Virus record (IMG/VR): IMGVR_UViG_3300031788_000005
Location: 1 to 64,000 of that record
From: a virus
Strand: one strand, 5' to 3'
DNA: 64,000 bases
Part shown: in pieces, positions 1 through 64,000 of the stretch
Layout: each line of letters opens with the position of its first letter
Position numbering within the stretch: position 1 is the first letter of the stretch
Notes under the pieces: generated by a model
Told to the model about the DNA's origin: nothing
Database searches by the model: none
The model's input: only the letters and a program-made list of their open reading frames with translations
Program-made: the position numbers and the translations under genes

Positions 1-348
1 CCGTGCTCACGGATTGTTCCAACGCATTACAGGTGAACCCATGCTCGTATTTTTACCCTGCATTCTTTGGATAAGACAGTTACCACCAGTTATCAGGTTA
101 ATTTAATTAGTCAATCTTTTATTTTTAAATTTTTCTTCTCGCGCCAATCGCGCAGCTTCAATTTTTTTATTTGCACTGTCCATATTTGGGTCAGGGTCGC
201 GCGGCAGTGTTATTTCGTCTCATATTTATTTACTTTTTATTTGGCGTTATTTGGCGGAATTAGAATAAAATTTGGCCTATTATTTAATTATTTTGCGCAT
301 TTATGGCGCATTTCGCGGAATTGGATTAAAAGCCTTATTTGCAGATAC
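1..348. other. mostly noncoding left edge
   Basis: Apart from one possible 26-residue reading frame (103-183, minus) I see no gene. The first 12 bases form a perfect CCGTG/CACGG hairpin, probably the end of an RNA cut by the window edge. Positions 240-330 are AT-rich with repeated GCGC-containing words. Confidence 0.4.
103..183 (-). CDS. possible 26-aa basic peptide
   Basis: An ATG-initiated frame rich in Lys, Arg, Glu and Ala, with helix-forming composition. It follows a gene-poor stretch and has no recognisable promoter next to its start. Function unknown; it could be chance. Confidence 0.3.
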   Translation of the reverse strand: MDSANKKIEAARLAREEKFKNKRLTN

Positions 349-525
349 TTACGGTTGCAATGTAATATTATCCAACCACAACTGCGGAAGCCCCATCGGC
401 CCATCAATCTCAATCCACAACTCAACCGAACTACCATCAGTGAAAGTAATTTTCCACATATTAATGGCGTTGGTGTCAATTGACTTAATTGTCTTTCCTT
501 CTATCGCCCATGTGTTTTTAGTCAT
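349..525 (-). CDS. small hypothetical protein (58 aa)
   Basis: Acidic, Trp-containing protein of alternating polar and hydrophobic residues, probably a small beta fold. Its own leaderless-type promoter (TTGACT, 17 bp, TATATT, 6 nt to ATG) begins just after the stop of the upstream gene and fixes the start. Family not recognised. Confidence 0.75.
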   Translation of the reverse strand: MTKNTWAIEGKTIKSIDTNAINMWKITFTDGSSVELWIEIDGPMGLPQLWLDNITLQP

Positions 526-566
526 AAAAATAATATATCAAATTAATAAAACAAAGTCAAGAAATA

Positions 567-749
567 TTAGTCATCATCGCTCCATTGCTTCCCATGGCGG
601 AAACCTTCGTAATAGCCTTCAATAAAAGCAACCGTAAGTAATTTCGCGACTTCATCACCGTAATCCGCTCTGTTATAAGATTTTACTATTTCATCAGGGT
701 TATTAGGATGAATAACAACGTATTTATTACCGATGATTTTGAATTTCAT
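567..749 (-). CDS. small hypothetical protein (60 aa)
   Basis: Last gene of a three-gene set with 757-912 and 917-1063. The ATG at 749 is chosen over an upstream in-frame start because it lies just after the preceding stop. The N-terminal half looks beta-rich; the C-terminus has an EGYYEGF helix and an acidic end. Function unknown. Confidence 0.65.
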   Translation of the reverse strand: MKFKIIGNKYVVIHPNNPDEIVKSYNRADYGDEVAKLLTVAFIEGYYEGFRHGKQWSDDD

Positions 750-756
750 ATTATTT

Positions 757-912
757 TTATTTATCCCTTGGTGTGATAATCGCCGTGAACATTGATATAA
801 GACCATTGATACCAAATAAAATAGCCGTAATATCCCATTTTAAAACAGTCAATTGACACGCCAAAATAAAGGAAAGTAAGGCGATAATAGTATAGTATTG
901 GTGAGATTTCAT
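757..912 (-). CDS. two-helix membrane peptide (51 aa)
   Basis: Two hydrophobic segments of about 17-20 residues separated by a short KWD turn predict a small helical-hairpin inner-membrane protein. The start at 912 sits 4 bp after the stop of the pilin-like gene, so the two are co-expressed. Its role is unknown; phage membrane hairpins include holin-like and superinfection-exclusion proteins. Confidence 0.6.
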   Translation of the reverse strand: MKSHQYYTIIALLSFILACQLTVLKWDITAILFGINGLISMFTAIITPRDK

Positions 913-916
913 GTTA

Positions 917-1063
917 TTACCAGTATTTAGCCAGAAAATGGAGTCCAACGTATATCATACAACCACCGAGAATGCATCCAAATACCAAAGAAATTGCCAT
1001 CATTAATTCAATTATTGTATAAGCTTTATTTTTCATGTTATTTTTTTGATTTTTTGTTTTCAT
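917..1063 (-). CDS. mini prepilin-like membrane peptide (48 aa)
   Basis: A 14-residue Lys/Asn-rich leader is followed by YTIIELMMAISLVFG and a hydrophobic helix. This has the layout of a type IV prepilin N-terminus: basic leader, aromatic residue at +1, Glu at +5, then the helix. The usual Gly at -1 is Ala and the globular pilin domain is missing. The start follows a promoter-like TTGCTA, 17 bp, TAAGGT with 8 nt to ATG. Mimicry of pilins is my inference; it may be only a small membrane peptide. Confidence 0.55.
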   Translation of the reverse strand: MKTKNQKNNMKNKAYTIIELMMAISLVFGCILGGCMIYVGLHFLAKYW

Positions 1064-1559
1064 CTGCGCCAACCTTATCACAGGGAACAACAGATAGCAA
1101 GGATTATTTGGATTTATTTTTAATTCAAACAGGTGTTTTAATTTTATTATTATTTAATTAAATATATTTTGCATACGGCCAGAAAAAATTTTAAAACAAA
1201 TTAAAACCATCTTATTTATATCTCTGTTGTCTCTCTCTATATGAACATCTACAAAAATATCCACAAATTACAACACACAATTAAATATAAATCATTCAAA
1301 ATCAACCACTTAAGTCTCTTTTTTTAATCTACGTTTTTACCTGTGTCTACCACGTTGTTATTCATCATAAATCAAAGCCTCTTAAATCGAAGAATAGAGC
1401 GTTTTTAGGCTATCTAGCGGGTATATTGGCAACAGTGTTATAATCTATGTCGTAAGCAGTGTTTTTGTGCCTTGGGAATATACCCCAAGACGCGGTTTGA
1501 TTTCTTTTGAGTTATCTAGGAACCAAATTACCTACTGAAAATTTAGGTAATTTACTCAT
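1064..1559. other. gene-free AT-rich stretch
   Basis: No convincing reading frame on either strand. It holds long A/T runs, a plus-strand extended -10 motif (TGTTATAAT near 1438), a CTTGGG/CCCAAG hairpin near 1480 and the terminator-like hairpin at 1525-1553. It could contain an untyped RNA. Confidence 0.35.
1525..1553 (-). terminator. terminator-like hairpin
   Basis: Perfect 10-bp inverted repeat (AAATTACCTA and its complement) with a 9-nt loop, just downstream of the stop of the gene at 1560-1799. It is AT-rich with no clean U-tract, so it may act as a 3'-end stabiliser instead. Confidence 0.45.
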
Positions 1560-1799
1560 TTAATTATATTTTGGGTGTCTGCTGGCACAGATTTGGTTGC
1601 CCATACCATCAGAAAAGTAGTTTTCAAAACCCATTGATTCCCATCTATCCATACAAGTCATCCTTACTTGTAACTGTCCCTTATGCAAACGAGCACGATT
1701 GTAACGATGGCCATTGGTATAAAATCCCGCTTGCTGGCTATTTAATTCCCGCACTAAACGCCGCAAGACGGTAGGATGATTGGGTTCTAGGAGTTTCAT
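1560..1799 (-). CDS. hypothetical protein (79 aa)
   Basis: Basic, polar protein with an Arg-rich centre. Leaderless-type promoter TTGACT, 17 bp, TATTGT, 6 nt to ATG. Monocistronic, with a terminator-like hairpin behind it. Family not recognised. Confidence 0.7.
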   Translation of the reverse strand: MKLLEPNHPTVLRRLVRELNSQQAGFYTNGHRYNRARLHKGQLQVRMTCMDRWESMGFENYFSDGMGNQICASRHPKYN

Positions 1800-1896
1800 G
1801 AAAATACAATAGCAAATTATTAATTAAAAGTCAAGTCCAAGAATGAATTTTTGCCAACATTTCGGGGATATGATTCTTCAAAGTCAACAATAAAAA

Positions 1897-2115
1897 TCAT
1901 CCCACCGCTAAATAAGTTTTATGAAAGTTATAATCATCCATAACCCCTTTATCCCCACTTGGATGTGTAATAATCCAATCACCTTTATAGACCTCAAGAG
2001 CGTTGAAAAATGCTAATTGAGGATATTTCGGATGTTGTTCTAATCCCTTAATTTTATGCGGCCAGCCCTTCCATTGAACGGCGGTCACGGATTTTTGTCG
2101 AAGAATATATTTCAT
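1897..2115 (-). CDS. small phage protein with GDWI motif (72 aa)
   Basis: Starts at the ATG (2115), not the upstream TTG. The pattern, a Q-K-S-V-T-A-V-Q-W strand near the start, then GDWIITHPSG and a C-terminal F-x-K-T-Y, matches a widespread family of short phage proteins of unknown function. Third gene of an operon starting at 2466; the start lies 2 bp after the previous stop. Confidence 0.7.
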   Translation of the reverse strand: MKYILRQKSVTAVQWKGWPHKIKGLEQHPKYPQLAFFNALEVYKGDWIITHPSGDKGVMDDYNFHKTYLAVG

Positions 2116-2117
2116 GA

Positions 2118-2288
2118 TTAACAAGCCATTGCTGTGTCAATTCCGGCGATATTACCGTTGACTACCACGAATTTGTTATTGGGGATGTTATTATCCACCC
2201 ATTGCATCAACTGGTTTTCATTATCGAACTGCTTAACGTGCAAGTCGTTAGAGTCGTCTTGGTAAATTAGGACAAATGGTTTATTCAT
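2118..2288 (-). CDS. small hypothetical protein (56 aa)
   Basis: Acidic N-terminal half and beta-type C-terminal half. Its ATG overlaps the last 8 nt of the preceding gene (2281-2466), and its TAA lies just before the next start. Function unknown. Confidence 0.6.
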   Translation of the reverse strand: MNKPFVLIYQDDSNDLHVKQFDNENQLMQWVDNNIPNNKFVVVNGNIAGIDTAMAC

Positions 2289-2466
2289 ATACAAACATTT
2301 TCAGGATGTCTTCCAAAATTGAGTTTTTAGTAGGACGACCATCTATATCTTCTCCACCCGTAAGATATCTGTCGAACTGTCCGCCTTCATTATACCAAGC
2401 CGCGAATTTCTGCCTCTCTAAGACGGTGAGGATTTTTTCGGCTAATTGTTTTTGTTGTGCTGTCAT
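2281..2466 (-). CDS. small hypothetical protein (61 aa)
   Basis: Mostly helical and charged. First gene of the operon 2466-1897, preceded by a leaderless-type promoter (TTGACT, 17 bp, TACTCT, 6 nt to ATG). No family recognised. Confidence 0.7.
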   Translation of the reverse strand: MTAQQKQLAEKILTVLERQKFAAWYNEGGQFDRYLTGGEDIDGRPTKNSILEDILKMFVYE

Positions 2467-2501
2467 ATTTAAAGAGTATCAATAATTAAATTAAAAGTCA
2501 A

Positions 2502-2831
2502 TCAAATTTTCGTAAATTTAAAATAGACTACTCCCTTGTGAGTCTTTAAAAAATCATGAATTAATGTATCTAATTCGTCAGTAAAAAAGACGTTATGGTA
2601 ACTAATAATCCCTTCAATCCACCAATACCAAACCTCCTCAAGATAGGATAGACCGCACTTAGTAAACCCTTCTTCCTCATTTCTAATGACTTCCAAAGTA
2701 TAATTGGCGAATTCATCTTTTACACCAAGTTTTCTAAGAGTATACTTGCAAAAATGAATATTACAATATTCTGCCGCTACCCACCGATGCCAGAGAGGAT
2801 TAAATTTGAGAGTTAGAGTTAATTTATTCAT
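2502..2831 (-). CDS. hypothetical protein (109 aa)
   Basis: Aromatic-rich protein with several Trp, Tyr and Cys and a predicted helix-strand mix. Leaderless-type promoter TTGACT, 17 bp, TAAGGT, 6 nt to ATG. The stop overlaps the next promoter's -35. Function unknown. Confidence 0.75.
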   Translation of the reverse strand: MNKLTLTLKFNPLWHRWVAAEYCNIHFCKYTLRKLGVKDEFANYTLEVIRNEEEGFTKCGLSYLEEVWYWWIEGIISYHNVFFTDELDTLIHDFLKTHKGVVYFKFTKI

Positions 2832-2843
2832 GTGAGTACCTTA

Positions 2844-2891
2844 TCAGCAACAAACAACAAAGTCAATTGGAGTGGTAGTTTTTTTAATCAT
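2844..2891 (-). CDS. possible 15-aa peptide
   Basis: Short ATG frame lying across the promoter of the next gene. It is listed because it has one of the few clear Shine-Dalgarno-like sequences in the window (AAGGTGA, 6 nt upstream). It may be only a leader. Confidence 0.25.
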   Translation of the reverse strand: MIKKTTTPIDFVVCC

Positions 2892-2902
2892 ATATTCACC
2901 TT

Positions 2903-2986
2903 TTATGATTGAAACCAAAGAACCAGCAAATGTAAAACAACAGCAAATATCACAGCAATAGCAAATACTATAATAACAGTAGCCAT
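2903..2986 (-). CDS. single-pass membrane peptide (27 aa)
   Basis: Almost entirely hydrophobic, with one transmembrane helix and no charged N-terminal extension. The start lies 3 bp after the stop of the gene at 2990-3274, so it is co-transcribed. Role unknown. Confidence 0.5.
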   Translation of the reverse strand: MATVIIVFAIAVIFAVVLHLLVLWFQS

Positions 2987-2989
2987 ATA

Positions 2990-3274
2990 TCAGTTTTTAA
3001 AGTACCTCTCTGCGCGTTCCTTCATCGAAGACAAGACTGGAACGACATCTTGCGGGATTTTCTTTTTACAAATATGAGTTTGTAATGTCCTACCGAGAGC
3101 AATGGACAAACCCATCTCCTTGTCAAATTTGTCTCCAGATTTTCGGTTTACAAAACTCCAGCCAATGCGATAACGGTCTTGGGGGTCTTTAACGGCAATT
3201 ACCACACCACGCAGTTGACCGCGCCGTTTACCGCGAGTTTCTTTTACGTATTGAATTAGAGGATTATTATTCAT
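2990..3274 (-). CDS. basic hypothetical protein (94 aa)
   Basis: Lys/Arg-rich, starting with a helical segment and a GKRRGQLRG stretch, which suggests nucleic-acid binding by composition only. Preceded by the promoter annotated at 3281-3309. Followed after 3 nt by a membrane peptide. Confidence 0.7.
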   Translation of the reverse strand: MNNNPLIQYVKETRGKRRGQLRGVVIAVKDPQDRYRIGWSFVNRKSGDKFDKEMGLSIALGRTLQTHICKKKIPQDVVPVLSSMKERAERYFKN

Positions 3275-3280
3275 ATTGCA

Positions 3281-3309
3281 AATATATCAGGGATGGATTG
3301 AAAAGTCAA
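3281..3309 (-). promoter_or_regulatory. representative leaderless-type promoter
   Basis: -35 TTGACT at 3309-3304, a 17-bp spacer ending TGA, -10 TATATT at 3286-3281, then only 6 nt to the ATG at 3274. The spacer end makes an extended -10 (TGn). The expected transcription start falls on or beside the start codon. The same arrangement recurs before most transcription units here. Confidence 0.85.
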
Positions 3310-3548
3310 GAAAGAAACTCAACTTCACAACCGCCGTTCATTTCAGCCAGCGCCCATTCAATTTCGTAATCACTAGGGGTAAATCCATAATGGTTTGTGG
3401 CCAAATTCTTTATGAGATTAAAACAGTAATCGCGATTACCTTTACCCATGCGCCACATGGTCTTAACGAATCCGCCCTCGAAATCATTTCGGAAAACATT
3501 TGTCTTGATTTTATAGACGTTTTTAAGATGTTAAGTGTCGTTATTCAT
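3306..3548 (-). pseudogene. small gene interrupted by TAA at codon 6
   Basis: From the ATG at 3548 the frame reads MNNDT, then TAA (3533-3531), then 74 further codons of ordinary coding character to a TGA at 3306. The downstream part contains KTNVFRNDFEGGF and an acidic C-terminus. Internal starts exist at 3458 and 3449. Nonsense mutation, readthrough or an unrecognised start are all possible. Family unknown. Confidence 0.5.
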
Positions 3549-3552
3549 TTTT

Positions 3553-3738
3553 TTATTGATTTTTAGTCTGCCACAGGGGAATCCATTGTTTAGATTCGAC
3601 CAACTGGAATTTTTCCTTACAGTGATAACATTCCATTATGTCACCAATTTTAATTTCTTTATTAGGGAGATTTTTCCAGCTTTCAACGCAACAGCGAAAG
3701 ACGCCAGCGGTAGTAATTGTTGTATCGTTAAGTTTCAT
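3553..3738 (-). CDS. small zinc-ribbon-like protein (61 aa)
   Basis: A CxxC pair (ECYHCKEKF) in the C-terminal half and a CC pair earlier suggest a metal-binding mini-domain. The start at 3738 overlaps the previous stop as ATGA, so translation is coupled. Function unknown. Confidence 0.65.
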   Translation of the reverse strand: MKLNDTTITTAGVFRCCVESWKNLPNKEIKIGDIMECYHCKEKFQLVESKQWIPLWQTKNQ

Positions 3739-3938
3739 ACTTGCGCCAGCCGCGTCCATTCATCCATCACAAATTGAAGTTCCTTAAATGTAAGACTTGA
3801 ATTTGTTTCACCCAATGTCAAAACAGGTTCAAACCCTGTTCCGTTATGCTCATTTGCAACGTAGCCAATTTTCCATGCACCACTGTTAATTTCCAGACAC
3901 TGGCCACGAGCATTCCATTCACAATTAATATTATTCAT
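3735..3938 (-). CDS. small hypothetical protein (67 aa)
   Basis: The start at 3938 is set by a leaderless-type promoter (TTGACT, 17 bp, TATTAT, 7 nt to ATG); an upstream in-frame ATG would lie inside that promoter. Beta-rich with a C-terminal helix. Coupled to the next gene by ATGA. Confidence 0.7.
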   Translation of the reverse strand: MNNINCEWNARGQCLEINSGAWKIGYVANEHNGTGFEPVLTLGETNSSLTFKELQFVMDEWTRLAQV

Positions 3939-3970
3939 ATAAAAGATAATATCAAAGCCGGTCATTAAAG

Positions 3971-4324
3971 TCAAGAATTATGTTTTAAATATTCACCACA
4001 CTTAGTAATGTGATATTGTGCGATTGCAAGCCAACGTTTTACCAAATCTGGATGATTGCTAACTAGCTTCTTAAAGTCCTGACTGTAAACATTTAGTTGG
4101 CTAACACTATTACCGCTATGAAGATAAATGGTGTCATCGTCAGCATGGCGCGAGGGTTGAACCTTAATATAGTTAGAATAGCTTCCAATTGGTACAGAGA
4201 CTTCTTTTCTCTCGTATTGTGCCCCATAAATACCCTTTAAGATTGCCTCGCCAAATGCCTTGGGGTCTTTTTCAAACTCGCCCATGGCATCATTGTGAAT
4301 TGTGATTGTAGTTAAGAATCCCAT
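3971..4324 (-). CDS. hypothetical protein (117 aa)
   Basis: Begins MGFLTTITIHNDAMGE, a hydrophobic strand then a helix, and has a charged middle. Leaderless-type promoter TTGACT, 17 bp, TATATT, 8 nt to ATG. Single-gene unit whose TGA overlaps the next -35. The family is a generic phage hypothetical. Confidence 0.7.
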   Translation of the reverse strand: MGFLTTITIHNDAMGEFEKDPKAFGEAILKGIYGAQYERKEVSVPIGSYSNYIKVQPSRHADDDTIYLHSGNSVSQLNVYSQDFKKLVSNHPDLVKRWLAIAQYHITKCGEYLKHNS

Positions 4325-4364
4325 GTGTTATTAATATATAAAATTAAAACAAAGAAGTCAACAA

Positions 4365-4625
4365 TTATTCCGGTAAATAACTCCAACCCCATTTTAGGTG
4401 ATGCTCTTTAAGTTCTTCTTTTGTGTTGTGAAGTGTCGAAATGATACAAGTCATTCCACCAGCGGAGGGTTCAAAACACTCTTTCCAACTGGGATATGCA
4501 CGTTCAAGGTCATGCAATTGACCACGCAACTCTACCAACCCCCAACGAATTTCCTCAATCAAAATCGATGGCGGCTTGGTTAAGTCTGTCTTATAAATTG
4601 GTTTATGAGTAAGGTTAGGAGACAT
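4365..4625 (-). CDS. hypothetical protein (86 aa)
   Basis: Second gene of a pair with 4630-4926, 4 bp behind its stop, with no Shine-Dalgarno. Helical, with leucine-rich and Glu/Lys-rich C-terminal stretches. Function unknown. Confidence 0.65.
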   Translation of the reverse strand: MSPNLTHKPIYKTDLTKPPSILIEEIRWGLVELRGQLHDLERAYPSWKECFEPSAGGMTCIISTLHNTKEELKEHHLKWGWSYLPE

Positions 4626-4629
4626 AATT

Positions 4630-4926
4630 TTATTTTAATTGGTTATAAGCTTCCCGCGCAATGTCGTTGCAAAACGCCCTAAATTTACTATTATGTTCCT
4701 GATACCAAGGTTTATTGAACATCGAGTTGTACCAATCCCACTGCCAGCCCTGATTGAAATTCAAACAAACACCTAAGATAACCGACTCAGGCAGGTGACT
4801 CGTTACCAGCACAAACTTATCTTCGGGATTGACTTTTGCCCACAACTTGGTATTTGGGTGGTCGAGAATAGCTTGCAGACCAGCTTTCTTGAATCCGGCT
4901 TCCAGTGTTTCAACTTGCGTTTTCAT
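4630..4926 (-). CDS. hypothetical protein (98 aa)
   Basis: Leaderless-type promoter (TTGACT, 16 bp, TATAGT, 6 nt to ATG). An N-terminal helix is followed by Trp-rich segments. First gene of a two-gene unit. Not recognised. Confidence 0.7.
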   Translation of the reverse strand: MKTQVETLEAGFKKAGLQAILDHPNTKLWAKVNPEDKFVLVTSHLPESVILGVCLNFNQGWQWDWYNSMFNKPWYQEHNSKFRAFCNDIAREAYNQLK

Positions 4927-4956
4927 ATCACTACTATATCACAAGACGCGGATTAG

Positions 4957-5376
4957 TCAAGACTTTTTCGCTGCCTTATACTTATCTACAAGTTTAATCA
5001 GGGTTTCAATCCTAAATGTCTGACATCCAACAACTACATCACCCGTCTTGGTATTAACAACCGCGCTGTACCTATCATTAAGTACTTGGGTAAAATACAT
5101 TTCGTTAAATGTTATGATGTGTTGGAGAAATTGTTCAAAACTAACCAAACCATCTACTATATTATCTATGCTACCACGAGATTGAATTCCATTATCATCC
5201 AAAAGCAAATATTTGTTATCACCTTCGCTTGGATATTCATTAACGGCGTCTTCAATTTTATCAAGCAACTGCCAATTACCGCCAGAAAAATATACCTTGA
5301 CTCCCGCGCCCTTGGCAAGAGTGAAGATGATTTTGCGCTGTTCTGGTGTGGCGATTGTTTTAAGTGTGTAGTCCAT
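4957..5376 (-). CDS. VGCQ-family paralogue 1 (139 aa)
   Basis: The C-terminus carries Y-S-A-x7-DVVVGCQTF followed by a helix, the signature also seen in three tandem genes at 9517-10820. The N-terminal region resembles theirs in layout only. It follows 5392-5679 in one operon. Multiplication of this family suggests a dose- or target-diversified early phage function, unknown in nature. Confidence 0.7.
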   Translation of the reverse strand: MDYTLKTIATPEQRKIIFTLAKGAGVKVYFSGGNWQLLDKIEDAVNEYPSEGDNKYLLLDDNGIQSRGSIDNIVDGLVSFEQFLQHIITFNEMYFTQVLNDRYSAVVNTKTGDVVVGCQTFRIETLIKLVDKYKAAKKS

Positions 5377-5391
5377 AAGTTTTAATAATTA

Positions 5392-5679
5392 TTATTCAGC
5401 CAACCATTCAGCCAGTTCGCGGATATTTTCAAAAACAAAAATCTCGCAACGTTCATCGTTCAATACATATTTTAAAATCTCTTCCGCCGTTTCACCCGAA
5501 CACCAGTGGTAAGTTCCATCACAAAATGCCACTTTAATATTGATGCCACTATTTACAATAGGAGACAAAATATATTTCTTTCCAATTGTCTTTGTCTGCA
5601 TGCCTACTAGAGACCAGTTTTTAATTTCGGGTAATTGGATGGTGGTTAGTTGGGGTGATTCTTTAATTAGTTGTTTCAT
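5392..5679 (-). CDS. hypothetical protein (95 aa), FVFE-EL-WL family
   Basis: Beta-rich, ending in F-V-F-E-N-x-R-E-L-A-E-W-L-A-E. The protein at 12058-12363 has the same ending and order of elements, so the two look paralogous. Leaderless-type promoter TTGACA, 17 bp, TATTAT, 8 nt to ATG. Function unknown. Confidence 0.7.
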   Translation of the reverse strand: MKQLIKESPQLTTIQLPEIKNWSLVGMQTKTIGKKYILSPIVNSGINIKVAFCDGTYHWCSGETAEEILKYVLNDERCEIFVFENIRELAEWLAE

Positions 5680-5712
5680 ATAAGATGATAATAGCAGATA
5701 GATTAATAAATG

Positions 5713-5862
5713 TCAATTAGAAATTTCCAAATAGATAAGATTCCCATCTTTCCACGTCTTGAATTGCGCCCCCTGACCTTGAAGCGCGGTAATGAGTTTG
5801 GCCAGCCAGACGTTTTGTTCGGTTGAGTTGATATTGAATTCCATTGGCTCGTTTTTATTCAT
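5713..5862 (-). CDS. small hypothetical protein (49 aa)
   Basis: Short gene bounded on both sides by leaderless-type promoters. Its own is TTGACA, 17 bp, TATTAT, 6 nt to ATG, and its TGA is part of the next -35. Compact helix followed by beta strands. Confidence 0.65.
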   Translation of the reverse strand: MNKNEPMEFNINSTEQNVWLAKLITALQGQGAQFKTWKDGNLIYLEISN

Positions 5863-5893
5863 GGGAAGATAATAGCAGAATAATTAATGATTG

Positions 5894-6133
5894 TCAACTC
5901 TTTCCCATCAAAGTTATCGGTTTTCCGGTGCTGGTATTAAGTTCCACCGAGCAAACTCCTAGTCCTAATTTTTTTATATTCAAACCCCATACTTTACCGC
6001 CAACAATGGCAGTTTGATTGTTTAGCAACAAAGCTTTAGCAATTGTCGTTGGGACGCGAATCTTTTCTCCAACAACCAACTTGTTGATTTCGTTTAAAGT
6101 ATTTTTATATTGATTATGTAGGGCATTAGTCAT
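5894..6133 (-). CDS. hypothetical protein (79 aa)
   Basis: The start at 6133 lies 7 nt after the -10 TAATAT of a leaderless-type promoter (TTGACT, 17 bp). A helical N-terminus is followed by a beta-rich half (KIRVPTTIAKALL and AIVGGKVWGL). Unknown function. Confidence 0.7.
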   Translation of the reverse strand: MTNALHNQYKNTLNEINKLVVGEKIRVPTTIAKALLLNNQTAIVGGKVWGLNIKKLGLGVCSVELNTSTGKPITLMGKS

Positions 6134-6169
6134 ATTTAAGATATTATCAGCAATTAAATAAAAAGTCAA

Positions 6170-6904
6170 CTAAATACTAACAAGTGTTTCACGCATCCAA
6201 GCCATATTAATGGATTTTTTGACTCTAGCATCATCATTAGCCAACGGCAAAAGTTTCTTCGCTGGCACGGAAAATAAATAACTGCCATCCATAATAGTAT
6301 CTCTGTCGATTCCAAGTCTTTGTTTAACCCAGTTAAGTGTACCCTCAATACAATTTCCGGCACACCTAGAATCCTGCAAATTTACACGAGTAGAATTAAT
6401 TTCCCGCTCAAAAATTTTCTGGTGATATTGTTTTTCCAATTCCAATTTACGGGCATTTTTTTGTTTCTCCCAATTTTCCCGCAAATTAAATAGCATTCCC
6501 TTAACACCATTGAATAATACATCGTCAGAATTAAAATAAAAATTCTTTTTTGGATTAGATTTGCTTTGCAAAGAGACGCCCAAATTGTCAGCCGCAAAGA
6601 TAAAACCTTTGGGCGCAATTAAATGAAAATTTTCGACACCAATTTTGCCGACCAAAGCCGAACCATTATCAATAATCTCACCAAAGCTTTGGCAATAAGG
6701 AGAATATTCATATTTCGTGTATTGGCAACGACTTGAATATCTGCCACAATTATGGGTAAAATATCCTCCAATTGGTTTTATGGCATCATCTAAAGCCGCA
6801 GTTGGATTACGCCAATTTTTGATTCGAGGATAATTTTCTTGGCAAATTTCAAGAGTACGGTTTTTAATTTTTTGTCCTAATGGAATGCGGTATTTAAAAT
6901 TCAT
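6170..6904 (-). CDS. hypothetical protein with Cys clusters (244 aa)
   Basis: One of the larger unknowns. It has a Cys cluster around residues 55-75, a charged coiled-coil-like stretch near 150-180 and a second Cys pair near 180. The ATG at 6904 (not the TTG two codons upstream) follows TTGACT, 17 bp, TATATT by 6 nt. It ends with TAG directly abutting the next -35. No family recognised. Confidence 0.7.
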   Translation of the reverse strand: MNFKYRIPLGQKIKNRTLEICQENYPRIKNWRNPTAALDDAIKPIGGYFTHNCGRYSSRCQYTKYEYSPYCQSFGEIIDNGSALVGKIGVENFHLIAPKGFIFAADNLGVSLQSKSNPKKNFYFNSDDVLFNGVKGMLFNLRENWEKQKNARKLELEKQYHQKIFEREINSTRVNLQDSRCAGNCIEGTLNWVKQRLGIDRDTIMDGSYLFSVPAKKLLPLANDDARVKKSINMAWMRETLVSI

Positions 6905-6948
6905 ATGCAAAATATATCAGAGTATAATTAAAAAGTCAACTAAATATT

Positions 6949-7227
6949 TCAATCAGCATCTGCAATCAGGTGTTTTCTAAGGTTGATTTGCATCAGGCCA
7001 GACGGACGTTTGTCCACACTTTCTACTTGGTTAGGATGAAAACCAATACCCATTGTGCCGTGTCCAGAAGAACTTTCTCCCACGCGCAAATAAAATCGGT
7101 TATCATCATCTTCGGGAGCTTCCAACTGACCGTAGAAAGAGAAATGGATTCCATTGCTATCCGCGCAATCATCACCCGCGCGGACTTCAATGTATTGACC
7201 AACCAGAGGGGTTAATTTGTTTTTCAT
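6949..7227 (-). CDS. hypothetical protein (92 aa)
   Basis: Gly/Asp/Ser-rich, beta-type, with two adjacent acid patches. Leaderless-type promoter TTGACT, 16 bp, TATAGT, 6 nt to ATG. Monocistronic. Unknown. Confidence 0.7.
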   Translation of the reverse strand: MKNKLTPLVGQYIEVRAGDDCADSNGIHFSFYGQLEAPEDDDNRFYLRVGESSSGHGTMGIGFHPNQVESVDKRPSGLMQINLRKHLIADAD

Positions 7228-7257
7228 ATGAAGACTATAGCAGAATTAAAGGTAAAG

Positions 7258-7494
7258 TCAAGGCTTTACTCTCTTGCACCCATATTCTTCTTTGATTTGA
7301 TGATATCGTTCATGAGTAATACAATAAGCAGGTAAATCCACAAAACGCAATACACCAAGTCCCGCTTCATTCCGAACTAGATTCCAGATAAATAGCGTAT
7401 TTAAATTCGCGCCAATATCTTGATTGGTACGGAAGTAGTTATCCTCCACGTGCTTAATGAAATCGGGGTCTATGTTGCTATTTGTTGTAATCAT
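7258..7494 (-). CDS. hypothetical protein (78 aa)
   Basis: Mixed helix and strand. Coupled by an ATGA overlap to the upstream gene at 7491-7763. Function unknown. Confidence 0.65.
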   Translation of the reverse strand: MITTNSNIDPDFIKHVEDNYFRTNQDIGANLNTLFIWNLVRNEAGLGVLRFVDLPAYCITHERYHQIKEEYGCKRVKP

Positions 7495-7763
7495 ACATTT
7501 GTCTGGTTTTTATACCAAGTGGTTCCTTCCAACCAAGGTTTTGTCATTTCGACTAATTCGCTACGCTTAAACAGCCCAAATGATTCTTGCGTAGTTGAAT
7601 CAATTACCGAAGTCATTGCGAAACCCAATTTAGAACCATGGTCTTTCTGCTTGTTCGCGAACTCTTCCACGCCAGCAATCGCCGCTTTAATTACTTGATG
7701 AAAGAATTGCGGGTCTTTTTTGCATTGACTAGCGACCAGAGATAGAATGATTTTTTCGTCCAT
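7491..7763 (-). CDS. hypothetical helical protein (90 aa)
   Basis: Predominantly helical. Promoter TTGACT, 17 bp, TAGGGT, 8 nt to ATG. First gene of a pair. Not recognised. Confidence 0.7.
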   Translation of the reverse strand: MDEKIILSLVASQCKKDPQFFHQVIKAAIAGVEEFANKQKDHGSKLGFAMTSVIDSTTQESFGLFKRSELVEMTKPWLEGTTWYKNQTNV

Positions 7764-7808
7764 ATATTAATACCCTAACAGACTAATGCAAATGAGTCAA
7801 GTAAATTA

Positions 7809-7964
7809 TCAAAGGGATTCTCCCGCTGCGTCTTCGGCAATAGCTTCAATTTCCCTTTCCAATTCAGTAATGCGCGTAAGTAGTTCGTTCAAAGCCCGTT
7901 CTTTTGCCTTGATACCAAGACCATCATGAGTTAGCAGGACTAATTTGATGTATTCAATGTCCAT
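7809..7964 (-). CDS. small coiled-coil protein (51 aa)
   Basis: Strongly helical; the C-terminal half is a Glu/Leu heptad-like stretch (RITELEREIEAIAED). Third gene of the 8383-7809 operon, starting 3 nt after the previous stop. Function unknown. Confidence 0.6.
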   Translation of the reverse strand: MDIEYIKLVLLTHDGLGIKAKERALNELLTRITELEREIEAIAEDAAGESL

Positions 7965-7967
7965 AAG

Positions 7968-8165
7968 TCAACCTAAAAGATTTGGTTTTCCACGACTCCA
8001 ATAAAAATTAGGCAAATATTTAAAATTAAACCACGCATTTAAATAACAGCCAAACAGAAAGAAAGTAAGTCTGGTATTGTAAAATGGATAGTTCTTGGGA
8101 TTCTCTTTGTGAATACCGATATAGGATACGCCTTCATGTTCAGCCCAAAAATAGGTTAGTTTCAT
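7968..8165 (-). CDS. aromatic-rich hypothetical protein (65 aa)
   Basis: Very rich in Tyr, Phe and Trp; one part could be membrane-associated. Joined to the upstream gene by a TAATG overlap. Confidence 0.6.
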   Translation of the reverse strand: MKLTYFWAEHEGVSYIGIHKENPKNYPFYNTRLTFFLFGCYLNAWFNFKYLPNFYWSRGKPNLLG

Positions 8166-8383
8166 TACTTAATGCGAGTTTGGATTACTTGAAACTGGTG
8201 AATTTCGACGGAGTTTTTCCAATCAGGCCCAAAATAATCTTCCATTGCTTTGATTAAGTCTCGTTCGCTGTCAAAGTCGAAGACATAATCCTTGCCATCC
8301 CAAAATGGCTGATAGCGTGGAACAGAAAGACTTTTACACCATGCGCGATGCATAACGTATCCAGTTGATTGGTTGATTTCCAT
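8165..8383 (-). CDS. hypothetical protein (72 aa)
   Basis: First gene of a three-gene operon. Promoter TTGACA, 17 bp, TAAAGT, 8 nt to ATG. Contains a D-F-D-S-E-R-D helix-start segment. Unknown. Confidence 0.7.
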   Translation of the reverse strand: MEINQSTGYVMHRAWCKSLSVPRYQPFWDGKDYVFDFDSERDLIKAMEDYFGPDWKNSVEIHQFQVIQTRIK

Positions 8384-8450
8384 ATATTAGTACTTTATCA
8401 GAAGGATTAAGTTTTGTCAAGTTTTTCTTTTTTTTCTTTCATCATTTAAA

Positions 8451-8563
8451 GTTGGTTTTTGTCAATGTGTCAAAGCACCAGTATTTAGCCCCTACTGGAC
8501 GCGGCCCCAAGTATATTATGCGTCACGCTTCCATCTACTCACTAAATACGACCCATAACCAAC
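8451..8563 (-). ncRNA. structured RNA B with own promoter
   Basis: A promoter (TTGACT 8598-8593, 17 bp, TAGAGT 8575-8570) predicts a start at about 8563. There the RNA begins GTTGGTT, which pairs perfectly with AACCAAC at 8457-8451. Inside is a CCAGTA/TACTGG hairpin. No reading frame of note, so I call a noncoding RNA of about 113 nt. Class unknown. Confidence 0.55.
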
Positions 8564-8614
8564 AAAAGTACTCTAATAGAAAATTAACCAAAAGTCAAAT
8601 AAAAAATTTAAAAT

Positions 8615-8802
8615 GTCAGTGATGTTCAGGTCGCTCGCTTAGGTTTCTCATGTCAGTTACAAATGCGCTTCGCGCTCACCTAATGCCTACCCCTAACACG
8701 CCCTCAATGCATCACCAACAAAAATTAACATTGAAACGTTCACCGACTCGGCCAACCCTACGCTGTAAAGACGCTCGATTCGTCGCTTTTAACCGTTTCA
8801 AT
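8615..8802 (-). ncRNA. structured RNA A with own promoter, two domains
   Basis: A promoter (TTGACA 8837-8832, 17 bp, TAATGT 8814-8809) predicts a start at about 8802, where ATTGAAACG opens a 9-bp helix closed at 8738-8730. A second domain is closed by CATCAC/GTGATG (8715-8710 with 8624-8619) and holds a GCGC-GAA-GCGC hairpin and TTAGGT/ACCTAA. No gene lies in 8603-8831. Function unknown. Confidence 0.55.
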
Positions 8803-8833
8803 AAAACAACATTATCAGAATCATCGCAGCTTG

Positions 8834-9109
8834 TCAACTATTTTTTAAAAAAGATTTTTGAATTTCCAACAAACAATTAAATGGTTTAACTGGTTTATTC
8901 ATATCAAAACGTCTAATAAAACGCCTAGCAGAACGAGGAAGTTCAAATACTCTTCCAGAATTCATAAAATTTACTTTCCCAACAAGGGTAACTACGGTCT
9001 CAGGAATAACTACATCTTTAATTGCCAAGGCAATAGGACACCTAGCAAAATCACCACGTTTACCTAATTTAATGTGTTTTTTCTGGACTTTAATGATTAC
9101 TTTATTCAT
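8834..9109 (-). CDS. basic hypothetical protein (91 aa)
   Basis: Lys/Arg-rich with a central ALAIKDVVIPETVVTLVGKV beta segment. Second gene behind the SleB-like hydrolase, 1 bp after its stop. May be nucleic-acid or cell-wall associated; not recognised. Confidence 0.65.
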   Translation of the reverse strand: MNKVIIKVQKKHIKLGKRGDFARCPIALAIKDVVIPETVVTLVGKVNFMNSGRVFELPRSARRFIRRFDMNKPVKPFNCLLEIQKSFLKNS

Positions 9110-9110
9110 A

Positions 9111-9482
9111 TTATTTATAAAATTTCGTGTGTCCTATCACCAAAAACGGCTTAAGATGTAATACTTTGGTAAAATACCAATTGTCTATATCTCCCCCGAA
9201 GTAACGACATCCGTGAGTTATGTTGGATGTTCTAGATTCATTCCACGCCCTATTAACCCGCTCGTAAATCCTACTACTTTCATACCTATGAGCGTTGGCA
9301 CCATACACACCTTGTAAACTTCCACGCTTCCTAATTACTTCACAAATAGCTACTTGAGCAAGATATGGTTCGCCGGAACTTTCTTCAACTACTGCATGAA
9401 TGATGGTAGCAGTATCCGGCAATTTTGCCTCACATTTACTAAATAAACTACACACTAGTACTATCAATACTATAACTCTCAT
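9111..9482 (-). CDS. exported SleB-like cell-wall hydrolase (123 aa)
   Basis: An N-terminal signal peptide (hydrophobic residues 2-13, likely cleavage after CEA) precedes EESSGEPYLAQVAICEVIRK. This matches the core of the hydrolase_2/SleB family, where A-E-A-R-G-E-P-Y surrounds the catalytic Glu. The C-terminal IGHTKFYK matches the family's I-G-N-H-x-F-Y. Such enzymes cut peptidoglycan, so a lysis or entry role in the periplasm is inferred. It is shorter than typical members. Promoter TTGACT, 17 bp, TACAAT, 9 nt to ATG. Confidence 0.7.
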   Translation of the reverse strand: MRVIVLIVLVCSLFSKCEAKLPDTATIIHAVVEESSGEPYLAQVAICEVIRKRGSLQGVYGANAHRYESSRIYERVNRAWNESRTSNITHGCRYFGGDIDNWYFTKVLHLKPFLVIGHTKFYK

Positions 9483-9516
9483 ATTTATAGTATTGTATTC
9501 TCTTTTTAGGAGAAAG

Positions 9517-9939
9517 TCAATGCTTAAATGCTTTTTCCCTAATTGTATTAATGGCGTTAGTTAGTTCATCAAAATTCAGCAACGGTATTTTCTGACAACC
9601 CACTGTGATAAAATCATTACCTTGCTTGTAGTTAGCTGAATATTCTTCATTTAAAGGAATATTAACTTCGAGTAAAATTGGCCCAGAATGAAGATTACTT
9701 ACGAATTCATAAAAAGAAACAGAATTTCGGTTATTATTATCTTTGGTAAAACAATTCCATTCATCTTCATAATAAAAGCCAACTTTTGGATATCTTATGT
9801 TTGGATTATCAATTGAAACTCCTCCGACTATTTTTTCTCCAGCCGCAATCAAGATATTAAGTACTGCCGATTTTTCTTGTTGCGTGGTGCATTCGATGAA
9901 GTAATTTTCACGGATTTTATTTAGGTATTTTTTATTCAT
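9517..9939 (-). CDS. VGCQ-family paralogue 2 (140 aa)
   Basis: Starts MNKKYLNKIRENYFIECTT and ends with E-Y-S-A-N-Y-x4-DFITVGCQKIP plus a helix. Same architecture as the next two genes. Promoter TTGATA, 17 bp, TAATCT, 6 nt to ATG. Function unknown. Confidence 0.75.
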   Translation of the reverse strand: MNKKYLNKIRENYFIECTTQQEKSAVLNILIAAGEKIVGGVSIDNPNIRYPKVGFYYEDEWNCFTKDNNNRNSVSFYEFVSNLHSGPILLEVNIPLNEEYSANYKQGNDFITVGCQKIPLLNFDELTNAINTIREKAFKH

Positions 9940-9970
9940 ATTTTTAGATTATTAGATTGCGCGTTAAATA

Positions 9971-10381
9971 TCAAGACTTAATTGAATCAATCTCATTCAA
10001 GAATTTTCGGACAATAGCAAGAGGGATGGTTTGACATCCTACTGTAATATGTTCGTTGCCTTCAATATATTTCGCGGAATATTCGCTGTTAAGTTCAATT
10101 TCAACAACTTTTTTGACCTTTGGGACATGCACATCAATCATAAAGTCCCTAAATGAAATAACTTTGTCATTTAGCTTATCACGAAAAGCAGACCATTGAA
10201 AAATACCATCGTACTTAACGTAAGGATATTCTATAGTATCGTTATTTACATCTAGTAGTAAAACTGAACAGTTTTCTCCCGCTTCCTTAAGGATGGTTGC
10301 AATCGCACATTTTTCCCAATTGTCGGTAGTTTGGATAGCCCTATTTTCTTTCTTAATTTGTTGGATGTAGTCTTTATTCAT
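9971..10381 (-). CDS. VGCQ-family paralogue 3 (136 aa)
   Basis: Starts MNKDYIQQIKKENRAIQTT and ends E-Y-S-A-K-Y-x4-EHITVGCQTIP plus helix. Its own promoter (TTGAAA, 17 bp, TACTAT, 6 nt to ATG) shows that the tandem copies are separately transcribed. Confidence 0.75.
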   Translation of the reverse strand: MNKDYIQQIKKENRAIQTTDNWEKCAIATILKEAGENCSVLLLDVNNDTIEYPYVKYDGIFQWSAFRDKLNDKVISFRDFMIDVHVPKVKKVVEIELNSEYSAKYIEGNEHITVGCQTIPLAIVRKFLNEIDSIKS

Positions 10382-10412
10382 AAGTTGATAGTATATTAAT
10401 TCTCGTTAGATT

Positions 10413-10820
10413 TCAAGTGTTAATTTTATTAATTTCCATTATAAGATTTAAAAGAGTAAAAACGGGTATCTTTTGGCATCCCACAGTGATTTCAGAGTCG
10501 CCCTTATTGTAAATGGCGGTGTAGTCCTTGTTGAGTTTATATTCCAACATCTTTTTATTGGGGTTAAATAAGTTAGTAATAAATTCCGTAAAATTAATCA
10601 CAGGATTGCCCTTCTTACTAAAACCCCACTCCATCATTCCCGCAAAAACTTCGCCATTAAAATAAACGATTGGATATTCAATGTCTCCCTTTTGAGTTTC
10701 CGTCCCAACCTTTTCATTTAAACTTATTAGAATTCCAACAAGAGTCAATTTTTCTTCGTGAGTGGCGCACTTGATGCCAGTTTTAGATGATTTAATTGAT
10801 TCGAGATATGCTTTATTCAT
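10413..10820 (-). CDS. VGCQ-family paralogue 4 (135 aa)
   Basis: Starts MNKAYLESIKSSKTGIKCAT and ends D-Y-T-A-I-Y-x4-SEITVGCQKIP plus helix. Own promoter TTGACA, 17 bp, TAATCT, 6 nt to ATG. The three tandem copies have diverged most in the central beta region. Confidence 0.75.
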   Translation of the reverse strand: MNKAYLESIKSSKTGIKCATHEEKLTLVGILISLNEKVGTETQKGDIEYPIVYFNGEVFAGMMEWGFSKKGNPVINFTEFITNLFNPNKKMLEYKLNKDYTAIYNKGDSEITVGCQKIPVFTLLNLIMEINKINT

Positions 10821-10851
10821 AAATGTAGATTATAGTATTTTGCTACGATTG

Positions 10852-11067
10852 TCAAGACAAATGAGTAATTTCCAAAGGATATTCGTTTTCAAATACTTCC
10901 CCCGCCATTCGTGGCCATCCCTGAAAGATAAAAACTGCATCTTGTCCGTAACTAGAACCCATGACGGTTTTGATATCTGGCGCGGTAAGGCGTTTAATCT
11001 TGGTAATAGAGTGCCAATGACTTCCACGTTGGAAATGGTCGTTATAGATGACAGTGAATTTATTCAT
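10852..11067 (-). CDS. hypothetical protein (71 aa)
   Basis: Beta-rich, compact. Promoter TTGACA, 17 bp, TAGATT, 6 nt to ATG; monocistronic. Not recognised. Confidence 0.7.
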   Translation of the reverse strand: MNKFTVIYNDHFQRGSHWHSITKIKRLTAPDIKTVMGSSYGQDAVFIFQGWPRMAGEVFENEYPLEITHLS

Positions 11068-11109
11068 GCGATTAATCTATCAGAATATTTGTTACTTGTC
11101 AATAGAAAA

Positions 11110-11343
11110 TTAAAAATTGTATTCAAGCATCCTATTTAAAATGCCCACATCTTCAATCCTAGCTTCTAGTCTTAAAGAGACGCTATTTCCCCAGACTGAC
11201 CAGATACCATTTGTTTGCGAACATAAACCCGCAGATAATACCTTTTTGCCGTTGGCTATTTTGTTGTGTTCTATAAATGGCGAAAACACAATAGGAACTT
11301 CCAAATCCTTTTCAAGGACGACAATGTATTTAGCTTTTTTCAT
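11110..11343 (-). CDS. hypothetical protein (77 aa)
   Basis: Begins with a hydrophobic strand after a KKAK start and is beta-rich. Coupled by ATGA to the HD-domain gene upstream, so it may work with it; function unknown. Confidence 0.65.
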   Translation of the reverse strand: MKKAKYIVVLEKDLEVPIVFSPFIEHNKIANGKKVLSAGLCSQTNGIWSVWGNSVSLRLEARIEDVGILNRMLEYNF

Positions 11344-11897
11344 ATCCCTATATTATCCTGTTTGCCAAGAATGTCAAGACTTTCTTTTAACTGATTTTCC
11401 ACCCGCGCATACAATTCGTCGTTCGCGCCCTTTAAACCCTTCATAACCACAGTCTTTTCGCGCAGATAGACGCGAGCGAAGTTGGGGTCATGTTCGACGA
11501 TAGATTTCGTATTGGAAAAAAGGTCTGCCATTTTGATTAGCTTACTCTCGTTTGAAATCGTAGCAATCCTAGCCGCTTCCTGCGCCTTACGCCATGCGCG
11601 GTTTTGATTAGGAAAAATTTCTGATGTATAAAAGTCAGTTAGTTCTTCAACAAACTCGGTAACACGGCCACCAAATCTTTCGTAAATGTCTAATACTAAG
11701 ACCTTTGTATCTTCAAGCAGGTCATGATGAATCGCCGCTATAATTACGTCTTCATCGTCCGTATATTCAGAAACGATTTCTGCGACTTCGAGAGGGTGAA
11801 AAATATAAGATTCGCCAGTATACTTTCTTACTTGTCCAGCGTGAGCTAGTCTAGCGAAATCTTTGGCTTCAATCAGTCTGTTGCTCCAATTAATCAT
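11340..11897 (-). CDS. HD-domain small alarmone hydrolase-like protein (185 aa)
   Basis: The N-terminal half has the order of a RelA/SpoT-type hydrolase domain. H-A-G-Q-V-R-K-Y-T-G is followed by FHPLEVAEIV, then the metal-binding AAIHHDLLEDT (HD motif, residues about 53-63), then RFGxxV. Length fits a single-domain alarmone hydrolase of the Mesh1 type, which removes the 3'-diphosphate of (p)ppGpp. Mesh1-like enzymes can also act on other nucleotides, so the substrate is inferred. Promoter TTGACA, 17 bp, TAAATT, 6 nt to ATG. Confidence 0.75.
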   Translation of the reverse strand: MINWSNRLIEAKDFARLAHAGQVRKYTGESYIFHPLEVAEIVSEYTDDEDVIIAAIHHDLLEDTKVLVLDIYERFGGRVTEFVEELTDFYTSEIFPNQNRAWRKAQEAARIATISNESKLIKMADLFSNTKSIVEHDPNFARVYLREKTVVMKGLKGANDELYARVENQLKESLDILGKQDNIGI

Positions 11898-11938
11898 GTT
11901 TTTAATTTATCAGAATAGTCGTCTTTTGTCAAGGGGGA

Positions 11939-12016
11939 TTAACACAAATGTTTCCAAACCTGTCTCTCAACAAATTCCCGTTGTTCGTTAAGCCAGTCTA
12001 ATTCTTCTTGAGACAA
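11939..12016 (-). CDS. small helical peptide with unclear start (25 aa or more)
   Basis: Convincing coding character (LSQEELDWLNEQREFVERQ) but no ATG. The frame is open up to a TAG at 12043-12041; a TTG at 12016 is the only usual alternative start. The bases around this gene form an 8-bp inverted repeat (GGGGATTA near 12049, TAATCCCC near 11938). Confidence 0.45.
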   Translation of the reverse strand: MSQEELDWLNEQREFVERQVWKHLC

Positions 12017-12057
12017 CTGCCTGAGATTCTTGCCGTTGAGCTAATCCCCGATAAAAT

Positions 12058-12363
12058 TTAACAAATTGGCTCACTCAACCACCTAAACAATTCCTTCTCA
12101 GTTTCAAAAACAAACGCCTTTCGTGTATCGGAATCTTCACCAATCCACCTCATAACTTCTTTCATTGAGAGTCTATGCATCCAGCTATTACAATGACTTA
12201 CGCCACTAGACGCCACCATCACATTATAAATGTCAAGACCGTATTCCATGCACTGTACCCACCCCTTATCATTGTAAATAATGACACCGACAATACTATC
12301 GTATTTGACTTGTTTAGGTTCGATGAACCCTTGGGGGGATTTGTTAAATATTACTTGTTTCAT
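12058..12363 (-). CDS. hypothetical protein (101 aa), FVFE-EL-WL family
   Basis: Ends in F-V-F-E-T-E-K-E-L-F-R-W-L-S-E, like the protein at 5392-5679, and is similarly beta-rich before that. Promoter TTGACA, 17 bp, TAATCT, 8 nt to ATG. Unknown function. Confidence 0.7.
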   Translation of the reverse strand: MKQVIFNKSPQGFIEPKQVKYDSIVGVIIYNDKGWVQCMEYGLDIYNVMVASSGVSHCNSWMHRLSMKEVMRWIGEDSDTRKAFVFETEKELFRWLSEPIC

Positions 12364-12396
12364 ATATAAAAAGATTAACAGAATTATCGGTTATTG

Positions 12397-12825
12397 TCAA
12401 GAGTTCTCAGAAAAAATCTTTTCGTCCGGTCGAACACCTTCAATGCTTCCGAAAGAGTATTCGAAAATACTATTATTTACACTACGAAAACTCTCTTTTT
12501 CAATAGCCTCATAGTCGGCGTTCGCAAGTGCAATAGCTTCGTTCTTGAAACCATCTTTCTTACCTTTAAACTTGGCGGGGACAGTATCCCACAACTCCAT
12601 AATACGGAGAGTAAATAGATACTTCTTCAACTGTTTTAGGGTAGACCAACATACAACAATATTATCCCCAACATAGGGAGGATTTTCCCCACTTAATAGT
12701 GATGTAGCACCCCAATTACCCATACTAACCCATTGATTATAAGCATCTTCCGGCGTATTCCCCTCAAGAAAAACTTTTATGCTGGAACCGAAGTTTTGGA
12801 AACTAATTTTACAATTTTTATTCAT
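12397..12825 (-). CDS. hypothetical protein (142 aa)
   Basis: Starts with a short beta segment, has a central helix-rich region and an acidic end. Promoter TTGACT, 17 bp, TAAAGT, 6 nt to ATG. Single gene. Not recognised. Confidence 0.7.
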   Translation of the reverse strand: MNKNCKISFQNFGSSIKVFLEGNTPEDAYNQWVSMGNWGATSLLSGENPPYVGDNIVVCWSTLKQLKKYLFTLRIMELWDTVPAKFKGKKDGFKNEAIALANADYEAIEKESFRSVNNSIFEYSFGSIEGVRPDEKIFSENS

Positions 12826-12885
12826 GTGATTACTTTATCAGATACGGAGTTAGAAGTCAACTAAATTTTACTACAATGTTAGATT

Positions 12886-13182
12886 TCAAACACTAATCTG
12901 ATGGAAGTTAATACAAATTTTTCGTGGCTCAATAGCTATAATATTATTATCAAGCAACATGTCACACAATCTCGTATCAGGAATTTCATAAGATAAATCA
13001 AATACTAGCGCCTTACAATATTCTCCATGACCACTTTTGGAAATCAAAATTCCAAATAAATAGCCACCATTAGTTGAACCATTTTCGGAACAGAACTGAA
13101 ACCATTTTCCCTCACCGAGATGCGCCAATTTTTGTTCATAATTATTCGTTGTTGTCGTTACATAGGCACGGAATCCCTTCAA
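12886..13182 (-). CDS. hypothetical protein (98 aa)
   Basis: Overlaps the end of the upstream gene by 41 bp in another frame. Contains WFQFCSENGSTNGGYLFG, a beta core, then Cys and acidic residues. It may share an ancestor with the 28339-28761 type proteins, but similarity is weak. Unknown. Confidence 0.6.
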   Translation of the reverse strand: MKGFRAYVTTTTNNYEQKLAHLGEGKWFQFCSENGSTNGGYLFGILISKSGHGEYCKALVFDLSYEIPDTRLCDMLLDNNIIAIEPRKICINFHQISV

Positions 13183-13393
13183 AGAGATGTTTTTGATGCA
13201 TCATTGAGACATTAGCCTTACTTGGCTTAGGAAATGGAGACCGTTTTGAAACATGGATATACTTAGTTTTAACGATACGACGAGCCTGAAAACTTCCCTT
13301 GGAAGAATTGTGGTATCCCTTACTCGGTACCTCCACACTAACCGAACCTTCCTTACTGAGAATTTTCCGCAACCGTGTTTGATTTTTGTTCAT
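13142..13393 (-). CDS. basic Ser/Lys-rich protein (83 aa)
   Basis: Very basic, low-complexity protein. The start at 13393 follows a 38-nt leader that contains a run of 12 A residues, downstream of TTGACA, 17 bp, TAGAGT. The longer leader sets it apart from its leaderless neighbours. Function unknown. Confidence 0.6.
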   Translation of the reverse strand: MNKNQTRLRKILSKEGSVSVEVPSKGYHNSSKGSFQARRIVKTKYIHVSKRSPFPKPSKANVSMMHQKHLFEGIPCLCNDNNE

Positions 13394-13477
13394 TTTGTTT
13401 TTTTTTTTTGTTTTATTGTTAACCGATATACAGACTCTACCAGAACAGGAACAGATTGTCAATACTTATTTTGAGAA

Positions 13478-13571
13478 CTGGCGTAACCCACAGGAATTCA
13501 CTTACTTGTGAGGCGTATTAATGAGCCACGAAGGAACATAAACCATGGGCCGGAATCCCTTTTTACGCCAG
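13478..13571 (-). ncRNA. structured RNA C in an intergenic gap
   Basis: A 9-bp terminal helix (CTGGCGTAA at 13571-13563 with TTACGCCAG at 13486-13478) encloses further hairpins, including CCATG/CGTGG and TCAC/GTGA. It lies after the stop of 13577-13996 with no promoter of its own, so it would be part of that transcript's 3' end. Role unknown (3'-end protection, processed RNA). Confidence 0.5.
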
Positions 13572-13576
13572 TCAAA

Positions 13577-13996
13577 TTAGACCGTCAAAATCTTTCCCCC
13601 GACAATTTTAGACTTCAAGAATTTCTTGAAAGTGTGAGCGTCGTCATTATCGAAACCACAAATATATTCTGATTTTTCTTCTGTTACGTCTAAGTTTCTC
13701 CAAGTTGGGCGAGAACCGTCCGACTTGTCATAAACAAATTCTACCGTCTTGATAATAGCGACGGGGAAAACATCCTTGTCACGTACTTGGATAAGAGACA
13801 AATAACCATCATTCCCAATAAAATTATTAATTTCTTGTAGGCTTGTTTTCTTTTTAAGATTAGTATTGACTAGTTCGATAATATCATGCGGACAACTCTC
13901 GCCAACCCACGCGGTAAAGATTTCGAATTCCCGCACAGAAAGGTCGAGTACTACTGAGTGGGGCTGGCCGTTTGTTTTGTTTACTTTAATTTTCAT
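13577..13996 (-). CDS. hypothetical protein (139 aa)
   Basis: Two-part protein. The C-terminal half has WRNLDV, KSEYICGFD and a helix ending FKKFLKSKI. Promoter TTGACT, 17 bp, TAATAT, 6 nt to ATG. Followed by structured RNA C. Not recognised. Confidence 0.7.
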   Translation of the reverse strand: MKIKVNKTNGQPHSVVLDLSVREFEIFTAWVGESCPHDIIELVNTNLKKKTSLQEINNFIGNDGYLSLIQVRDKDVFPVAIIKTVEFVYDKSDGSRPTWRNLDVTEEKSEYICGFDNDDAHTFKKFLKSKIVGGKILTV

Positions 13997-14070
13997 ATGT
14001 TTATATTAGTTGATTTTGCGTTGAAAGTCAAGATTTTTATTCAATTTTACTCAAATTTGTAATTTTCATA

Positions 14071-14262
14071 TTAATGATTGCCAAAAAGTCCCGCTTCAAA
14101 ATAGATATAAAAAAGGAAAGCGAATATAAAAATCGTACATACCACACCCGCAAAACCCTGTGCTTGTGGTTCGACCTTGTCTCTGCCGTAAATATCTCTG
14201 TGTAAAGTAAGGAAGAAATTAATTACAAGTAAGGATGCAATAAAAATTTGATAGTCGTTCAT
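14071..14262 (-). CDS. two-helix membrane protein (63 aa)
   Basis: Two hydrophobic helices (about residues 5-20 and 40-57) joined by a basic polar loop. Second gene behind another membrane protein, 16 bp apart. Unknown role, perhaps envelope modification. Confidence 0.6.
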   Translation of the reverse strand: MNDYQIFIASLLVINFFLTLHRDIYGRDKVEPQAQGFAGVVCTIFIFAFLFYIYFEAGLFGNH

Positions 14263-14278
14263 GTTTTTATTTATTATT

Positions 14279-14497
14279 TCAGTTGAAAAACCAACTAAAT
14301 GTGTGTTTAATAATCGTTAATGTAACTTCATGACAGACTAACCATTTAGCCCACGCAAGTGGACAAAAAAGGAAATCTACAATTGCCCATCCTATTGAAC
14401 CATGGATGGTATAACCAATCATAGCGGTCAACACACAGAAAATGGTATAAAGAAGACCATTACCACCTACCCTAACTGATACTTTGTTTTTGCTCAT
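14279..14497 (-). CDS. two-helix membrane protein (72 aa)
   Basis: A basic N-terminus, then two hydrophobic segments separated by HGSIGWAIVDFLFCPLAW. Short phage membrane proteins of this kind are common and uncharacterised. Promoter TTGACT, 17 bp, TAAGAT, but with a 27-nt leader. Confidence 0.6.
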   Translation of the reverse strand: MSKNKVSVRVGGNGLLYTIFCVLTAMIGYTIHGSIGWAIVDFLFCPLAWAKWLVCHEVTLTIIKHTFSWFFN

Positions 14498-14549
14498 ATG
14501 TTTTGTTGTTTTAATCGTGTCTTTATCTTAAATTATTATTCGACTAAAG

Positions 14550-14900
14550 TCAAGGAATTTCTTGAATTATCGCATATAAATGTTCCGGCGCGGGATTGAA
14601 GTATTTGTAAAGTGCAGGACAAAGCCAGCCCACTATAGCCAACTGCTTGCATTCGTACCAATTACCGCCGCCTTCATCATTAATCCATTCCAAATGTAGG
14701 TCATAGGATGGCAACAATGTGGGAGAAACCAACAAAGCAATACCTTTGTCTGTATTTTTGATTTTCTTTTTTTCCACCACGGAATTAATCATTTCTGGAA
14801 TACCACACACAAATGGTTCTGCAACCAAACCAACATTTGGGTCGTCAAAAACCCAAGTACCGTGCTTAAGATATGGTTTTAGAGCAATAATGGAATTCAT
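14550..14900 (-). CDS. DUF6717-like protein (116 aa)
   Basis: Opens with KPYLKHGTWVFDDPNVGL and EPFVCGIPEMI, which I associate with the uncharacterised DUF6717 family of phages and bacteria. The name is from memory of the motif and needs a profile search. No clear promoter adjoins the start, so it is probably read through from 15452. Confidence 0.65.
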   Translation of the reverse strand: MNSIIALKPYLKHGTWVFDDPNVGLVAEPFVCGIPEMINSVVEKKKIKNTDKGIALLVSPTLLPSYDLHLEWINDEGGGNWYECKQLAIVGWLCPALYKYFNPAPEHLYAIIQEIP

Positions 14901-14950
14901 GAAAAAAGAGACAATTTTGTAAATAGGGTCATTGTGAACCTGTAATGAGT

Positions 14951-15196
14951 TTAATTAAGAACACTACTACCGTAACCTTCCTCATGGCGAGGATACTTAA
15001 AGGTATCAAAATTATTAAGGAAATAATCGGGATTTTCGTACCGAGATTGGGTGTTTTGATTCACTGTATCAGTAAACCACTTAAAAAGTTGGGATTCGTG
15101 TTCGACATCATTAGAGATGATGTCACGCTCGCTATTTGAGAGCAAATCCCAAAATTTCTCAAACATTCTCTTTTGAATTGTCTGATAGTGTGTCAT
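14951..15196 (-). CDS. helical acidic protein (81 aa)
   Basis: Charged helical protein. Starts 1 nt after the stop of 15198-15452 (TAATATG junction). Function unknown. Confidence 0.65.
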   Translation of the reverse strand: MTHYQTIQKRMFEKFWDLLSNSERDIISNDVEHESQLFKWFTDTVNQNTQSRYENPDYFLNNFDTFKYPRHEEGYGSSVLN

Positions 15197-15197
15197 A

Positions 15198-15452
15198 TTA
15201 CAATTCGGTTACAACAACCTTGTTCGCCGCCGCCGCCGTTTCCTCTGGCACCGTTGCGATGACAGGAACTTCGGTTAGGTTACTAACGCGGTCAGTAACT
15301 AGGTTTGTCGCGCCCAATGACTCAAGTTGCTTGCGTGAAAACAAGAACTTAAATGTTGGGTTGTTGTTGATTTTGGCTGCGTCTGCCAGCGTCAATGCTG
15401 AGTAAGAGAAGCTGCCTTTTGTCCTGCCTTGATGATGTGTTTTATTTTTCAT
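15198..15452 (-). CDS. hypothetical protein (84 aa)
   Basis: A basic start is followed by KGSFSYSALTLADAAK and FSRKQLESLG, a pattern seen in small uncharacterised phage or regulatory proteins; then an Ala-rich, Val-rich tail. Promoter TTGACT, 17 bp, TAAATT, 8 nt to ATG. First gene of an operon. Confidence 0.65.
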   Translation of the reverse strand: MKNKTHHQGRTKGSFSYSALTLADAAKINNNPTFKFLFSRKQLESLGATNLVTDRVSNLTEVPVIATVPEETAAAANKVVVTEL

Positions 15453-15506
15453 ATAATACTAATTTATCAGAGTCTTCTATTTAAGTCAAGTTATTTTTAT
15501 TTATTT

Positions 15507-15620
15507 TTATTCCAAAATCCATTTAGCCATTTCAAGGCCGGAATCAAAGATTCGCGCAAGTAGCGGGAATGTGGGTTTTTTTTGCTTAATGACGGGAATA
15601 TTACTTTGTGTTTTAATCAT
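15507..15620 (-). CDS. short paralogue of neighbouring gene (37 aa)
   Basis: Begins MIKT and has KQKKPTFPLLA, like the N-terminus of the next gene upstream (15622-15861), but then diverges and stops. It looks like a truncated or shortened duplicate. Starts 1 nt after that gene's stop. Confidence 0.5.
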   Translation of the reverse strand: MIKTQSNIPVIKQKKPTFPLLARIFDSGLEMAKWILE

Positions 15621-15621
15621 A

Positions 15622-15861
15622 TTATTCAGCAGTTAAAGTTACACTAGTTCCAGCGGGTAGGATTTCCCATGTTTTTGTGTCAGTTACGTCCACCCAGTCA
15701 TCGGAATAATGCCCAATTTTATAAGACTTAGAATTAAAAACAACTGTTCCAGTATTTTTGTTAATGAACAAAACCACACTTTCATAGTGTTTGGAGTTAG
15801 CCAATAATGGAAAAATCGGGTATTTGGCTTTTGTTGTTTTTTTAAGTGTTGTTTTAATCAT
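15622..15861 (-). CDS. hypothetical protein (79 aa)
   Basis: Lys-rich start, then beta-rich with Ser/Thr/Val. Shares its N-terminus with the 37-aa neighbour at 15507-15620. Middle gene of an operon from 16117. Unknown. Confidence 0.65.
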   Translation of the reverse strand: MIKTTLKKTTKAKYPIFPLLANSKHYESVVLFINKNTGTVVFNSKSYKIGHYSDDWVDVTDTKTWEILPAGTSVTLTAE

Positions 15862-15865
15862 AAAA

Positions 15866-16117
15866 TTATACAGTTACTTCAATGTGTGAATTACTCATAA
15901 CACGGAACATTTCATTTGCTCCACTCTGGTCGCCTTTTGGAAAGTCAGTCAGACGACCGTCGGCATGTAAAACGAGATTGGTCTGGTCAGGACGCACGAT
16001 TAAATACTTATAATAACGCTTGGGCGCACCCAACCTTTCATAAATCCCCTCGCTAGATAGAGCTTCATAAAAGGATACTGTGGCTTTTTGCGGTGATTCT
16101 GTGATTTTGAATTTCAT
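15866..16117 (-). CDS. hypothetical protein (83 aa)
   Basis: Beta-rich, starting MKFKITESPQ. Promoter TTGACT, 17 bp, TAATCT, with a leader of about 32 A/T-rich nt, so not leaderless. First gene of a three-gene operon. Confidence 0.65.
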   Translation of the reverse strand: MKFKITESPQKATVSFYEALSSEGIYERLGAPKRYYKYLIVRPDQTNLVLHADGRLTDFPKGDQSGANEMFRVMSNSHIEVTV

Positions 16118-16188
16118 TATTTTTTTTATTTGTTAATTACGATAATTAGAGATTATCGGATATGTCACATAAAGTCAAGGAGTTTTTA

Positions 16189-16320
16189 TTACTTTATCCA
16201 ATAGATTACTTTATCGTTAAACATTGTGAATTTGACCTCTTTTGCGCCCTTGGCAATGTAATCGCGCTTGATTTCGGCTAAAATTGTCCTATCCTTAGTA
16301 TCGCCAGCCTGAGTAAAACC
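16189..16320 (-). pseudogene. in-frame continuation after TAG of 16321-16614
   Basis: Directly after the TAG of the upstream gene the same frame stays open for 43 codons and reads like real protein (TILAEIKRDYIAKGAKEV and an aromatic end). There is no ATG near its beginning. Readthrough extension, non-AUG gene or a recent nonsense mutation are possible. Confidence 0.45.
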
Positions 16321-16614
16321 CTAAGCGAGCATTTTATAGGGTGGGATGTATTCGATTGTGGGTGATTTAAATGTGTTAAATTTGGCTTTCGAGGCAACCA
16401 ACTTATCAATAAAGACTTTTAAATTAATGGGTTCATCTTCCCAATATGCCTCTTCTTCATCTTCGCCGAAAGCGGTAATTGTGAAATTTTCTGACGGCTG
16501 AAAAACCAAAAGCTCGCCCCAATGAGTTTTGCATAGTAAAGATTGGTAGTGTTTACCTACCTGTTTACCGTTTAAGTCTTCTATGCGATATTGTACTACG
16601 TTAGCACTTGTCAT
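16321..16614 (-). CDS. hypothetical protein (97 aa)
   Basis: Mixed beta/helix with a strongly acidic middle (GEDEEEAYWEDEP). Promoter TTGACT, 17 bp, CATAGT, 6 nt to ATG. Ends in TAG followed by an in-frame open stretch (see 16189-16320). Confidence 0.7.
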   Translation of the reverse strand: MTSANVVQYRIEDLNGKQVGKHYQSLLCKTHWGELLVFQPSENFTITAFGEDEEEAYWEDEPINLKVFIDKLVASKAKFNTFKSPTIEYIPPYKMLA

Positions 16615-16645
16615 ATTTTTACTATGGCAGACTATGCCATAAAAG

Positions 16646-17629
16646 TCAAGAAATTAATTCAAGTTCCCTTAAATACTGAATCCCTTGTCCAGTAATAACT
16701 CTCCCTTTACCTTGTTGTGTTTCAATGAGTGAATGTTCCATAAGAATCATTTCATAGTCTTGTTGTAATGCAGTTTTAGACAGGCCAGTTTTTGATACTA
16801 AGCTATTTAATGATGAACCATTTGGATGACCTTGAAGGATTTTTAGAATATCTATTTCTTGACGCCGAAGCCCCAATGGATGGATAGAAAGAATGTTTTT
16901 AAGGTCTTCCCATTGAGCTTTACCAAAGGTTCCTGTATTATTAAGATAGGTTTTAATTTCCGCTGCCATATCTACCGCTTGACGGGCATTTTGCCTGACA
17001 GTCGAAGCGATTTCTAATAGAACGTCTTCAATATAAGAGATTTTGGGAGAAGCTTTTTTAATAATATTAGCCAAATCCTCTAGTGAATAGGACTCCAAAT
17101 CGATACGTTTTAAACGGTCTTTAAGGGGAACAGAAACCTTTTCAACATTGGTTGTGGCAAATAAAAAAGTATTGAGTTTAAAGCAAATATCAATAGAAAA
17201 ATCATCGACTACTAGAGAATTGCGATTTTCAGTATTGGGATTCAATAGAGAAAGCAAATTAAACTCAACATCTGATGCTAATTCAGAGCATTCATCAATG
17301 AAGCATGTCGATGGTTTTCCCACGCAATGAGGAATGAGTACTGAATTCATAAACCAACGGAAGTTCTTAATGTTGGCGGCATTAATATAAATCCAGCTTT
17401 TCTTTTTGAAATCTCCATTTTCTTTTTTTAAGGGCACTCCGTGTTCGTCATACTCAATAAGATTCCTGCCTACTTCAGTAGCGATGTGACTCTTGCCAAT
17501 TCCTTTCGCACCAGAAAACAAAAGGTTGGGCATAATTTTAGTTTGGTAGTACGAACGTAAATAAAAATCGAGACGGCGCTTGGCTTCATTTTGGCCAACA
17601 ACAGAATCGAACATTGGAGTATTAGTCAT
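16646..17629 (-). CDS. RuvB-like AAA+ ATPase (327 aa)
   Basis: Starts FDSVVGQNEAKRRL. Walker A is GAKGIGKS (residues about 40-47) and Walker B is CFIDECSE (about 112). Sensor 1 is FATTN, and an arginine-finger region is followed by a small helical domain. The C-terminal winged helix runs from GLRRQEIDIL to GRVITGQGIQYL, matching the RuvB end (G-R-V-A-T-x2-A). Length equals cellular RuvB (about 335). RuvB hexamers drive Holliday-junction branch migration; clamp-loader-type function is the alternative. No RuvA or RuvC is visible nearby. Promoter TTGACT, 17 bp, TAGAGT, 6 nt. Confidence 0.8.
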   Translation of the reverse strand: MTNTPMFDSVVGQNEAKRRLDFYLRSYYQTKIMPNLLFSGAKGIGKSHIATEVGRNLIEYDEHGVPLKKENGDFKKKSWIYINAANIKNFRWFMNSVLIPHCVGKPSTCFIDECSELASDVEFNLLSLLNPNTENRNSLVVDDFSIDICFKLNTFLFATTNVEKVSVPLKDRLKRIDLESYSLEDLANIIKKASPKISYIEDVLLEIASTVRQNARQAVDMAAEIKTYLNNTGTFGKAQWEDLKNILSIHPLGLRRQEIDILKILQGHPNGSSLNSLVSKTGLSKTALQQDYEMILMEHSLIETQQGKGRVITGQGIQYLRELELIS

Positions 17630-17667
17630 ATTTAAACTCTAACAGAGATTATCCGCGAAGTCAAGTC

Positions 17668-18192
17668 TTATCCGCCGCGATGTTTCCAGAATTTGTCCAC
17701 CAAAACTTCATAGGCGTCTTTTTTATTATTCGCTACGCCGTAGGGGTTTTCGAGAGAATGACAAATAGCAAAGTCATTTTCGGGGCACATCAATTTAACA
17801 CTACCACCATTTAGTTCCTCAGACACAAGTGGAGTCTGGCAGAAGGGACATGTAAATTCGGTTTCCTCTTTAAGAGAACGTACTTCTACCTTTTCCTGCT
17901 TAATTTCAGTAATGGGGACGGTTTCAAACACTTGTTTGATTTCTGATTTTTCTTCAATAATAGGCGCTACTTCTGCTTTTGGGGTAACAATTGGATTTGC
18001 GCCGGAATACACCGAGTAAAGTACTGTCGGTTTCCCGCGTCCACCCGCCGAACGCTTTCCAGTTGGCACAATCTTACCTTCATCGCGCAGAGCCTTAAAT
18101 TCGGGATAGACCTGTAGAGGCGTTTTACCGTTTAGGGCGGCGAATTCGGCTTGGCTAAATTGACTATCAGGGAACTTAAGTGTTTCATTCAT
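17668..18192 (-). CDS. winged-helix plus zinc-ribbon protein (174 aa)
   Basis: Residues 1-60 resemble a small winged helix (FSQAEFAALNGK, then KALRDEGKIVPTGKRSAGGRGKP). A charged linker leads to a zinc ribbon with CPFC near 117 and a second Cys pair near 137-145. DNA or RNA binding is inferred. Third gene of an operon from 18363, overlapping the previous gene by 8 nt. Confidence 0.65.
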   Translation of the reverse strand: MNETLKFPDSQFSQAEFAALNGKTPLQVYPEFKALRDEGKIVPTGKRSAGGRGKPTVLYSVYSGANPIVTPKAEVAPIIEEKSEIKQVFETVPITEIKQEKVEVRSLKEETEFTCPFCQTPLVSEELNGGSVKLMCPENDFAICHSLENPYGVANNKKDAYEVLVDKFWKHRGG

Positions 18193-18304
18193 AGGAATTT
18201 TGTTTTAGGACTTTCTTTATTGGTTTCAAATCTACCATTACCGCTCTAAATGCCGTATCAGGATGGACACAACCATCAATTATACCTTGTAAAACATTAG
18301 ACAT
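18185..18304 (-). CDS. small hypothetical protein (39 aa)
   Basis: Short amphipathic protein lying between two overlapping genes (24 nt shared with the upstream gene, 8 nt with the downstream one), typical of tightly coupled phage genes. Unknown. Confidence 0.5.
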   Translation of the reverse strand: MSNVLQGIIDGCVHPDTAFRAVMVDLKPIKKVLKQNSYE

Positions 18305-18363
18305 TTTGTATTTTGTTTCACTAGTAAATCGAAATTTTCTTTAGTAAAAGGAATTGAATTCAT
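18280..18363 (-). CDS. 27-aa peptide at operon start
   Basis: The ATG at 18363 lies 6 nt after the -10 of a leaderless-type promoter (TTGACT, 17 bp, TATATT), so it is the first thing translated in this unit. Possibly a leader peptide that feeds translation into the next genes. Confidence 0.5.
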   Translation of the reverse strand: MNSIPFTKENFDLLVKQNTKCLMFYKV

Positions 18364-18401
18364 ATTAGAAATATACCAGAGATATAATTAAAAGTCAATA
18401 T

Positions 18402-18626
18402 CTATTTATTATTTTTATATTTGGGTATATGCAATTCTTTAAATGTATCCATAGTTTTTAAAAGATGAGTTATTTTATTAGTATCTCCCATGGAATTCAT
18501 TAAATAATCTTCGGCGGCTTCTGCCATGACCGAACCAGCCTGAAAAAGTTCCGAATACATTTGCTGACATGCGGCTAATTTCAATTTTAAGCCAATAATT
18601 TCGTTAGGTAAAGGATTTTGTTTCAT
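18402..18626 (-). CDS. helical hypothetical protein (74 aa)
   Basis: Helical with Met-rich and Ala-rich centre and Lys-rich tail. ATGA overlap with the upstream zinc-ribbon gene. Unknown. Confidence 0.65.
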   Translation of the reverse strand: MKQNPLPNEIIGLKLKLAACQQMYSELFQAGSVMAEAAEDYLMNSMGDTNKITHLLKTMDTFKELHIPKYKNNK

Positions 18627-18814
18627 GAAATATTCCTAAAAAACAATTTCGTCCTATCTCGCCACATTCCATCTTCAAATTCGGCATCATAATCTATCGT
18701 AAATTCGACACCGCAATTGCTGCAACGACAATCCTCGTTTTTATCAGATAGACAGTCACTGGGAATTTTAATGTTATCCCCGCAAGATGGACAATCATAA
18801 GTCTTTATCTTCAT
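18623..18814 (-). CDS. zinc-ribbon protein (63 aa)
   Basis: Two CxxC knuckles (YDCPSCGDNI near residue 5 and CRCSNCGVEF near 30) make a classic zinc ribbon, followed by an acidic then basic tail. Small zinc ribbons in phages often modify transcription or translation; role here unknown. Confidence 0.7.
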   Translation of the reverse strand: MKIKTYDCPSCGDNIKIPSDCLSDKNEDCRCSNCGVEFTIDYDAEFEDGMWRDRTKLFFRNIS

Positions 18815-18836
18815 GGTGTTGTTCTTTTTTAAAAAA

Positions 18837-19031
18837 TCAACTAGTTCTTTCTTTGGGTTGTCTATTTATCAGATTTAAAATTAAACCAGTTCCGCATTCT
18901 TTTAGAGCGTTAACTGCTTCTGTATAAGCATCGTATTGAATTTTTTGAATTTCTAGTAGTCTTCCAGTTTTTCCCAATTTGCAAAATTGTTTTTCAATTA
19001 ATTCTTCGTCCCATTCTTGAGGAGTTTTCAT
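18837..19031 (-). CDS. helical hypothetical protein (64 aa)
   Basis: Predicted all-helical and charged. In an operon running from 19591; 3 bp after the previous stop. Unknown. Confidence 0.6.
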   Translation of the reverse strand: MKTPQEWDEELIEKQFCKLGKTGRLLEIQKIQYDAYTEAVNALKECGTGLILNLINRQPKERTS

Positions 19032-19034
19032 AAA

Positions 19035-19232
19035 TTATTTCACCACTTCCCATTCCAACGCATCAGTCAGATTCTCACAGAATAGCGGGAAAACTTGTTG
19101 GCTATCCAAGGATTTCTTACCCCATACTCCGCGCTCCCATTGTGAAGACCATATATATGTCTTTCCGTCAACAGGATAGATAAACTTTATTCCACCCAAA
19201 TCTGCGTCTTCCGGCAAATCTTTAATTTTCAT
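19035..19232 (-). CDS. hypothetical protein (65 aa)
   Basis: The start at 19232 is chosen because it overlaps the previous stop as ATGA; another ATG lies four codons upstream. Beta-rich with Trp and a helical end. Unknown. Confidence 0.65.
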   Translation of the reverse strand: MKIKDLPEDADLGGIKFIYPVDGKTYIWSSQWERGVWGKKSLDSQQVFPLFCENLTDALEWEVVK

Positions 19233-19591
19233 AGTTTTTTCCAATGAGTTACCTTATCCCAAGTACCTTGTTCAAAACCCTTAATAATCCAGTCATAAAC
19301 ATACCAATTTTCGAGTTTACCCCAATGAGTGGTATATACGAGACCACTACCCTTTTCGCTAGAAGTTTTCATCCACACTTGAATTTCAGTTCCATCCTTG
19401 GGCGCGATGCTGATGGGTGCCCATTCTGTGTTCCATTTAAATTCCGCGTAAGCAATTGCTTTTTCTAAAGCATCTTCCATGGCGGGAACACCTAAATCCG
19501 CCCATTGGTCAGTGGGCCACTTTCCACAGATTGTAGAAATAGCCTTGTTGAGTTGTGTGCCGAGTTCGGCGATTAATTTTTGTTCTTCCAT
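19229..19591 (-). CDS. protein with W-x-P-I-x2-A-P-K-D-G-T domain (120 aa)
   Basis: An N-terminal helical region (EEQKLIAELGTQLNKA) is followed by EWAPISIAPKDGTEIQVW, the core of a common small phage domain (DUF551-like, from memory), and an aromatic C-terminus. Promoter TTGACT, 17 bp, TAAATT, 7 nt to ATG at 19591. First gene of the operon. Confidence 0.65.
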   Translation of the reverse strand: MEEQKLIAELGTQLNKAISTICGKWPTDQWADLGVPAMEDALEKAIAYAEFKWNTEWAPISIAPKDGTEIQVWMKTSSEKGSGLVYTTHWGKLENWYVYDWIIKGFEQGTWDKVTHWKKL

Positions 19592-19623
19592 ATTCCCAAA
19601 TTTACCAGAACGTTCTCCCGAAG

Positions 19624-19797
19624 TCAAGATAAATTAAAAACAAGTTTGCCATGCTTTTGCGAATGTAATCTCAGAAGGTCTTCCACCAAACAGGCCGCGT
19701 GTTCGGGTAATAGATGCGAGAAAAACCTAACTCCCAAGCCATTATACAGGCTTTTGGTCTGCTTTGGGGTTAGTTGGATTTGGTTTTTTTTGCTCAT
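19624..19797 (-). CDS. small basic protein (57 aa)
   Basis: Overlaps the 3' end of the upstream gene by 56 bp in another frame. Begins MSKKNQIQLTPKQTKS, then a helical LLPEHAACLVEDLLRLH. Unknown. Confidence 0.55.
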   Translation of the reverse strand: MSKKNQIQLTPKQTKSLYNGLGVRFFSHLLPEHAACLVEDLLRLHSQKHGKLVFNLS

Positions 19798-20089
19798 TTT
19801 TCTTTCTTTCCTTGGCGATATAGGCGTCATAATCAGCTTCGCTTTTCTCTACGACTTCTTGGATAAAGTGCCTAACATCATCAAAATCCATAACCTCGCC
19901 CCTAGAGTTTATTTTATTAGGCTTGGTAAGGTTTTCTTTAAGAATTTCGCGCTCTTCTGGTGGAATGGCGTTAAACACCAGTTCATAAGTAGATTTATAA
20001 AAATCTGAGAGAAGCTTGGGCTTCTCGGGTTTGGGCGTGATTGCAGGTGTTTCTTTAGTTTTTGGTTGAGTTTCTTGCTTTTGTGACAT
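19742..20089 (-). CDS. Pro/Lys-rich protein (115 aa)
   Basis: A low-complexity Lys/Pro/Thr N-terminus and C-terminus flank a helical acidic centre. Promoter TTGACT, 17 bp, TAGGAT, 6 nt to ATG. Possibly a scaffold or linker; not recognised. Confidence 0.65.
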   Translation of the reverse strand: MSQKQETQPKTKETPAITPKPEKPKLLSDFYKSTYELVFNAIPPEEREILKENLTKPNKINSRGEVMDFDDVRHFIQEVVEKSEADYDAYIAKERKKNEQKKPNPTNPKADQKPV

Positions 20090-20170
20090 ATTTATATCCT
20101 AATAGAATTTTCGTTTAAAGTCAACAAAAATTTCACAGTATTGGCAACCTAGAAAAACACAACAAAAACA

Positions 20171-20503
20171 TCAAAGGAGGCCGTGTTCTTTCTCCCACTC
20201 TTTGCGCCACTTCCTCCGAAGTTTGCACACAATCTTCCACATTGCCACACCCACAACTCGTTCTAGTTTAATTACTTGTTTCTCTGTTAATGTAGGGTGA
20301 GTCAAGTGGCCAACTATCTCATGAAATCCCGAGAGGAATAATTCACGGTCATTTTGTCGTATACTAATTTCTGCTGTATGGTCGTAACCCGTTGCGAGTC
20401 CCATTAAATAGCGTTGCCCGTATTTTTTTGCTAAATCCGCATAAATAATTCTAGGCTTTTTAATGATTACCCGCGAATTTAAATGTTTAGGCATCTTAAC
20501 CAT
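20171..20503 (-). CDS. putative HExxxH metal-binding protein (110 aa)
   Basis: Contains F-H-E-I-V-G-H near residue 63 followed by a helix (TEKQVIKLERVVGV). This is the layout of small phage proteins with a minimal zinc-peptidase-like HExxxH helix. Enzymatic activity is not assured because no third ligand is obvious. C-terminus very basic. Start 20503 follows a weak TATGGT -10. Confidence 0.55.
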   Translation of the reverse strand: MVKMPKHLNSRVIIKKPRIIYADLAKKYGQRYLMGLATGYDHTAEISIRQNDRELFLSGFHEIVGHLTHPTLTEKQVIKLERVVGVAMWKIVCKLRRKWRKEWEKEHGLL

Positions 20504-20531
20504 AATTACACCATACAACAAGTTTGGTTAA

Positions 20532-20624
20532 TTATTTTCTATTAATTTCCCAAACAACAAAACCACATACCAAAGCTCCAATAAATAATCCCAAGTAATA
20601 TGACCAAATAGAACATTCACTCAT
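20532..20624 (-). CDS. single-pass membrane peptide (30 aa)
   Basis: One hydrophobic helix (LGLFIGALVCGFVVW) with a short Ser/Cys start and a basic end, predicting outside-N, inside-C. Upstream of the HExxxH gene. Unknown. Confidence 0.5.
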   Translation of the reverse strand: MSECSIWSYYLGLFIGALVCGFVVWEINRK

Positions 20625-20675
20625 ATATATTAATCGCTATACTCTTTGTCCCAGAGGGAAATTTTTGGCGGTTTT

Positions 20676-20843
20676 TTAATATTTTTTTCTTTGTTTAAGA
20701 CATTTCTTACAGGTCACTCTATCCCATCTATTACTTGTTTGAACAAGGATATAGCGATTAATAGCGTTAGAATATTTATAAAGTCCTATCCGGCACTGAG
20801 TTTCTCCCCAAGTTGGACAAGTTTTATGGATTATTTTCTTAAT
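20676..20843 (-). CDS. zinc-binding protein without AUG start (55 aa)
   Basis: Clear coding stretch with Cys residues near 9, 16, 44 and 47 (KTCPTWGETQC and VTCKKCLKQ). It is in frame with the upstream gene, separated by that gene's TAA plus one codon. The likely initiator is AUU at 20843 in the context AATTTATTAAG, which equals the usual AATTTATG context with ATT for ATG. Alternatives are readthrough of the TAA or nonsense mutation of a longer protein. Confidence 0.5.
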   Translation of the reverse strand: MKKIIHKTCPTWGETQCRIGLYKYSNAINRYILVQTSNRWDRVTCKKCLKQRKKY

Positions 20844-20846
20844 AAA

Positions 20847-21044
20847 TTAGCACGGCTTTCCGCAGTTGGGGCAAATAGCTCTTCCAGAACGAGTTACATT
20901 TACTTTACAGTTACATCGCGGACACAGCCCAAAGAAAAGCCATACGCCGCGCTTAAGATATTGTTTCTTATAATGCCACCAATTACCCGTGAGGATAATA
21001 AATGAAGCACTAGAAACAATAATAAAAATTAGTAAATATTTCAT
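20847..21044 (-). CDS. membrane-anchored zinc ribbon (65 aa)
   Basis: An N-terminal transmembrane helix (residues 3-20) is followed by a basic region and a zinc ribbon (CPRCNCK and CPNCGKPC). The start overlaps the preceding stop (TAATG). It may form one long protein with the next frame if the TAA is bypassed. Confidence 0.6.
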   Translation of the reverse strand: MKYLLIFIIVSSASFIILTGNWWHYKKQYLKRGVWLFFGLCPRCNCKVNVTRSGRAICPNCGKPC

Positions 21045-21127
21045 TATTTATTGCCCTTCCTACATTCCATAATGGTGCCATATACCATAATGGCAACCAC
21101 AATATAGACCCATGAGTTATTAAACAT
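21044..21127 (-). CDS. single-pass membrane peptide (27 aa)
   Basis: Hydrophobic helix with a short polar end. Promoter TTGAAA, 17 bp, TATATT, 6 nt to ATG. Leads the operon of membrane zinc ribbon and zinc protein. Unknown. Confidence 0.55.
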   Translation of the reverse strand: MFNNSWVYIVVAIMVYGTIMECRKGNK

Positions 21128-21153
21128 AAAATTAATATATCAGAGTATTCGAG

Positions 21154-21324
21154 TCATTTCAACTCTAATCTCGTCCATTGACCGCAATCACTACAACTAA
21201 CTGTCTTTTCTGAAGTTTTCATATTTTGAAAATTTTTATTGGCGCATACTGGACAAACCCACCAAACTTCAATTGGTTTAGAAATATAAGGATTAATTAC
21301 GATTGTTTTGTTGGTTTTTTCCAT
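21154..21324 (-). CDS. zinc-ribbon protein (56 aa)
   Basis: Knuckles CPVC near residue 24 and CSDC near 44 form a zinc ribbon after a short beta N-terminus. It follows the nucleotidyltransferase-like gene after 2 nt. Its stop is part of the next promoter. Confidence 0.65.
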   Translation of the reverse strand: MEKTNKTIVINPYISKPIEVWWVCPVCANKNFQNMKTSEKTVSCSDCGQWTRLELK

Positions 21325-21326
21325 AA

Positions 21327-21590
21327 TTATTCTTGGTATAAAATTTTTCCGTGGTTTTTACAAGATTCATTCCATTCTTTTCGACGTTGTATCTCGATTT
21401 TTGCTTCATCTAAAGATTTAAGAAAGTTTTCTTGTTGTTGTTTGTTTGGCGAAAATATATCTATATCTGATAATTCTTCGCTTCCATTAAACCATCTTCG
21501 AATTGCGCCACCACAAATGAATACCCCAAATTGAGGTTCAATTGGCGGCTTAGTGCCACGCATATCATCAGTTTTAAGTTGTATAATCAT
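21327..21590 (-). CDS. minimal nucleotidyltransferase-like protein (87 aa)
   Basis: FICGGAIRRWFNGSEELSDIDIF has the pol-beta/CCA-adding type motif G-G-x3-R-x5-G-x4-S-D-I-D-x-F (residues about 24-46). Only this core and one helix are present, far shorter than real polymerases or CCA enzymes. Activity, if any, would transfer a nucleotide to RNA, protein or antibiotic; the target is unknown. ATGA-coupled to the upstream gene. Confidence 0.65.
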   Translation of the reverse strand: MIIQLKTDDMRGTKPPIEPQFGVFICGGAIRRWFNGSEELSDIDIFSPNKQQQENFLKSLDEAKIEIQRRKEWNESCKNHGKILYQE

Positions 21591-22120
21591 TTCCTATCCT
21601 CGTCTAAAATCATCCCACTCACTGAGCCACCACTACTTTCCATGTACTGAAATTTAGCTTCGGGGTATTGTTTAATCAATTCTTTATACCTATAGTAGTT
21701 GCCCAGTGTCGGCTTTTCATCTTTGTAAACAACATCAGTCATAACCCCCATCCAATAACCATTCTTGGGGAATTCCCTACCCTTCGACAAGACGACAAAA
21801 GTATACAACTTATCCCGAACGTCCACGCCAGTGTCACTGAACAAAGCATCACTATTACTATGCCAGCCGCCATGAAGTTCAAAAGTCGTTCCGTCTACCA
21901 AAGGAAACGACAATGTGGCACCACCAAATCCAGCCATACTATCTTTGGAATTAGAAGTATTTTTGGGGTTATTAGTAACATACACATTCGACGCCGCGTC
22001 ATCTTCGGTCGAAACTAACCAAGTATTACCACTTTTGCCGATATACTTGTTGTATTTGTGGGAGACGGCTTCGGCTTGTCCTGAGAACGCTCCCTGAGAT
22101 TTAATTGTATAATCGCTCAT
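21587..22120 (-). CDS. hypothetical protein (177 aa)
   Basis: Gly/Ser/Asp-rich, beta-dominated, with GNTWLVSTEDDAASNVYVTN and a long loop region. Start at 22120 follows TTGACT, 17 bp, TAATGT by 7 nt. Leads an operon with the nucleotidyltransferase-like and zinc-ribbon genes. Confidence 0.7.
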   Translation of the reverse strand: MSDYTIKSQGAFSGQAEAVSHKYNKYIGKSGNTWLVSTEDDAASNVYVTNNPKNTSNSKDSMAGFGGATLSFPLVDGTTFELHGGWHSNSDALFSDTGVDVRDKLYTFVVLSKGREFPKNGYWMGVMTDVVYKDEKPTLGNYYRYKELIKQYPEAKFQYMESSGGSVSGMILDEDRK

Positions 22121-22152
22121 ATAAGTAACATTACCACGTTTTGATTTGGAAG

Positions 22153-22335
22153 TCAAGCACCAAAAAATTCATCTTGGCATTTTTGGCACAAACCACTCAG
22201 CTTTAATTCTTTAAGAGACAATTCGTCTCGAAAGGTCGTGGCATCAATCGGCATAAGACAGAAGGGGCATTTACCGCTTTCAACATCCTTGACTTGTTGG
22301 TCGAATCCGGCAGATTTCATTATTTGTTTGTTCAT
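22153..22335 (-). CDS. zinc-finger-like protein (60 aa)
   Basis: Cys pairs GKCPFCLMP and GLCQKCQDEF spaced 27 residues apart make a small zinc finger. ATGA overlap with the gene upstream. Last gene of a five-gene series from 22985. Confidence 0.65.
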   Translation of the reverse strand: MNKQIMKSAGFDQQVKDVESGKCPFCLMPIDATTFRDELSLKELKLSGLCQKCQDEFFGA

Positions 22336-22538
22336 GGTTTATGCCTTAGTTTTTCTAACGCTTCACAAAACTCATTTAATTGTTTGGCAGTTACATTCGT
22401 ACTGGCCCCACTTCCCATAAATGACAAAACTACCACATCGTCATCTATAATTTTGTTTTCCACCAGAAAGTATTCGGCGGAAACAAATGCCCACCACGTT
22501 GCAATGGGAGAGAATTTTTCTAGTAAATGTTTGTTCAT
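22332..22538 (-). CDS. hypothetical protein (68 aa)
   Basis: Starts MNKHLLEKFSPIATWWAF; beta-hairpin centre and helical end. Between the zinc-finger gene and 22559-22798. Unknown. Confidence 0.65.
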   Translation of the reverse strand: MNKHLLEKFSPIATWWAFVSAEYFLVENKIIDDDVVVLSFMGSGASTNVTAKQLNEFCEALEKLRHKP

Positions 22539-22558
22539 AAATCTTTGTGTAAGGAAAC

Positions 22559-22798
22559 TTAAGACATTTCATCGTGACTTCCGCGAGACAGAGTACTTCC
22601 AGCATAAAGTCGTTTAACACACTGACAAAGATTAGTCGTATCTACTCGACCTAGGTGGTTCATATATTCTAGTGTAAAACCTTTTGGAGTTAGTTTAACA
22701 ACCTTAGCCTTCACCAAACCCTTATAACTCGGCGGGTTAATGGCGACTTCATCACCAACGAAAACAGGGTGGCCGAATATGTCTAGTTTATGGTTCAT
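22559..22798 (-). CDS. hypothetical beta protein (79 aa)
   Basis: GHPVFVGDEVAINPPSYKGLVKAKVVKL suggests an SH3-like or KOW-like small barrel. 1 bp after the preceding stop. Unknown. Confidence 0.65.
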   Translation of the reverse strand: MNHKLDIFGHPVFVGDEVAINPPSYKGLVKAKVVKLTPKGFTLEYMNHLGRVDTTNLCQCVKRLYAGSTLSRGSHDEMS

Positions 22799-22799
22799 A

Positions 22800-22985
22800 T
22801 TATTTTAAGTAAATTTGCATTTTTGTTTTGAGATATTTCAATTTCTCAATATCTCTTCGAACGGCAGTTTGGCATTCGACGGCTGTACTGTTATAAGACT
22901 TCTGACGATTAAGCGTATCAAAATTAGTTTCAATGCGAAATATAAGTTGTCCTAATTCGTCAATAATGGTTTCGTTTACAGTCAT
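22800..22985 (-). CDS. helical hypothetical protein (61 aa)
   Basis: All-helical and charged, ending KLKYLKTKMQIYL. It follows a structured leader RNA (22998-23108), so its expression, and that of the genes behind it, may respond to that structure. Confidence 0.65.
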   Translation of the reverse strand: MTVNETIIDELGQLIFRIETNFDTLNRQKSYNSTAVECQTAVRRDIEKLKYLKTKMQIYLK

Positions 22986-22997
22986 AAATTTTAAAAT

Positions 22998-23108
22998 GTG
23001 GACAAAATTAACACCCGAATGTCATTTCTTAACGAAGCTTGAAATAAAAAGGCGCATCGGCGTCCGTCCAGTTTACCCCGCGTTTTCGTCTTGCCTTTCG
23101 GCGTCCAC
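22998..23108 (-). ncRNA. structured leader RNA D
   Basis: A promoter (TTGACT 23144-23139, 17 bp, TAATCT 23121-23116) predicts a start at about 23109. GTGGAC at 23108-23103 pairs with GTCCAC at 23003-22998, closing about 111 nt just before the ATG at 22985. A GCC-GAAA-GGC hairpin follows the 5' strand. A cis-regulatory element or a processed RNA are both possible. Confidence 0.55.
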
Positions 23109-23144
23109 AAAAATAAGATTAGCAGAAGATTCAATATAAGTCAA

Positions 23145-24155
23145 CTACTTTTTTGAATCGTAGTGTTTATTAATGACCTTAAAACTTCCACCGTTTTTAA
23201 GCTTAATGACAACTCCCTCAAACGGCTGGCCGTTAATTTCGGTTAATTCTTCGTCATACTTTTTAATTAATTCTGGAGTCAAAATAACACCCTTTTCCAA
23301 CATTGGAACAGTTTCAATATTAAGTATTTCAGCTACTTTTTCATAGTAGAATAAACCTTCTGTACCCTCATAATTTAATGTGTCTAAATTTAAAACACTA
23401 AATAAAGCAAAACCCAATGGCAACTTCGCATGAGGATTTACCGGACCTGCCTGAATTCCACCCCCGTAAATCTCGCCACGAAGAGCAAGATTAACTTTAA
23501 ATTTATTACAGAAATGAGTAAGTTTATTTAAAATGTCTATTTTTTTGGCAATTATAGTATAATTATTTACTGCGTCCAATTTCAAATCCATAGAACGAGT
23601 TGTAATACCAGTATCATAATGGTAATCCCAATCGGCGGTTTCTAATTCTAGCGTCTTCTCCTTACAATAGGCAGTCAAACTACTACCGTCAATTTTCAGA
23701 GTCACATCAACAATTTCACCATAAGGAATATTAAGAAGATTCTGGTATCTTTCCTCGTCAGACTTAAAAATTCCGTGGGGTAGATTACCTTTTGCATCAA
23801 GATTTTGAGGAAGAGGGGGTTCATAATGCGTTATCCCCAAAATTCCAGAGACTTCATATCCTTCTTCAGCCAAAAATGTGTTATATTGAATGATTGACGG
23901 GCTTTCGACAATACCCATCGAAAAAACACCCCTTAACTTTATGGCTCGAACCCGACTAGACTTTGCCTTGTAAAATTTAGCCCATTCTGCGTCAGGTAAG
24001 ACTGTATCTGGGGAAATAAACACAACCAAATCTTCAACCTTAAATTGGTTTCGCTTTACGATTACTTGGTAATTTAGCACCGTTACGATGGAAAGAAACT
24101 CACCGTTAGGATGGTCAATGATTGATTTAATTTTTTCAATACTTGCTAGTTTCAT
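23145..24155 (-). CDS. RNA ligase, DRB0094/Rnl5-like (336 aa)
   Basis: An N-terminal OB-like domain (residues 1-100) precedes a nucleotidyltransferase core. Motif I is LKIDGSS (Lys about 154, the AMP-accepting residue), the middle motif is RGEIYGGG, IIIa is GFALFSV, IV is EGVVIK and V is FKVINKHY. The OB-first order matches the Deinococcus-type RNA ligase family, which seals breaks in RNA and suits repair after host tRNA or mRNA cleavage. It ends in TAG abutting a promoter and follows structured leader RNA E. Confidence 0.85.
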   Translation of the reverse strand: MKLASIEKIKSIIDHPNGEFLSIVTVLNYQVIVKRNQFKVEDLVVFISPDTVLPDAEWAKFYKAKSSRVRAIKLRGVFSMGIVESPSIIQYNTFLAEEGYEVSGILGITHYEPPLPQNLDAKGNLPHGIFKSDEERYQNLLNIPYGEIVDVTLKIDGSSLTAYCKEKTLELETADWDYHYDTGITTRSMDLKLDAVNNYTIIAKKIDILNKLTHFCNKFKVNLALRGEIYGGGIQAGPVNPHAKLPLGFALFSVLNLDTLNYEGTEGLFYYEKVAEILNIETVPMLEKGVILTPELIKKYDEELTEINGQPFEGVVIKLKNGGSFKVINKHYDSKK

Positions 24156-24165
24156 AAATTTTAAA

Positions 24166-24304
24166 TGTTGGTGCCAGATTCTCTCGGCCTTGCGAGCCTA
24201 TTCCACTGACAAATGACTCATACCTCACACCTTTGAGTCCACGACTTGAGAATTCGTGTGCGTCTCACACCCTTCTTGGGGTAATGTTCTTTCGCCAACC
24301 AACA
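24166..24304 (-). ncRNA. structured leader RNA E of the RNA ligase gene
   Basis: A promoter (TTGACT 24338-24333, 17 bp, TAGTAT 24315-24310) starts the RNA at about 24304. There TGTTGGT pairs perfectly with ACCAACA at 24172-24166, 10 nt before the ligase ATG. Internal hairpins include GTGTG/CACAC, GACTC/GAGTC and ATTCTC/GAGAAT. The size and 7-bp terminal stem are tRNA-like without a CCA. It could control ligase expression or be a ligase target. Confidence 0.6.
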
Positions 24305-24344
24305 AAATCATACTATCAAACTATTCCGCAGAAGTCAACTCTTT

Positions 24345-24524
24345 TTAGGCAGATTGTTTGGCTAAATAAATTAAATAATACAACCATTTAAAACTATCAT
24401 CTTGTTCAAGAGTGGGATTGCAATCGGGACATTTCCTCATTTGTAGTAGAGAGTCCGCGATACTCATTTCCGCTTCTTTTATTTTAAGAAGTCTTTTTTG
24501 TCTGGGCGTTTTAAATTTTTTCAT
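24345..24524 (-). CDS. small basic protein (59 aa)
   Basis: Lys/Arg-rich helix start, a CPDC pair near residue 32 and an aromatic tail. ATGA overlap with the upstream gene. Unknown. Confidence 0.6.
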   Translation of the reverse strand: MKKFKTPRQKRLLKIKEAEMSIADSLLQMRKCPDCNPTLEQDDSFKWLYYLIYLAKQSA

Positions 24525-25015
24525 GACTTTTTTCGCGGCTTTTTAGTTGGCTTCTTGGGCGCGGGTTTGAGTGTTTCTTTCTGGAACTCAGCAAAGTCTT
24601 TTAATTCTTTTTCGAGTTTGGCTTTATTTTTCTGTTGGTCGGAGAATTTTTTCTTTTGTTCGGCAAATAGTTTGTGGAAAATTACTTTTTGTTCGTCAGC
24701 GGTTTTATAAAGTCCTGCATCTGAGTAACATAGGTAAGTACGTAGGGGCACTTGTTTCTCAATATCCGTACCTTCTTGGTGACACAAAATCACCGGCCCA
24801 AGAAGTACTGAGTCGTTTTTGGCATCGGGGTGCATTGTAATAGCAACACAATTGTCATCCCTCAACTTTTCAAGCGTCTCAATTAATCGTACCCCACACT
24901 CATATTGCTGACAAATTATATCTTGTTCAGCATTGAATTGGTCAAGTTCTACCCTAGCAGAAAAGTTTACTCCATTCAAAATGTATACTGGCAATTTTAA
25001 ATCATTGGCAATCAT
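24521..25015 (-). CDS. hypothetical protein with Lys-rich tail (164 aa)
   Basis: A globular alpha/beta N-terminal part (about 110 residues) is followed by a coiled-coil stretch of Lys/Glu/Gln and a Lys/Pro tail, as in proteins that bind nucleic acid or a charged surface. In the operon from 25810. Unknown. Confidence 0.65.
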   Translation of the reverse strand: MIANDLKLPVYILNGVNFSARVELDQFNAEQDIICQQYECGVRLIETLEKLRDDNCVAITMHPDAKNDSVLLGPVILCHQEGTDIEKQVPLRTYLCYSDAGLYKTADEQKVIFHKLFAEQKKKFSDQQKNKAKLEKELKDFAEFQKETLKPAPKKPTKKPRKKS

Positions 25016-25024
25016 AAATAAATT

Positions 25025-25246
25025 CTAAATCTTTTTTACTTGAGATAGATATACACTACACATATCACCCGTCAAGATATTTTTCACATTTAAATAGCGG
25101 AGTTTACCGCCGAATTTAACAACCTCAGTCACTTGACCCTCAAAATCTTTCTCAAAGGTATCGTTTTCAGTCTTGAAAACAAAAACCTTATCAAAGACAT
25201 GGAACCCGTCTAAATTAAGTTCAAATTGTGGGCTAATAAATTTCAT
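25025..25246 (-). CDS. hypothetical beta protein (73 aa)
   Basis: Beta-strand rich, SH3-like by eye (VFDKVFVFKTENDTF, VTEVVKFGGKLRYL). ATGA-coupled to a KOW-like gene, so the pair may be duplicates of a small barrel. Confidence 0.65.
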   Translation of the reverse strand: MKFISPQFELNLDGFHVFDKVFVFKTENDTFEKDFEGQVTEVVKFGGKLRYLNVKNILTGDMCSVYLSQVKKI

Positions 25247-25425
25247 ACGACAACGTCAAATTCTCCTCTGACCCACCTTACTGGCGGAATAAACTCGTCA
25301 GGATTTTCTGATTCAATTAAGTAAGTGTCATCCTTTGCACGAAATTCAGTAATTACGCCGACGAAATCCTTGAAATTTCCCACAAGTATCCTGACGCGTA
25401 CCCCGATTGGAAATAGGTCTTTCAT
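25243..25425 (-). CDS. KOW-like small barrel protein (60 aa)
   Basis: IGVRVRILVGNFKDFVGVITEF follows the KOW pattern (G-x-V-x-I at start, F-x-G-x-V-x2-F). The start at 25425 overlaps the previous stop as ATGA. KOW modules bind RNA or ribosomal parts; the role here is inferred only. Confidence 0.6.
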   Translation of the reverse strand: MKDLFPIGVRVRILVGNFKDFVGVITEFRAKDDTYLIESENPDEFIPPVRWVRGEFDVVV

Positions 25426-25607
25426 TCGGTTAAATACTCCCTTTTCTGAATCCACACTTGGTCTAATACCAAGTTTTCGTCTTCCTGCTTGGCAATTTCC
25501 CATCGCGGGTCAAGACGAATAAGAGTATCAGCGTCTTTATAACTCACTAATTGAGTGTCCAAAATGCGGTAGGGTTTAAATAATTTGAGATAGATTTTGC
25601 GGAACAT
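25422..25607 (-). CDS. hypothetical protein (61 aa)
   Basis: Basic, with LIRLDPRWEIAKQEDENL and VWIQKREYL. Start 25607 chosen because it lies just after the previous gene; longer in-frame starts overlap it. Unknown. Confidence 0.6.
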   Translation of the reverse strand: MFRKIYLKLFKPYRILDTQLVSYKDADTLIRLDPRWEIAKQEDENLVLDQVWIQKREYLTE

Positions 25608-25615
25608 AGTTTTTT

Positions 25616-25810
25616 TTAGTTTTTGTTTTGGTGTTGATTGCAGCCGAACCATTTTTCGGTTATAATTTCTTTGCCATTTGTGCCATATGCTCCGAAAGTC
25701 ATTTCTCGGGAAGCGCCACAGTACATTTCGTCACTAGGATTTTTACTTTCTCCAAAGTGGCTATCTGGAATGTCAGTCCAGAATTTGCAAGTTGAGCAGG
25801 TTTTGTCCAT
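25616..25810 (-). CDS. Cys-rich zinc-binding protein (64 aa)
   Basis: CSTCKFW near residue 5 with further Cys near 31 and 57 suggests one zinc site. Promoter TTGACA, 17 bp, TAGGAT, 6 nt to ATG. Leads the long operon that ends at 24345. Confidence 0.65.
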   Translation of the reverse strand: MDKTCSTCKFWTDIPDSHFGESKNPSDEMYCGASREMTFGAYGTNGKEIITEKWFGCNQHQNKN

Positions 25811-25851
25811 GTTTAAATCCTAACAGAATATTTGTTTTGTGTCAACAAAAA

Positions 25852-26077
25852 TTACCACTTAATTTTCCCGCCACGATTACGAGCCTTAATAATACGTGTA
25901 TTTTCTTCCTTCGAAAGCCTGTTTAGTCTTTTTTGGCGGGTTTCGGGTGTCTTGTCGTATTCAGGTATGTGGGTGGTGAGGTTAAGTAAAAGACTGCGTT
26001 GGAAACGTAGCTAGTTCGTCGTAAAAAATATACGAAGCCGTCTTTCCGCGAATTGGGTCTGAGGGATTATTAGTCAT
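25852..26077 (-). pseudogene. frameshifted small gene
   Basis: From ATG 26077 the frame codes 31 residues (DPIRGKTASYIFYDELATF) to a TAA at 25984-25982. The +1 frame then continues with excellent coding character (HIPEYDKTPETRQKRLNRL, RNRGGKIKW) to 25852 but has no ATG. Together they look like one protein of about 76 residues split by a +1 shift at TTT-ACT-TAA. Programmed shift or mutation cannot be told apart. Confidence 0.55.
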
Positions 26078-26726
26078 TTTTTAGTCCATGTTTTTTTAAT
26101 TCTGCTCGGTTGAGTTGACGCTTTAAAATTATCTTAAACGACGGAGGAAAGTTAATTATTGTTTCGAGAATTATATCATGGGGTTTCAGATTAGTTGGAT
26201 TACTAATAATTCCCGCTTTTATTTGATACCAAATACCATTTAATTTATAAAGCTGATTGTAATTCCCCAAAATACGACAACGTGCATCACGTGCTTCTTG
26301 CTGTTTTTTTTGATAACTTTTCCTAGTCGGCGGGGTGTAAATACAGATAGTCTTTGAAACAGGATGAACATAAAAAATTTTTTGACCACCTTCGACTGGC
26401 ATTGCCGAATCATCGCGGTCACGCCATGGAGTAGGATAGTCGGAATAATAATAAATTTTCTTATCTTCTCCTACAAACGTATTAAATTCCAGATGACGGC
26501 GCAAATTATGGGCCAACCTAAATTCCTTGGGAACCCATTTGGCGTGAACGTAATTGTGAATAACGGTATCGACATTCTTTCCAAGATTAGATTCTAACCA
26601 ACGCTGCATTCTGCGCCATGAAAAATTCCAACCGAAATATTTATCATTTTCCCAAGAATAATCATGATTCCGTTCGCGGGAAGGAAGATTTTCTAACTTT
26701 TCTTCGCGTTGTGTTTGCCAGTTCAT
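26070..26726 (-). CDS. hypothetical protein (218 aa)
   Basis: Rich in Trp, Tyr, Arg and Lys, without recognised motif. It resembles small nucleic-acid-associated phage proteins by composition only. Start 26726 follows TTGACA, 17 bp, TAAATT by 7 nt. It overlaps the next start. Confidence 0.7.
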   Translation of the reverse strand: MNWQTQREEKLENLPSRERNHDYSWENDKYFGWNFSWRRMQRWLESNLGKNVDTVIHNYVHAKWVPKEFRLAHNLRRHLEFNTFVGEDKKIYYYSDYPTPWRDRDDSAMPVEGGQKIFYVHPVSKTICIYTPPTRKSYQKKQQEARDARCRILGNYNQLYKLNGIWYQIKAGIISNPTNLKPHDIILETIINFPPSFKIILKRQLNRAELKKHGLKND

Positions 26727-26739
26727 GATTAAGAATTTA

Positions 26740-26913
26740 TTAGATAGGTTGCTTTTTGTCAACTGATTTTTTGGCTTCTGCGTACCTAAGTTCGCTTTTA
26801 TTGGCAGAGAAAGCGTAATTAAACAAATCCGCTTCTTTCTTAGAAAGAGGAAGTCCTTTACTGATAATTTTGCCAGTGAGAGTGTTGATTAAATTGTATG
26901 TTTTGTCTTTCAT
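26740..26913 (-). CDS. helical basic protein (57 aa)
   Basis: Charged helical protein whose 3' end contains the promoter of the next gene, so coding and promoter sequence overlap. 4 bp after the preceding stop. Unknown. Confidence 0.6.
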   Translation of the reverse strand: MKDKTYNLINTLTGKIISKGLPLSKKEADLFNYAFSANKSELRYAEAKKSVDKKQPI

Positions 26914-26917
26914 AAAA

Positions 26918-27133
26918 TTACCTCAAAACAATTTCCTTAACCGTATAAGGCACAACAATATACTCGCGTTCGGTTTCGAGAATTTGTTCAATTATTTTTT
27001 TGGCTTCCCGTGCTATTAAGGTATCAGGAATCAACTTATTCCATTCAAGATTTTTATCGCTCTTTTGGATTTCGTAATAAATAATTCCAGTACGTGGGCT
27101 TCTCCAACTAAATACAATGCGGTATTTTTTCAT
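26918..27133 (-). CDS. hypothetical protein (71 aa)
   Basis: Beta-hairpin start (KYRIVFSWRSPRTG) and helical centre. ATGA-coupled to 27130-27393. Unknown. Confidence 0.65.
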   Translation of the reverse strand: MKKYRIVFSWRSPRTGIIYYEIQKSDKNLEWNKLIPDTLIAREAKKIIEQILETEREYIVVPYTVKEIVLR

Positions 27134-27393
27134 TCAGGAAATAGTTCTTTTTCTAAAACTTCCACGGATTTGTTCAGTTTCAGACGATATAACAAATCAA
27201 GTTTACGCTTTCGTTCAATGGTATAATGTTCAATTTCATCAATCATAAATCCACCTTCTCCACGACTGGGATATTCAACTATGATAAATGAAGTATCTAA
27301 TATTTTAACTACTACCATGGGCTTATTACCCCATATACTATTTTTAGTAGCGAATACTACGTCGCCAATTTCGAATGTTTGATTGTTTTTCAT
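27130..27393 (-). CDS. hypothetical protein (87 aa)
   Basis: A barrel-like beta start (FEIGDVVFATKNSIWGNKPMVVVKIL) and a helical Leu/Lys-rich end. Promoter TTGACG, 17 bp, TATATT, 6 nt to ATG. First gene of its operon. Confidence 0.65.
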   Translation of the reverse strand: MKNNQTFEIGDVVFATKNSIWGNKPMVVVKILDTSFIIVEYPSRGEGGFMIDEIEHYTIERKRKLDLLYRLKLNKSVEVLEKELFPE

Positions 27394-27417
27394 GTTTTTA
27401 ATATAACAAAAAAATCA

Positions 27418-27624
27418 TTAATCGTCAAGTCTTTTTACAAAATTTTTATAAAATTCTGCTACTTTTGGGGTATATTCAATACTTGCGCCTTCGTGTTCGC
27501 CTTTCATCATAACAGCATATCTCCTTCCACAATGTCTACAAAAAAATAAAGCACTTTGTCTGCTTAATGGTCCTTGAACTATTAATTTATGAAAACCAAA
27601 GAAACATTTAATTTTATTAATCAT
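27418..27624 (-). CDS. small zinc-ribbon-like protein (68 aa)
   Basis: FFCRHCGRRYAV is one CxxC knuckle, and an upstream C-F-F-G-F-H may complete a zinc site. It overlaps the macrodomain gene by 8 nt. Many phages encode short proteins of the form K-C-x-F-G-x-H-x-W...C-x2-C-G; function unknown. Confidence 0.65.
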   Translation of the reverse strand: MINKIKCFFGFHKLIVQGPLSRQSALFFCRHCGRRYAVMMKGEHEGASIEYTPKVAEFYKNFVKRLDD

Positions 27625-28111
27625 ATTTACAAATATATAACCTCACAGGAGAATCATCAAAAACAGAACCAATAATAGCCCTAACCACGTTCCAATTTCC
27701 CCCACCGAGATTGCAGCCCATTTTATAAGGTATAGCTAAAGACCTCCCCGAAGGGTCTTTAGCTTTTCCGACCACTCCCCTGAGAATTGACGATAATCCC
27801 ATTTCAAATGCATCATAACTGGTTTTGCGTTCGCTACGACCAATATCGAACTGACCGTATAAATTAATGACATACCTAATATTAGGATTGATTCGAGTAT
27901 CATTAGGGCGAGGGATAACTTTGGCGAATGAATAGGTGCCGAGTTTATTAATATCTCCCTTGGCGGTCTTGCAGTCAGCTTCATAAGCTTCTGGGAATAA
28001 CTCTCTTACATAACGAGCCACGCCGCCACCCATAATATGAAAACAATTAGCACTATGAATGATGGCGTCCGCATCAGCTTTGAACAAATCACACTTAATT
28101 TCATTAATCAT
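27617..28111 (-). CDS. macrodomain protein, TARG1/ALC1-like (164 aa)
   Basis: Begins EIKCDLFKADADAIIHSANC, then GGGVARYV (ligand-binding loop, residues about 28-35), YVINLYGQ and C-terminal AIPYKMGCNLGGGNWNVV. This order is that of ADP-ribose-binding macrodomains of the TARG1-like branch, which can remove ADP-ribose from proteins or nucleic acids. For a phage, reversal of host ADP-ribosylating defence is an inference. Confidence 0.85.
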   Translation of the reverse strand: MINEIKCDLFKADADAIIHSANCFHIMGGGVARYVRELFPEAYEADCKTAKGDINKLGTYSFAKVIPRPNDTRINPNIRYVINLYGQFDIGRSERKTSYDAFEMGLSSILRGVVGKAKDPSGRSLAIPYKMGCNLGGGNWNVVRAIIGSVFDDSPVRLYICKYD

Positions 28112-28277
28112 AAATTTCTTTTTCTGTCATCCACAAAGCCGCAGATTCCCAGTTAGCAAACCAAACATTTAAATTACTTCTTGGGTTCAATCTTCGGTCC
28201 TTAAAATTCCACCACAAAAACCATTTTTTATACTGGCACCTATATCTATGACCGTCTAGTAAGATTCTTCGTTTCAT
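28104..28277 (-). CDS. basic Trp-rich protein (57 aa)
   Basis: Very basic N-terminal half with several Trp. Overlaps the macrodomain start by 8 nt, so the two are coupled. Promoter TTGACG, 17 bp, TAGGAT with a leader of about 30 nt. Unknown. Confidence 0.6.
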   Translation of the reverse strand: MKRRILLDGHRYRCQYKKWFLWWNFKDRRLNPRSNLNVWFANWESAALWMTEKEIYD

Positions 28278-28338
28278 TTTAATTTGAAAAATGTATTTAT
28301 AATTAAAATCCTATTACAACCCTCAATCAACGTCAACC

Positions 28339-28761
28339 TTAAAATGGCATAAACAACAAATCAAATGCTTTATCCGCCAATTCTCCATCCAAAACATACC
28401 AGTCGCCGGATGCATTAACCATTAAATTAATGATGTTGTTGTAGTTAACTGGTTCTTGTTCATTAACATTTGTAGAAAATGGCTTTCGCGGACGACCCCA
28501 AGGTTCAACAGACAAAGAATTACCCTGCGGATTCATGCCCACAATCCACTTACCGAGACACGAATGTTTCAACATTAAAATACGCTTTGAATTTAGCGCC
28601 CTAAGAAGGGTTTCCAGTTTGGTAATTTTAAAACATCCAATATTGCGCGTTGAGATAAAGTTATCATCCCAAATTTTAGTTATAGACTCTTCTTCAAGAA
28701 TCTCGTTTTTGACTTTAATTAGGTCATCGATTTGTTGTTGTATTGTTTCGGATTTTTTCAT
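28339..28761 (-). CDS. hypothetical protein (140 aa)
   Basis: Charged N-terminal helix, central beta region with SCLGKWIVGMNPQGN and a hydrophobic end. ATGA-coupled to the previous gene. Last of the Nudix operon. Unknown. Confidence 0.65.
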   Translation of the reverse strand: MKKSETIQQQIDDLIKVKNEILEEESITKIWDDNFISTRNIGCFKITKLETLLRALNSKRILMLKHSCLGKWIVGMNPQGNSLSVEPWGRPRKPFSTNVNEQEPVNYNNIINLMVNASGDWYVLDGELADKAFDLLFMPF

Positions 28762-29111
28762 AAATTTTCCCATCCCTTTTTTGGTTTAGCGTCAGTTGGT
28801 TTACGAAAGCCTTTTTTATCTTTCGCGATTTCTTTCCAAATATCCATCATTTCACATGGCAAATCAGCTACTTCAACAAAATTACCGTCTCCCTCGCGGA
28901 TTAATTTATTGTGATAATATTTTAGTGAAGATGCAAACTCACTATTTAATTCTTCCCAAGCTTCTTTTTTGGTTTCCGCGCCCCAACAAGACTTAGACCA
29001 GTAAGGATAATTAGGATGCCATGACCACCAATAATAATGATATTGAAGAGTTTTATCCTTAACCTTAAACGGAGGAACTTCAAAAGGGCAATTTGGTGAA
29101 TTAGAATTCAT
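28758..29111 (-). CDS. hypothetical aromatic protein (117 aa)
   Basis: Contains YHYYWWSWHPNYPYWSKSCW and a Lys-rich end. ATGA-coupled to the Nudix gene. Not recognised. Confidence 0.65.
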   Translation of the reverse strand: MNSNSPNCPFEVPPFKVKDKTLQYHYYWWSWHPNYPYWSKSCWGAETKKEAWEELNSEFASSLKYYHNKLIREGDGNFVEVADLPCEMMDIWKEIAKDKKGFRKPTDAKPKKGWENL

Positions 29112-29506
29112 AAATTTTTAAGATACTGTACCAAAAATGGTACAAGTTTCAACTTTAAAGCTTCTTTCTTTGTATAAAGTTTCCATTCTGAGTGTTTTTC
29201 GGGTTCTAGGTTTTTTACTCCATCAAAAAAAAATTCACTATCAAAACGATATTCAAAGATAAAAACCTTATGCTTGTATTTTTCTACAACGTGACAGTCT
29301 GTTAAAGTGGGATTTCCCCATAATTGAATATCTGTTTCTTCCATAACTTCCCGCCGTAGACCTTGGACAATAGTTTCACCTTTGTTAATCTTGCCACCTA
29401 CACCACCATAGTAACCATTAAAAACCTTACCATTACGTTGTGCAAGCATGATTTTCCCATTAAACCACATCAGACACACGGCGCATTTTTGATAATCTTT
29501 CTTCAT
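29108..29506 (-). CDS. Nudix hydrolase (132 aa)
   Basis: The Nudix box GKINKGETIVQGLRREVMEE (residues about 38-57) matches G-x5-E-x7-R-E-U-x-E-E, with the metal-binding glutamates present. Length is that of a single-domain enzyme. These cleave nucleoside diphosphates linked to another group; the substrate (mutagenic dNTP, NAD-related compound or RNA cap) cannot be told. Confidence 0.85.
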   Translation of the reverse strand: MKKDYQKCAVCLMWFNGKIMLAQRNGKVFNGYYGGVGGKINKGETIVQGLRREVMEETDIQLWGNPTLTDCHVVEKYKHKVFIFEYRFDSEFFFDGVKNLEPEKHSEWKLYTKKEALKLKLVPFLVQYLKNL

Positions 29507-29508
29507 AA

Positions 29509-29697
29509 TTATTTCCCCTTTTTGGTTGTTTTTTTACTACCACCCCATACTTGGTTGAATTGGGCTTGTGATACGACCATCCAAAGACTATCTTTAATTC
29601 CCCTAAGACCATGGTCTAAGAAGGCGGCAACAACATGCTCATTGGCCCATTGATTAAATTCCTCGAAGTTCATTTTGTCTGTTGTTTTTTCTTTCAT
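29509..29697 (-). CDS. hypothetical protein (62 aa)
   Basis: Helical with a Lys-rich tail. Promoter TTGACA, 17 bp, TAGTAT, 6 nt to ATG. Leads the Nudix operon. Unknown. Confidence 0.65.
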   Translation of the reverse strand: MKEKTTDKMNFEEFNQWANEHVVAAFLDHGLRGIKDSLWMVVSQAQFNQVWGGSKKTTKKGK

Positions 29698-29734
29698 ATT
29701 TCAATACTAACACATTATTAAATTATTGTCAATT

Positions 29735-29760
29735 AAAAAAGAGCGACGAGAATCTCGTGC
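29735..29760 (-). terminator. rho-independent terminator after rIIA-like gene
   Basis: ACGAG/CTCGT hairpin with a 3-nt loop followed on the minus strand by GCTCTTTTTT. It lies 36 bp after the stop of the rIIA-like gene and separates it from the Nudix operon. Confidence 0.7.
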
Positions 29761-29795
29761 TTCCCGCCGCCCTTTCTCGAATCGGCAGACCTATT

Positions 29796-31880
29796 TTAAC
29801 TACCGACAAGATTCACATATTGGGTAACGCCTTCCAAGAACTTCTCGTTATTTTGCCAATATAAATTCTCAAACAATGGATAATTTGTGATGACTTCCGA
29901 AGCCACCGTCTTCAAATCGTGTTCAGCTTTGCCAGCCATGGAATAATATTCCTTCCAAGCAATGGCAGTGTCTAGAACCTTTTTGTCGTTTGAATATTTC
30001 ATATACTCGAATACTTCATTAGCCTTAGCCAATACAGTTGTGTTGCTAACTTTCTTAGCAATCGACCCAATGTAGGGCAACCAGCTATAAGATGAATTAG
30101 ACTCATAAGCCAATCTATTAATAAGTTTCTGAGAAATCTTATTAGCGTCAAAATATTTAGTTAACTCCTGTTCGATAAAGTTCCATAAAGAAATCATACC
30201 TGAATTCTTAAGGACAATATCCCGTTTAGCAATCTTGAATCCATAAAGTTTAGGAATAGTAATCCCAAATACCTTAAGGTCTTCAATAATTTTATTGAGT
30301 TTACTGGAATGAACTAACATCCTAGCTTTATCTTCATACTTAAACCCTTCTAAAATAACATATACTCCCGAATCATTGGCGATATCAACAGTTTCCTTCT
30401 CCCAGTAACTAGAGTTGCTATGGCCAGTACTAGTATGACCAGCAGCATAAACATGGTTATAGATAAACTCTTTACTTGCATGCTTTAAATTCTTAACTGG
30501 CCCACCGCTTACAGTAGATAGAACGATTTTTGGCAGTGAACTTAGGAGGATAAAGTTACTATCCACTAATCCCGTCTCAGTCAAGAAATCCTGCTTATCC
30601 TTTTCAGTGTTATAATGAAGGATATAGACATCCTTACCACCGCTGTTAAAAACTAGGTTATAGATACGGTTACTGATACCGTTGGCAATTTTCAGGTCAT
30701 TGTAGATAAGAACCGTCTTATCGCTACAGGAAATAGTATTATAATCGCAGACTTTAATCTTACTACCCTTATAACTACTTTCGTACTTACGCAGTAGGAA
30801 TGTATTAATGTTTTGATTCTCAAAACGGATATCAGAATTCAAGACAGCCTTACCATTGAAGGTTAGACTGGATTTAATCATCCCGCGAAGAGCGTAAAGA
30901 TTACTCCCATAATCCATGATGGTACCATAATATTTACAGGCATCAAACATAGTGGCGCAAGATTGAAAACGGATATTAAGAGTCGTGGCAACTTCCTTAA
31001 TAATTTCCTCCAACTTAGCCTTGATAGCGTCTTTGGTTTTGGTGTTGTACTCCAAAGATTCACGGGAAGCTGAAACAGAAATATCCCCAATACCAAATTG
31101 GACTTCCAACCCACAGGAAAGCGCGGCTGAAATAGCTTCGTTCTGTCCAAATTGATTATGAATGGGATAGGCAATATTACCCATGATAGCTAGTGCAGTG
31201 GTCGTCCCGCCATAGATAGCCCAATCTTTCCCTTCTACAATCGCCGTTCGCGGTTCATAGACCAAATCACTTCCATATATAATAGGACGAACCTTGAAAT
31301 GTTGAAAAAGAGTCTGAGCCTTTTGAATAAAAGCCAACACGTCATAATCCTTAACGGCAACGCAAACTTCTACTCCATCGCTTTCCAAAGTGGGTTCGCT
31401 TGCCAACTTTGCAATCTGGCTAAGATTTTCGCTATCCACATAAATGTTGTAGGTGTTCTTAACTCCACCGTAATAGGAAGTTAGAATAAATGAATCGCCA
31501 TAAGCCAAGGGAGCGACTTTTCCAATTCCCATAAAACCAGCCTGAAGATTAGTCCCGCGCTTTGAACTAGAGCCATAATAAGCATACAGATTGACAATTG
31601 AATCTTCGGACATACCAGTGCCGAAATCGCGAATTCGCAAGGTTGTTTCATTACGTGTGGGAAGTGTTACTTCAATGGGACGGTCAGGGCATCCAGCCTC
31701 AACATGAGAGTCAATCGCATTTACCGCAATTTCACGGATGACTGCCATGATTTTATCTGAGTAGATTTGGGAGCGAAGAATGTTTTGAATGAAACCCATA
31801 CCCTCCTTATGGATTCCCATTTCTTTGCTCAATTTAATACCGTGTGTTTGGACTGTGTTTACGTTTTGTTCAATTATCAT
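29796..31880 (-). CDS. rIIA: rIIA-like GHKL ATPase (694 aa)
   Basis: The N-terminal GHKL ATP-binding fold has motif I AVIREIAVNAIDSHVE (residues about 43-58), then DFGTGM and GFMGIGK near 93-121. The long C-terminal part is unlike Hsp90 or MutL and fits T4 rIIA, whose size is similar. In T4, rIIA with rIIB prevents abortive death of lambda-lysogenic hosts and affects lysis inhibition; the mechanism is unsolved. Leader of about 33 nt after TTGACT, 17 bp, TAAAGT. An rIIB-like gene lies 1.6 kb upstream in transcription order. Confidence 0.75.
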   Translation of the reverse strand: MIIEQNVNTVQTHGIKLSKEMGIHKEGMGFIQNILRSQIYSDKIMAVIREIAVNAIDSHVEAGCPDRPIEVTLPTRNETTLRIRDFGTGMSEDSIVNLYAYYGSSSKRGTNLQAGFMGIGKVAPLAYGDSFILTSYYGGVKNTYNIYVDSENLSQIAKLASEPTLESDGVEVCVAVKDYDVLAFIQKAQTLFQHFKVRPIIYGSDLVYEPRTAIVEGKDWAIYGGTTTALAIMGNIAYPIHNQFGQNEAISAALSCGLEVQFGIGDISVSASRESLEYNTKTKDAIKAKLEEIIKEVATTLNIRFQSCATMFDACKYYGTIMDYGSNLYALRGMIKSSLTFNGKAVLNSDIRFENQNINTFLLRKYESSYKGSKIKVCDYNTISCSDKTVLIYNDLKIANGISNRIYNLVFNSGGKDVYILHYNTEKDKQDFLTETGLVDSNFILLSSLPKIVLSTVSGGPVKNLKHASKEFIYNHVYAAGHTSTGHSNSSYWEKETVDIANDSGVYVILEGFKYEDKARMLVHSSKLNKIIEDLKVFGITIPKLYGFKIAKRDIVLKNSGMISLWNFIEQELTKYFDANKISQKLINRLAYESNSSYSWLPYIGSIAKKVSNTTVLAKANEVFEYMKYSNDKKVLDTAIAWKEYYSMAGKAEHDLKTVASEVITNYPLFENLYWQNNEKFLEGVTQYVNLVGS

Positions 31881-31928
31881 AATAGGTTTTATATTTTATT
31901 TAATTACATCCCTACTTTAGCAGAAGGT

Positions 31929-32222
31929 TCATTGACAGTCAAGTTCTTTTTTAAAATAATTACCCCAATCTGGTTTGATTTTTAAATCCTTTAATTGTCT
32001 TTCATAAATAGCAGCGTAATAACGAATTGTAGTTAAAGCATTAAAATAATTAAGTTTACGTTTGATTATACCAGCAATAGAAATAGATTTAAAAAGTTTG
32101 AATTCCGTTCCACATTTATGACAATGGATAAGTTGATGACATCTTAAATCGCCGCAGGAACACATATCACGATTATCATGATAGTAATTTATTGGAGATT
32201 CAATCCATTCTTTAAACATCAT
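31929..32222 (-). CDS. zinc-finger protein (97 aa)
   Basis: Cys and His clusters (CSCGDLRCHQLIHCHKCG, residues 21-38) form a compact zinc site, followed by a basic helical region. Last gene of the operon from 33368, between the rII-like genes. Unknown. Confidence 0.65.
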   Translation of the reverse strand: MMFKEWIESPINYYHDNRDMCSCGDLRCHQLIHCHKCGTEFKLFKSISIAGIIKRKLNYFNALTTIRYYAAIYERQLKDLKIKPDWGNYFKKELDCQ

Positions 32223-32227
32223 AAAGA

Positions 32228-32551
32228 TTAAGGAATCGACCCCACATACTCATGTAACAACTGGTTTACTTTAATCATCTTAGCCAGATACCACAAACCG
32301 CCTTGATTCTTGGGTTTCTTGAGTGTGGTGACATCTTTAATTTCGATTTCCGCCCAGACACGTCCTTTATTAGTTAAATGTGGCGCGTGAGGTTGAGGGA
32401 CACAATGCCAGCCGTGTCTTACTTTAAAGCCATCAGTGGGAAAGAGTTCTGCCTTTAGCCATTTTCCTATTTCCAGAGGTTTGGATTTGTTAATAAATAA
32501 TGATGTAATTTCGCCATTGGCTTTCAGGCGGAAGAGTTTATAGGCTTTCAT
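32228..32551 (-). CDS. conserved phage hypothetical protein (107 aa)
   Basis: MKAYKLFRLKANGEITSLFI, GWHCVPQPHAPHL and KGRVWAEIEI belong to a widely distributed family of small phage proteins. No function is known to me. Confidence 0.7.
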   Translation of the reverse strand: MKAYKLFRLKANGEITSLFINKSKPLEIGKWLKAELFPTDGFKVRHGWHCVPQPHAPHLTNKGRVWAEIEIKDVTTLKKPKNQGGLWYLAKMIKVNQLLHEYVGSIP

Positions 32552-32557
32552 TTAAAA

Positions 32558-32782
32558 TTAAGACATTTCTAGTATTTTTTTAATTTGCTTAAGTTTTTCC
32601 AAACCTTTTTTTATCCTACCATGTGATTCTCGTTCAATGCGCTTTTCAATTTCACTGTAATTATCACCGCCGTTAGAGGCACAACACAAATTTGTACATT
32701 TAATAATGAATCCATCTTCGCCATCAGGAGTTTGACTCATATCTATATCACCACAAATGGGGCATTTTACATAATTAATCAT
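32558..32782 (-). CDS. zinc-ribbon protein (74 aa)
   Basis: CPICGD near residue 7 and a later CTNLCC pair form a zinc ribbon, then a charged helix. Its start overlaps the end of the next gene upstream by 8 nt. Confidence 0.65.
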   Translation of the reverse strand: MINYVKCPICGDIDMSQTPDGEDGFIIKCTNLCCASNGGDNYSEIEKRIERESHGRIKKGLEKLKQIKKILEMS

Positions 32783-33158
32783 ATTTTTTCATTCCTTGGA
32801 TAAATAAAGGTTTAATGGTTTTATAATTATCAAACGCCCAAGAATAGGCTTTACCATAATTCGCCCCCTTTTCTTCTAGAAAATAAGCAAAATATCCTAT
32901 AAACCATGTGGCTTCTTGTCCTCGGTCGTGGTTGTTTTTAAAGTGTTTTTTTACTCGTTTGAATAAATTGTATATAGTCCAAGAAGAAACATTCACAAAT
33001 TCTCCACTGCATTTTGTACATTTCAATCCGGCGTGATATTGACTATCATAATAATCACATTTGCCGCATAATTTTAACTTAGGATTGAAGCGTTTGATTT
33101 CAGAAGCAAGAATATCTTCTATATCAGTCAAGGTTATTGTAAAATCAGTAGTTTTCAT
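32775..33158 (-). CDS. zinc-finger protein (127 aa)
   Basis: CGKCDYYDSQ and CTKCSGEF, spaced about 18 residues, form a zinc finger inside an otherwise helical protein. Unknown; the number of such proteins around the rII-like genes is notable. Confidence 0.65.
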   Translation of the reverse strand: MKTTDFTITLTDIEDILASEIKRFNPKLKLCGKCDYYDSQYHAGLKCTKCSGEFVNVSSWTIYNLFKRVKKHFKNNHDRGQEATWFIGYFAYFLEEKGANYGKAYSWAFDNYKTIKPLFIQGMKKYD

Positions 33159-33368
33159 TTACTTCATTCTAAGCGGAAGTCGTTCCATTGCATTAGCCTG
33201 AGTATCTTCCTTAGTTTGCCGTTTGTAGTCAGATTTAGCCTTGTTTATCCGAATCATGGTTATTGCCGGAACATTCAAAAGGTGTCCCACCATATCCATC
33301 GCATCGTGTGGCCCAAATTGGGTTTCACATTCGACTTCAATTGTTAATTTAGTTTTATAAAAACTCAT
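33159..33368 (-). CDS. hypothetical protein (69 aa)
   Basis: A beta-type start (TKLTIEVECETQFG) and a Lys/Arg-rich end. Promoter TTGACA, 17 bp, TAGATT, 6 nt to ATG. Leads the small operon between the rII-like genes. Confidence 0.65.
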   Translation of the reverse strand: MSFYKTKLTIEVECETQFGPHDAMDMVGHLLNVPAITMIRINKAKSDYKRQTKEDTQANAMERLPLRMK

Positions 33369-33403
33369 ATTTCTAATCTAACATAAAAATTTATTCTTGT
33401 CAA

Positions 33404-33442
33404 TAAAAAAGACCAACCAGAATTTCTTCTAATTGGTCTTTC
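33404..33442 (-). terminator. rho-independent terminator after rIIB-like gene
   Basis: AAGACCAA/TTGGTCTT stem followed on the minus strand by TTTTTT. It lies 27 bp after the stop of the rIIB-like gene. Confidence 0.75.
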
Positions 33443-33468
33443 TTGCTTAGGTGGAGAAAGGCGTTTTG

Positions 33469-34554
33469 TTAAATAAACTTTCCATTACCATCGCGCTTTT
33501 GCCGCTTTGCCGCCTTACGCAACTTGGCACGGGTGGCGGGACTAATTGTGGTCTTTTTTACAACCTTGGCGACGGGTGCCTTGGCTTGTTTGACTTCGGC
33601 GTATACAGAACTATAACCCTCGTTATAACCCTCTGCAAATGAGAAGTCATTAATATTACCGTCTTGGATATCAGCCAATGCCTGGCTAGCATCACGAACG
33701 ACTCCATCCTTGGCGTCATAAACACCTTCTTTGTAGCCAAGTGCGCGAGAATTTGCACCATCGCTGTCGTAATCGCTTCCATCATTGAAAGCTACAGTAG
33801 GTTCAGTTTGATACAATGCGCCGAATTTTTCGCCAGCCTCATAACCAGAACAGTCGCCAAATACCAAATACTTACAGCAACGACCCTTGGTATTATTGTA
33901 ATCTGTTGGAATACAAACTACATCAGCAGGGTTAATCTTGACGATTACTACTCGACCCTTACCACCATGATACTGAGATAGATAAGCTTGCGAACAGAAA
34001 TGCAAACCATTTGAACAAGTTTTATTGGAGTTTTCATCCACATGATTGCGCGGAACTTCAACTGTTTTTCCAACAGAATTATCAAAGGTCTTGGTATAAA
34101 AGTCCTTATAATCTTCAGTCACTTTGCGATAAGCCAAAAAATGACCATCTTCGGTAATTGGCAACTTCGCGTATTCCAAGAATCCATAAAGTTCCTCAAC
34201 AGCACGGAAAGAAGGATTCTGCAATAGATTCTCAAGGAAATTAAGTAACGGCTGGAATGGCAAACCACTCTTCATGAATTCCTTAATTTTAGTGACCACA
34301 TAATTGTGGACAGCCTGACCCTTATAGAAAACTTCGCCACCCTTGACGACCAAGTTACCACGAGTAAATGAAGCCGTAACCGCGATATTGGCGTTTGGGT
34401 TAAGAATATCTTCTAGACGAGAAAAATTCTGGCTGGCAATGAGGTTTTTCAATTCCTCATACTTCGGGTTGGAATGGTTGACGTTGTATGGCGTGCCGTT
34501 GACAACGATGGCGATGGATGAATCAGTAATAATGTAACTTGGACTATTTGTCAT
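33469..34554 (-). CDS. rIIB: rIIB-like protein (361 aa)
   Basis: N-terminal features (IIASQNFSRLEDIL-like region, a helical LNFLENLLQNPSFRAVEELYGFLE near 105-128, EDGHFLAYRKV) and NGLHFCSQAYLSQY near 184 match the T4-type rIIB family. It acts with rIIA in T4. A C-terminal Ala/Lys/Arg-rich tail (after about residue 320) is extra. Promoter TTGACT, 17 bp, AATAAT with a leader of about 35 nt, like rIIA. Confidence 0.75.
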   Translation of the reverse strand: MTNSPSYIITDSSIAIVVNGTPYNVNHSNPKYEELKNLIASQNFSRLEDILNPNANIAVTASFTRGNLVVKGGEVFYKGQAVHNYVVTKIKEFMKSGLPFQPLLNFLENLLQNPSFRAVEELYGFLEYAKLPITEDGHFLAYRKVTEDYKDFYTKTFDNSVGKTVEVPRNHVDENSNKTCSNGLHFCSQAYLSQYHGGKGRVVIVKINPADVVCIPTDYNNTKGRCCKYLVFGDCSGYEAGEKFGALYQTEPTVAFNDGSDYDSDGANSRALGYKEGVYDAKDGVVRDASQALADIQDGNINDFSFAEGYNEGYSSVYAEVKQAKAPVAKVVKKTTISPATRAKLRKAAKRQKRDGNGKFI

Positions 34555-34632
34555 ATATTTTGTTTGTTTTTTATTGTTAACTATGAATTTATTATTGCAA
34601 AACTTTCAGTAAAAGTCAAGGGGTATTTTAAA

Positions 34633-34785
34633 TTATTTTAAAGGGCGTTGAGCGGCAAAGACTCCCCTTGAATGCTCCAAACACATCTTCCACCAACCTG
34701 CTGATTTCAAGGCCCATCCTGACATTTCGATAACGGCTGGCCTTTTACAACCCCTAAGCTGACATTTATGTTTTTGGGATTTCAT
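34633..34785 (-). CDS. small Cys/His protein (50 aa)
   Basis: Cys near residues 8, 13 and 35 with a nearby His suggest a metal site; basic overall. It starts 2 bp after the stop of 34788-35216. Unknown. Confidence 0.55.
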   Translation of the reverse strand: MKSQKHKCQLRGCKRPAVIEMSGWALKSAGWWKMCLEHSRGVFAAQRPLK

Positions 34786-34787
34786 TT

Positions 34788-35216
34788 TTATTTCAACGTA
34801 AAAGAACCGTCCTTCTCAAAACTAATAATAGTGGAGGATTCTGATTTGGTACTTTTGATTTCTTTGCCAGTCGCGGGATTAATACCCAATTTACGCCAAT
34901 GAACTAAATAACTGTCAACTTCTTCCCGTAACGTTTTTTCCACATCTTCACCTTTAATCGTCGAAAACAAGGCTGTCAGTAATAAACCCGAGGCATCATC
35001 AGCATGGCAAACACCAAACTTTTTTAGAACATCTTGCATTAAAGAAGTTTTTTGATTCCACAATTTCCAGCCATTTCTTAGTTGTCGACCCGTCGAATGA
35101 TGGACCATGGCCGGTTCGTTTTTTTGAATAAATTCTTTCTCTTCGGGGGAAACGTCGGCAACAAGCATTTTCACAGCCGAATCAAAATCAGTGGGAATTT
35201 CATCAGATATATTCAT
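34788..35216 (-). CDS. DUF6794-like protein (142 aa)
   Basis: PTDFDSAVKMLVADVSPEEKEF, MVHHSTGRQLRN and HADDASGLLLTALF match a family of phage and bacterial proteins I know as DUF6794 (name from memory). Function unknown. Promoter TTGACA, 17 bp, CAATAT, 6 nt to ATG. Confidence 0.7.
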   Translation of the reverse strand: MNISDEIPTDFDSAVKMLVADVSPEEKEFIQKNEPAMVHHSTGRQLRNGWKLWNQKTSLMQDVLKKFGVCHADDASGLLLTALFSTIKGEDVEKTLREEVDSYLVHWRKLGINPATGKEIKSTKSESSTIISFEKDGSFTLK

Positions 35217-35313
35217 ATTATCATATTGACACTTTCCTAAAGAATTGTCAAGAGATTTCCATGATTATTTATTCCCTGATGGATTATTCAGGTGTAATTC
35301 CCTATAATATGAT

Positions 35314-35451
35314 ATGGGAAGAAAAAAACTTAACCGAACCAGAGAAGAACTCCTTGAACAACACAGAGCCTGTCAAAGACGCTACTATTCAAAAAATAGG
35401 GAACAACTTAATGTCAAACGACTTAAACGCTACTTCGCCGAAAAAGATTAG
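35314..35451 (+). CDS. small basic protein before GIY-YIG gene (45 aa)
   Basis: On the plus strand, MGRKKLNRTREELLEQHRAC continues as a Lys/Arg/Tyr-rich helix. Such short basic proteins are often found next to homing nucleases in phages. A TATAAT at 35303-35308 lies 5 nt upstream. It overlaps the start of the GIY-YIG gene in another frame. Confidence 0.55.
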   Translation: MGRKKLNRTREELLEQHRACQRRYYSKNREQLNVKRLKRYFAEKD

Positions 35452-36298
35452 CGGTATTTATAAAATAATAAATAAAGTTAATGGGAAATATTATGTGGGT
35501 AGTAGTATTAATATTTATAGAAGGTGGTCCATGCATAAATCATGGCTTAATCGAAACAAACATCATAATTATCACCTACAGTTATCTTGGAATAAATATG
35601 GCCAGCAAAACTTTGATTTTATTATCGAAAAAGAAGTACCTCCAGAAACCCTTTTAAAAGTAGAAGACGAGTATCTATTACTAGCCAAAAAAGAAGCGTC
35701 ATATAATCTAAATTTTAACGCCACGGGTTCTGATGTCAGTAATTCTACAAGAAGTATACTATCCCAAAAAGGAAAAGAAAGATGGTTAAACCAACAATAT
35801 AGAGAAACTCAAACTTTAAAAATTACTCAAGCCATGAATAAACCAGAAGTGAAATTAAGGGCTTCAAATTTGACTAAGGCTACTATGACACCAGCAAGGA
35901 AACTACAACTTTCATTTTTTGCAAACGTTCCCAGAAATTTAAATAAAATTAAATTATTTAATAAATTTACTCAAGAAATCTTTGAAGGAACACAATGGGA
36001 ATGCCGAAAAAAATATTCTCTTAACGCCTCCCATCTATCAGGATTAATACAAGGAAAAAGACTTTCTCATAAAGGGTGGATTTTATTCAAAAATCGTTTC
36101 AATAAATACGTCTTAGAAAATCAGTTAGGGATAAAGTCTCTAACCAAAATAAAACTAACCAACTCAATCAGCCAAGAGATGTTTGAAGGAACTAGAGATG
36201 AATTTAAAAAAAGATATAAAATAAGTAAAAGTAATGCTAATAATTTAATAAATAAAAAGATAAAATCGCACAAGGGATGGAGATTAGCCTCTATTTAA
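35411..36298 (+). CDS. GIY-YIG homing endonuclease (295 aa)
   Basis: ISGIYKIINKVNGKYYVGSS (residues about 12-31) is the GIY-YIG signature, with the Arg and Glu of the catalytic site further on. The C-terminus has two tandem DNA-binding repeats ending SHKGWILF and SHKGWRLA, like NUMOD modules. The frame is open from 35261, but the start at 35411 fits the overlapping small gene. Plus-strand insertion among minus genes and low GC suggest a mobile selfish gene. Its stop overlaps the YopX-like gene end. Confidence 0.85.
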   Translation: MSNDLNATSPKKISGIYKIINKVNGKYYVGSSINIYRRWSMHKSWLNRNKHHNYHLQLSWNKYGQQNFDFIIEKEVPPETLLKVEDEYLLLAKKEASYNLNFNATGSDVSNSTRSILSQKGKERWLNQQYRETQTLKITQAMNKPEVKLRASNLTKATMTPARKLQLSFFANVPRNLNKIKLFNKFTQEIFEGTQWECRKKYSLNASHLSGLIQGKRLSHKGWILFKNRFNKYVLENQLGIKSLTKIKLTNSISQEMFEGTRDEFKKRYKISKSNANNLINKKIKSHKGWRLASI

Positions 36299-36658
36299 AT
36301 TATTAAAAATATTTCCTACTACTTCTAAACTATTTCGGTCTATCCTATCACCCAAACAAAAAGAATATTCCATGTATTCATTAGTCATGTATCGTCCGAA
36401 AGAAAAACACGCGTTCTTATCATCCCAAAATACTTCAGCCTTTTTAATATCCTCTGATTCGGGACCATGCGCGTATCCTTGCAGGGTGAAATTAATCAGG
36501 TCGCCGGAATAAATTTTTTCCCCATTCTTGTCTTTTAAACCAGTATATTGCAAAAACTCATAGGTCGGGTCATTGAAATCAACCCTTCCAATTAAGTTAA
36601 AATCTACAAACTTACTCAAATGGTAATCCCAAGCCTTGAATGATATTTCGCGGTTCAT
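36284..36658 (-). CDS. YopX-family protein (124 aa)
   Basis: Begins REISFKAWD and has FLQYTGLKDKNGEKIYSGDL (residues about 35-55) and a C-terminal EVVGNIFNN. These are the conserved parts of the YopX family found in phages. Function unknown. Confidence 0.8.
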   Translation of the reverse strand: MNREISFKAWDYHLSKFVDFNLIGRVDFNDPTYEFLQYTGLKDKNGEKIYSGDLINFTLQGYAHGPESEDIKKAEVFWDDKNACFSFGRYMTNEYMEYSFCLGDRIDRNSLEVVGNIFNNLNRG

Positions 36659-36659
36659 A

Positions 36660-36917
36660 TTATCTTCCTAAATAACTGGCTCCTTCCTTAAATCCTTCAA
36701 AGAAAATATCTTGTCCTTCCCTACTAAGACCTTTGGGGAAATAAGTTATTTTATGTTGAACGTAACAACCACCCAAACCGCCATCTTGATGTATTTGCTC
36801 AACAATACAAGGATACTTCACTGGATATTCTTTAAGTGCGGGACATGGCTCTTTATTAGGCGGACTTTTGTAATAGTAAAAATCTTTAAATTCTTTTGGT
36901 GTATTAATTATTTTCAT
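36660..36917 (-). CDS. hypothetical protein (85 aa)
   Basis: Lys/Pro-rich, with GGLGGCYVQHKI in the middle. Promoter TTGACT, 17 bp, TAAACT with 12 nt to the ATG. Leads the YopX-like gene. Confidence 0.65.
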   Translation of the reverse strand: MKIINTPKEFKDFYYYKSPPNKEPCPALKEYPVKYPCIVEQIHQDGGLGGCYVQHKITYFPKGLSREGQDIFFEGFKEGASYLGR

Positions 36918-36968
36918 TTAACTATCTTTAGTTTAAAATATTTTTCTCACAAAGTCAACAAAAATCTG

Positions 36969-37079
36969 TATAATATATTGCGTAGTGATAATAAAACCAA
37001 CCAACAGAATTTTGGCTTTTCGTGAGCGTTTTGGAAACGCACTTCGATTTATTTGAACTACGCAGCACGAAAGGCTTTT
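36969..37079 (+). ncRNA. plus-strand structured leader RNA I
   Basis: TATAAT at 36969-36974 predicts a start at about 36980. GCGTAGT at 36980-36986 then pairs perfectly with ACTACGC at 37057-37063, closing about 84 nt before the ATG at 37080. GCGTTT/AAACGC forms an internal hairpin. This is the only example of the closed-RNA arrangement seen on the plus strand. Confidence 0.55.
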
Positions 37080-37214
37080 ATGACTAAAAAATGGACACCC
37101 AAAGAAATAGCTTATCTTAAAGAAAATTATTCAAAATTTAGAGCCAAAAAATGCGCTCAAGATTTAAAAAGAAGTTTAAATTCTGTTTATTGTCAAGCTA
37201 AATTATTGAATTAA
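37080..37214 (+). CDS. SANT/Myb-like small DNA-binding protein (44 aa)
   Basis: KKWTPKEIAYLKENYSKFRA and CAQDLKRSLNSVYCQA are two helices of a Myb/SANT-like HTH. Small proteins of this type often accompany homing nucleases in phages. Plus strand, close to the GIY-YIG gene, with a structured leader. Confidence 0.65.
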   Translation: MTKKWTPKEIAYLKENYSKFRAKKCAQDLKRSLNSVYCQAKLLN

Positions 37215-37390
37215 TTAGTTCTGCTCCTAGTGTGAAATTCCACTGAAGATTCAGGAACTTCGTTAACAACACCACTAAAAGAAATTAGAAAAGACTTATT
37301 GTGTAATAGACAGCACCATAAATATCCCTCAGTATTTTTTGGGATATGAATGTCTCCAACCGTCACGTCTTTTTTGAGAAAAACCCTCAT
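37211..37390 (-). CDS. hypothetical protein (59 aa)
   Basis: Beta-rich with a CC pair. ATGA-coupled to the upstream gene; its stop converges on the plus-strand HTH gene with a 4-nt overlap. Unknown. Confidence 0.6.
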   Translation of the reverse strand: MRVFLKKDVTVGDIHIPKNTEGYLWCCLLHNKSFLISFSGVVNEVPESSVEFHTRSRTN

Positions 37391-37587
37391 TCTAGAATCC
37401 CATTTTCCAAATCCTCTAAGATAGAGGTTGAGATTTTAGCCGCGTTAGTTTCACCACTTTCCACGTAATTTCCTACAAATTCTTTGATTTTAAGAAGCCC
37501 TAATGTTTGAATTTCGGAGTCTTTGCCAGCGGTTCTTAGTTCGGTTAAGACATCCATAAACAGATTTTCAATATCGTCAGTACTCAT
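37387..37587 (-). CDS. helical acidic protein (66 aa)
   Basis: Glu/Asp-rich all-helical. It has a promoter-like TTGACA, 17 bp, CAAGAT inside the end of the previous gene. Unknown. Confidence 0.65.
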   Translation of the reverse strand: MSTDDIENLFMDVLTELRTAGKDSEIQTLGLLKIKEFVGNYVESGETNAAKISTSILEDLENGILE

Positions 37588-37588
37588 A

Positions 37589-37723
37589 TTATTCTTCTAT
37601 CTTGCCACTATTCTCGGGAAATGTCAAGTAAAATTCCTTCTTAAGACTTTCGTACTTAGCAATAAAATCAGTAAATTCCTTAATAACTTTTTTCCCTGCT
37701 TTTTTATCGCGAAGAATTATCAA
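37589..37723 (-). CDS. small helical protein with TTG start (44 aa)
   Basis: Good coding character (RDKKAGKKVIKEFTDFIAKY) but no ATG; TTG at 37723 is the likely start, 3 bp after the previous stop. The next gene's promoter lies inside its 3' end. Unknown. Confidence 0.5.
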   Translation of the reverse strand: MIILRDKKAGKKVIKEFTDFIAKYESLKKEFYLTFPENSGKIEE

Positions 37724-37727
37724 GACC

Positions 37728-37952
37728 TTAGACAGTAGTAATGAGTTGTGGTTCAGGGACATAAGTTGATTCGACTTCTATAAAAAATTCTTGTGGTTTT
37801 TGTTGCAAATGAGAAAAGATATGTTCGTTGGGTATTACCCTTTGAGACTGGTAAATGCACCCGAATTTATTTCCATCTTTATGGGTTAACATAGTTTCAA
37901 AATGAAAGCCGTCTAGCTGTCTGGTTGTAAATGTGAAATCTGCTATGTCCAT
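37728..37952 (-). CDS. hypothetical protein (74 aa)
   Basis: Beta-rich. The start at 37952 is chosen for its TAATATG junction with the upstream stop; an ATG four codons earlier is possible. Unknown. Confidence 0.65.
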   Translation of the reverse strand: MDIADFTFTTRQLDGFHFETMLTHKDGNKFGCIYQSQRVIPNEHIFSHLQQKPQEFFIEVESTYVPEPQLITTV

Positions 37953-37953
37953 A

Positions 37954-38184
37954 TTAATCTCCATTAATCTTTGCAGCCAGTGGTTTCGGCATAAATCCCT
38001 CGCATCGGCCCTCTGGTGAAATTTTACAGATACTTGGAGTCATACATTTTAGTCTTATATTGAATTTACAACCGACCGCCTGACAGTCTATATCTAGCCA
38101 ATCGCGACTTAGCCACGGATGATGTTCCTTTCCGTGACCGACTCTAGGATTAGTCCGGCAGTTTTCATTCGTCGTGTCCGTCAT
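37954..38184 (-). CDS. Cys-rich protein (76 aa)
   Basis: C-x4-C-x7-C-x5-C-x7-C spacing in the C-terminal half suggests a small metal-binding or disulphide domain, similar to DUF1540-type motifs. Overlaps the upstream gene by 20 nt. Unknown. Confidence 0.6.
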   Translation of the reverse strand: MTDTTNENCRTNPRVGHGKEHHPWLSRDWLDIDCQAVGCKFNIRLKCMTPSICKISPEGRCEGFMPKPLAAKINGD

Positions 38185-38359
38185 TCTCCAACAATTCTTC
38201 GTATTCGCACGTCTCAATCATATCCTGCAATAACTCTATAACATCCTTTTTATTAGAATCAAAATTATCTTGTAAGTCGCCTGTGGAAAACAGGTGTGAT
38301 ATATTTTCGAGTTTTTCAATGATTTTTTCTAAGTTGTGGATAATTTTGTCGGGTTTCAT
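38165..38359 (-). CDS. helical hypothetical protein (64 aa)
   Basis: Leu/Ile/Lys/Glu-rich, coiled-coil-like, with an acidic tail. It follows a short upstream frame at 38365-38418. Unknown. Confidence 0.6.
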   Translation of the reverse strand: MKPDKIIHNLEKIIEKLENISHLFSTGDLQDNFDSNKKDVIELLQDMIETCEYEELLENDGHDE

Positions 38360-38364
38360 AATTA

Positions 38365-38418
38365 TTAATTAATTCTGTTAAAATCTCGGCTGTATAACGT
38401 GGGATAAATTTTATTCAT
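38365..38418 (-). CDS. possible 17-aa leader peptide
   Basis: An ATG frame between the promoter (TTGACT, 17 bp, TAAACT, 22-nt leader) and the gene at 38165-38359. It may be a leader peptide coupling translation. Confidence 0.35.
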   Translation of the reverse strand: MNKIYPTLYSRDFNRIN

Positions 38419-38443
38419 ATTCAAATCATTAATAAATAATAGT

Positions 38444-38521
38444 TTATATTGGTTTTCTGATAAAGTCAAGTATTTTATTTTTAGTTAATGATTTAAATTT
38501 GTTCCAGTCGTTTTCCCACAC
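38444..38521 (-). CDS. possible 25-aa fragment with GTG start
   Basis: Coding-like stretch WENDWNKFKSLTKNKILDFI in the frame of the dUTPase gene, after two in-frame TAGs. It resembles the C-terminal end of phage Vsr- or HNH-type nucleases (W-E-x-D-W), so a nuclease remnant is possible. It overlaps a promoter. Confidence 0.35.
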   Translation of the reverse strand: MWENDWNKFKSLTKNKILDFIRKPI

Positions 38522-38557
38522 AAAAACCTATAGATGTGAAATTAAAATACGAATGGA

Positions 38558-39100
38558 CTATTTCCCACTTGACCCAAAACCACCCACTCGCGCTGTTTGA
38601 GACAAAAAGTCAACCAACTCAAATTTAATGGGGATTGTTGTTCTGGCTACTAATTGTCCAATACGGTCGTTTTTAGAATAAATTTTTTCATAATTTATTT
38701 TATAATAAATTCTTGTGATACCGGCTTCTGGCAAAACAAACAAATCCTCTGCGGCTGGTATGTAGCGAAAACGAAGTAATATTTCTTGCGTAAAATCAGC
38801 ATCTATTAATCCAATTCCGTTAGCTAATATCAGATTCTTATTTGAAACACTGGAACGAGGAAGAATCTCAATATGTTCATTGGGACTTTCGGGAGAAATA
38901 TAAATTCCAGTATGATATTGAATATAGTCAATTCGACGATATAACGTAAAATTATCCAATGGAAAATTAACTATGTCGCCGACGATTATTGGTTCAGAAA
39001 GCGCGGTCACATCATAACCCGCGCTATGTTCAGTTGCTTGTTTTGGTGGTTCAATCTTGAAACTAGTCCTGTCGCATTTATTTTTTAGATATACCTTCAT
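38558..39100 (-). CDS. dut: dUTP diphosphatase (180 aa)
   Basis: The five dUTPase motifs are present: SAGYDV (I), PRSSVS (II), GLIDADFTQEILL (III), DRIGQLV (IV) and ARVGGFGSSGK (V). It hydrolyses dUTP to dUMP, keeping uracil out of DNA and feeding thymidylate synthesis with the ThyX and dCMP deaminase genes of this window. A 20-residue insert between motifs I and II makes it longer than the usual 150. Ends in TAG. Confidence 0.9.
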   Translation of the reverse strand: MKVYLKNKCDRTSFKIEPPKQATEHSAGYDVTALSEPIIVGDIVNFPLDNFTLYRRIDYIQYHTGIYISPESPNEHIEILPRSSVSNKNLILANGIGLIDADFTQEILLRFRYIPAAEDLFVLPEAGITRIYYKINYEKIYSKNDRIGQLVARTTIPIKFELVDFLSQTARVGGFGSSGK

Positions 39101-39103
39101 ATT

Positions 39104-39337
39104 TTAATTAATCCAATCTCCAATGACTCGTCTGCTTCCTGCAAATTCGTCTAACTGCATATAAGCCCACGAACTACCCACCTTGTTTGTTGCTAGAAAT
39201 TTTCCGTCTTTATAAGATACCGTATATTTGTCGGGATTATTTTTCGCAACATAGCACCACGCTTTAAAAGCCTTTTGGCGAACGGTTAATGAGGGACAAT
39301 TTTTGTATGCGCGTTTGACTTTTTGAGCGAAATTCAT
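39104..39337 (-). CDS. small hypothetical protein (77 aa)
   Basis: A helical basic start (NFAQKVKRAYKN) and beta-rich end. The start at 39337 is just after the preceding frame. Coupled to the dUTPase gene. Unknown. Confidence 0.65.
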   Translation of the reverse strand: MNFAQKVKRAYKNCPSLTVRQKAFKAWCYVAKNNPDKYTVSYKDGKFLATNKVGSSWAYMQLDEFAGSRRVIGDWIN

Positions 39338-39338
39338 A

Positions 39339-39539
39339 TTATTTTGTCTTAATTGGTTCCCATTTTCCATTTTTAAAAACTTGCATATAAACATCAATGG
39401 TTTCTTTGTCAGCATAACCTTAATAAAGATACTCACTAACTTCATCTTTTACACCTAAGAACCCTTGTGTTTCATTTTTTAGTTCCTCGTCGGGAATTTC
39501 GAATGTGCGGGTTACTGTATAAATATGTTGAATTTTCAT
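39339..39539 (-). pseudogene. gene with internal in-frame TAA (39 + 26 codons)
   Basis: From ATG 39539 the frame reads 39 residues with protein-like character, meets TAA (39422-39420) and continues without shift with GYADKETIDVYMQVFKNGKW to a second TAA at 39339. The two halves read as one protein interrupted at a single codon. A nonsense mutation or stop readthrough would explain it. Confidence 0.6.
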
Positions 39540-39540
39540 A

Positions 39541-39933
39541 TTAATCGTGATTATACTCTTCTGTACTAACACCATTCGGTGTAACTGTTACTTTAACATG
39601 GTCTCCAAACATAGCCAACATCGTATTATCTTCTATGGCTCCAACGATGTCAGATGCTAGTTCAAAGGCATTTTTAGGAACTTCATCTTGTTTGTCATAA
39701 TCATCATAATCATTAATTTTAACGTCATTATTAACTGAAAAACGACATTCATCACCATCATTAAAATATGGCGTATATTGATTCCACGAAATACTCTTGA
39801 CCGAAGGAAAAAGTTCAAAAAACTCTTTCATTGATTCATTAAATAGTTTTTGGGATTCAGATTTAATTTCCTCTTGTAGTGAGGAAACTCTTTCTTTTAG
39901 GTTTTCGAGTTTATCTTGTATGGATTTGTTCAT
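39541..39933 (-). CDS. coiled-coil hypothetical protein (130 aa)
   Basis: The N-terminal 45 residues form a coiled coil, followed by KSISWNQYTPYFNDGDECRF and an acidic middle. This tail occurs in many phage hypothetical proteins. Function unknown. Confidence 0.7.
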   Translation of the reverse strand: MNKSIQDKLENLKERVSSLQEEIKSESQKLFNESMKEFFELFPSVKSISWNQYTPYFNDGDECRFSVNNDVKINDYDDYDKQDEVPKNAFELASDIVGAIEDNTMLAMFGDHVKVTVTPNGVSTEEYNHD

Positions 39934-39937
39934 AAAA

Positions 39938-40189
39938 TTATAAAATAATAGCTAAATCATCTTTCTCCTCATTAGTTTCTGAGCATTCGACATTTGAAAG
40001 AATTTCCATGATTTTTTCAGTACAAGCCTTCTTAGGCAGAAGTTCTTCCTTATTTCGGTCAAAAACCATTAGACTTTGGACGCTATTATCATATGTGCAA
40101 TCATTGTATTCAGAATTAAATCTGACAATTGCATAAAATGCCGAATCAGGATAATTTTCTTTAACGAATTGTTTAATTTCTTTAGTCAT
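39938..40189 (-). CDS. hypothetical protein (83 aa)
   Basis: Alpha/beta with an acidic Glu/Asp end. Overlaps the previous gene by 8 nt. Unknown. Confidence 0.65.
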   Translation of the reverse strand: MTKEIKQFVKENYPDSAFYAIVRFNSEYNDCTYDNSVQSLMVFDRNKEELLPKKACTEKIMEILSNVECSETNEEKDDLAIIL

Positions 40190-40607
40190 AACGTGTTTGG
40201 TTTATTAGGTTGGGTATTTCAATTGGTAATTTTGATTTTAATTTGTCTTCAATTTTCTGGAAACTGGGAGGGACACCACGTCCATTATTCATCCAGTCTT
40301 TCATTTCCATTTCTTGCAAATAATCTTGGGCGGTAGGAATAAATTTTCCTCGAAAATCTTCTGCTACATGCTGTTCACCAATATCACGAACAGATATTTT
40401 TTTATTTTCCGAATTAGTAATTGTAACTCCAAAAATTTTTTCAAGTATGAAACTCAAAAACCAAGAATTATGAGTCAAAGCACGGTGACGATTGTCACAA
40501 ATAGCTCCTTTTGAACTATCCATAAGATTATGAATTTCAATGTAGTCTTCAGGAACACCGCCAAAACGTTTGGCGGAAGATACTGCATGTATGTATGGTT
40601 TACTCAT
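40182..40607 (-). CDS. DUF6915-like protein (141 aa)
   Basis: HAVSSAKRFGGVPEDYIEIH, RHRALTHNSW and SVRDIGEQHVAEDF form the conserved blocks of a family I know as DUF6915 (name from memory). Start 40607 fits a TAATATG junction with the deaminase gene. Function unknown. Confidence 0.7.
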   Translation of the reverse strand: MSKPYIHAVSSAKRFGGVPEDYIEIHNLMDSSKGAICDNRHRALTHNSWFLSFILEKIFGVTITNSENKKISVRDIGEQHVAEDFRGKFIPTAQDYLQEMEMKDWMNNGRGVPPSFQKIEDKLKSKLPIEIPNLINQTRYD

Positions 40608-40608
40608 A

Positions 40609-41118
40609 TTAAACTTCACATTCCTTTTCTGAAATCATACACTTAATACCCAATTCCTTATCAAACCACCTAGCCGCAACCCCTGCTTCATTAAACATAA
40701 TCATACTGCGGTCATCATGACCATTCCACTTTTCACCCTTAATTTTATCCCACAAGTTTTCCCATTGTTTGTGTAAAACAATTTCTGTAATTCCGGCTTG
40801 AATAATTGCACGAGCGCAGTCCGTACATGGAGTAGAGTTGGTATACATTATAGAACCAAAAGTCTTAATTCCATTACGGGCAGCGTTGTATACTGCATTG
40901 CGTTCGCCGTGCTCAAACCAATAATATTTTTCAGGTCGTTTATTTCTTTCTGTAGCTTTATCGTTAACTTTACGACAGATTCCATTGTAACCCTCTGAAA
41001 CTACACCACCGTCTTGAACAAGAATAGCTCCTATTTGGGTAGAAATATCTTTGCTTTTGGAGCCAATTAAATAGACGTGCCTCATAAAAAGCTCGTCCCA
41101 AGATGGAATAGGTATCAT
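40609..41118 (-). CDS. dCMP deaminase (169 aa)
   Basis: The zinc motif HGERNAV (His and catalytic Glu, residues about 71-77) and PCTDCA (two Cys near 97-100) define a deoxycytidylate deaminase-type enzyme. It converts dCMP to dUMP, the ThyX substrate. Leader of about 50 nt without clear -35. Confidence 0.85.
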   Translation of the reverse strand: MIPIPSWDELFMRHVYLIGSKSKDISTQIGAILVQDGGVVSEGYNGICRKVNDKATERNKRPEKYYWFEHGERNAVYNAARNGIKTFGSIMYTNSTPCTDCARAIIQAGITEIVLHKQWENLWDKIKGEKWNGHDDRSMIMFNEAGVAARWFDKELGIKCMISEKECEV

Positions 41119-41207
41119 ATTAAAAGAAAAAGAAGCAATATAGGATTTATTATTTTACATTCCCTAAAAGTAGGGGACTTTGCCATCCATGATTGCTTCA
41201 ATATTGA

Positions 41208-41483
41208 TTACACGCAATAAGATTCAACTAGATATTTATTTACCTTATGCTTGTCAATCTTTTTGAGTTCGGAGTCTTTAACAAAACCGAACAAAGTATG
41301 ATGCAAACTAACAAGTCTGGCACCCTTATCGTCCTTCTTTAAGGCTCGAACTACTTGGTTTTTCCAAGAATAGAGTCGGCCAGCCACTATCTTATTAGGC
41401 GAAGCAAACTTCCCATCATTTGCGCGATTTACTTTACGCGTGAATTGGCCAGCCGAGTTTCGAATGTTATAGAATTTATTCAT
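41208..41483 (-). CDS. basic hypothetical protein (91 aa)
   Basis: Lys/Arg-rich with RNSAGQFTRK and DGKFASPN. Promoter TTGACA, 17 bp, CACAAT, 6 nt to ATG. Possibly RNA- or DNA-binding by composition. Confidence 0.65.
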   Translation of the reverse strand: MNKFYNIRNSAGQFTRKVNRANDGKFASPNKIVAGRLYSWKNQVVRALKKDDKGARLVSLHHTLFGFVKDSELKKIDKHKVNKYLVESYCV

Positions 41484-41514
41484 AGTATTATTGTGGATTA
41501 TATTTCTTAAATTG

Positions 41515-41895
41515 TCAAGGATTATTGGTCGATTTTTCTTTAATTTTTTCTTTTACGTATTCAGCGGCATTAATATTAAAATAAGTTGCCGAAGCATGGT
41601 CTTCGTCTACATCGCCCGAAAACCATTGTAGAAAATGTCTAAGCGCGGATTCGCGGAAACGTTCAAGTTCTTCTTCTCCATTCGCCAGCATCCAATTGCG
41701 CTTTTTATATTTCTTAGCCCCTAAAGTAAGATGTTTGGCAAATCTTTTGAACATCGGGCCATCAAGAGCCAGAGAATAATCGATTTTGTCGGTAGTTACG
41801 TCTCTAACCATGCCGCTTTTATATTCAGTTCTTACGCCTGAATCTTTAATAGTGAATTCGGTTTTAGAGGATTGGATTGGGGGGTTTGATTGCAT
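41515..41895 (-). CDS. dATP/dGTP diphosphohydrolase-like protein (126 aa)
   Basis: LGAKKYKKRNWML, ESALRHFLQWFSGDVDEDHAS and the following Asn-Ala helix are conserved parts of DUF5664/MazZ-type dNTP pyrophosphohydrolases, a MazG-like all-helical fold with the E and D/E metal ligands. In phages such enzymes shape the dNTP pool, for instance to favour modified bases. No base-modifying synthase is seen in this window. Confidence 0.75.
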   Translation of the reverse strand: MQSNPPIQSSKTEFTIKDSGVRTEYKSGMVRDVTTDKIDYSLALDGPMFKRFAKHLTLGAKKYKKRNWMLANGEEELERFRESALRHFLQWFSGDVDEDHASATYFNINAAEYVKEKIKEKSTNNP

Positions 41896-41993
41896 ATTAA
41901 ATTAATACTTCTGCTTTTTCTAATTAAATAGATAGTTTTTGGATATTTGGTATTGATGTATTTACGGCCAACTTTTATTTGGGAGGGTTTCAT
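41832..41993 (-). CDS. small gene overlapping the dNTP hydrolase start (53 aa)
   Basis: MKPSQIKVGRKYINTKYPKT starts like a known phage family (V-G-K-x-Y-x-N...Y-P-K-T) but its C-terminal half is read in the frame-shifted start of the next gene. It looks like a truncated family member kept by overlap. ATGA-coupled to the HAD gene. Confidence 0.45.
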   Translation of the reverse strand: MKPSQIKVGRKYINTKYPKTIYLIRKSRSINLICNQTPQSNPLKPNSLLKIQA

Positions 41994-42382
41994 AGTTCTG
42001 GATTGCCTTCTATAACACCCGTATTTGGAATAACATGATAAGCACGGTCATCAACAAAATGAGTAAAATAATACATCTTCAAACAAGTAATCTGCAATGT
42101 TTCCGGCAACCCGTTCTCTTTGAGAAAATTTTGGATTTTTTGAATTTCTACTTCTGATGTAGTTTGTGAATGAGAAAGTCGCGCTGTAAAAATAGAAACT
42201 TTATAACCCTTTTTAAGCCACTCTTTGACTTTACTAACCATATATTTAACAGGTTTACCTACCTTATTACCCTGAGCTTCCCAACTATCGTAATGAGCAA
42301 TTACTCCATCAAAATCAAGTGCTATATACACTTCCTTATGAGCCTTCTCTGGGTCTGGGATTTCTATTTCTATTTTTGCCAT
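41990..42382 (-). CDS. HAD-superfamily phosphatase-like protein (130 aa)
   Basis: ALDFDGVIAHYDS carries the HAD motif I (D-x-D-G), VSIFTARL is motif II (T) and VDDRAYH motif IV. The fold is small with no cap domain, as in polynucleotide-5' and nucleotide phosphatases. Substrate unknown. Promoter TTGACA, 17 bp, TAATAT, 6 nt to ATG. Confidence 0.75.
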   Translation of the reverse strand: MAKIEIEIPDPEKAHKEVYIALDFDGVIAHYDSWEAQGNKVGKPVKYMVSKVKEWLKKGYKVSIFTARLSHSQTTSEVEIQKIQNFLKENGLPETLQITCLKMYYFTHFVDDRAYHVIPNTGVIEGNPEL

Positions 42383-42423
42383 AAAAGTATATTAATCTAT
42401 CTTTCCGTCTTTGTCAACAACAA

Positions 42424-42618
42424 TCATCCTACGATAATCTGATAATTGCAATTAGGACAGGTTATATAAGTATAAGTATCGGTATCACCAGTGTAGTCCG
42501 TGTGTATTTTTGTGAAAGTATCCACGGGCATGTATTCAAGCAGTGCGCCACAATTACGACAAGTACACTGTTTGACTAATTTTTTGTCTGGTTCTTTGTT
42601 TATAATTTTAATAGGCAT
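42424..42618 (-). CDS. zinc-ribbon protein (64 aa)
   Basis: CRNCGALLEY and CPNCNYQI are two zinc knuckles 33 residues apart. Downstream of a structured noncoding stretch. Function unknown. Confidence 0.65.
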   Translation of the reverse strand: MPIKIINKEPDKKLVKQCTCRNCGALLEYMPVDTFTKIHTDYTGDTDTYTYITCPNCNYQIIVG

Positions 42619-42639
42619 AAATTTATAATGAGTTACGGA

Positions 42640-42942
42640 AGGGCTTCCATCTTCAGGTAGTTATCGGCCATGTATGCATCCATGCGCTGTTATTGCTTTT
42701 ATTATTATAATCTTAAATCTAGATTACTGTGCAGTTGTGTTTCTGCCAATCGCTCGAAATGGTGGAGCAGGAGAGTCAACACGCTTTTGGACTTACGCGC
42801 CTACATTTGGCGCAACCTTGGCTAAAAGTCGTTGCCTTTTGTGTCTGCTGTCGTCTTGCGGTGTCCCGCTATCGTAGTAACAGACTTCTCCGATTAACTT
42901 GCTTCTCCCCGCTTTAAACGGGATGCTCCGAAAATTTTCAAT
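42640..42942 (-). ncRNA. highly structured noncoding stretch G
   Basis: No gene in 42619-42942. Hairpins include GCGCC/GGCGC, GCGG/CCGC, GTCTG/CAGAC, CCCG/CGGG with a 7-nt loop, and a CGTAG/CTACG helix bounding about 74 nt (42872-42945). Sizes are tRNA-like, but no acceptor-plus-CCA unit could be assembled. One or more processed RNAs are likely. Confidence 0.45.
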
Positions 42943-43308
42943 CTACGGAAGTGTTTTACTTCCCATAGACACCCCAACAACGCCACTAACAGAAATAATG
43001 GCAAAAATAATACAATCAAAAAAGTTGCTAACAATATTATTGGTATTTTTTTTTATATTTTCTTTTGATTTGATTTGTTGTTTAAAATTATTTGGGGAAA
43101 AATTAACTAATGTTATACAGATAATCATTAAAATGAGAATAACTAAACATACGACACAATATAACGGCCAGCCTAATGACATTATTATTAATGATAAAAT
43201 CGCAAGTGGAGACCGTTGTCTATCTGCTTTATCTAATATGCTTTGAAGCCAAATAAAGAAGGTACAAAATAAAAAACATCCAGCAAAGTAAAGGTATAAA
43301 AATATCAT
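42943..43308 (-). CDS. membrane protein (121 aa)
   Basis: Three to four hydrophobic segments (residues about 2-20, 35-70 and 95-115) around a basic loop KADRQR. ATGA-coupled to the heptosyltransferase-like gene. May act with it in envelope modification; unknown. Confidence 0.6.
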   Translation of the reverse strand: MIFLYLYFAGCFLFCTFFIWLQSILDKADRQRSPLAILSLIIMSLGWPLYCVVCLVILILMIICITLVNFSPNNFKQQIKSKENIKKNTNNIVSNFFDCIIFAIISVSGVVGVSMGSKTLP

Positions 43309-44138
43309 AATTTCTTAAAAGTAATTTTAGAGTCATTTGCTATTGGCGCATAACGATACGCCGTTGTATGAGGTGAATAAATAGTAATATCCTTAACATT
43401 AGCAAATCCAGCTAGGTGAGCTATTAAAGAGTCTGTCCCAATAAATCTGTCTGTTAATTTTAGTAACTCAATAATAACGCCAAGTGGTAATCCGAAATAA
43501 TATCTAGTTGAGAATATTGGGGCGTGAGACTTCTCTTCTTCTTTTGAGCCGACAACAATAGGATAAATTTTGTCTTTCAACCACAAGTTACTAATTACGT
43601 CGTTAATAATATTTTGACCCATTTTTCTTTTTTTACCTTTAGAAAATGGATGAATAACTGCAAAGGAGCCACGCAAATGATTTTTTATTTTTAAAGCCTG
43701 AACTTTATCTTCTAAAGAAGTATATAAATCGCAAGGATATTTATTTCTTGGAACCCCTAAATCATCGCAAATTCTTTCAATCTTATGTTGGGCGTTATAG
43801 GAATTGGTTAGGTTATAAAATATTTCTGGCATGGTTTGAATCTCAGAAAGGATTACTTCGTCATATCCAACCTGCTTCCATTTTTCTGCCAAAAATATCA
43901 TCTTTAAAAATCCAAAACCGAGATAATAAACAAAAGGATTCCAATATTTTGGATTTTTTCCAAAAAACGAATACACTTCATTAATATTGGGGTTTTCTTT
44001 AAAAATCCAGCGACAATCATCCAATACGAGAAGGTCAATTATGTCATTGGGATGCATTTCGCGATATTTTTTTAAAACACCCGTAAGCATGACACAATCA
44101 CCCATACCGTGAAGGAAAATTATTAAGGTTTTTTTCAT
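43305..44138 (-). CDS. GT9 heptosyltransferase-like protein (277 aa)
   Basis: FLHGMGDCVMLTGVLKKYRE is the N-terminal G-x-G-D/E loop of GT9 (ADP-heptose:LPS) transferases. The C-terminal half has AVIHPFSKGKKRKM and DRFIGTDSLIAHLAGF, the nucleotide-sugar site. Cellular members are about 330-350 aa. Phage GT9 genes are thought to alter surface sugars, for instance to block superinfection; inferred. Confidence 0.75.
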   Translation of the reverse strand: MKKTLIIFLHGMGDCVMLTGVLKKYREMHPNDIIDLLVLDDCRWIFKENPNINEVYSFFGKNPKYWNPFVYYLGFGFLKMIFLAEKWKQVGYDEVILSEIQTMPEIFYNLTNSYNAQHKIERICDDLGVPRNKYPCDLYTSLEDKVQALKIKNHLRGSFAVIHPFSKGKKRKMGQNIINDVISNLWLKDKIYPIVVGSKEEEKSHAPIFSTRYYFGLPLGVIIELLKLTDRFIGTDSLIAHLAGFANVKDITIYSPHTTAYRYAPIANDSKITFKKL

Positions 44139-44189
44139 TTAATTTAACGGATTTTCTGGACACATTCATTTTCCCACGATTTCCACATT

Positions 44190-44282
44190 TTATCTGCTAT
44201 TTTTTTTTATCTCTTTAATAGGGACAATGTGTCCAGATGGGCGTTCTTTACCAATTACAAGTTTAAGTTTCTTTATCTTCAC
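44190..44282 (-). CDS. 30-aa basic peptide with GTG start
   Basis: The GTG at 44282 overlaps the previous stop as GTGA, the same junction type as the common ATGA. KIKKLKLVIG then an IVPIKE segment. Further on, a possible 14-aa frame (44144-44188) leads to the heptosyltransferase ATG. Unknown. Confidence 0.45.
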   Translation of the reverse strand: MKIKKLKLVIGKERPSGHIVPIKEIKKNSR

Positions 44283-44536
44283 AGCTTATTTTCTTCCTTC
44301 GACGAGTCTAGTTCAAAAGTCACGGGGCCGACCTCAAGCTTGGCAAACATTTCTTTGGCTTTATCAGAAGCTCCTTGACTTGGTCGTAATAGGGCAGCTA
44401 ATTCCTTTGGATAGTCAAAATATAGGCAGAACGAATCCGTTCCAGCATATGACTTTCCTACCTGACGCTCTAGAGCCTTTCCGAACTCGCGGAGAGTAGC
44501 GAAATCTTTCTTCTCAAATGTTAATGTAACTTTCAT
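44279..44536 (-). CDS. hypothetical protein (85 aa)
   Basis: Start 44536 chosen for its ATGA overlap. Contains KKDFATLREFGKALERQVGK. Possibly beta-alpha-beta. Unknown. Confidence 0.65.
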   Translation of the reverse strand: MKVTLTFEKKDFATLREFGKALERQVGKSYAGTDSFCLYFDYPKELAALLRPSQGASDKAKEMFAKLEVGPVTFELDSSKEENKL

Positions 44537-45006
44537 GACTGATAATGTATACCATCCGTCGCGGGAATGCAAGCAGGAAATAGTTTATTTAAAATTTCTT
44601 TGTCTCTTTTTTCCTCTTCCAAAATTGATTTTTGTCTTTGTTTAAAATCTATATCGGACAGGGCATGACAAATCATTTTTTGTTCGGTGATACTCAAAGG
44701 ATTTATTTCAATTTCACTTATTTTTACATGTGAAAAATGTGAAAAATACTTTTTTCCTATTTCGTAAAAGCCCCAAATTAAATGATATTCTTTGCCGTTC
44801 ATTTTTGCTATCCCGTTATGACTGCCAGAGAAAGACCATTTGTCATGATTTTCAAGAGATAAATCATTTAAAATTTCCCTAGCGATACATCCAATTTTGG
44901 GAATTGGAGGCGGTGGGGGAAGTGCGTCTTCAACGCGTGCAACATAACTAAAAGGTTCATCCCATAGGAATGAAATACTACTCCATAATTTATTTAGTGA
45001 AACCAT
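44533..45006 (-). CDS. hypothetical protein (157 aa)
   Basis: A Pro-rich stretch (residues 30-38) separates an N-terminal segment from a beta-rich core with a charged helical end. 1 bp behind 45008-45157. Unknown. Confidence 0.65.
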   Translation of the reverse strand: MVSLNKLWSSISFLWDEPFSYVARVEDALPPPPPIPKIGCIAREILNDLSLENHDKWSFSGSHNGIAKMNGKEYHLIWGFYEIGKKYFSHFSHVKISEIEINPLSITEQKMICHALSDIDFKQRQKSILEEEKRDKEILNKLFPACIPATDGIHYQS

Positions 45007-45007
45007 A

Positions 45008-45157
45008 TTAGACCTTAATCTTTAATTTCCCCAATTCAAATGTCAAACCCTGCAAACGTTGGGTCTTTCGTTCGATTTCAGGTGCCAAGTCTTTGATTCG
45101 CTTGGCAAGACGGCGACAGCGACTAATTTTACGGTTTTGGATATGTGATACATTCAT
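45008..45157 (-). CDS. small basic helical protein (49 aa)
   Basis: Arg/Lys-rich helix-forming protein. Promoter TTGACT, 17 bp, TAATAT, 6 nt to ATG. Leads the operon to the heptosyltransferase. Confidence 0.6.
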   Translation of the reverse strand: MNVSHIQNRKISRCRRLAKRIKDLAPEIERKTQRLQGLTFELGKLKIKV

Positions 45158-45188
45158 ATTAAAATATTAGCTGATATTACCAACAAAG

Positions 45189-45320
45189 TCAAGTTATTTC
45201 TTCCGCGCCCCAATTTTCATCAATTTTTGCCATAAACTCTACAGAGACCAGTTCCATCGATACTTTATCGTTAAAGGCGTAATAATCTCCTAATTTAATC
45301 AATGTTTTAATGCGGGGTAT
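45189..45320 (-). CDS. small protein without AUG, in frame after a TAA (43 aa)
   Basis: The frame follows the TAA of 45321-45785 without shift and codes R-I-K-T-L-I-K-L-G-D, then SMELVSVEFMAKIDENWGAE. The first codon after TAA is ATA; TTG lies five codons on; an ATG lies only in mid-gene. AUA initiation, readthrough or a nonsense mutation are possible. Confidence 0.45.
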   Translation of the reverse strand: MPRIKTLIKLGDYYAFNDKVSMELVSVEFMAKIDENWGAEEIT

Positions 45321-45785
45321 TTAATCTTGGATTTCGTCACTTTCTAATTCCTCTCCATTAGCATACGCTTTAGATTCAACTAAACAATAATGAAAATAGG
45401 AAGGTATATTATAAAGCATTTCTTCAAAAGTCTTGCCTCCCCACATTCCATTAAATAAGAAGAAAAAGCAACTAAAAAGCAATTTATGGAATAAACTGTT
45501 AGCCTTCATTGATTCCTGCGTTGGTTTTCCAGAGGAGGGGTCTATCTCCGTTAATGCCACTGTGCTATTCCACTGATATACAGTTTGTTTGGTTCTATCG
45601 TCCATACTGGGAAGTTGGGCAAAAAGATAGAAAGGAACTCCCGCTTTTAAAAGCGCGGTTGTGGCTTTCATGGCGGCTTCGAATTTTTTTCTTTCTAGTG
45701 GCAACAACGAATCAATGAAATTGTCACGTTCGACATTGATATCGTTTTGTTTAGCCTCTAATTGTTCTAGGTTAGGAAGTGACAT
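45321..45785 (-). CDS. hypothetical protein (154 aa)
   Basis: A helical N-terminus with Gln/Glu and a hydrophobic centre (FSCFFFLFNGMW) that may be membrane-associated or a buried core, then an acidic end. Overlaps the ThyX stop by 14 nt. Unknown. Confidence 0.65.
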   Translation of the reverse strand: MSLPNLEQLEAKQNDINVERDNFIDSLLPLERKKFEAAMKATTALLKAGVPFYLFAQLPSMDDRTKQTVYQWNSTVALTEIDPSSGKPTQESMKANSLFHKLLFSCFFFLFNGMWGGKTFEEMLYNIPSYFHYCLVESKAYANGEELESDEIQD

Positions 45786-46677
45786 TTGGTTTAAATTTTT
45801 GTATTACTCGCGGGTCAGAAAGATTTTCATTATCAAACATTTTTCTATATTGTTTGAACCCTCTATAATTACCACTCCAGTCTGAATTATTCTGCGCTTG
45901 GGCAACGTGTTCAGTTGGGGAAAGGTGTTTGGGATTTCCACCAAATAATCTATCACAAAGTTTTATGTCAGCTTCGTAGTCGTCTTTGCCTTCAAAATTA
46001 TTGTAACTGACGCGGGCGCAACGGGCGATAGCAATTTTCTTTTTTGCATCATCTACGGAAATCATATGCAACTGAGGATAAGTAGCTGCATCATTAAGAT
46101 ATTTATTAAAAAGTCTATCTTCATTAATTTTATCTCCAAATGGAATATGCCAATCCCCTTCATTCAGATATTTGGGTTCTGAAGCATTATAAGCTTCTAA
46201 CATCTTATAAGCCAATTCTGCAATATGAATTTCAGCGTCCTTATGGGCGCGTAGAGCAAAGAAATTTTCAAATTCAGTAGCCGAAAGGATGACCTTGTGC
46301 CACATAAATGGTTCTAGCAACCTATTTCGAAGTTGTTTGGTGACTGGAAATCTAAAATCTAGAGCAGCATCTACCGCTTTATCTCGTGCATTAAGCCAGT
46401 CTTGAATACATAACTTATCTTCATTAGCCTCATAATATTCAGTGCCCTGCATCCCCGAATGGTCTTTTTGAAACTTAGTTGGGATAAATGGGTCAGTTTT
46501 AGCTCTCTCTAACATTTTCTCAAATGGAATAGCGCGACTAGAGGCACTATTTTTTGAGAGTGACCTGTGAGTATTAAGCTCACTTAATATAATTCTAGGA
46601 AATTCAAGAACGAAAGTCGTTAGGCGATTTCCTACTGGGTTGAAACTATCAGCGATGATGGAGGCTTGGATTGGCAT
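45772..46677 (-). CDS. thyX: flavin-dependent thymidylate synthase ThyX (301 aa)
   Basis: ELNTHRSLSKNSASSRAIP (residues about 33-51) is the ThyX motif region, with His-Arg and the conserved Ser. Later ARCARVSYNN and HLSPTEHVAQA carry further conserved parts of the FAD/dUMP site. It makes dTMP from dUMP using methylenetetrahydrofolate and FAD. The motif begins T-H-R rather than R-H-R, as in several phage ThyX. Promoter TTGACA, 17 bp, TAATAT, 6 nt to ATG. Confidence 0.85.
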   Translation of the reverse strand: MPIQASIIADSFNPVGNRLTTFVLEFPRIILSELNTHRSLSKNSASSRAIPFEKMLERAKTDPFIPTKFQKDHSGMQGTEYYEANEDKLCIQDWLNARDKAVDAALDFRFPVTKQLRNRLLEPFMWHKVILSATEFENFFALRAHKDAEIHIAELAYKMLEAYNASEPKYLNEGDWHIPFGDKINEDRLFNKYLNDAATYPQLHMISVDDAKKKIAIARCARVSYNNFEGKDDYEADIKLCDRLFGGNPKHLSPTEHVAQAQNNSDWSGNYRGFKQYRKMFDNENLSDPRVIQKFKPNVTS

Positions 46678-46717
46678 ATTTATATATTATTTTGTATTTC
46701 TTATTTTGTCAAGGTTT

Positions 46718-46786
46718 TTATGTCATTGGATTCATTTTCTTAATAACATCCATAGTGGGATTTTCTTGGGCTTTGGCGGCGGATTT
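46718..46786 (-). pseudogene. in-frame continuation after TGA of 46787-47059
   Basis: After the TGA the same frame codes 22 residues (AKAQENPTMDVIKKMNPMT) to TAA. The segment has strong coding character and no start codon of its own. Readthrough or a nonsense-split gene. Confidence 0.5.
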
Positions 46787-47059
46787 TCACTGTTTTATCA
46801 TTTTATCGGAAGGAGTAGTTATTATTTCTACTTTTGATAATTCCTCTTGTAATTTACCTTGCATTGCTGCGATAGGCCCATTGATAATAGCTGTAAGTTC
46901 TTTATCACTCAGGGGTTCACCAGATTGGGTATGATGGGCAAAAATACCGAACTTGTTTTTGGGTACAGGAAAGGTAACATTTTTATCCCAATTAATTTCG
47001 TCCCAATTATCTTGGACAGTTTTAAAACTTTCTTGGCGTCTTTTAGAACCTTTTGACAT
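46787..47059 (-). CDS. hypothetical protein (90 aa)
   Basis: A basic N-terminus, a Trp/Asn segment, FAHHTQSGEPLSDKEL, and a helical Gly/Ala end. It continues in frame past a TGA (see 46718-46786), which would give 113 residues. Overlaps the previous gene by 17 nt. Confidence 0.65.
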   Translation of the reverse strand: MSKGSKRRQESFKTVQDNWDEINWDKNVTFPVPKNKFGIFAHHTQSGEPLSDKELTAIINGPIAAMQGKLQEELSKVEIITTPSDKMIKQ

Positions 47060-47345
47060 AATTTAGTGGGGTTTGGGTTCGGGTATTTCTCAATGCCGCG
47101 TATTCTGCTATTTTACGAGCCTTGAATTCCTCGGATTTTTTGATTTTTTTATCTGTTTCTTCTTTTATATCAAGAATGATTGCCTTATCAACGTTAAGTT
47201 CGAATTCTAAAACATCAGGACATCCATATTCATCATCAGGGACTTCGGTATAACCAAAACTTCCACCATAGACCCCCCTTACATGTTCGGTCATATTATC
47301 TGGCTTAATAAATGCCCATAAACGATTCAAAAGACTAGATTTCAT
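47043..47345 (-). CDS. hypothetical protein (100 aa)
   Basis: Alpha/beta with an acidic middle and a basic helical end. ATGA-coupled to 47342-47965. Unknown. Confidence 0.65.
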   Translation of the reverse strand: MKSSLLNRLWAFIKPDNMTEHVRGVYGGSFGYTEVPDDEYGCPDVLEFELNVDKAIILDIKEETDKKIKKSEEFKARKIAEYAALRNTRTQTPLNYVKRF

Positions 47346-47965
47346 AATGCGCTCCTATAAGTGGCGTAAGGATTTAACCAATAGGGGTTTATTTTTTTAA
47401 AACCTTCTTTAATAATATCCCAACATTCACCCACACTAACTGAATTATGTCGGTCAAACTCATTATCTGGTTGTTTGTCATATGGACACGCTATGTATAC
47501 TTCCTTATTAGTAACCTCAACCTTAGTCATTAACGTCATTACTAATCCTTCGGACAATGATTCGTGATAGGCTCCAGCCTCAAAAAAGTATTCATTCCAA
47601 ATTCTGTTTTCTGACTGTAGAACCATAAAGCAGCGCGAATTGTCTTTTTTAACTAAAACAGTGTTCCTACCAACTGTATGTTGCGGGTTATACAAATCCA
47701 TATCGCCCTTATCTGTGAAGAATGGAGCATATATTTTATTAACTAATTTGCCATTTCCGGCGATGACCCTACTTCTGAAAGAAAATCGATGGTTGTGAAT
47801 TTGGGTATTGACCTTCTGACATTGGAGACGCTGTTCCGGCCATACATTCAATCGTGTGTTAGGTTCAAAATCCAATTGAACGAAACCATTTCCATGATAG
47901 CGAGGAAGGATGTTTTCCTTTATGCAATTCAAATATAACTTATCAAATTCTAGAGTAATTTTCAT
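47342..47965 (-). CDS. cupin-like protein (207 aa)
   Basis: QIHNHRFSFRSRVIAGNG with a later FFEAGAYHESLSEG have the H-x-H...E pattern of a double-stranded beta-helix metal site. Similar phage and bacterial proteins are uncharacterised. 3 bp after the previous gene. Confidence 0.6.
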   Translation of the reverse strand: MKITLEFDKLYLNCIKENILPRYHGNGFVQLDFEPNTRLNVWPEQRLQCQKVNTQIHNHRFSFRSRVIAGNGKLVNKIYAPFFTDKGDMDLYNPQHTVGRNTVLVKKDNSRCFMVLQSENRIWNEYFFEAGAYHESLSEGLVMTLMTKVEVTNKEVYIACPYDKQPDNEFDRHNSVSVGECWDIIKEGFKKINPYWLNPYATYRSAL

Positions 47966-47968
47966 AGT

Positions 47969-48187
47969 TTATTTAAGTAATTCCGAAATAGTACTAGCGC
48001 ATTTCCAGCCATTAAGACACCAATTTCCTTGTTTATTTTCCCAAAATACACGCCTAAAACATTCAAAAGTAGTATCATAAAAAATCATCCTGCCTTCACC
48101 AATATCAGCTACAAATTCGCATGTTGATACAAGGTCTCCAGCCCAAATATCTTTAGTGACATCTCCTAGTTGAAATTTGGTTTGCAT
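47969..48187 (-). CDS. hypothetical protein (72 aa)
   Basis: Beta-rich with several Trp and Cys. Overlaps the previous gene by 22 nt in another frame. Unknown. Confidence 0.6.
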   Translation of the reverse strand: MQTKFQLGDVTKDIWAGDLVSTCEFVADIGEGRMIFYDTTFECFRRVFWENKQGNWCLNGWKCASTISELLK

Positions 48188-48369
48188 GTTTTACTTTTAA
48201 AGCCTATTCTTTCGGCCATTTCCACTGGATTTGCCCACCCAAAATCAACGCGAAATTTCTTACCTCGACTGATAAGATACTCTATAGCATTAACATATTC
48301 AGTTAGTTCTTCTTCTGTGAATATATAGGTCGCGGGATGATGGATTGCATATGCTGGTTTTTTAATCAT
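48166..48369 (-). CDS. hypothetical protein (67 aa)
   Basis: Contains HHPATYIFTEEELTEYVNAI, an alpha/beta pattern, and a Lys-rich end. 1 bp after the previous stop. Unknown. Confidence 0.65.
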   Translation of the reverse strand: MIKKPAYAIHHPATYIFTEEELTEYVNAIEYLISRGKKFRVDFGWANPVEMAERIGFKSKTCKPNFN

Positions 48370-48370
48370 A

Positions 48371-48757
48371 TTAAAGTCCCTTGGGCAACGGACGTTTTGG
48401 AGCCTTCATACTAGATAGGAGGTCTTTTAAAAATCTCACAAACTGTCTATGATTGGTTATTGGCCTTCCATAGGTTGTACCACTCAAAAATTTATCATCT
48501 ACAAAGATATTAACCCTATGAGTATTAGCAAAAGGATTTGTATTCTTGTTGCCATTTTTCGCAAAAGAATTAATTCGGCGGCGGACTTGCAAAGCCGTCA
48601 AACCCTTTGGCACAATATAGGGACTATGAAACTGATGAAGATTTTCCATGTCGCGCTTTGTCTTAAAATATTCCTTTCGGAGATAAGTAAGCAAAACTGG
48701 ATTTTCTTTTAGCCAATTTTGGGTAGATGCTTCTAAATTTTCTAATGTTAGTTTCAT
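48371..48757 (-). CDS. basic hypothetical protein (128 aa)
   Basis: Lys/Arg/Asn-rich with VRRRINSFAKNGN. ATGA-coupled to the phosphoesterase gene. Nucleic-acid binding is possible by composition. Confidence 0.65.
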   Translation of the reverse strand: MKLTLENLEASTQNWLKENPVLLTYLRKEYFKTKRDMENLHQFHSPYIVPKGLTALQVRRRINSFAKNGNKNTNPFANTHRVNIFVDDKFLSGTTYGRPITNHRQFVRFLKDLLSSMKAPKRPLPKGL

Positions 48758-49524
48758 AGGTCTGAGAATTTTTTAATTGTTAGTTTGTTATCTTTAATTA
48801 ATAAATATTGGTTAAGATGGCAGTCGATATCTATATTTTGCCAAATATTTTCATCAAACGAACCCTCGGTACTGTGGGGTAAAATATTAGTATGGGAACT
48901 ATGCCCAACTACCTGCGGAAGTCCTTCAATCGGTTCAAATTCCGTATCAAAATCCAACCAGTCCAATCCACCCACTGATTGACTACCTCCTCTACCATAT
49001 CCAGCGCGGTACATCCAATGTCTTCCATTAGCAGAAAGAGATATTTCGGCCTGTTCTACCTGTTCATCCAACCATTTAGAAAGACTTATTTTATCTAATT
49101 TTTGGTTTGGAGGAAGGAATGAGGGGTGAAGACCCGCGTGGGATAATAGCCGGTCGTCCAAAAACAAATACCACAAAAACTTTTCCCTGATTGCTGGCAT
49201 AAAAGACCCAAATTCTTTGGTAATTAACTTGTCCTTCCACCTATAATAACCACTACATTGAGTGTGCTGAGTATAACCCCACAAGTAACTTATATCGTGA
49301 TTGCCGATTGTGGTAAAGAAGTTTGGCTCAAACAAATACTTTTTGAGAAATTTACACGTTTTGATGGCGTCTTCTTCGCTATTATGACTAAAACTATCGA
49401 AAAAATCGCCGAGACAAACTACTTTATCGTAATTTTCACGCTTGAGAATTGTCTCTAGTTTATTAATCTCCTGATGCGGGTCGCTCAGGACAAGAATCGT
49501 CTGGTTTTTACTTGAAAGTTCCAT
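48754..49524 (-). CDS. calcineurin-like metallophosphoesterase 1 (256 aa)
   Basis: ILVLSDPHQE (D-x-H, residues about 12-21), CLGDFFDSF (GDxxD, about 38), GNHDIS (GNHD, about 71) and later His residues (GHSSHTN) form the dinuclear metal site. Family members act on nucleotides, phosphoproteins or RNA ends. Promoter TTGACT, 17 bp, TAAGAT, 6 nt to ATG. Confidence 0.85.
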   Translation of the reverse strand: MELSSKNQTILVLSDPHQEINKLETILKRENYDKVVCLGDFFDSFSHNSEEDAIKTCKFLKKYLFEPNFFTTIGNHDISYLWGYTQHTQCSGYYRWKDKLITKEFGSFMPAIREKFLWYLFLDDRLLSHAGLHPSFLPPNQKLDKISLSKWLDEQVEQAEISLSANGRHWMYRAGYGRGGSQSVGGLDWLDFDTEFEPIEGLPQVVGHSSHTNILPHSTEGSFDENIWQNIDIDCHLNQYLLIKDNKLTIKKFSDL

Positions 49525-49562
49525 CTTTTAATCTTAACAAAGTGTTAGAAAAAAGTCAAGCC

Positions 49563-49982
49563 TTAATAATCACCAAATTTAACGTCCGGTTGCGCGGCAA
49601 AACTTTCGGCTATTTCTTTTTCAAAAATCTTCTCGGCGGTTCTGCAAAGTTCACCTTGTTGTTTCATTCTTTTCCAATTTATGGAGTATTCGCTTTTTAG
49701 CAGCGATTCCTTCATATACCTCTTGAGCCAAATAATCTTTTCGTAGACCTTTTTTTCTTCTTCATTTAGATATTGGGGTATATAAGTTTTTGCCGTGTCA
49801 AAGTCAAAATGGTCAGCGCGGCATTCGTCGCAACTATGTCCATTACAAGAAGAACCATGGCACTTTTTGTCAGTACATCCAATAGTAAATACATCACAGA
49901 GGTCACAAAATCGAATAGGGTATTTGCCCTTCCACTTCTTACCACAGTCAAATATATCGTCTAGTAATTCTTCTTCGTTCAT
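49563..49982 (-). CDS. Cys-rich hypothetical protein (139 aa)
   Basis: Cys at about 26, 29, 36, 41, 46, 51 and 54 form a cluster (CDLCDVFTIGC, CHGSSCNGHSCDEC) suitable for two metal ions, followed by a long helical part. 2 bp after the previous stop. Unknown. Confidence 0.65.
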   Translation of the reverse strand: MNEEELLDDIFDCGKKWKGKYPIRFCDLCDVFTIGCTDKKCHGSSCNGHSCDECRADHFDFDTAKTYIPQYLNEEEKKVYEKIIWLKRYMKESLLKSEYSINWKRMKQQGELCRTAEKIFEKEIAESFAAQPDVKFGDY

Positions 49983-49984
49983 AA

Positions 49985-50176
49985 TTAAGTTTTAGGTACC
50001 AATGCCAACTCTGTATTTTCGGGGAAAACATACCCACATCTTAGCAAATAGTCTTCCATTATTTCTATCATTTCTTGAAGGTTTTTCTCGTCTTCCACGA
50101 GGATTTCTACATCATAAGGGATTTTATCATCGAATTCCGATGGTTCGCTGCGATAACATAGTGCGTGTTTAATCAT
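49985..50176 (-). CDS. hypothetical protein (63 aa)
   Basis: ATGA-coupled to 50173-50433. Acidic helical middle and beta end. Unknown. Confidence 0.65.
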   Translation of the reverse strand: MIKHALCYRSEPSEFDDKIPYDVEILVEDEKNLQEMIEIMEDYLLRCGYVFPENTELALVPKT

Positions 50177-50433
50177 ATTATTATTGTAGGTGTTAACTTG
50201 ATAATTGGCATAAAAATCACCCAAGGAACGGCATCATACGGTAAATATCGCCCCTGAAGAGTGGCTTCCCAATGTTCTTCTTCAATTTCTTTCATGCGAG
50301 TGAGAATATTATCAAATTCTACATCCTCATTCCACCATTGTAATGTCCCAGATGGTAGGGGTGTTGCTTCCAAAGGGATATTTTTTGGAATTTTATTATT
50401 GCGACAAATACGATATGTCAGTCGATATTTCAT
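50173..50433 (-). CDS. hypothetical protein (86 aa)
   Basis: Start 50433 overlaps the stop of the membrane gene upstream as ATGA. Contains a helix (EDVEFDNILTRMKEIEEEHW) and a hydrophobic end. Unknown. Confidence 0.65.
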   Translation of the reverse strand: MKYRLTYRICRNNKIPKNIPLEATPLPSGTLQWWNEDVEFDNILTRMKEIEEEHWEATLQGRYLPYDAVPWVIFMPIIKLTPTIII

Positions 50434-50579
50434 ACAAATGCCGAAGCGATTAATAAAACTAGTCCTAGCAAACACGAGTAGGGAAATAGAAATCGGTTTT
50501 CTGAAATATTCATCAGTCCATCCTCTAATTGGAGATACTGTCGTTTCAGGTCTTGTAGGTCTTTAATCAGTTGGTTCAT
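50430..50579 (-). CDS. coiled-coil membrane peptide (49 aa)
   Basis: A Leu/Asp/Gln-rich helical N-terminus followed by a C-terminal transmembrane helix (CLLGLVLLIASAF). Tail-anchored topology. 6 bp after the previous stop. Unknown; resembles small spanin-like or anchor proteins only in layout. Confidence 0.5.
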   Translation of the reverse strand: MNQLIKDLQDLKRQYLQLEDGLMNISENRFLFPYSCLLGLVLLIASAFV

Positions 50580-50585
50580 AAATTA

Positions 50586-51233
50586 TTAAGGTTCAAATTC
50601 TTTCTTTAAAATTTCATAGTCGCGCTTTCTTTCGGCTTTGGCATAATCATCTTTAGAAAGTCCCACTCCACCATCTTGAAGTCTTTCGCCATGATGGTCT
50701 ATAGGTTTCCAATTTTTCTTTTCCATTATCGCCGCGACTTGCTCAAAGCTAATAGGATAAAAGTTATGGCAGTCAACCCCCACATCAATCGCTCTAGCGT
50801 TGGGGTCGTCTGGCAAACTGCCGTGGCTATGAGCATAAAGATTATAGCTTCCATAATGACTGCGATTCCATACGCGAAAAGCGTAATGCGACAAAACGAT
50901 AAATTGACCGTTAATAGTAACTTCCGCGTAATCTCCTAAATAATTCACCTTATTAAGAACAACATGTTTGGCAAAATTTCTCAATGACTTGTCGTGATTA
51001 CCAAAAATAATATTAATGGTTCCATTAAGCCTAGATAAAAATCTAGCCACTTCTGATTCACCACCAAAGACAAAATCTCCTAAAAAAAATCCAACATCGT
51101 TAGGTGATACACGGCTATTCCAATTTGTGATAATAGTCTCATTCATTTCTTCGACATTCTTAAATGGACGCTTAGAATAGGTCAAAATATTAACATGGTT
51201 AAAATGAAAATCTGAACTAAAAAAATACTTCAT
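50586..51233 (-). CDS. calcineurin-like metallophosphoesterase 2 (215 aa)
   Basis: SSDFHFNH (D-x-H), LGDFVFGG (GD), FGNHDKS (GNHD), LSHYAF and YAHSHG give the metal-site motifs. Different subfamily from the 48754 gene. The start at 51233, not an ATG 10 codons upstream, lies 6 nt after TTGACT, 17 bp, TATTAT. Nucleic-acid-end or nucleotide hydrolysis is likely. Confidence 0.85.
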   Translation of the reverse strand: MKYFFSSDFHFNHVNILTYSKRPFKNVEEMNETIITNWNSRVSPNDVGFFLGDFVFGGESEVARFLSRLNGTINIIFGNHDKSLRNFAKHVVLNKVNYLGDYAEVTINGQFIVLSHYAFRVWNRSHYGSYNLYAHSHGSLPDDPNARAIDVGVDCHNFYPISFEQVAAIMEKKNWKPIDHHGERLQDGGVGLSKDDYAKAERKRDYEILKKEFEP

Positions 51234-51264
51234 ATTAAAATAATAATATACTTTTATTAACAAG

Positions 51265-51480
51265 TCAAGGATTTATTTTTACTTTATCTCCGTTTTTTAA
51301 TTCACTAATTTTGCAATAACGCTTATAAGGATTTACCCCGTGTTCCTCTTCACCCACGTCGGCGCGGTGCTCCCAATCATGCGGGCAATGGAATATAAAC
51401 TGCAACGTATTCCTGATATTAACAAAGAACGGGTTAGTTTCTTTGGCTGAATAAATCCATTTTATGAGTTTATTTTTCAT
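51265..51480 (-). CDS. hypothetical protein (71 aa)
   Basis: CPHDWEHR and a later C-K-I-S-E may form a small zinc site. ATGA-coupled to the gene upstream. Unknown. Confidence 0.65.
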   Translation of the reverse strand: MKNKLIKWIYSAKETNPFFVNIRNTLQFIFHCPHDWEHRADVGEEEHGVNPYKRYCKISELKNGDKVKINP

Positions 51481-51842
51481 GCTGAAGTCATTACTAAGCC
51501 CATATTTTTAGCACTAGAGATTTCTATTGGAGTAAAAAATGCTCTATCTCGGTCAAACAAAACTTCTCTTCCCCAATATACCTTATCAGCTAGATATGTT
51601 TTAGAATATCTCAATTTTTTCCTTCTTGGCATAGCTTCCATGTAGTTTTTACGCTTAACAAACTTAATTCTACAACCCATTAACGAAGGAGTAAAGTTAT
51701 TAGTATATCTAATATAAGCTTGAGGTATTTTATTAATATCATCTGAGAATTCGTGGCTCATAGAGACGGATTCAGGACTTTTCCCATTTTTATCGTAATA
51801 TTTGTTAATTGTCCAATTTAATCTTCGCAGTAAATCTGACAT
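51477..51842 (-). CDS. basic hypothetical protein (121 aa)
   Basis: Lys/Arg-rich with RRKKLRYSKTYLADKV. Promoter TTGACA, 17 bp, TAATAT, 7 nt to ATG. Unknown. Confidence 0.65.
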   Translation of the reverse strand: MSDLLRRLNWTINKYYDKNGKSPESVSMSHEFSDDINKIPQAYIRYTNNFTPSLMGCRIKFVKRKNYMEAMPRRKKLRYSKTYLADKVYWGREVLFDRDRAFFTPIEISSAKNMGLVMTSA

Positions 51843-51932
51843 ATAACCAATATTATCTCACATTTCAAAATTTGTCAACTATTTTCTTTTTTTCTTACAA
51901 TAATTCTATATAATAAATTGATTAAAAAATTT

Positions 51933-52694
51933 ATGCAATATATGAACCCAAATACCACCCCTAACCTCTTTGAACGGGATAAACAGAAACTCGAAATTAT
52001 TACAATCTCGGTGGGATTTGATGATATTTTAGATGTTACAATTAGTGAGAATCATACTCAGTGTGACCATCTAATTATTGTTACAACACACGAAGATAAA
52101 GCCACCCAATCAGTTTGTAGGAAACATGGAGTAACTTGCGTACCAACTGATGTAATTAATCCTTCACCAAATGAGTTTAGGAAAGGAGCCGGAATAAATA
52201 GAGGATTTGACTTTTTGAGATATTACGGATGGAGACTTTACTTGGACGCAGATATCTTTCTTCATAATAATTTTAATAGAATATTATTTAATCATACTTA
52301 TTTGGATGAATCTGTCCTTTATGGATGCGACCGTATTAACGTTTCTGGGTTAAAAGAATTCGAAGATATTAAAAAACGCCTAGACAATAATCCTCAACAT
52401 GCGTATGGTTATTTAATTAATCCAAGTCATGGTGGAACTTTTGGAAGTCGTTATGTTGATGGTTACGATTTATTTTGTCCTATTGGGGCATTTCAACTTT
52501 GGCACGCGAGTCAGCAGAAGCCATATCCATCTTCAAAAAATGAAGCAAGTCATGATGATGTAAGTTGGGCTAAACTTTGGCCCAGAAGCAAAAGGCAATT
52601 ATTGCCTAGCACATTTGTTTATCACCTCGTACCAGAAGGAGAAGTGGTTTTTGGAGCAAATTGGAAGGGTAGGACACAACCCCGAATAAAATAA
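51933..52694 (+). CDS. GT-A glycosyltransferase (253 aa)
   Basis: Plus-strand gene. WRLYLDADIFLHNN carries the D-x-D metal motif (residues about 101-114) of a GT-A fold; FCPIGAFQLWH and SHDDVSW further on suit the acceptor side. No transmembrane segment. A TATAAT at 51909-51914 lies upstream, with ATG choices at 51933 and 51942. The substrate sugar is unknown. Confidence 0.75.
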   Translation: MQYMNPNTTPNLFERDKQKLEIITISVGFDDILDVTISENHTQCDHLIIVTTHEDKATQSVCRKHGVTCVPTDVINPSPNEFRKGAGINRGFDFLRYYGWRLYLDADIFLHNNFNRILFNHTYLDESVLYGCDRINVSGLKEFEDIKKRLDNNPQHAYGYLINPSHGGTFGSRYVDGYDLFCPIGAFQLWHASQQKPYPSSKNEASHDDVSWAKLWPRSKRQLLPSTFVYHLVPEGEVVFGANWKGRTQPRIK

Positions 52695-52699
52695 TTTTG

Positions 52700-52906
52700 T
52701 TATATTTTCCTTAAAAGTTCCGCTGCTGCTCTACGGCTTATATCAAAATTTGCCGCTACTTCGCTGGCAGAAGCTCGATTAATAAATTCTGTTTTAGATA
52801 TCAATTCGCTATTAAATTGCTTCTCATTAGACCAACCTTTTGGATTAATAATACGTAGACCGAGTTTTTCGGCCCAATCTTTGCCAGTTTTTTTTGTACG
52901 ACTCAT
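52700..52906 (-). CDS. HTH-like small protein (68 aa)
   Basis: SEVAANFDISRRAAAELLRK is a helix-turn-helix at the C-terminus; KTGKDWAEKLGL at the N-terminus. Possibly a DNA-binding regulator. Convergent with the plus-strand glycosyltransferase gene. Confidence 0.6.
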   Translation of the reverse strand: MSRTKKTGKDWAEKLGLRIINPKGWSNEKQFNSELISKTEFINRASASEVAANFDISRRAAAELLRKI

Positions 52907-52922
52907 AAAAAAGGGGTTAGAA

Positions 52923-53099
52923 TTAATCTTCTTCTCTGATATATTCTGCAAGTTTTTTAGCCGCTTCGACATATGCCACGCGAAGTTTGTGAAATTCAGG
53001 GTCTTTTATCTCTTCAAACCTAGAATAATGCCTAAAAGCATAATCAAAGCCTTCATTATCAACACATTCTTGAATAAATTTTAAGTTTTTTGCATTCAT
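52923..53099 (-). CDS. helical hypothetical protein (58 aa)
   Basis: Start 53099 follows TTGACA, 17 bp, TATATT by 7 nt. All-helical, Lys/Glu-rich. Unknown. Confidence 0.6.
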   Translation of the reverse strand: MNAKNLKFIQECVDNEGFDYAFRHYSRFEEIKDPEFHKLRVAYVEAAKKLAEYIREED

Positions 53100-53103
53100 A
53101 TTA

Positions 53104-53367
53104 TTGAATATAGAGAATTTTTCGGGGTTTGTCAAGAATTATTTAAATTTTAAACAATGGGCCATTTCCCATGGATATAAAGAAGGTTTAAGTATAGAAA
53201 GAATCAACCCAGATGGAAATTATTGTCCAGAAAATTGCGAATGGATAACTAAATCTGAAAATTCAAGTAGAGTTACGTCAGGTAGAGACGCAAAAATCCA
53301 TTTTTTAACTGAAGAAAATATTCAATTAAAAAATAGGATAAAAGAATTAGAATTATTACTTAGGTAA
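53104..53367 (+). pseudogene. truncated HNH/AP2-type homing nuclease fragment
   Basis: Plus strand. LSIERINPDGNYCPENCEWI matches the central block of HNH nucleases with AP2-type ends (I-D-R-x2-N-x-G-x-Y-x-P-x-N-C-R-W). The catalytic N-terminal part is missing and the first residues run into the promoter of the minus gene. A leftover of a homing element. Confidence 0.6.
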
Positions 53368-53991
53368 AAAATAAAACCAATCGACGTGAGCCGCGTTTTT
53401 TACCGCATATGAGGCGGGAATAGGTCTAGGCTCCTGATGAAAAAACAGGGGAACTAACCCCACGTCTTCTAATTTTTTATTTCCGCGCTTGCTATTGATA
53501 TCTTTATTCACGAGCATTAAATTTTCAAAATTACTTTTGCCTCCATGGGAGCGGGCAATTTTGTGTTCTATGTTAAGTTTGGAATACGGCAGACGAACCC
53601 CGCTATAACCACAGATTCCTTTTTGTTTTTCAAAAAGCACTGTTTTCGTAGGGCGAAATTTCCGAAGAGGCATTTTTGAATAGGACGTAACAATAATCGA
53701 GGGCGACCTTATTTGTATTTTCGCGCCGTGAATAACTTGGTCTATTCCGTTACGGATAGGTACTTCTAACCATTCTTCAAAAGAACAAGCTTTAAAACCA
53801 ATAACATTATCAAAATCCCAAGACCCATCTTCTTTTTTGCCATATTCAATATTAATGGCTTTGGCAGCAGGACGTTCTCCATCCGAAGAACTATTCATTG
53901 CAACCACGGCTTGGCGCGGACTAGTTTGGCCAATAATTTGATACAACGCGTTCAAGACCAGTGTGCTGGATTTATTTAAAAAATCACTCAT
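53356..53991 (-). CDS. HNH endonuclease, McrA-like (211 aa)
   Basis: The C-terminal half has CGYSGVRLPYSKLNIEHKIARSHGG then FENLMLVNKDINSKRGNK, the HNH core. The N-terminal half is not recognised. Promoter TTGACA, 17 bp, TATTAT, 9 nt to ATG. Host DNA or invader DNA could be the target; it may also be a homing nuclease. Confidence 0.75.
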   Translation of the reverse strand: MSDFLNKSSTLVLNALYQIIGQTSPRQAVVAMNSSSDGERPAAKAINIEYGKKEDGSWDFDNVIGFKACSFEEWLEVPIRNGIDQVIHGAKIQIRSPSIIVTSYSKMPLRKFRPTKTVLFEKQKGICGYSGVRLPYSKLNIEHKIARSHGGKSNFENLMLVNKDINSKRGNKKLEDVGLVPLFFHQEPRPIPASYAVKNAAHVDWFYFLPK

Positions 53992-54050
53992 ATTCTTTTA
54001 ATAATAAATTATTTTTACCCATTTGTCAATACCAAGGTGTAATTATTTTC

Positions 54051-54860
54051 ATGAATATTCACGCTCACCCAACGAAGAAAATTGGCGTTTTGCCTCGTCC
54101 AGCACACGTTAAAACCTGTAAATTAGCCAATTATTTAAATATTGGGATGATTCCAACTCCCCCCGCATCTTATGATTGGGGTACGACCGCTCCAAATTCT
54201 CTTCAAATGTTCATGAATGATTCCATAGGTGACTGCGCGGTAGCAGCTTATCTTCATCACAAAGAAACAGTTTTGCAAACTGCTGGTTTGGGAGTTTCAT
54301 TTCTTGACCCTGTTGCTTTGGAAGTTTATGAATGGGCAACAGCCGATGAAAATGGCGGACAAGGATATAATCCAAAAGCAGGTTCTGGCGATAATAATCC
54401 AACCGATACTGGTTTAGTACTAGTGAGTTTTTTGGAAGATTTAAGGACTCGTGGATTGATTTATGCTCATGCCGAAGTTAATTTAAATAATGCCAAAGAA
54501 GTTGCAGCCGCGCAATATTTATTTGGTGGACTTTATGTGGGAGTTGCACTTCCTGTTTTTGTTCAAAATCTTCAGAATCTTTGGTATATTCCAACCACCG
54601 CTCAAAACTTAGGAGACCCAACAAAAGGAAGTTGGGGCGGGCATTGCATTTATACTCGTGGAATTACGCCAACGACTGGAAATACTATTTTAACGAGTTG
54701 GGGAGAAACTATTCAAGCAACTCCACAATGGATGCAAACTTATCAGGATGAGGCTCATATTATTGTTCATAAGCATTCAGCCGCAGCTTTTGATAAATTA
54801 GCTAGTGCTAATTTTGGAATTAATGACCTTATTGCCGACCTAAATGAAATAAAAAAATAA
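54051..54860 (+). CDS. papain-like fold protein (269 aa)
   Basis: Plus strand. NDSIGDCAVAAYLHHKE (Cys at about 63) is the Q/D-x-G-x-C-type start of a cysteine-peptidase-like helix; WGGHCIYTRGI holds the His and LTSWGETIQA the third part. No signal peptide. Related phage proteins are annotated as C1-like but untested. TTTACC, 18 bp, TGTAAT lies 7 nt before the ATG. Confidence 0.6.
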   Translation: MNIHAHPTKKIGVLPRPAHVKTCKLANYLNIGMIPTPPASYDWGTTAPNSLQMFMNDSIGDCAVAAYLHHKETVLQTAGLGVSFLDPVALEVYEWATADENGGQGYNPKAGSGDNNPTDTGLVLVSFLEDLRTRGLIYAHAEVNLNNAKEVAAAQYLFGGLYVGVALPVFVQNLQNLWYIPTTAQNLGDPTKGSWGGHCIYTRGITPTTGNTILTSWGETIQATPQWMQTYQDEAHIIVHKHSAAAFDKLASANFGINDLIADLNEIKK

Positions 54861-54965
54861 TTAGATATTTCTACTTAAATTTTATTATTTATTAAATTGG
54901 TAATAGAGTATATTCCAGTCATATACTATATTACACTGTTTTACGTTTTTTAGCCGATATTTTGT

Positions 54966-55178
54966 GTTAATCTGACATTTTTCTCACTAACTGGATGTGG
55001 CGATGTGTTAATAATCGCTGCCCAAACCCGCTCTCAATGGAAAACATTATCCTCAAGCTGTTTTGGTTGCATCTACCTTTTGGTACAAACGAGTTTTTAA
55101 GACTCTCCCATGGCTGTTTTGATGTATCGAACTTCCTCTAATATAGGACTTTACCCATATCAGCGTCAGAATATTAAC
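54966..55178 (-). ncRNA. structured RNA F with own promoter
   Basis: A promoter (TTGACA 55217-55212, 17 bp, TAAATT 55194-55189) predicts a start at about 55182. GTTAATATTCTGAC at 55178-55165 pairs with GTCAGATTAAC at 54976-54966 apart from a 3-nt bulge. No good reading frame in 54861-55213. About 213 nt, class unknown. Confidence 0.5.
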
Positions 55179-55213
55179 GTAATAATTCAATTTACACCAT
55201 CCATCAAAATTTG

Positions 55214-55564
55214 TCAATTATTATCTTCAATATTATCTCCCCACCAAAAAACATCCGATTTGCTACCAAAGAAATTAGCTCCACCAAGTTCTATACTTAA
55301 TTGCAAATTAGTATTATAGGTAAAATTAAAATAAGGAGGCATTTCATCTACTTGTAATGTTACAAAAATACACTTCTTGGGGAGTTTATATGATGCAGAA
55401 TTAATCGTTATTGGCGTTTGAATCATGCCGTGATTTAATGCTACGCGGCAGGTCTCGCGGAGACCATCCAAATATCCCTGCTCATAAGTATGTTTCGGGT
55501 CAACGGTTGTTTTGCTACATCCCGCAAATAGCAGGACGGCAATTAGTAGTATTATATTTTTCAT
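55214..55564 (-). CDS. lipoprotein (116 aa)
   Basis: A signal peptide with lipobox LFAGCSK (Cys about residue 16) and a short N-terminal basic part; the rest is a Gly/Asn-rich beta-type domain. Anchored in a membrane, probably the inner leaflet of the outer membrane or the inner membrane. Phage lipoproteins often block superinfection or serve lysis; inferred. 2 bp after the previous stop. Confidence 0.7.
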   Translation of the reverse strand: MKNIILLIAVLLFAGCSKTTVDPKHTYEQGYLDGLRETCRVALNHGMIQTPITINSASYKLPKKCIFVTLQVDEMPPYFNFTYNTNLQLSIELGGANFFGSKSDVFWWGDNIEDNN

Positions 55565-55566
55565 AT

Positions 55567-55854
55567 TTATTTTTTAATCATGAATTTTTTAATGCGTTTT
55601 AAAAAAGCATCCAGATTTTCATTTTCTTTTACAATGTGGTCGTGGTCGTAATATGCTCCGTCGCCCTTGGTATTAAAATCTAATTCTTGGACTTCACAAG
55701 GAATATTCGAAAATTTCAGGAATTCTTTTATACCTTCAAATTTGTAAGAGAGTTTAGTATGATAATCGTCTCCTTCATCAAACTTTTTTCCGTCAACAAA
55801 AATGATGTAATACGCATCATATGACACATCCAATGTTACTAATGTTAATTTCAT
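55567..55854 (-). CDS. hypothetical protein (95 aa)
   Basis: Beta-rich with an acidic middle and Lys-rich end (FLKRIKKFMIKK). 13 bp after the previous stop. Unknown. Confidence 0.65.
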   Translation of the reverse strand: MKLTLVTLDVSYDAYYIIFVDGKKFDEGDDYHTKLSYKFEGIKEFLKFSNIPCEVQELDFNTKGDGAYYDHDHIVKENENLDAFLKRIKKFMIKK

Positions 55855-55867
55855 AAAATTATTATTT

Positions 55868-56209
55868 TCAAGGAATTTTTAAATCGAATTTAGGTACTTT
55901 TACGTTTTTATCAGGCTTTAATTTTTGTTGGTGTATTTTGGATAATTTTTCTCTCAATTCATAAACCTCTAATGCCAAACCAATTACCAGATTATCTCCC
56001 ACTAAATCACGCCATTTTTCGCCATACCTTAAGGCTTCACCACCGCCATTTTTCCAATGTTGGACAGTATATTTTCCATCGCAGATAGTCACTTCCCAAT
56101 CAATTTCTTTTTCGGTAACGGGTTCCCATGGACTTGGACTGACTATACATCCACATTTAAAAGTCTCTGGATTAACAATTTGTTTACAACGTTTGCATTT
56201 CCATTTCAT
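55868..56209 (-). CDS. zinc-ribbon protein (113 aa)
   Basis: CKRCKQIV near residue 4 and CGCI near 18 form a metal site; then a Trp-rich middle and a helical Lys-rich end. ATGA-coupled to the 59-aa gene upstream. Unknown. Confidence 0.65.
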   Translation of the reverse strand: MKWKCKRCKQIVNPETFKCGCIVSPSPWEPVTEKEIDWEVTICDGKYTVQHWKNGGGEALRYGEKWRDLVGDNLVIGLALEVYELREKLSKIHQQKLKPDKNVKVPKFDLKIP

Positions 56210-56385
56210 TTGTCAATTATCGTTTCACCATCTTGAGCATAGTTCCATCCTTTTGGGAGATTTTTGCCAGTTTCTTCCATAAAACGCTCGTTCATGGCAT
56301 CAATAATATCTGATTCGGCGGGGCCGAAGTCGGCATGATGACGAAACCATTCTAAGTATTCTAAATTAGTTGCTCTTTTTCTCAT
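56206..56385 (-). CDS. EYLxWFR-family small protein, copy 1 (59 aa)
   Basis: NLEYLEWFRHHADFGPAESD followed by an ERFMEETGKNLPKGW end. The gene at 61838-61987 has the same order of motifs, so the two are paralogues. Small helical protein, function unknown. Confidence 0.65.
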   Translation of the reverse strand: MRKRATNLEYLEWFRHHADFGPAESDIIDAMNERFMEETGKNLPKGWNYAQDGETIIDK

Positions 56386-56387
56386 AA

Positions 56388-56645
56388 TTATTTATCAAAT
56401 CCCAATTCAAGACTATATTCTGCTTCTTCAAGGTAATTTTTCTCTTTTTCCAAAAAGTTTTCCGCTCGTATGACTTCTTCCTTTAATCGGGAATATTCTT
56501 TTTCTAAATTAGCCTTTTCTTGCTCAACTATGGCGTAGGATTTTTTATATCCTTCTTCAAGATTTGTTTTAGCTTCACGGAGTTTAGATTCGGCGTCTTT
56601 TACGTCGATTTTAGCTCGGACAACTCTGGCTTGTTTGTCGGTCAT
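56388..56645 (-). CDS. coiled-coil protein (85 aa)
   Basis: Nearly continuous Glu/Lys/Leu heptad pattern over the whole length. ATGA overlap with the upstream gene. Probably oligomeric; unknown. Confidence 0.65.
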   Translation of the reverse strand: MTDKQARVVRAKIDVKDAESKLREAKTNLEEGYKKSYAIVEQEKANLEKEYSRLKEEVIRAENFLEKEKNYLEEAEYSLELGFDK

Positions 56646-56758
56646 GATTTCCTCCAATTAGGATACTCTGGATACTCTGATTGACTTCCTAGAGTGCTAT
56701 TACCCATTAGTCGGGTAGGGCATAATCGGCGACTACAACATTGCCATTTTTGTTCCAT
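56642..56758 (-). CDS. small Cys protein (38 aa)
   Basis: A CC pair and RRLCPTRLMGN. Overlaps the upstream gene by 26 nt in another frame; start 56758. Unknown. Confidence 0.5.
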   Translation of the reverse strand: MEQKWQCCSRRLCPTRLMGNSTLGSQSEYPEYPNWRKS

Positions 56759-56876
56759 AGTTTTCAAAATTAGCGTTGCATTGTGGGCAGCAGCCTTGTA
56801 TTGCAGGGCATCCATTTGGATGAATCGGACAATTTCCGTCACCATCGGTATCTAGTTCGCATCCTTTCATAATCAT
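56733..56876 (-). CDS. Cys-rich small protein (47 aa)
   Basis: Cys-rich with CPIHPNGC and CCPQCN, suitable for one or two metal ions; an acidic DTDGDG near the start could bind calcium. ATGA overlap with the previous gene. Unknown. Confidence 0.55.
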   Translation of the reverse strand: MIMKGCELDTDGDGNCPIHPNGCPAIQGCCPQCNANFENYGTKMAML

Positions 56877-57103
56877 AAATAAGGGTTTTCCTCTTCGCAG
56901 ATTGGGCAGATTTTCCAATTATTTGCAGTTAAACCACAGGGGGCTTCGTCAGTTTTAAATGACCATCCTCCCGCTTCGGGAAATGATTCGCGACCGCAAA
57001 AAAAAACTTCCTCTCCAGCAGCACGACTCCAAAAATGGATATGTTTACACCATTTAGGCTTATTGCCGGATAAGTCTTGTTTAATTAATTGATTAATTGT
57101 CAT
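56873..57103 (-). CDS. Cys-rich protein (76 aa)
   Basis: WCKHIHFW, FCGR and KICPICEEE resemble the C/H pattern of the protein at 61028-61225 (WCDHI, MCPICG). Possible paralogues with a zinc site. ATGA-coupled to the zinc-ribbon gene upstream. Confidence 0.65.
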   Translation of the reverse strand: MTINQLIKQDLSGNKPKWCKHIHFWSRAAGEEVFFCGRESFPEAGGWSFKTDEAPCGLTANNWKICPICEEENPYL

Positions 57104-57294
57104 TTATAACTTTCCCCCGCTTCTTGGGTTGGTTGACCGCATGTTGGACAGAGTAACGCGGAATTAACATCACGTTCCGATTCATAAGAATAATCGCATC
57201 TAAAACACTTCCAAATTATCCTATGTTCATGATTTCTTTCCCACTGGTATTGAAAATCATCATCCCTACCATAATCTTTATAATCGTAACTCAT
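57100..57294 (-). CDS. zinc-ribbon protein (64 aa)
   Basis: CFRCDYSYE near residue 29 and CPTCGQPT near 49 form a zinc ribbon. Acidic N-terminus. ATGA-coupled on both sides. Unknown. Confidence 0.65.
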   Translation of the reverse strand: MSYDYKDYGRDDDFQYQWERNHEHRIIWKCFRCDYSYESERDVNSALLCPTCGQPTQEAGESYK

Positions 57295-57725
57295 ATATTA
57301 AATTCCTCAATTTCCCCATCAGGAAATACAATCATACCTTTTTTCTTTACTTTTTTAGAAAATCGAACTGTACTCCACGTTCCAGACCTTAACTGTTCTT
57401 CTTTTTCTTTCGGGGCCGCAATTAAGAAATCACAATTATTAACAATATCATGATTTCTTTCAAGGTAGGGTTTCGGAATTAGTTGTATATCATACTTACA
57501 GAAGGCTCTATGAGCCTTAATATTGGGTACATGCCCAAATGTTTTGATTTTTTGAAAATTTTTATTTGCATTTGCTAAGGTAATTAGGTCGTAGAATTCG
57601 CGGTCGCTTCCAGAGCAATCACCGCTATGACTTTCTGTTATATAATGTTCGGCGATAAAAAGGGCAACTTTTAGTAATTGCATGGGTGTCATTCCATCGC
57701 GGGTTCCAGTAAATCCTAGTTTCAT
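57291..57725 (-). CDS. SLOG-type nucleotide-binding protein (144 aa)
   Basis: KLGFTGTRDGMTPMQ at the N-terminus and SGDCSGSDREFYDL, then CDFLIAAPKEKEEQLRSGTW, give the Rossmann-like SLOG/DprA pattern (G-x-T-G and G-x-C-x-G loops). Such proteins bind nucleotides or ADP-ribose-like signals. In phages function is unknown. Confidence 0.75.
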   Translation of the reverse strand: MKLGFTGTRDGMTPMQLLKVALFIAEHYITESHSGDCSGSDREFYDLITLANANKNFQKIKTFGHVPNIKAHRAFCKYDIQLIPKPYLERNHDIVNNCDFLIAAPKEKEEQLRSGTWSTVRFSKKVKKKGMIVFPDGEIEEFNI

Positions 57726-57727
57726 AA

Positions 57728-58021
57728 TTATTTTTTTAAAAAAGCAGAAATTGTTTGTTCCTGATTCTTATTTCTAAAAGAAATACTTGGTCGCCATGGC
57801 AAACAGCCCATCGTCCAAAGTGTCGGCAGATGCTCTTTTTTAGTTACCTCAGAAATGTTTGAAATACCTATCTGTTTTGATTCAAGGGCTTGTGAAACTA
57901 TTTCACCTTTATTTGCGCGAAAAGCAGACTCAACACATTTATATGGGTCTTCGTCATAAAGGTTTTCTACTACAATTTCGGTTTTAATGGTGATTTTCGC
58001 TCGAATCAGTTTGGACTTCAT
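57728..58021 (-). CDS. hypothetical protein (97 aa)
   Basis: Beta-rich start with TIKTEIVVENLYDED; basic, Trp/Pro-containing end. TTGACA, 16 bp, TAATCA lies 7 nt before the ATG. Leads the SLOG and zinc-ribbon operon. Confidence 0.65.
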   Translation of the reverse strand: MKSKLIRAKITIKTEIVVENLYDEDPYKCVESAFRANKGEIVSQALESKQIGISNISEVTKKEHLPTLWTMGCLPWRPSISFRNKNQEQTISAFLKK

Positions 58022-58052
58022 ATCCTTATGATTACATATCCTTCAAAAAATG

Positions 58053-58352
58053 TCAAGCGCAAACATCAATTGAAGAGACCCATATGGTGTGCTGCAATAA
58101 ATATGTACATGAAATTTCCCATACCATAATATCCCCTTGGTAAAGTTCTTGGCCCTTGTCGTCGTATTCGCCAAAAAATTGTTGAACTACCGCTGGTACA
58201 AAATTAAAATCCCAAGGGGGAATCCAAATTTTATTATTGTCCCAGATAATCATATTGTTCACATGATGAACATAAAAATGCCCCGAAGAGTCGGGGTATC
58301 GGTAAGATTGGTCTTGTTCACTAAATAACCTTATTTTTTTGATATTTTTCAT
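58053..58352 (-). CDS. YopX-like protein (99 aa)
   Basis: QFFGEYDDKGQELYQGDIMV resembles the YopX block (Q-x-T-G-x2-D-x3-G-x-E-I-Y-x-G-D-I) and FYVHHVNNMII precedes it. A diverged relative of 36284-36658. Unknown function. Confidence 0.55.
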   Translation of the reverse strand: MKNIKKIRLFSEQDQSYRYPDSSGHFYVHHVNNMIIWDNNKIWIPPWDFNFVPAVVQQFFGEYDDKGQELYQGDIMVWEISCTYLLQHTIWVSSIDVCA

Positions 58353-58427
58353 ATTATCAATAATAATACTATTTTCTTTTTAAGTCCATAAGGTGTTTCC
58401 CCCATATAAAAAAGTGTAATTTTTATT

Positions 58428-58685
58428 ATGAGCAAATCCATTGGTGATTTTTGGGAAAAACATAAGACCCTCGCACAGATTATTGCGATTCTAGGGGTCG
58501 TTGCTGGTATTTATGGCAACCATTACGAAACTTCTCAAAATTCAGATATTATTCAAGGCCAGAATAATTGGATGAAAGACGTTATTAAAGAACAAGCGCG
58601 GGAAATCCAATCATTAGAAATTTCCAACGCCGTTCAAGAACAGCAAATTTGTGATTTGAAGGAATTTTATTTAAATAAAAAATAA
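58428..58685 (+). CDS. membrane-anchored coiled-coil protein (85 aa)
   Basis: Plus strand. An N-terminal transmembrane helix (LAQIIAILGVVAGIYGN, residues about 15-31) then a Gln/Glu coiled coil. Layout like a phage i-spanin or anchor, but no cysteine or partner is seen. Converges on the ATP-grasp gene. Confidence 0.55.
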   Translation: MSKSIGDFWEKHKTLAQIIAILGVVAGIYGNHYETSQNSDIIQGQNNWMKDVIKEQAREIQSLEISNAVQEQQICDLKEFYLNKK

Positions 58686-58688
58686 AAA

Positions 58689-59507
58689 TTAAACACCTTC
58701 AATTATCTGATTGACAGCCGCTACCACCTTTTTCTTATCTGTGCAATACAGTCCAGCCGACGAGAAAGACGTTAATTCTCCTAACCAAAAAGAATTATCT
58801 CCATCTTGAAAAATATCCACACAGAAAATGGGGTCAGGATAATATCCAACTTCCAGAATTTGTTTGCATTTTTCAGTAGCTCCCAAGGGGGCGCTTGGAA
58901 TTAATGTTTTCTTTCCTTGATATTGGTAAGTAGAACAGGAAATAATATCTTTTTTAGTACAAACAAAACGCCATTCACCCATAATTTTCTTGGGTGTCGA
59001 AACGATGACAATATCAGAACTGGAACAATTACCGCCGCCACTAGTAGCGTTATCCCAAAATCTATCAAAGTCTTGTAAATCAAGTAACTGGGCTTGAAAA
59101 GTCTTTTCGCCGCTATCAGGACGAATAAAGATTAAGGCTTCCCTACCGAACTTTTGATAATAATCAAATTTGAATTCTTTTAAATTACCAATGAATGTAA
59201 ATTCATTAAAATCATTAAATAGCAAGTCTTTAAAATAAGGATAATATGACGAGCAAAGATACTTCTCCCATGAAGAATATGCAACAGGATGACATCCTTT
59301 GGGAAGTCGGCTGGCAATATTTTTAGTCATTTGAATAGAACCCTGTACGATAACAAGGTCATTTTCCTCAAATCCTGATGGGTCGAAATCAAAGTGATTA
59401 TTCTTATCAATAACAAAACAATACCGCCCCGAATCGCGGACGGCTTGAATAAGGTCGCGGTAGTCTTCAGAATCAGTGAAATTTTCTATGATATATTTAA
59501 CTTTCAT
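58689..59507 (-). CDS. ATP-grasp domain protein, DUF4343-like (272 aa)
   Basis: FIRPDSGEKTF (residues about 127-137), KIMGEWRFVC and a C-terminal VDIFQDGDNSFWLGELTSFS give the ATP-grasp nucleotide and metal sites as in the DUF4343 family. Enzymes of this fold join a carboxylate to an amine or thiol. Promoter TTGACA, 17 bp, TAACAT, 6 nt to ATG. Confidence 0.75.
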   Translation of the reverse strand: MKVKYIIENFTDSEDYRDLIQAVRDSGRYCFVIDKNNHFDFDPSGFEENDLVIVQGSIQMTKNIASRLPKGCHPVAYSSWEKYLCSSYYPYFKDLLFNDFNEFTFIGNLKEFKFDYYQKFGREALIFIRPDSGEKTFQAQLLDLQDFDRFWDNATSGGGNCSSSDIVIVSTPKKIMGEWRFVCTKKDIISCSTYQYQGKKTLIPSAPLGATEKCKQILEVGYYPDPIFCVDIFQDGDNSFWLGELTSFSSAGLYCTDKKKVVAAVNQIIEGV

Positions 59508-59550
59508 ACAAGAATGTTAACGTAATTATTAAATAATGTCAAGTATAAAC

Positions 59551-59588
59551 AAAGAAAGCCCCCAAGAATTAACTTGGGAGCTTTGGGT
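59551..59588. terminator. strong bidirectional terminator
   Basis: An 11-12 bp stem (AAAGCCCCCAAG with CTTGGGAGCTTT, one pair mismatched) lies 15 bp after the stop of the fibre-like gene. AT-rich on both sides, it ends that unit on the minus strand. Confidence 0.75.
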
Positions 59589-59602
59589 ATCGGTTTAAAT
59601 TA

Positions 59603-60040
59603 TTATTGAACGTTCCAGTGAACACCGTCTCCAAAAAAGAAACGGGTTGTTCCCGAAGGAATTGTGAATCCTGATGTAAGTGTTCCAGTGTTGAAGAAAA
59701 CAATACCAGTAGTAACACCGGATACCGCCAATCCACCACCTTTAGAAGTAATACTTAGTTCTTGTCCAATAACCACTTGTGGGAAAAGACCAGTTGATAC
59801 ACCAGCGCCACTTCCTACAACATAGGAATATCCTCCTACAATTCCACTCATTGAACCAGTCAAGATTAGTGGTGGATTAATATAACTGCCATAATTATTA
59901 ATACCGCCGCCAGTGTTGAGATTTAGTACGCCGGAAACGTCAAAGGCATATTGTGGGTTGGAATTATTAATACCAAATTGTCCTGCGTCGGTGACTGTTA
60001 GACCAGCACCTGATGTATATTGAATGGTTTCTTTTGACAT
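59603..60040 (-). CDS. tail-fibre-like structural protein (145 aa)
   Basis: INNSNPQYAFDVSGVLNLNT is the repeat unit common in phage fibre and S74-type proteins (G-I-x-T-x-P-x2-A-L-D-V-x-G). The rest is Gly/Ser/Thr-rich beta structure and FFFGDGVHW near the end. Probably a short fibre or fibre-associated virion protein. No TTGACA-type promoter is evident; TAATAT lies 9 nt before the ATG, suggesting a different (late) promoter class. Confidence 0.7.
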   Translation of the reverse strand: MSKETIQYTSGAGLTVTDAGQFGINNSNPQYAFDVSGVLNLNTGGGINNYGSYINPPLILTGSMSGIVGGYSYVVGSGAGVSTGLFPQVVIGQELSITSKGGGLAVSGVTTGIVFFNTGTLTSGFTIPSGTTRFFFGDGVHWNVQ

Positions 60041-60136
60041 ATATACTTTATATTACACAGAAAAAGAATAAAATTGAGAAAATTTTTGAAATAGTTATAA
60101 TAGACTAATTAATAATAACTAAGAAAGGTAAAAGTT

Positions 60137-60228
60137 TGGCGGTTCGCAGATATCACGCTTACCAGACGGGTTTTAACCGTCCCAATAGCTTTCCAAGCTA
60201 CGCTGGTGCCTCGACCAGTTTACGAACC
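60137..60228 (-). tRNA. tRNA-Ser(GGA), divergent T-loop
   Basis: Acceptor GGTTCGT/GCGAACC with encoded CCA, anticodon stem GTAGC/GCTAT with loop TTGGAAA (GGA), a GACGG/CCGTC variable arm typical of Ser and a D-loop with GG. The T-loop is AGCGTGA, not TTCRANN. 92 nt. Confidence 0.75.
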
Positions 60229-60232
60229 AAAA

Positions 60233-60326
60233 TGGCGGATAAGTAAAGTGCCGACCTCTATCCGTGGTATTAGCACGAATCACCTGCTTTCAAAGCAGAG
60301 GCCATCGCCGGATGGCTAACCTATCC
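60233..60326 (-). tRNA. tRNA-Ser(UGA), divergent T-loop
   Basis: Acceptor GGATAGG/CTTATCC with CCA, anticodon loop TTTGAAA (UGA), long variable arm TCGTG/CACGG, D arm GCCATC-CGGC-GATGGC with a 4-nt loop. T-loop GTCGGCA, identical to that of tRNA-Val here. 94 nt. Confidence 0.75.
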
Positions 60327-60329
60327 AAA

Positions 60330-60542
60330 TTATAAAAAATTTATTTTATCTAAATTTATTTTTGGATTAATAATAGTTTCCCCAATTTCCGTAGTCGCTA
60401 GAAATTTCCTAACTTCTTGGATTTTACTTTTATTACCCTCCCCATATTCAATCAACGCCTGCATGGTTTGATGTTCACAAATAAATTTTACATCGGAGGG
60501 AATATATTTTTCCCATAGTTTTTTAAATTGTTTATATTTCAT
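60330..60542 (-). CDS. hypothetical protein (70 aa)
   Basis: Helical, Lys-rich start. Ends 3 bp before tRNA-Ser(UGA), so transcription probably continues into the tRNAs. Overlaps the upstream gene by 11 nt. Unknown. Confidence 0.65.
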   Translation of the reverse strand: MKYKQFKKLWEKYIPSDVKFICEHQTMQALIEYGEGNKSKIQEVRKFLATTEIGETIINPKINLDKINFL

Positions 60543-60675
60543 AATATTCTAATTCAGCTATTCTTCTGGCCGCTTTTTTATCTACTCGCAAACAACGCCT
60601 TCTATGGGTTGTGTCTTTAGATTTTCGCCTTCCAGATATGCCTTTTAAAAAAGATTTACTGCTATACGGTTTCAT
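60532..60675 (-). CDS. very basic small protein (47 aa)
   Basis: Arg/Lys/Ser-rich (KGISGRRKSKDTTHRRRCL). ATGA overlap with the gene upstream. Suggests RNA binding by composition. Confidence 0.55.
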   Translation of the reverse strand: MKPYSSKSFLKGISGRRKSKDTTHRRRCLRVDKKAARRIAELEYYEI

Positions 60676-60854
60676 AATATTATTGGGTAAATTTTAGATT
60701 TGTCTTTCTGCAACTCCTTCCACATCAAAACCTGCTGACAAGCATGAATTCCATCGCGGAAATAACGTTGGTGGTCGGGATGGGTTTGTGGCAAAAGGAT
60801 AAATTTATCCCACGCTTCGACAAGACATTGCATTATTTCTTTTTCCTCATTCAT
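60672..60854 (-). CDS. helical phage hypothetical protein (60 aa)
   Basis: VEAWDKFILLPQTHPDHQRYF and a later GIHACQQVLMW match a widespread short phage family (A-W-x2-F-x-L-P-x2-H-P-x-D...F-x3-I-H). Start 60854. Function unknown. Confidence 0.65.
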   Translation of the reverse strand: MNEEKEIMQCLVEAWDKFILLPQTHPDHQRYFRDGIHACQQVLMWKELQKDKSKIYPIIL

Positions 60855-60937
60855 AAATTGGTGAATCCTTGATGGCTCACACACCACAAGCGGTTTGCCG
60901 CAGTCGTCTTTCTCATTGCAGACGAGGACTCGTAAAT

Positions 60938-61024
60938 TGGCGGATAATTACCCTCCTGCCGAGTAAACCTTTCGGTTCGCACCGTTTTCGAAACGGGCCT
61001 AGAAACTTTTCTAGTTAATTATCC
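60938..61024 (-). tRNA. tRNA-Ser(CGA), divergent T-loop
   Basis: Acceptor GGATAAT/ATTATCC with CCA, anticodon loop TTCGAAA (CGA), variable arm with AACC/GGTT, D arm CTAG/CTAG whose loop lacks GG. T-stem TACTC/GGGTA with loop GGCAGGA. 87 nt. Confidence 0.7.
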
Positions 61025-61027
61025 AAA

Positions 61028-61225
61028 TCATTGGTCTCCATCCATTAAAGTTTGTAACGTCAAAGCTGCTAGATTTGCTTTGGTAGGCCGTTCAATACCG
61101 CAGATGGGACACATTTTCCAAGATTTTGGAATATCCCTGTGTAATGAGTCCATCCACCAAGAATAGCGCCTATTTCCATCAATATATTCATGGAGATATT
61201 TAATATGGTCACACCAAGTTTTCAT
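61028..61225 (-). CDS. zinc-site small protein (65 aa)
   Basis: WCDHIKYLHEY and KMCPICGIERP form a Cys/His metal site, as in 56873-57103. Ends 3 bp before tRNA-Ser(CGA). ATGA-coupled to the upstream gene. Confidence 0.65.
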   Translation of the reverse strand: MKTWCDHIKYLHEYIDGNRRYSWWMDSLHRDIPKSWKMCPICGIERPTKANLAALTLQTLMDGDQ

Positions 61226-61425
61226 AAAGCCGCTTGCCAGAATGTATCGACTGCCCCAATCATAGTCCCTGATAAAACCCAAAAATCACCTTCTGCTCGT
61301 GGATATGGATTAGGGATAATCTCTACTTCATGTTCTCCCGCTGACAATGGCACTATGATATCTCGCGGTAGACGCATTTTAGATGCATCAATTAAATTTA
61401 ATATTCTAGTCGTAATTACTTTCAT
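61222..61425 (-). CDS. hypothetical beta protein (67 aa)
   Basis: Start 61425 follows TTGACT, 17 bp, TAAGCT by 7 nt. Beta-rich with PLSAGEHEVEIIPNPYPRAEG. Unknown. Confidence 0.65.
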   Translation of the reverse strand: MKVITTRILNLIDASKMRLPRDIIVPLSAGEHEVEIIPNPYPRAEGDFWVLSGTMIGAVDTFWQAAL

Positions 61426-61470
61426 TAATTTAAGCTTAACAAATTTTTCATTCAAAGTCAAGAAAAAAAA

Positions 61471-61545
61471 TGGAGGCTAATCAGGGATTTGTTTCGCCCT
61501 GTCTTGTAATTTACGAAATTACTGTGCATACAACACCTAAAAGCC
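61471..61545 (-). tRNA. tRNA-Thr(CGU), 10-nt T-loop and U-U acceptor mismatches
   Basis: Anticodon arm GTAAT-TTCGTAA-ATTAC (CGU), D arm GTG/CAC, encoded CCA. Acceptor GGCTTTT/ATTAGCC has two adjacent U-U mismatches. The T-stem CAGGG/CCCTG is perfect but its loop has 10 nt (CGAAACAAAT). Overall length normal (75 nt). Confidence 0.6.
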
Positions 61546-61550
61546 GAAAG

Positions 61551-61625
61551 TGGAGGACAAGCCGGAATTTACATCCGATTCCCAATTTTACCAAAATTGA
61601 ATTTTATTACATAAACTACAAGTCC
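61551..61625 (-). tRNA. tRNA-Thr(GGU), divergent T-loop and U-U mismatches
   Basis: Anticodon arm CAATT-TTGGTAA-AATTG (GGU), T-stem TCGGA/TCCGG with loop TGTAAAT, CCA encoded, 75 nt. Acceptor GGACTTG/CTTGTCC has two adjacent U-U mismatches at pairs 5 and 6. The D-loop lacks GG. Confidence 0.65.
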
Positions 61626-61639
61626 AAAAAATCATAAAT

Positions 61640-61718
61640 TGGTGCTGCGGACAGGAGTTGAACCTGCATTATTCCAATTATGCGCTTCCTCTTTAGGAAA
61701 GAGTGCCATTACCGCAGC
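61640..61718 (-). tRNA. tRNA-like RNA, apparently lacking a D arm
   Basis: Perfect acceptor GCTGCGG/CCGCAGC with A-CCA, and the only canonical T-loop in the array (GCAGG-TTCAACT-CCTGT). The first internal hairpin could be an anticodon arm with loop TTCCTAA (CCU, Arg), but then only 7 nt replace the D arm and about 20 nt form the variable region. Isotype uncertain. Confidence 0.45.
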
Positions 61719-61726
61719 GTAAAATC

Positions 61727-61834
61727 GTGCTGACTGTCTGTTGAGTTGGCAATCCCAATTAACGACCCGACAGCTAGGTGGCTCACTAAACGTGGTGTTC
61801 GGTAGCGAATCGAACGCGCCTTTGATATCAGCAC
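61727..61834 (-). ncRNA. structured RNA H in the tRNA array
   Basis: A perfect 7-bp helix GTGCTGA/TCAGCAC (61834-61828 with 61733-61727) encloses about 94 nt with no gene. It starts 4 bp after a gene stop and ends 9 bp before the tRNA-like RNA. No CCA follows. Possibly another closed RNA or a decayed tRNA pair. Confidence 0.45.
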
Positions 61835-61837
61835 AAA

Positions 61838-61987
61838 TTATTCGTCGTCCCAACCTTGAGGGACTTTCTTGCCCGTTTCCTTTTCAAACTGGCGGTGCAT
61901 TTCGTAACGCACATCACCATCGGCAGGGCCAAAATCAGCGTTGATACGAAACCATTTAAGGTATTCAAGTTCTGTTGCTTCTTCCAT
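61838..61987 (-). CDS. EYLxWFR-family small protein, copy 2 (49 aa)
   Basis: ELEYLKWFRINADFGPADGD followed by RQFEKETGKKVPQGW matches copy 1 at 56206-56385. Promoter TTGACA, 17 bp, TAATGT, 6 nt to ATG. The gene lies in the tRNA array. Unknown. Confidence 0.65.
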   Translation of the reverse strand: MEEATELEYLKWFRINADFGPADGDVRYEMHRQFEKETGKKVPQGWDDE

Positions 61988-62105
61988 ACTCAAACATTAT
62001 CATCAATGTCGGATTATGTCAAGCGAAATGGAGGAAGGAGCAAATCCCGCCTTTGACACCCCTTTCAGGGTGCGATGTGTTTAGCAAACACTCCTAGAAC
62101 CTCGT

Positions 62106-62513
62106 CTAGTTCACCTTCCATTGTTCAAAGTTTTCTGCTAATTTTACATCTGGATGTCTTTTTGAAGCAGAAAAACTAAGATAAATTTTACTTTTACCGC
62201 GAGCCAAATGCAACGGAACAAAATAGACCTTATCATTTGCTGGATAATAAATGGCAAAATAATCTATTTTGCCTTCGTAATCTTTGCTTACTTGCTGTCC
62301 CTTAATTTTGTAAGTAGATTTTCCATCAAATTCGATGCTGTTATTTACTTTTCGTCCTGTTTTTGTTTGGATGCGAATTAAATTATTATCGTCTTGAACG
62401 ATTAAATCTACACCCGTATTTTCTCCAAATGGGAGAAATGCCGTTTTCCCTAATTCCAAAACTTTAGCTAAAACTTTGGCTTCAGAAATACTTCCTTTGC
62501 TTTTTGTGTTCAT
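62106..62513 (-). CDS. PD-(D/E)XK endonuclease-like protein (135 aa)
   Basis: KGSISEAKVLAKVLELGKTAF, then GVDLIVQDDNNLIRIQTKTG (D...Q-x-K active-site pattern, residues about 34-53) and KIDYFAIYYPANDKVYFVP match the intron-endonuclease-like PD-(D/E)XK family. Sitting inside a tRNA array suits a homing or tRNA-associated mobile nuclease. Ends in TAG. Confidence 0.75.
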   Translation of the reverse strand: MNTKSKGSISEAKVLAKVLELGKTAFLPFGENTGVDLIVQDDNNLIRIQTKTGRKVNNSIEFDGKSTYKIKGQQVSKDYEGKIDYFAIYYPANDKVYFVPLHLARGKSKIYLSFSASKRHPDVKLAENFEQWKVN

Positions 62514-62553
62514 GTCTATCTAGTAATACACTAGACACGTTTCATTGGGAAAT

Positions 62554-62638
62554 TGGTCGCAATGGTGGGACTTCCACCCACAAAGGTCGGAGATTTTAAG
62601 TTTCCATGCTCTTGTATTCGCTGTCAACCCACATTGCG
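62554..62638 (-). tRNA. tRNA-Leu(UAA)-like, divergent T-loop
   Basis: Perfect acceptor CGCAATG/CATTGCG with A-CCA and perfect T-stem GTGGG/CCCAC with loop TGGAAGT. Loop CTTAAAA gives anticodon UAA, but its stem GGAAA/TCTCC has one A-C mismatch and the D arm is unclear. 85 nt, the usual length for Leu. Confidence 0.55.
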
Positions 62639-62645
62639 TTGAAAT

Positions 62646-62726
62646 TGGTGTGTTCTTTCCCACCGTCAGCAGCCAAGGGAGCGGCTTTACCAGCCATCCT
62701 CGGTATCGTTTTGTGCGAACGTATAT
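62646..62726 (-). tRNA. degenerate tRNA-like sequence, perhaps Tyr
   Basis: Ends in A-CCA and fills the gap between two tRNAs. A GGC/GCC hairpin with loop TGGTAAA would give anticodon GUA but with G at position 33. The acceptor pairs only in its centre (GTTC/GAAC) and no T arm forms. Probably a decayed tRNA. Confidence 0.3.
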
Positions 62727-62803
62727 TGGTGCGCCCCCTCGGTAATGCTCCGAGTCCTATCGGGTAAGAGCCGATTGCTTGCCACTATTAGAGCTTGGAA
62801 CGC
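62727..62803 (-). tRNA. tRNA-Lys(CUU) copy a, divergent T-loop
   Basis: Acceptor GCGTTCC/GGGGCGC, A-CCA, anticodon arm ATCGG-CTCTTAC-CCGAT (CUU), T-stem CTCGG/CCGAG with loop AGCATTA; D-loop contains GTGG. 77 nt. The whole T arm is identical to that of tRNA-Thr(UGU). Confidence 0.8.
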
Positions 62804-62809
62804 AGTAAA

Positions 62810-62885
62810 TGGTTGTCGTGACAGGTGCCGACCCTGCTAAATTCTCCATGTAAAGGAGATAATCATGCCGATGATACTCACGACA
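62810..62885 (-). tRNA. tRNA-Val(UAC), divergent T-loop
   Basis: Perfect acceptor TGTCGTG/CACGACA, A-CCA, anticodon arm TCTCC-TTTACAT-GGAGA (UAC), D arm ATCAT-CGGC-ATGAT, T-stem GCAGG/CCTGT with loop GTCGGCA. 76 nt. It shares the short CGGC D-loop and GTCGGCA T-loop with tRNA-Ser(UGA). Confidence 0.8.
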
Positions 62886-62891
62886 GTAAAA

Positions 62892-62966
62892 TGGATGCCT
62901 GTGATGGTGCTGCCCCATCGCCTCGACTTTCAGAGAGTCGCGAACTACTGTTATTCAGAACAGGCA
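62892..62966 (-). tRNA. tRNA-Gln(CUG), divergent T-loop
   Basis: Perfect acceptor TGCCTGT/ACAGGCA, T-CCA, anticodon arm CGACT-CTCTGAA-AGTCG (CUG), perfect T-stem GATGG/CCATC with loop GGCAGCA. The D arm is reduced (CTG/CAG, no GG). 75 nt. Confidence 0.8.
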
Positions 62967-62972
62967 ATAAAA

Positions 62973-63143
62973 TTACTTTTCTTGTAATGATTCAGAATGA
63001 CCGCATTGTGGACATTTCCAACATCTAACAAGTTTTCCTTCTGAATAATGAGTGTATTCTGTTTTAATATTTTCATCAACAAAATCAACAGACTCACCCA
63101 ATTTTAAATTAATTTTGCAGTATTTACATTTTTTATTTTTCAT
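62973..63143 (-). CDS. zinc-ribbon protein (56 aa)
   Basis: CKYC near residue 6 and CWKCPQCGHSE near 41 form a zinc ribbon. It ends 6 bp before tRNA-Gln, so it shares the tRNA transcript. Unknown. Confidence 0.6.
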   Translation of the reverse strand: MKNKKCKYCKINLKLGESVDFVDENIKTEYTHYSEGKLVRCWKCPQCGHSESLQEK

Positions 63144-63200
63144 AAATTTAAAATCTCAACAAAAAGGTTAATTCTTCGCTGAGAATCCAAGGTATATTAC

Positions 63201-63267
63201 TACCCTTGAAAACCCCTATGGTGCACTTTAACCATTCCCCTTGCAAAAAGAACAAGCGTTAAGGGTA
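63201..63267 (-). ncRNA. tRNA-sized closed RNA or decayed tRNA
   Basis: TACCCTT/AAGGGTA forms a perfect 7-bp terminal helix around about 53 nt. It includes CTTGT-TCTTTTT-GCAAG, an anticodon-like arm with UUU but C at position 33. No T arm or adjoining CCA. Further hairpins follow to 63150. Confidence 0.35.
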
Positions 63268-63429
63268 CTAAATCTCTCTAATCCACTCCGTAACTGGAAT
63301 AAATTTTTCACATTTACAATTAGGACATTTTTTAAAAACCTCGTCTAAATTAAAAATCTCAGAACATCCTATGCATTTTTTGAAATTTTGCAATCTTGGT
63401 TTAATTTTGTAATAATCTTTGATTTTCAT
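63268..63429 (-). CDS. zinc-ribbon protein (53 aa)
   Basis: CIGC near residue 19 and CPNCKC near 35 form a zinc ribbon; basic N-terminus. Its ATG lies 4 nt after the CCA of tRNA-Thr(UGU), so tRNA 3' processing would leave a nearly leaderless message. Ends in TAG. Confidence 0.6.
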   Translation of the reverse strand: MKIKDYYKIKPRLQNFKKCIGCSEIFNLDEVFKKCPNCKCEKFIPVTEWIREI

Positions 63430-63433
63430 AAAA

Positions 63434-63508
63434 TGGAGCCAAGCCTCGGTAATGCTCCGAGTTCTCTCGATTACAAGTCGAGTGCATCACTTTGTATGCT
63501 TGCAAGGC
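63434..63508 (-). tRNA. tRNA-Thr(UGU), divergent T-loop and U-U mismatches
   Basis: Anticodon arm CTCGA-CTTGTAA-TCGAG (UGU), D arm GCAT/ATGC, T-stem CTCGG/CCGAG with loop AGCATTA, T-CCA, 75 nt. Acceptor GCCTTGC/GCTTGGC has two adjacent U-U mismatches at pairs 4 and 5, as in the two other Thr tRNAs of the array. Confidence 0.75.
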
Positions 63509-63513
63509 GAAAT

Positions 63514-63589
63514 TGGTGCATCCTGTCGGAACTGCCCCGACATCCCATTCCTTAAGAGGGAAGGCTCTATCTCGCTGAGTTAAGGATGC
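63514..63589 (-). tRNA. tRNA-Lys(CUU) copy b, divergent T-loop
   Basis: Perfect acceptor GCATCCT/AGGATGC, A-CCA, loop CTCTTAA (CUU) on a 4-bp stem TTCC/GGAA with one mismatched pair, perfect T-stem GTCGG/CCGAC with loop GGCAGTT. 76 nt. Second Lys(CUU), with a different body from copy a. Confidence 0.7.
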
Positions 63590-63604
63590 AAAATTATTAA
63601 TATA

Positions 63605-63814
63605 TTATTTAATTTCTAAATTATCTAGAACTTCTATTAGTTTAACATCCAAAATTTGGGCATCATCTTCTGTTAGAGAGCGGTCATAAATCAAACCTTT
63701 CGTAGGAGAACCGTATCTCCAATCTTTCCAGTATTTTTTACCATCTCTATCTTGCCAAATTGTTGTTCCACCGTCACGAATTGTATTAATTTTCTTAACC
63801 AAAATTTCTTGCAT
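63605..63814 (-). CDS. hypothetical protein (69 aa)
   Basis: Charged, with TTIWQDRDGKKYWKDWRYGS in the middle and an acidic helical end. Promoter TTGACA, 17 bp, CATAAT, 6 nt to ATG. Lies between tRNA groups. Unknown. Confidence 0.65.
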   Translation of the reverse strand: MQEILVKKINTIRDGGTTIWQDRDGKKYWKDWRYGSPTKGLIYDRSLTEDDAQILDVKLIEVLDNLEIK

Positions 63815-63858
63815 ATTTTTATTATGAATGAAGTTTAGATTTTTGTCAAGGAGAAAAA

Positions 63859-63933
63859 TGGTCCCAGTAGAAGAAATTGCATCTTTAACTCCGAATGACT
63901 TATGAAATCACCGTTCCACTCTGGATTACTGGG
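63859..63933 (-). tRNA. tRNA-Met(CAU)-like, divergent T-loop
   Basis: Perfect acceptor CCCAGTA/TACTGGG, A-CCA, anticodon arm GTGAT-TTCATAA-GTCAT (CAU), T arm with loop TGCAATT (G for U at 55) and a 4-bp stem. 75 nt. Could decode Met, or Ile if C34 is modified. Confidence 0.7.
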
Positions 63934-63938
63934 AAAAA

Positions 63939-64000
63939 TGGTGGACATTTCGTGTTACGCTCACGACTTTCAACTTTTTCAGAGTTGCACTTTCACTAGA
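63939..64000 (-). tRNA. tRNA-Phe(GAA), 5' end beyond window
   Basis: A-CCA end, 3' acceptor strand AATGTCC, perfect T-stem TCGTG/CACGA with loop AGCGTAA, and anticodon arm CAACT-CTGAAAA-AGTTG (GAA). The 5' acceptor strand lies past position 64000. Confidence 0.7.

What the first reader, a model, noticed from the sequence alone, without database searches (positions are those of the whole stretch)
60137..64000. tRNA array with systematically non-canonical T-loops
Thirteen tRNAs and tRNA-like RNAs have good acceptor, anticodon and mostly perfect T stems plus encoded CCA, yet only one (61640-61718) has TTCRANN. The others fall into classes: AGCRTNA (Ser-GGA, Phe, Lys-a, Thr-UGU), GGCAGNN (Ser-CGA, Gln, Lys-b), GTCGGCA (Ser-UGA, Val) and TGNAANT (Leu, Thr-GGU, Met), plus one 10-nt loop. 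Loss of U54, U55 or A58 would remove the usual T-loop fold and the sites of m5U54, pseudouridine 55 and m1A58. Evasion of elbow-recognising nucleases or modification-independent tRNAs are possible explanations.
Basis: partly seen in the sequence, partly recalled or inferred. Interest (0 to 1): 0.85.

Follow-up and report, generated by a model that had tools for sequence, protein, structure and literature searches.

The report
Phage tRNAs with rewritten elbows
A virus of bacteria carries a nearly complete second set of tRNAs in which the supposedly universal bases that hold the tRNA 'elbow' together have been swapped for matching alternatives, so the molecules probably keep their shape while standard gene finders miss many of them and enzymes or toxins that read the usual elbow bases may no longer recognise them.

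Summary
The window is 1-64000 of an 83-kb virus contig. Its minus strand carries a tRNA array at 60137-75452: 31 regular CCA-bearing cloverleaves plus about eight irregular ones, against 0-1 in shuffles. Only 3 of the 31 have a TTNRA loop.

The loops are not broken. Their D-loops change with them. Across 843 viral tRNAs from 118 contigs, 18-55 is G-U or A-G almost without exception, 54-58 is U-A, A-U or G-G, and a changed 56 is nearly always matched by a Watson-Crick change at 19. 18-55 and 54-58 are the strongest covarying pairs outside the helices.

A18-G55 tRNAs also occur as single cellular tRNAs (SAR11 Phe, Patescibacteria Cys). Whole arrays occur in unrelated viruses and in Verrucomicrobia and Planctomycetota MAGs; five Verrucomicrobia array contigs also carry RtcB, some with other RNA-repair genes.

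Best reading: functional tRNAs with a compensated, modification-independent elbow, probably a backup set for when ordinary tRNAs are attacked. The structure is well supported; the purpose is inferred. ARAGORN finds none in the window.

The parts
60137..60228 (-). tRNA-Ser(GGA), T-loop AGCGTGA (A54-U58, G55), D-loop offers A18 G19
60233..60326 (-). tRNA-Ser(TGA), T-loop GTCGGCA (G54-G58, U55), D-loop G18 G19
60938..61024 (-). tRNA-Ser(CGA), T-loop GGCAGGA (G54-G58, G55), D-loop A18 G19
61471..61549 (-). tRNA-like element with 10-nt T-loop, encoded CCA; poor fold, doubtful
61640..61718 (-). tRNA-like, irregular D arm, canonical T-loop TTCAACT (the only TTCRA loop in the window)
   Evidence: Rfam tRNA 30.2 bits; R1 33.2 bits
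62029..62119 (-). tRNA-Ser(GCT), T-loop GGCGGGA, weak T stem, long variable arm
62106..62513 (-). PD-(D/E)XK endonuclease ORF (PDDEXK_5) inside the array
   Evidence: (L009:2307-2714), E 2.4e-27
62554..62638 (-). tRNA-Leu(TAA)-like, T-loop TGGAAGT (G55, G56), irregular D arm
   Evidence: R1 27.2 bits; sequence
62727..62803 (-). tRNA-Lys(CTT), T-loop AGCATTA, D-loop A18 G19
62810..62885 (-). tRNA-Val(TAC), T-loop GTCGGCA, D-loop G18 G19
62892..62966 (-). tRNA-Gln(CTG), T-loop GGCAGCA, D-loop A18 G19
63434..63508 (-). tRNA-Thr(TGT)-like, T-loop AGCATTA; two mismatches inside the acceptor stem
   Evidence: R1 39.1 bits; sequence
63514..63589 (-). second tRNA-Lys(CTT), T-loop GGCAGTT, D-loop A18 G19
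63859..63933 (-). tRNA-Met(CAT)-like, T-loop TGCAATT
   Evidence: relaxed scan
63939..64000 (-). tRNA-Phe(GAA), T-loop AGCGTAA, D-loop A18 G19; runs to contig 64014, past the window end
23145..24155 (-). RNA ligase of the same phage (possible RNA repair; not specific to viruses with altered elbows)
   Evidence: PHROG 968 E 1.9e-40, PF09414

Best explanation
The array encodes a near-complete set of functional tRNAs whose elbow (the D-loop/T-loop contact) has been rewritten by compensatory substitutions. Shown by sequence: three tertiary contacts are replaced as matched pairs: 18-55 (G-U to A-G), 54-58 (U-A to A-U or G-G, with 60 changing from pyrimidine to A), and occasionally 19-56 (G-C to C-G, U-A or A-U). 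Inferred: purine 18 still intercalates between 57 and 58, the outer 19-56 face used by RNase P and the ribosomal L1 stalk is kept, and the molecules fold as L-shaped tRNAs that work in translation without Psi55, Gm18 and often without m5U54 or m1A58. Inferred and less certain: the set is kept as a unit because it stays usable when ordinary tRNAs are attacked. Enzymes and toxins that read the standard elbow bases would not recognise it, so the element carries a parallel tRNA pool, in bacteria often beside RNA-repair genes. My estimates: compensated elbow 0.93, functional tRNAs 0.85, attack-resistant backup pool as the reason 0.4.
For: Covariation: in viral tRNAs with a fixed-length D-loop (no alignment freedom), not selected by the pattern that found them and thinned at 85% identity, 18-55 is G-U 149, A-G 28, other 6. 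54-58 is U-A 624, A-U 35, G-G 26, A-A 10, C-A 7. These two pairs carry the highest mutual information after the helices. An elbow-blind sample gives 18-55 G-U 107, A-G 7, other 3 of 117; Fisher p 2.6e-19 for all such tRNAs in those contigs. 19-56: U56 has A19 in 19/20 (8% in controls), A56 has U19 in 8/9 (25%), G56 has C19 in 4/5 (11%) and, with A18, 5/7 (2%), three of those from this phage. All six combinations of the two modules exist. Functional: A18-G55 is found in SAR11 tRNA-Phe(GAA) and Patescibacteria tRNA-Cys(GCA), as single host tRNAs. Unit-level: the non-canonical fraction differs between contigs far more than chance (permutation 0/5000), with arrays of 20/20, 17/17 and 28 tRNAs at 93%. 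RNA-repair link: RtcB lies on five Verrucomicrobia array contigs, inside or within about 4 kb of the array; one also has PNK-like HD-AAA_33 and RNA ligase genes, another an RF-1-domain gene next to RtcB.
Against: No expression, charging or modification data. No T-loop-directed nuclease was found or tested here. Viral records rich in altered elbows do not clearly carry an RNA ligase more often than other large tRNA-bearing viral records (about 6/7 against 5/10 above 80 kb), and the phage has no RtcB or PNK domain. Several tRNAs here are irregular (61471, 61640, 62029, 62554, 63434, 63859, 69960), so some genes may be decaying. Two Ile tRNAs with C55 (69493, 73700) fit no class.
Confidence: 0.7

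Rival explanations
1. Modification independence without any attacker: phage tRNAs must work within minutes of infection, and an A18-G55, G54-G58 or A54-U58 elbow is stable without TruB, TrmH, TrmA or TrmI, so such tRNAs are favoured in fast or modification-poor settings.
For: Every altered class lacks at least one modified base; the review PMC7912444 ranks Psi55 as probably the earliest T-loop modification. Single bacterial tRNAs (SAR11 Phe, Patescibacteria Cys) show the same change in small genomes.
Against: Most phage tRNAs (about 89% in the elbow-blind sample) keep the canonical elbow. It does not explain why bacterial arrays sit beside RNA-repair genes.
Confidence: 0.25
2. Neutral compensatory drift: tRNAs in arrays are partly redundant, so the elbow wanders through equivalent pair sets without selection for any of them.
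For: Many pair sets occur and some genes look degenerate; single phage and cellular tRNAs switch sporadically.
Against: Drift of individual tRNAs predicts mixtures; whole arrays are nearly 100% altered while others are 0%. A single 18 or 55 change is almost never seen (6 of 183 tRNAs). In two MAGs the best-scoring tRNAs outside the arrays are canonical.
Confidence: 0.2
3. DNA-level escape: the T-arm DNA GGTTCRANTCC is a common target of integrases and homing endonucleases, and these genes changed it to avoid cutting or integration while keeping tRNA function by compensation.
For: The array is interspersed with HNH, GIY-YIG and PD-(D/E)XK endonuclease genes; a conserved HNH gene precedes Verrucomicrobia arrays.
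Against: Such genes also sit in ordinary phage tRNA arrays (established knowledge). Cutting specificity is normally long and gene-specific, and a change at 55 alone would suffice, without A54-U58 or G54-G58.
Confidence: 0.12
4. Non-translational or decoy RNAs, or pseudogenes: the altered elbow marks tRNAs that are excluded from the ribosome or soak up an enzyme.
For: Staphylococcal tRNA-Gly for cell-wall synthesis lacks normal elbow bases (own knowledge, not tested here). Several array members are irregular.
Against: The helices, T33, R37, encoded CCA and the tertiary pairs are all kept and compensated; nearly all amino acids are covered; the same elbow occurs in what look like essential host tRNAs.
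Confidence: 0.08
5. Host mimicry: the host lineage itself uses these elbows, and the phage tRNAs were captured from it.
For: Cellular tRNAs with A18-G55 exist.
Against: In the cellular loci seen here it is one or two isoacceptors, not the whole set; phage tRNAs here are at most 66% identical outside the elbow to any canonical tRNA in the set. The host is unknown.
Confidence: 0.07

Closest known systems
Canonical tRNA (Rfam RF00005) and its elbow
   Same: Cloverleaf, CCA, T33, contacts 18-55, 19-56 and 54-58 at the same positions.
   Different: The identities G18-U55, U54-A58 and sometimes G19-C56 are replaced by matched alternatives; PMC7912444 names the eukaryotic initiator A54-A58 as the special case among ordinary cytoplasmic tRNAs.
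Eukaryotic initiator tRNA T-loop (A54-A58, A60)
   Same: A purine-purine 54-58 pair; A60 (recalled) as in the rare ATCGA class and in the G54-G58 class here.
   Different: U55/G18 are unchanged there; the classes here are mostly elongators and include A54-U58 and G54-G58.
Laboratory-selected suppressor tRNAs with G54-A58 or G54-G58 (Zagryadskaya, Doyon and Steinberg 2003; recalled, paper not held)
   Same: G54-G58 was reported functional in E. coli and modelled as a mimic of U54-A58.
   Different: Those came from a randomised library; here whole natural arrays use them, with A60 and a compensated 18-55.
tRNA array units in phages, plasmids and bacteria (PMC5966550, PMC6409571)
   Same: Dense clusters of tRNA genes covering most amino acids on a mobile element.
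   Different: Text searches of those papers for loop terms found nothing on T-loop or D-loop deviations.
RNA-repair systems with RtcB, PNK and RNA ligase (Burroughs and Aravind 2016; recalled, not held)
   Same: RtcB, HD-AAA_33, RNA ligase, Band-7 and RF-1-domain genes beside the Verrucomicrobia arrays.
   Different: There the recalled RNA partner is a tRNA-like molecule or Y RNA; here it is a whole set of decodable tRNAs with altered elbows.

Membership tests
tRNA (functional) | Cloverleaf with 7-5-5 bp stems, 7-nt anticodon loop with T33, encoded CCA | tested here: met
   31 in the contig, 0-1 in shuffles; R1 29 full-length hits
tRNA (functional) | T-loop consensus TTCRANN | tested here: not met
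   Met by 2 of 31 (plus one TTAGA) in the contig
tRNA (functional) | D-loop/T-loop tertiary pairs 18-55, 19-56, 54-58 | tested here: met
   As compensated pairs:
tRNA (functional) | Transcribed, processed, charged, used on ribosomes | not testable with these tools
   Needs tRNA-seq and charging assays
tRNA (Rfam RF00005 model) | Score at or above the gathering cut-off | tested here: not met
   1 of about 14 in the window; 12 in the contig
tRNA array unit | High density of tRNA genes of many anticodons on one element | tested here: met
   About 39 genes in 15.3 kb
Eukaryotic-initiator-type T-loop | A54-A58 with A60 and U55 | tested here: not met
   No such loop among the regular tRNAs of this contig; 18 in the wider set
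Attack-resistant backup tRNA set | Resistance to an elbow-reading nuclease | not tested
   Only a known T-loop tRNase precedent (PMC9086364) and gene neighbourhood

The most novel reading that the evidence does not exclude
Mobile elements and some bacteria keep a complete parallel tRNA pool marked by an alternative elbow code, so that elbow-reading ribotoxins or modification enzymes act on the ordinary pool only. The elbow then works as a self/non-self mark for tRNAs, and the arrays beside RtcB, PNK and RNA ligase genes are replace-and-repair modules against attack on translation.
Probability: 0.3. Interest if true: 0.95.

Novelty: new variant of a known kind. Interest (0 to 1): 0.82.

Why it matters
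G18-Psi55 and U54-A58 are taught as near-universal features of elongator tRNAs. Here they are exchangeable modules used across whole arrays in viruses and bacteria, which gives a natural-variation test of how the elbow works, what its modifications are for, and what reads it. It also means that phage tRNA counts made with common tools are too low for these elements: ARAGORN found 1 of 41 tRNAs of the G55/G54-G58 class and 13 of 44 of the G55/A54-U58 class, against 98% of ordinary ones. The RtcB-linked Verrucomicrobia arrays suggest a direct experimental route to function.

Tried and rejected
Relatives by protein: RIIA found only a near-identical contig and the RNA ligase none, so lineage and host stay unknown; known-phage RIIA matches are distant. 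A pattern meant to sample Asn tRNAs without elbow bias was mis-spaced and anchored only 5 real tRNAs; replaced by a D-stem-anchored pattern. Alignment A1 contained one sequence that I had mistyped; discarded and redone as A2 before building R1. RNA ligase enrichment in viruses with altered elbows: not clear. PNK and RtcB in this phage: none found. Whether the Planctomycetota array contig is phage: no phage gene seen, one chromosomal-type gene. Literature searches for the A18/G55 and G54/G58 pairs returned nothing, but the library lacks most subscription papers, and key papers were recalled, not read. The bacterial set was fetched by a pattern that fixes A18G19 and G55, so it is used only as proof of occurrence, not for covariation; the pooled set contains those loci, so 18-55 counts are taken (tRNAs with 56 other than C cannot have been selected by that pattern, so stands for 19-56).
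Full report
WHAT IS THERE. The window is positions 1-64000 of an 83,067-bp IMG/VR virus contig. The contig encodes RIIA/RIIB homologues, ThyX, an RNA ligase, dUTPase and dCMP deaminase, so it is a tailed-phage-like genome; lineage and host are not known. The array is on the minus strand and continues past the window to 75452. A scan that asks only for tRNA secondary structure, T33 and CCA finds 31 tRNAs there and essentially none in shuffled sequence. A covariance model trained mainly on other contigs finds 29 full-length hits in the array region and none in the first 60 kb. With irregular members there are about 39, reading nearly all amino acids. ARAGORN finds none in the window and 11 in the array region.

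T-LOOPS. Of the 31 regular tRNAs, two have TTCRA and one TTAGA; the rest fall into U54-G55-N-R-A58, A54-G55-C-R-U58, G54-G55-C-R-G58, G54-U55-C-G-G58 and a few singletons.

COMPENSATION. The loops are not simply eroded. Where 55 is G, the D-loop has A18 in place of G18. In viral tRNAs with the 18-nt D region, where 18 and 19 are fixed by length, and leaving out the tRNAs that my search pattern had selected, 18-55 is G-U 149, A-G 28, other 6 after thinning at 85% identity. In a sample fetched by D-stem sequence alone, blind to 18, 54, 55 and 58, it is G-U 107, A-G 7, other 3 (Fisher p 2.6e-19 over all such tRNAs in those contigs). 54-58 is U-A, A-U or G-G (rarely A-A or C-A), and 60 switches from pyrimidine to A with A-U or G-G. 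By mutual information 18-55 and 54-58 rank directly after the helices. When 56 is not C, 19 changes to its complement: A19-U56 19/20, U19-A56 8/9, C19-G56 4/5, and C19-G56 with A18 5/7, three of these in this phage (72212 Leu, 73411 Leu, 64398 Arg); control rates for the same dinucleotides are 2-25%. The two modules combine freely: all six combinations of U55/G55 with U-A, A-U and G-G occur. Elbow anatomy is taken from PMC4810234: 18 intercalates between 57 and 58 and touches 55, 19 pairs with 56, 54 with 58 - the same three contacts.

DISTRIBUTION. In the elbow-blind viral sample 11% of 605 tRNAs are non-canonical, unevenly spread between contigs (permutation 0 of 5000). Several viral contigs are almost wholly altered (L063 20/20, L083 10/11, this phage 26/28 at the stricter score); L063 and L083 do not share this phage's RIIA. 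An isolated phage, Erythrobacter phage XM05, has two Val tRNAs with GGCAGGA and A18 in a region with no tRNA annotated. Single cellular tRNAs with A18-G55 occur in SAR11 (Phe, 40 loci), Patescibacteria (Cys, Gly), archaea (Ala-CGC) and others, so this elbow is compatible with normal life. Near-identical tRNAs with either elbow exist (L084 and L433, 93% identical elsewhere).

BACTERIAL ARRAYS AND RNA REPAIR. Verrucomicrobia and Planctomycetota MAG contigs carry arrays that are almost entirely altered, while the best-scoring tRNAs elsewhere in two of these MAGs are canonical (selection by score favours canonical ones, and binning errors are possible). Five Verrucomicrobia array contigs hold an RtcB gene inside or within about 4 kb of the array. 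L515 has RtcB, HD-AAA_33 (PNK-like), RNA ligase and ADP-ribosylglycohydrolase genes in a row; L517 has an RF-1-domain gene next to RtcB, an arrangement like the known RtcB-PrfH repair pair (recalled). Other array-bearing MAGs have RtcB on other contigs, or their array contigs are short.

HOW IT PROBABLY WORKS. Shown: matched replacement of the three elbow contacts. Inferred: L-shape kept, the outer 19-56 platform kept, function in translation. Following from known enzymology: no Psi55 without U55, no Gm18 without G18, no m5U54 without U54, no m1A58 without A58. Speculative: the pool is kept whole because it escapes something that reads the standard elbow; a T-loop tRNase is known among interbacterial toxins (CdiA-CT E479, PMC9086364). 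RNA ligase presence in viruses does not discriminate.

NOVELTY. The T-loop review PMC7912444 describes these positions as conserved and names the eukaryotic initiator A54 as the special case. Searches for the pairs found nothing, within a library that lacks most subscription papers. I rate this a new variant of a known kind: tRNAs, but with a systematic alternative elbow.

LIMITS. No expression data, no tree-aware test, host unknown, some array members irregular, 18-19 placement ambiguous in long D-loops (control rates are given for that reason), and the bacterial loci are biased by their search pattern.

Noticed in passing
L515 2615-6707; L517 2768-4544; L523 8330-9496, 14052-16936: Verrucomicrobia islands with fully altered tRNA arrays next to RtcB, PNK-like HD-AAA_33, RNA ligase, ADP-ribosylglycohydrolase, RF-1-domain, Schlafen AlbA_2 and Band-7 genes.
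   Followed up: partly
contig 64566-64655, 69396-69485, 70129-70216, 73411-73488: Variable arms do not fit the anticodon: Pro-TGG, Lys-TTT and Asn-GTT have 16-19 nt variable regions, while Leu-CAA has 5 nt. Possible identity oddities or anticodon shifts.
   Followed up: no
window 63434-63508; contig 69960-70033: Two AGCNTTA-class tRNAs share two adjacent mismatches in the middle of the acceptor stem.
   Followed up: no
contig 69493-69570 and 73700-73777: Two Ile tRNAs (GAT and TAT) with C55 and loops TCCTCAA and ACATCAG that fit none of the elbow classes.
   Followed up: no
L009 4804-5937, 6907-7590, 10763-11170, 11488-12012 and window 62106-62513, contig 74429-74818: The phage array is interspersed with homing-type endonucleases: HNH, GIY-YIG and two PDDEXK_5.
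   Followed up: partly
L135-L245 (SAR11), L139-L247 (Patescibacteria): Cellular tRNA-Phe(GAA) of Pelagibacteraceae and tRNA-Cys(GCA) of Patescibacteria carry the A18-G55 elbow.
   Followed up: partly
L032, L084, L112 and others: Many phage CAT tRNAs with a 1-72 mismatch or GGG anticodon stem (initiator-like) carry A18-G55: 51 of 70 in this pattern-biased set.
   Followed up: no
L370 (Erythrobacter phage XM05, PV416404): A region with 15 tRNA genes found by the scan has no tRNA annotated in the record.
   Followed up: no
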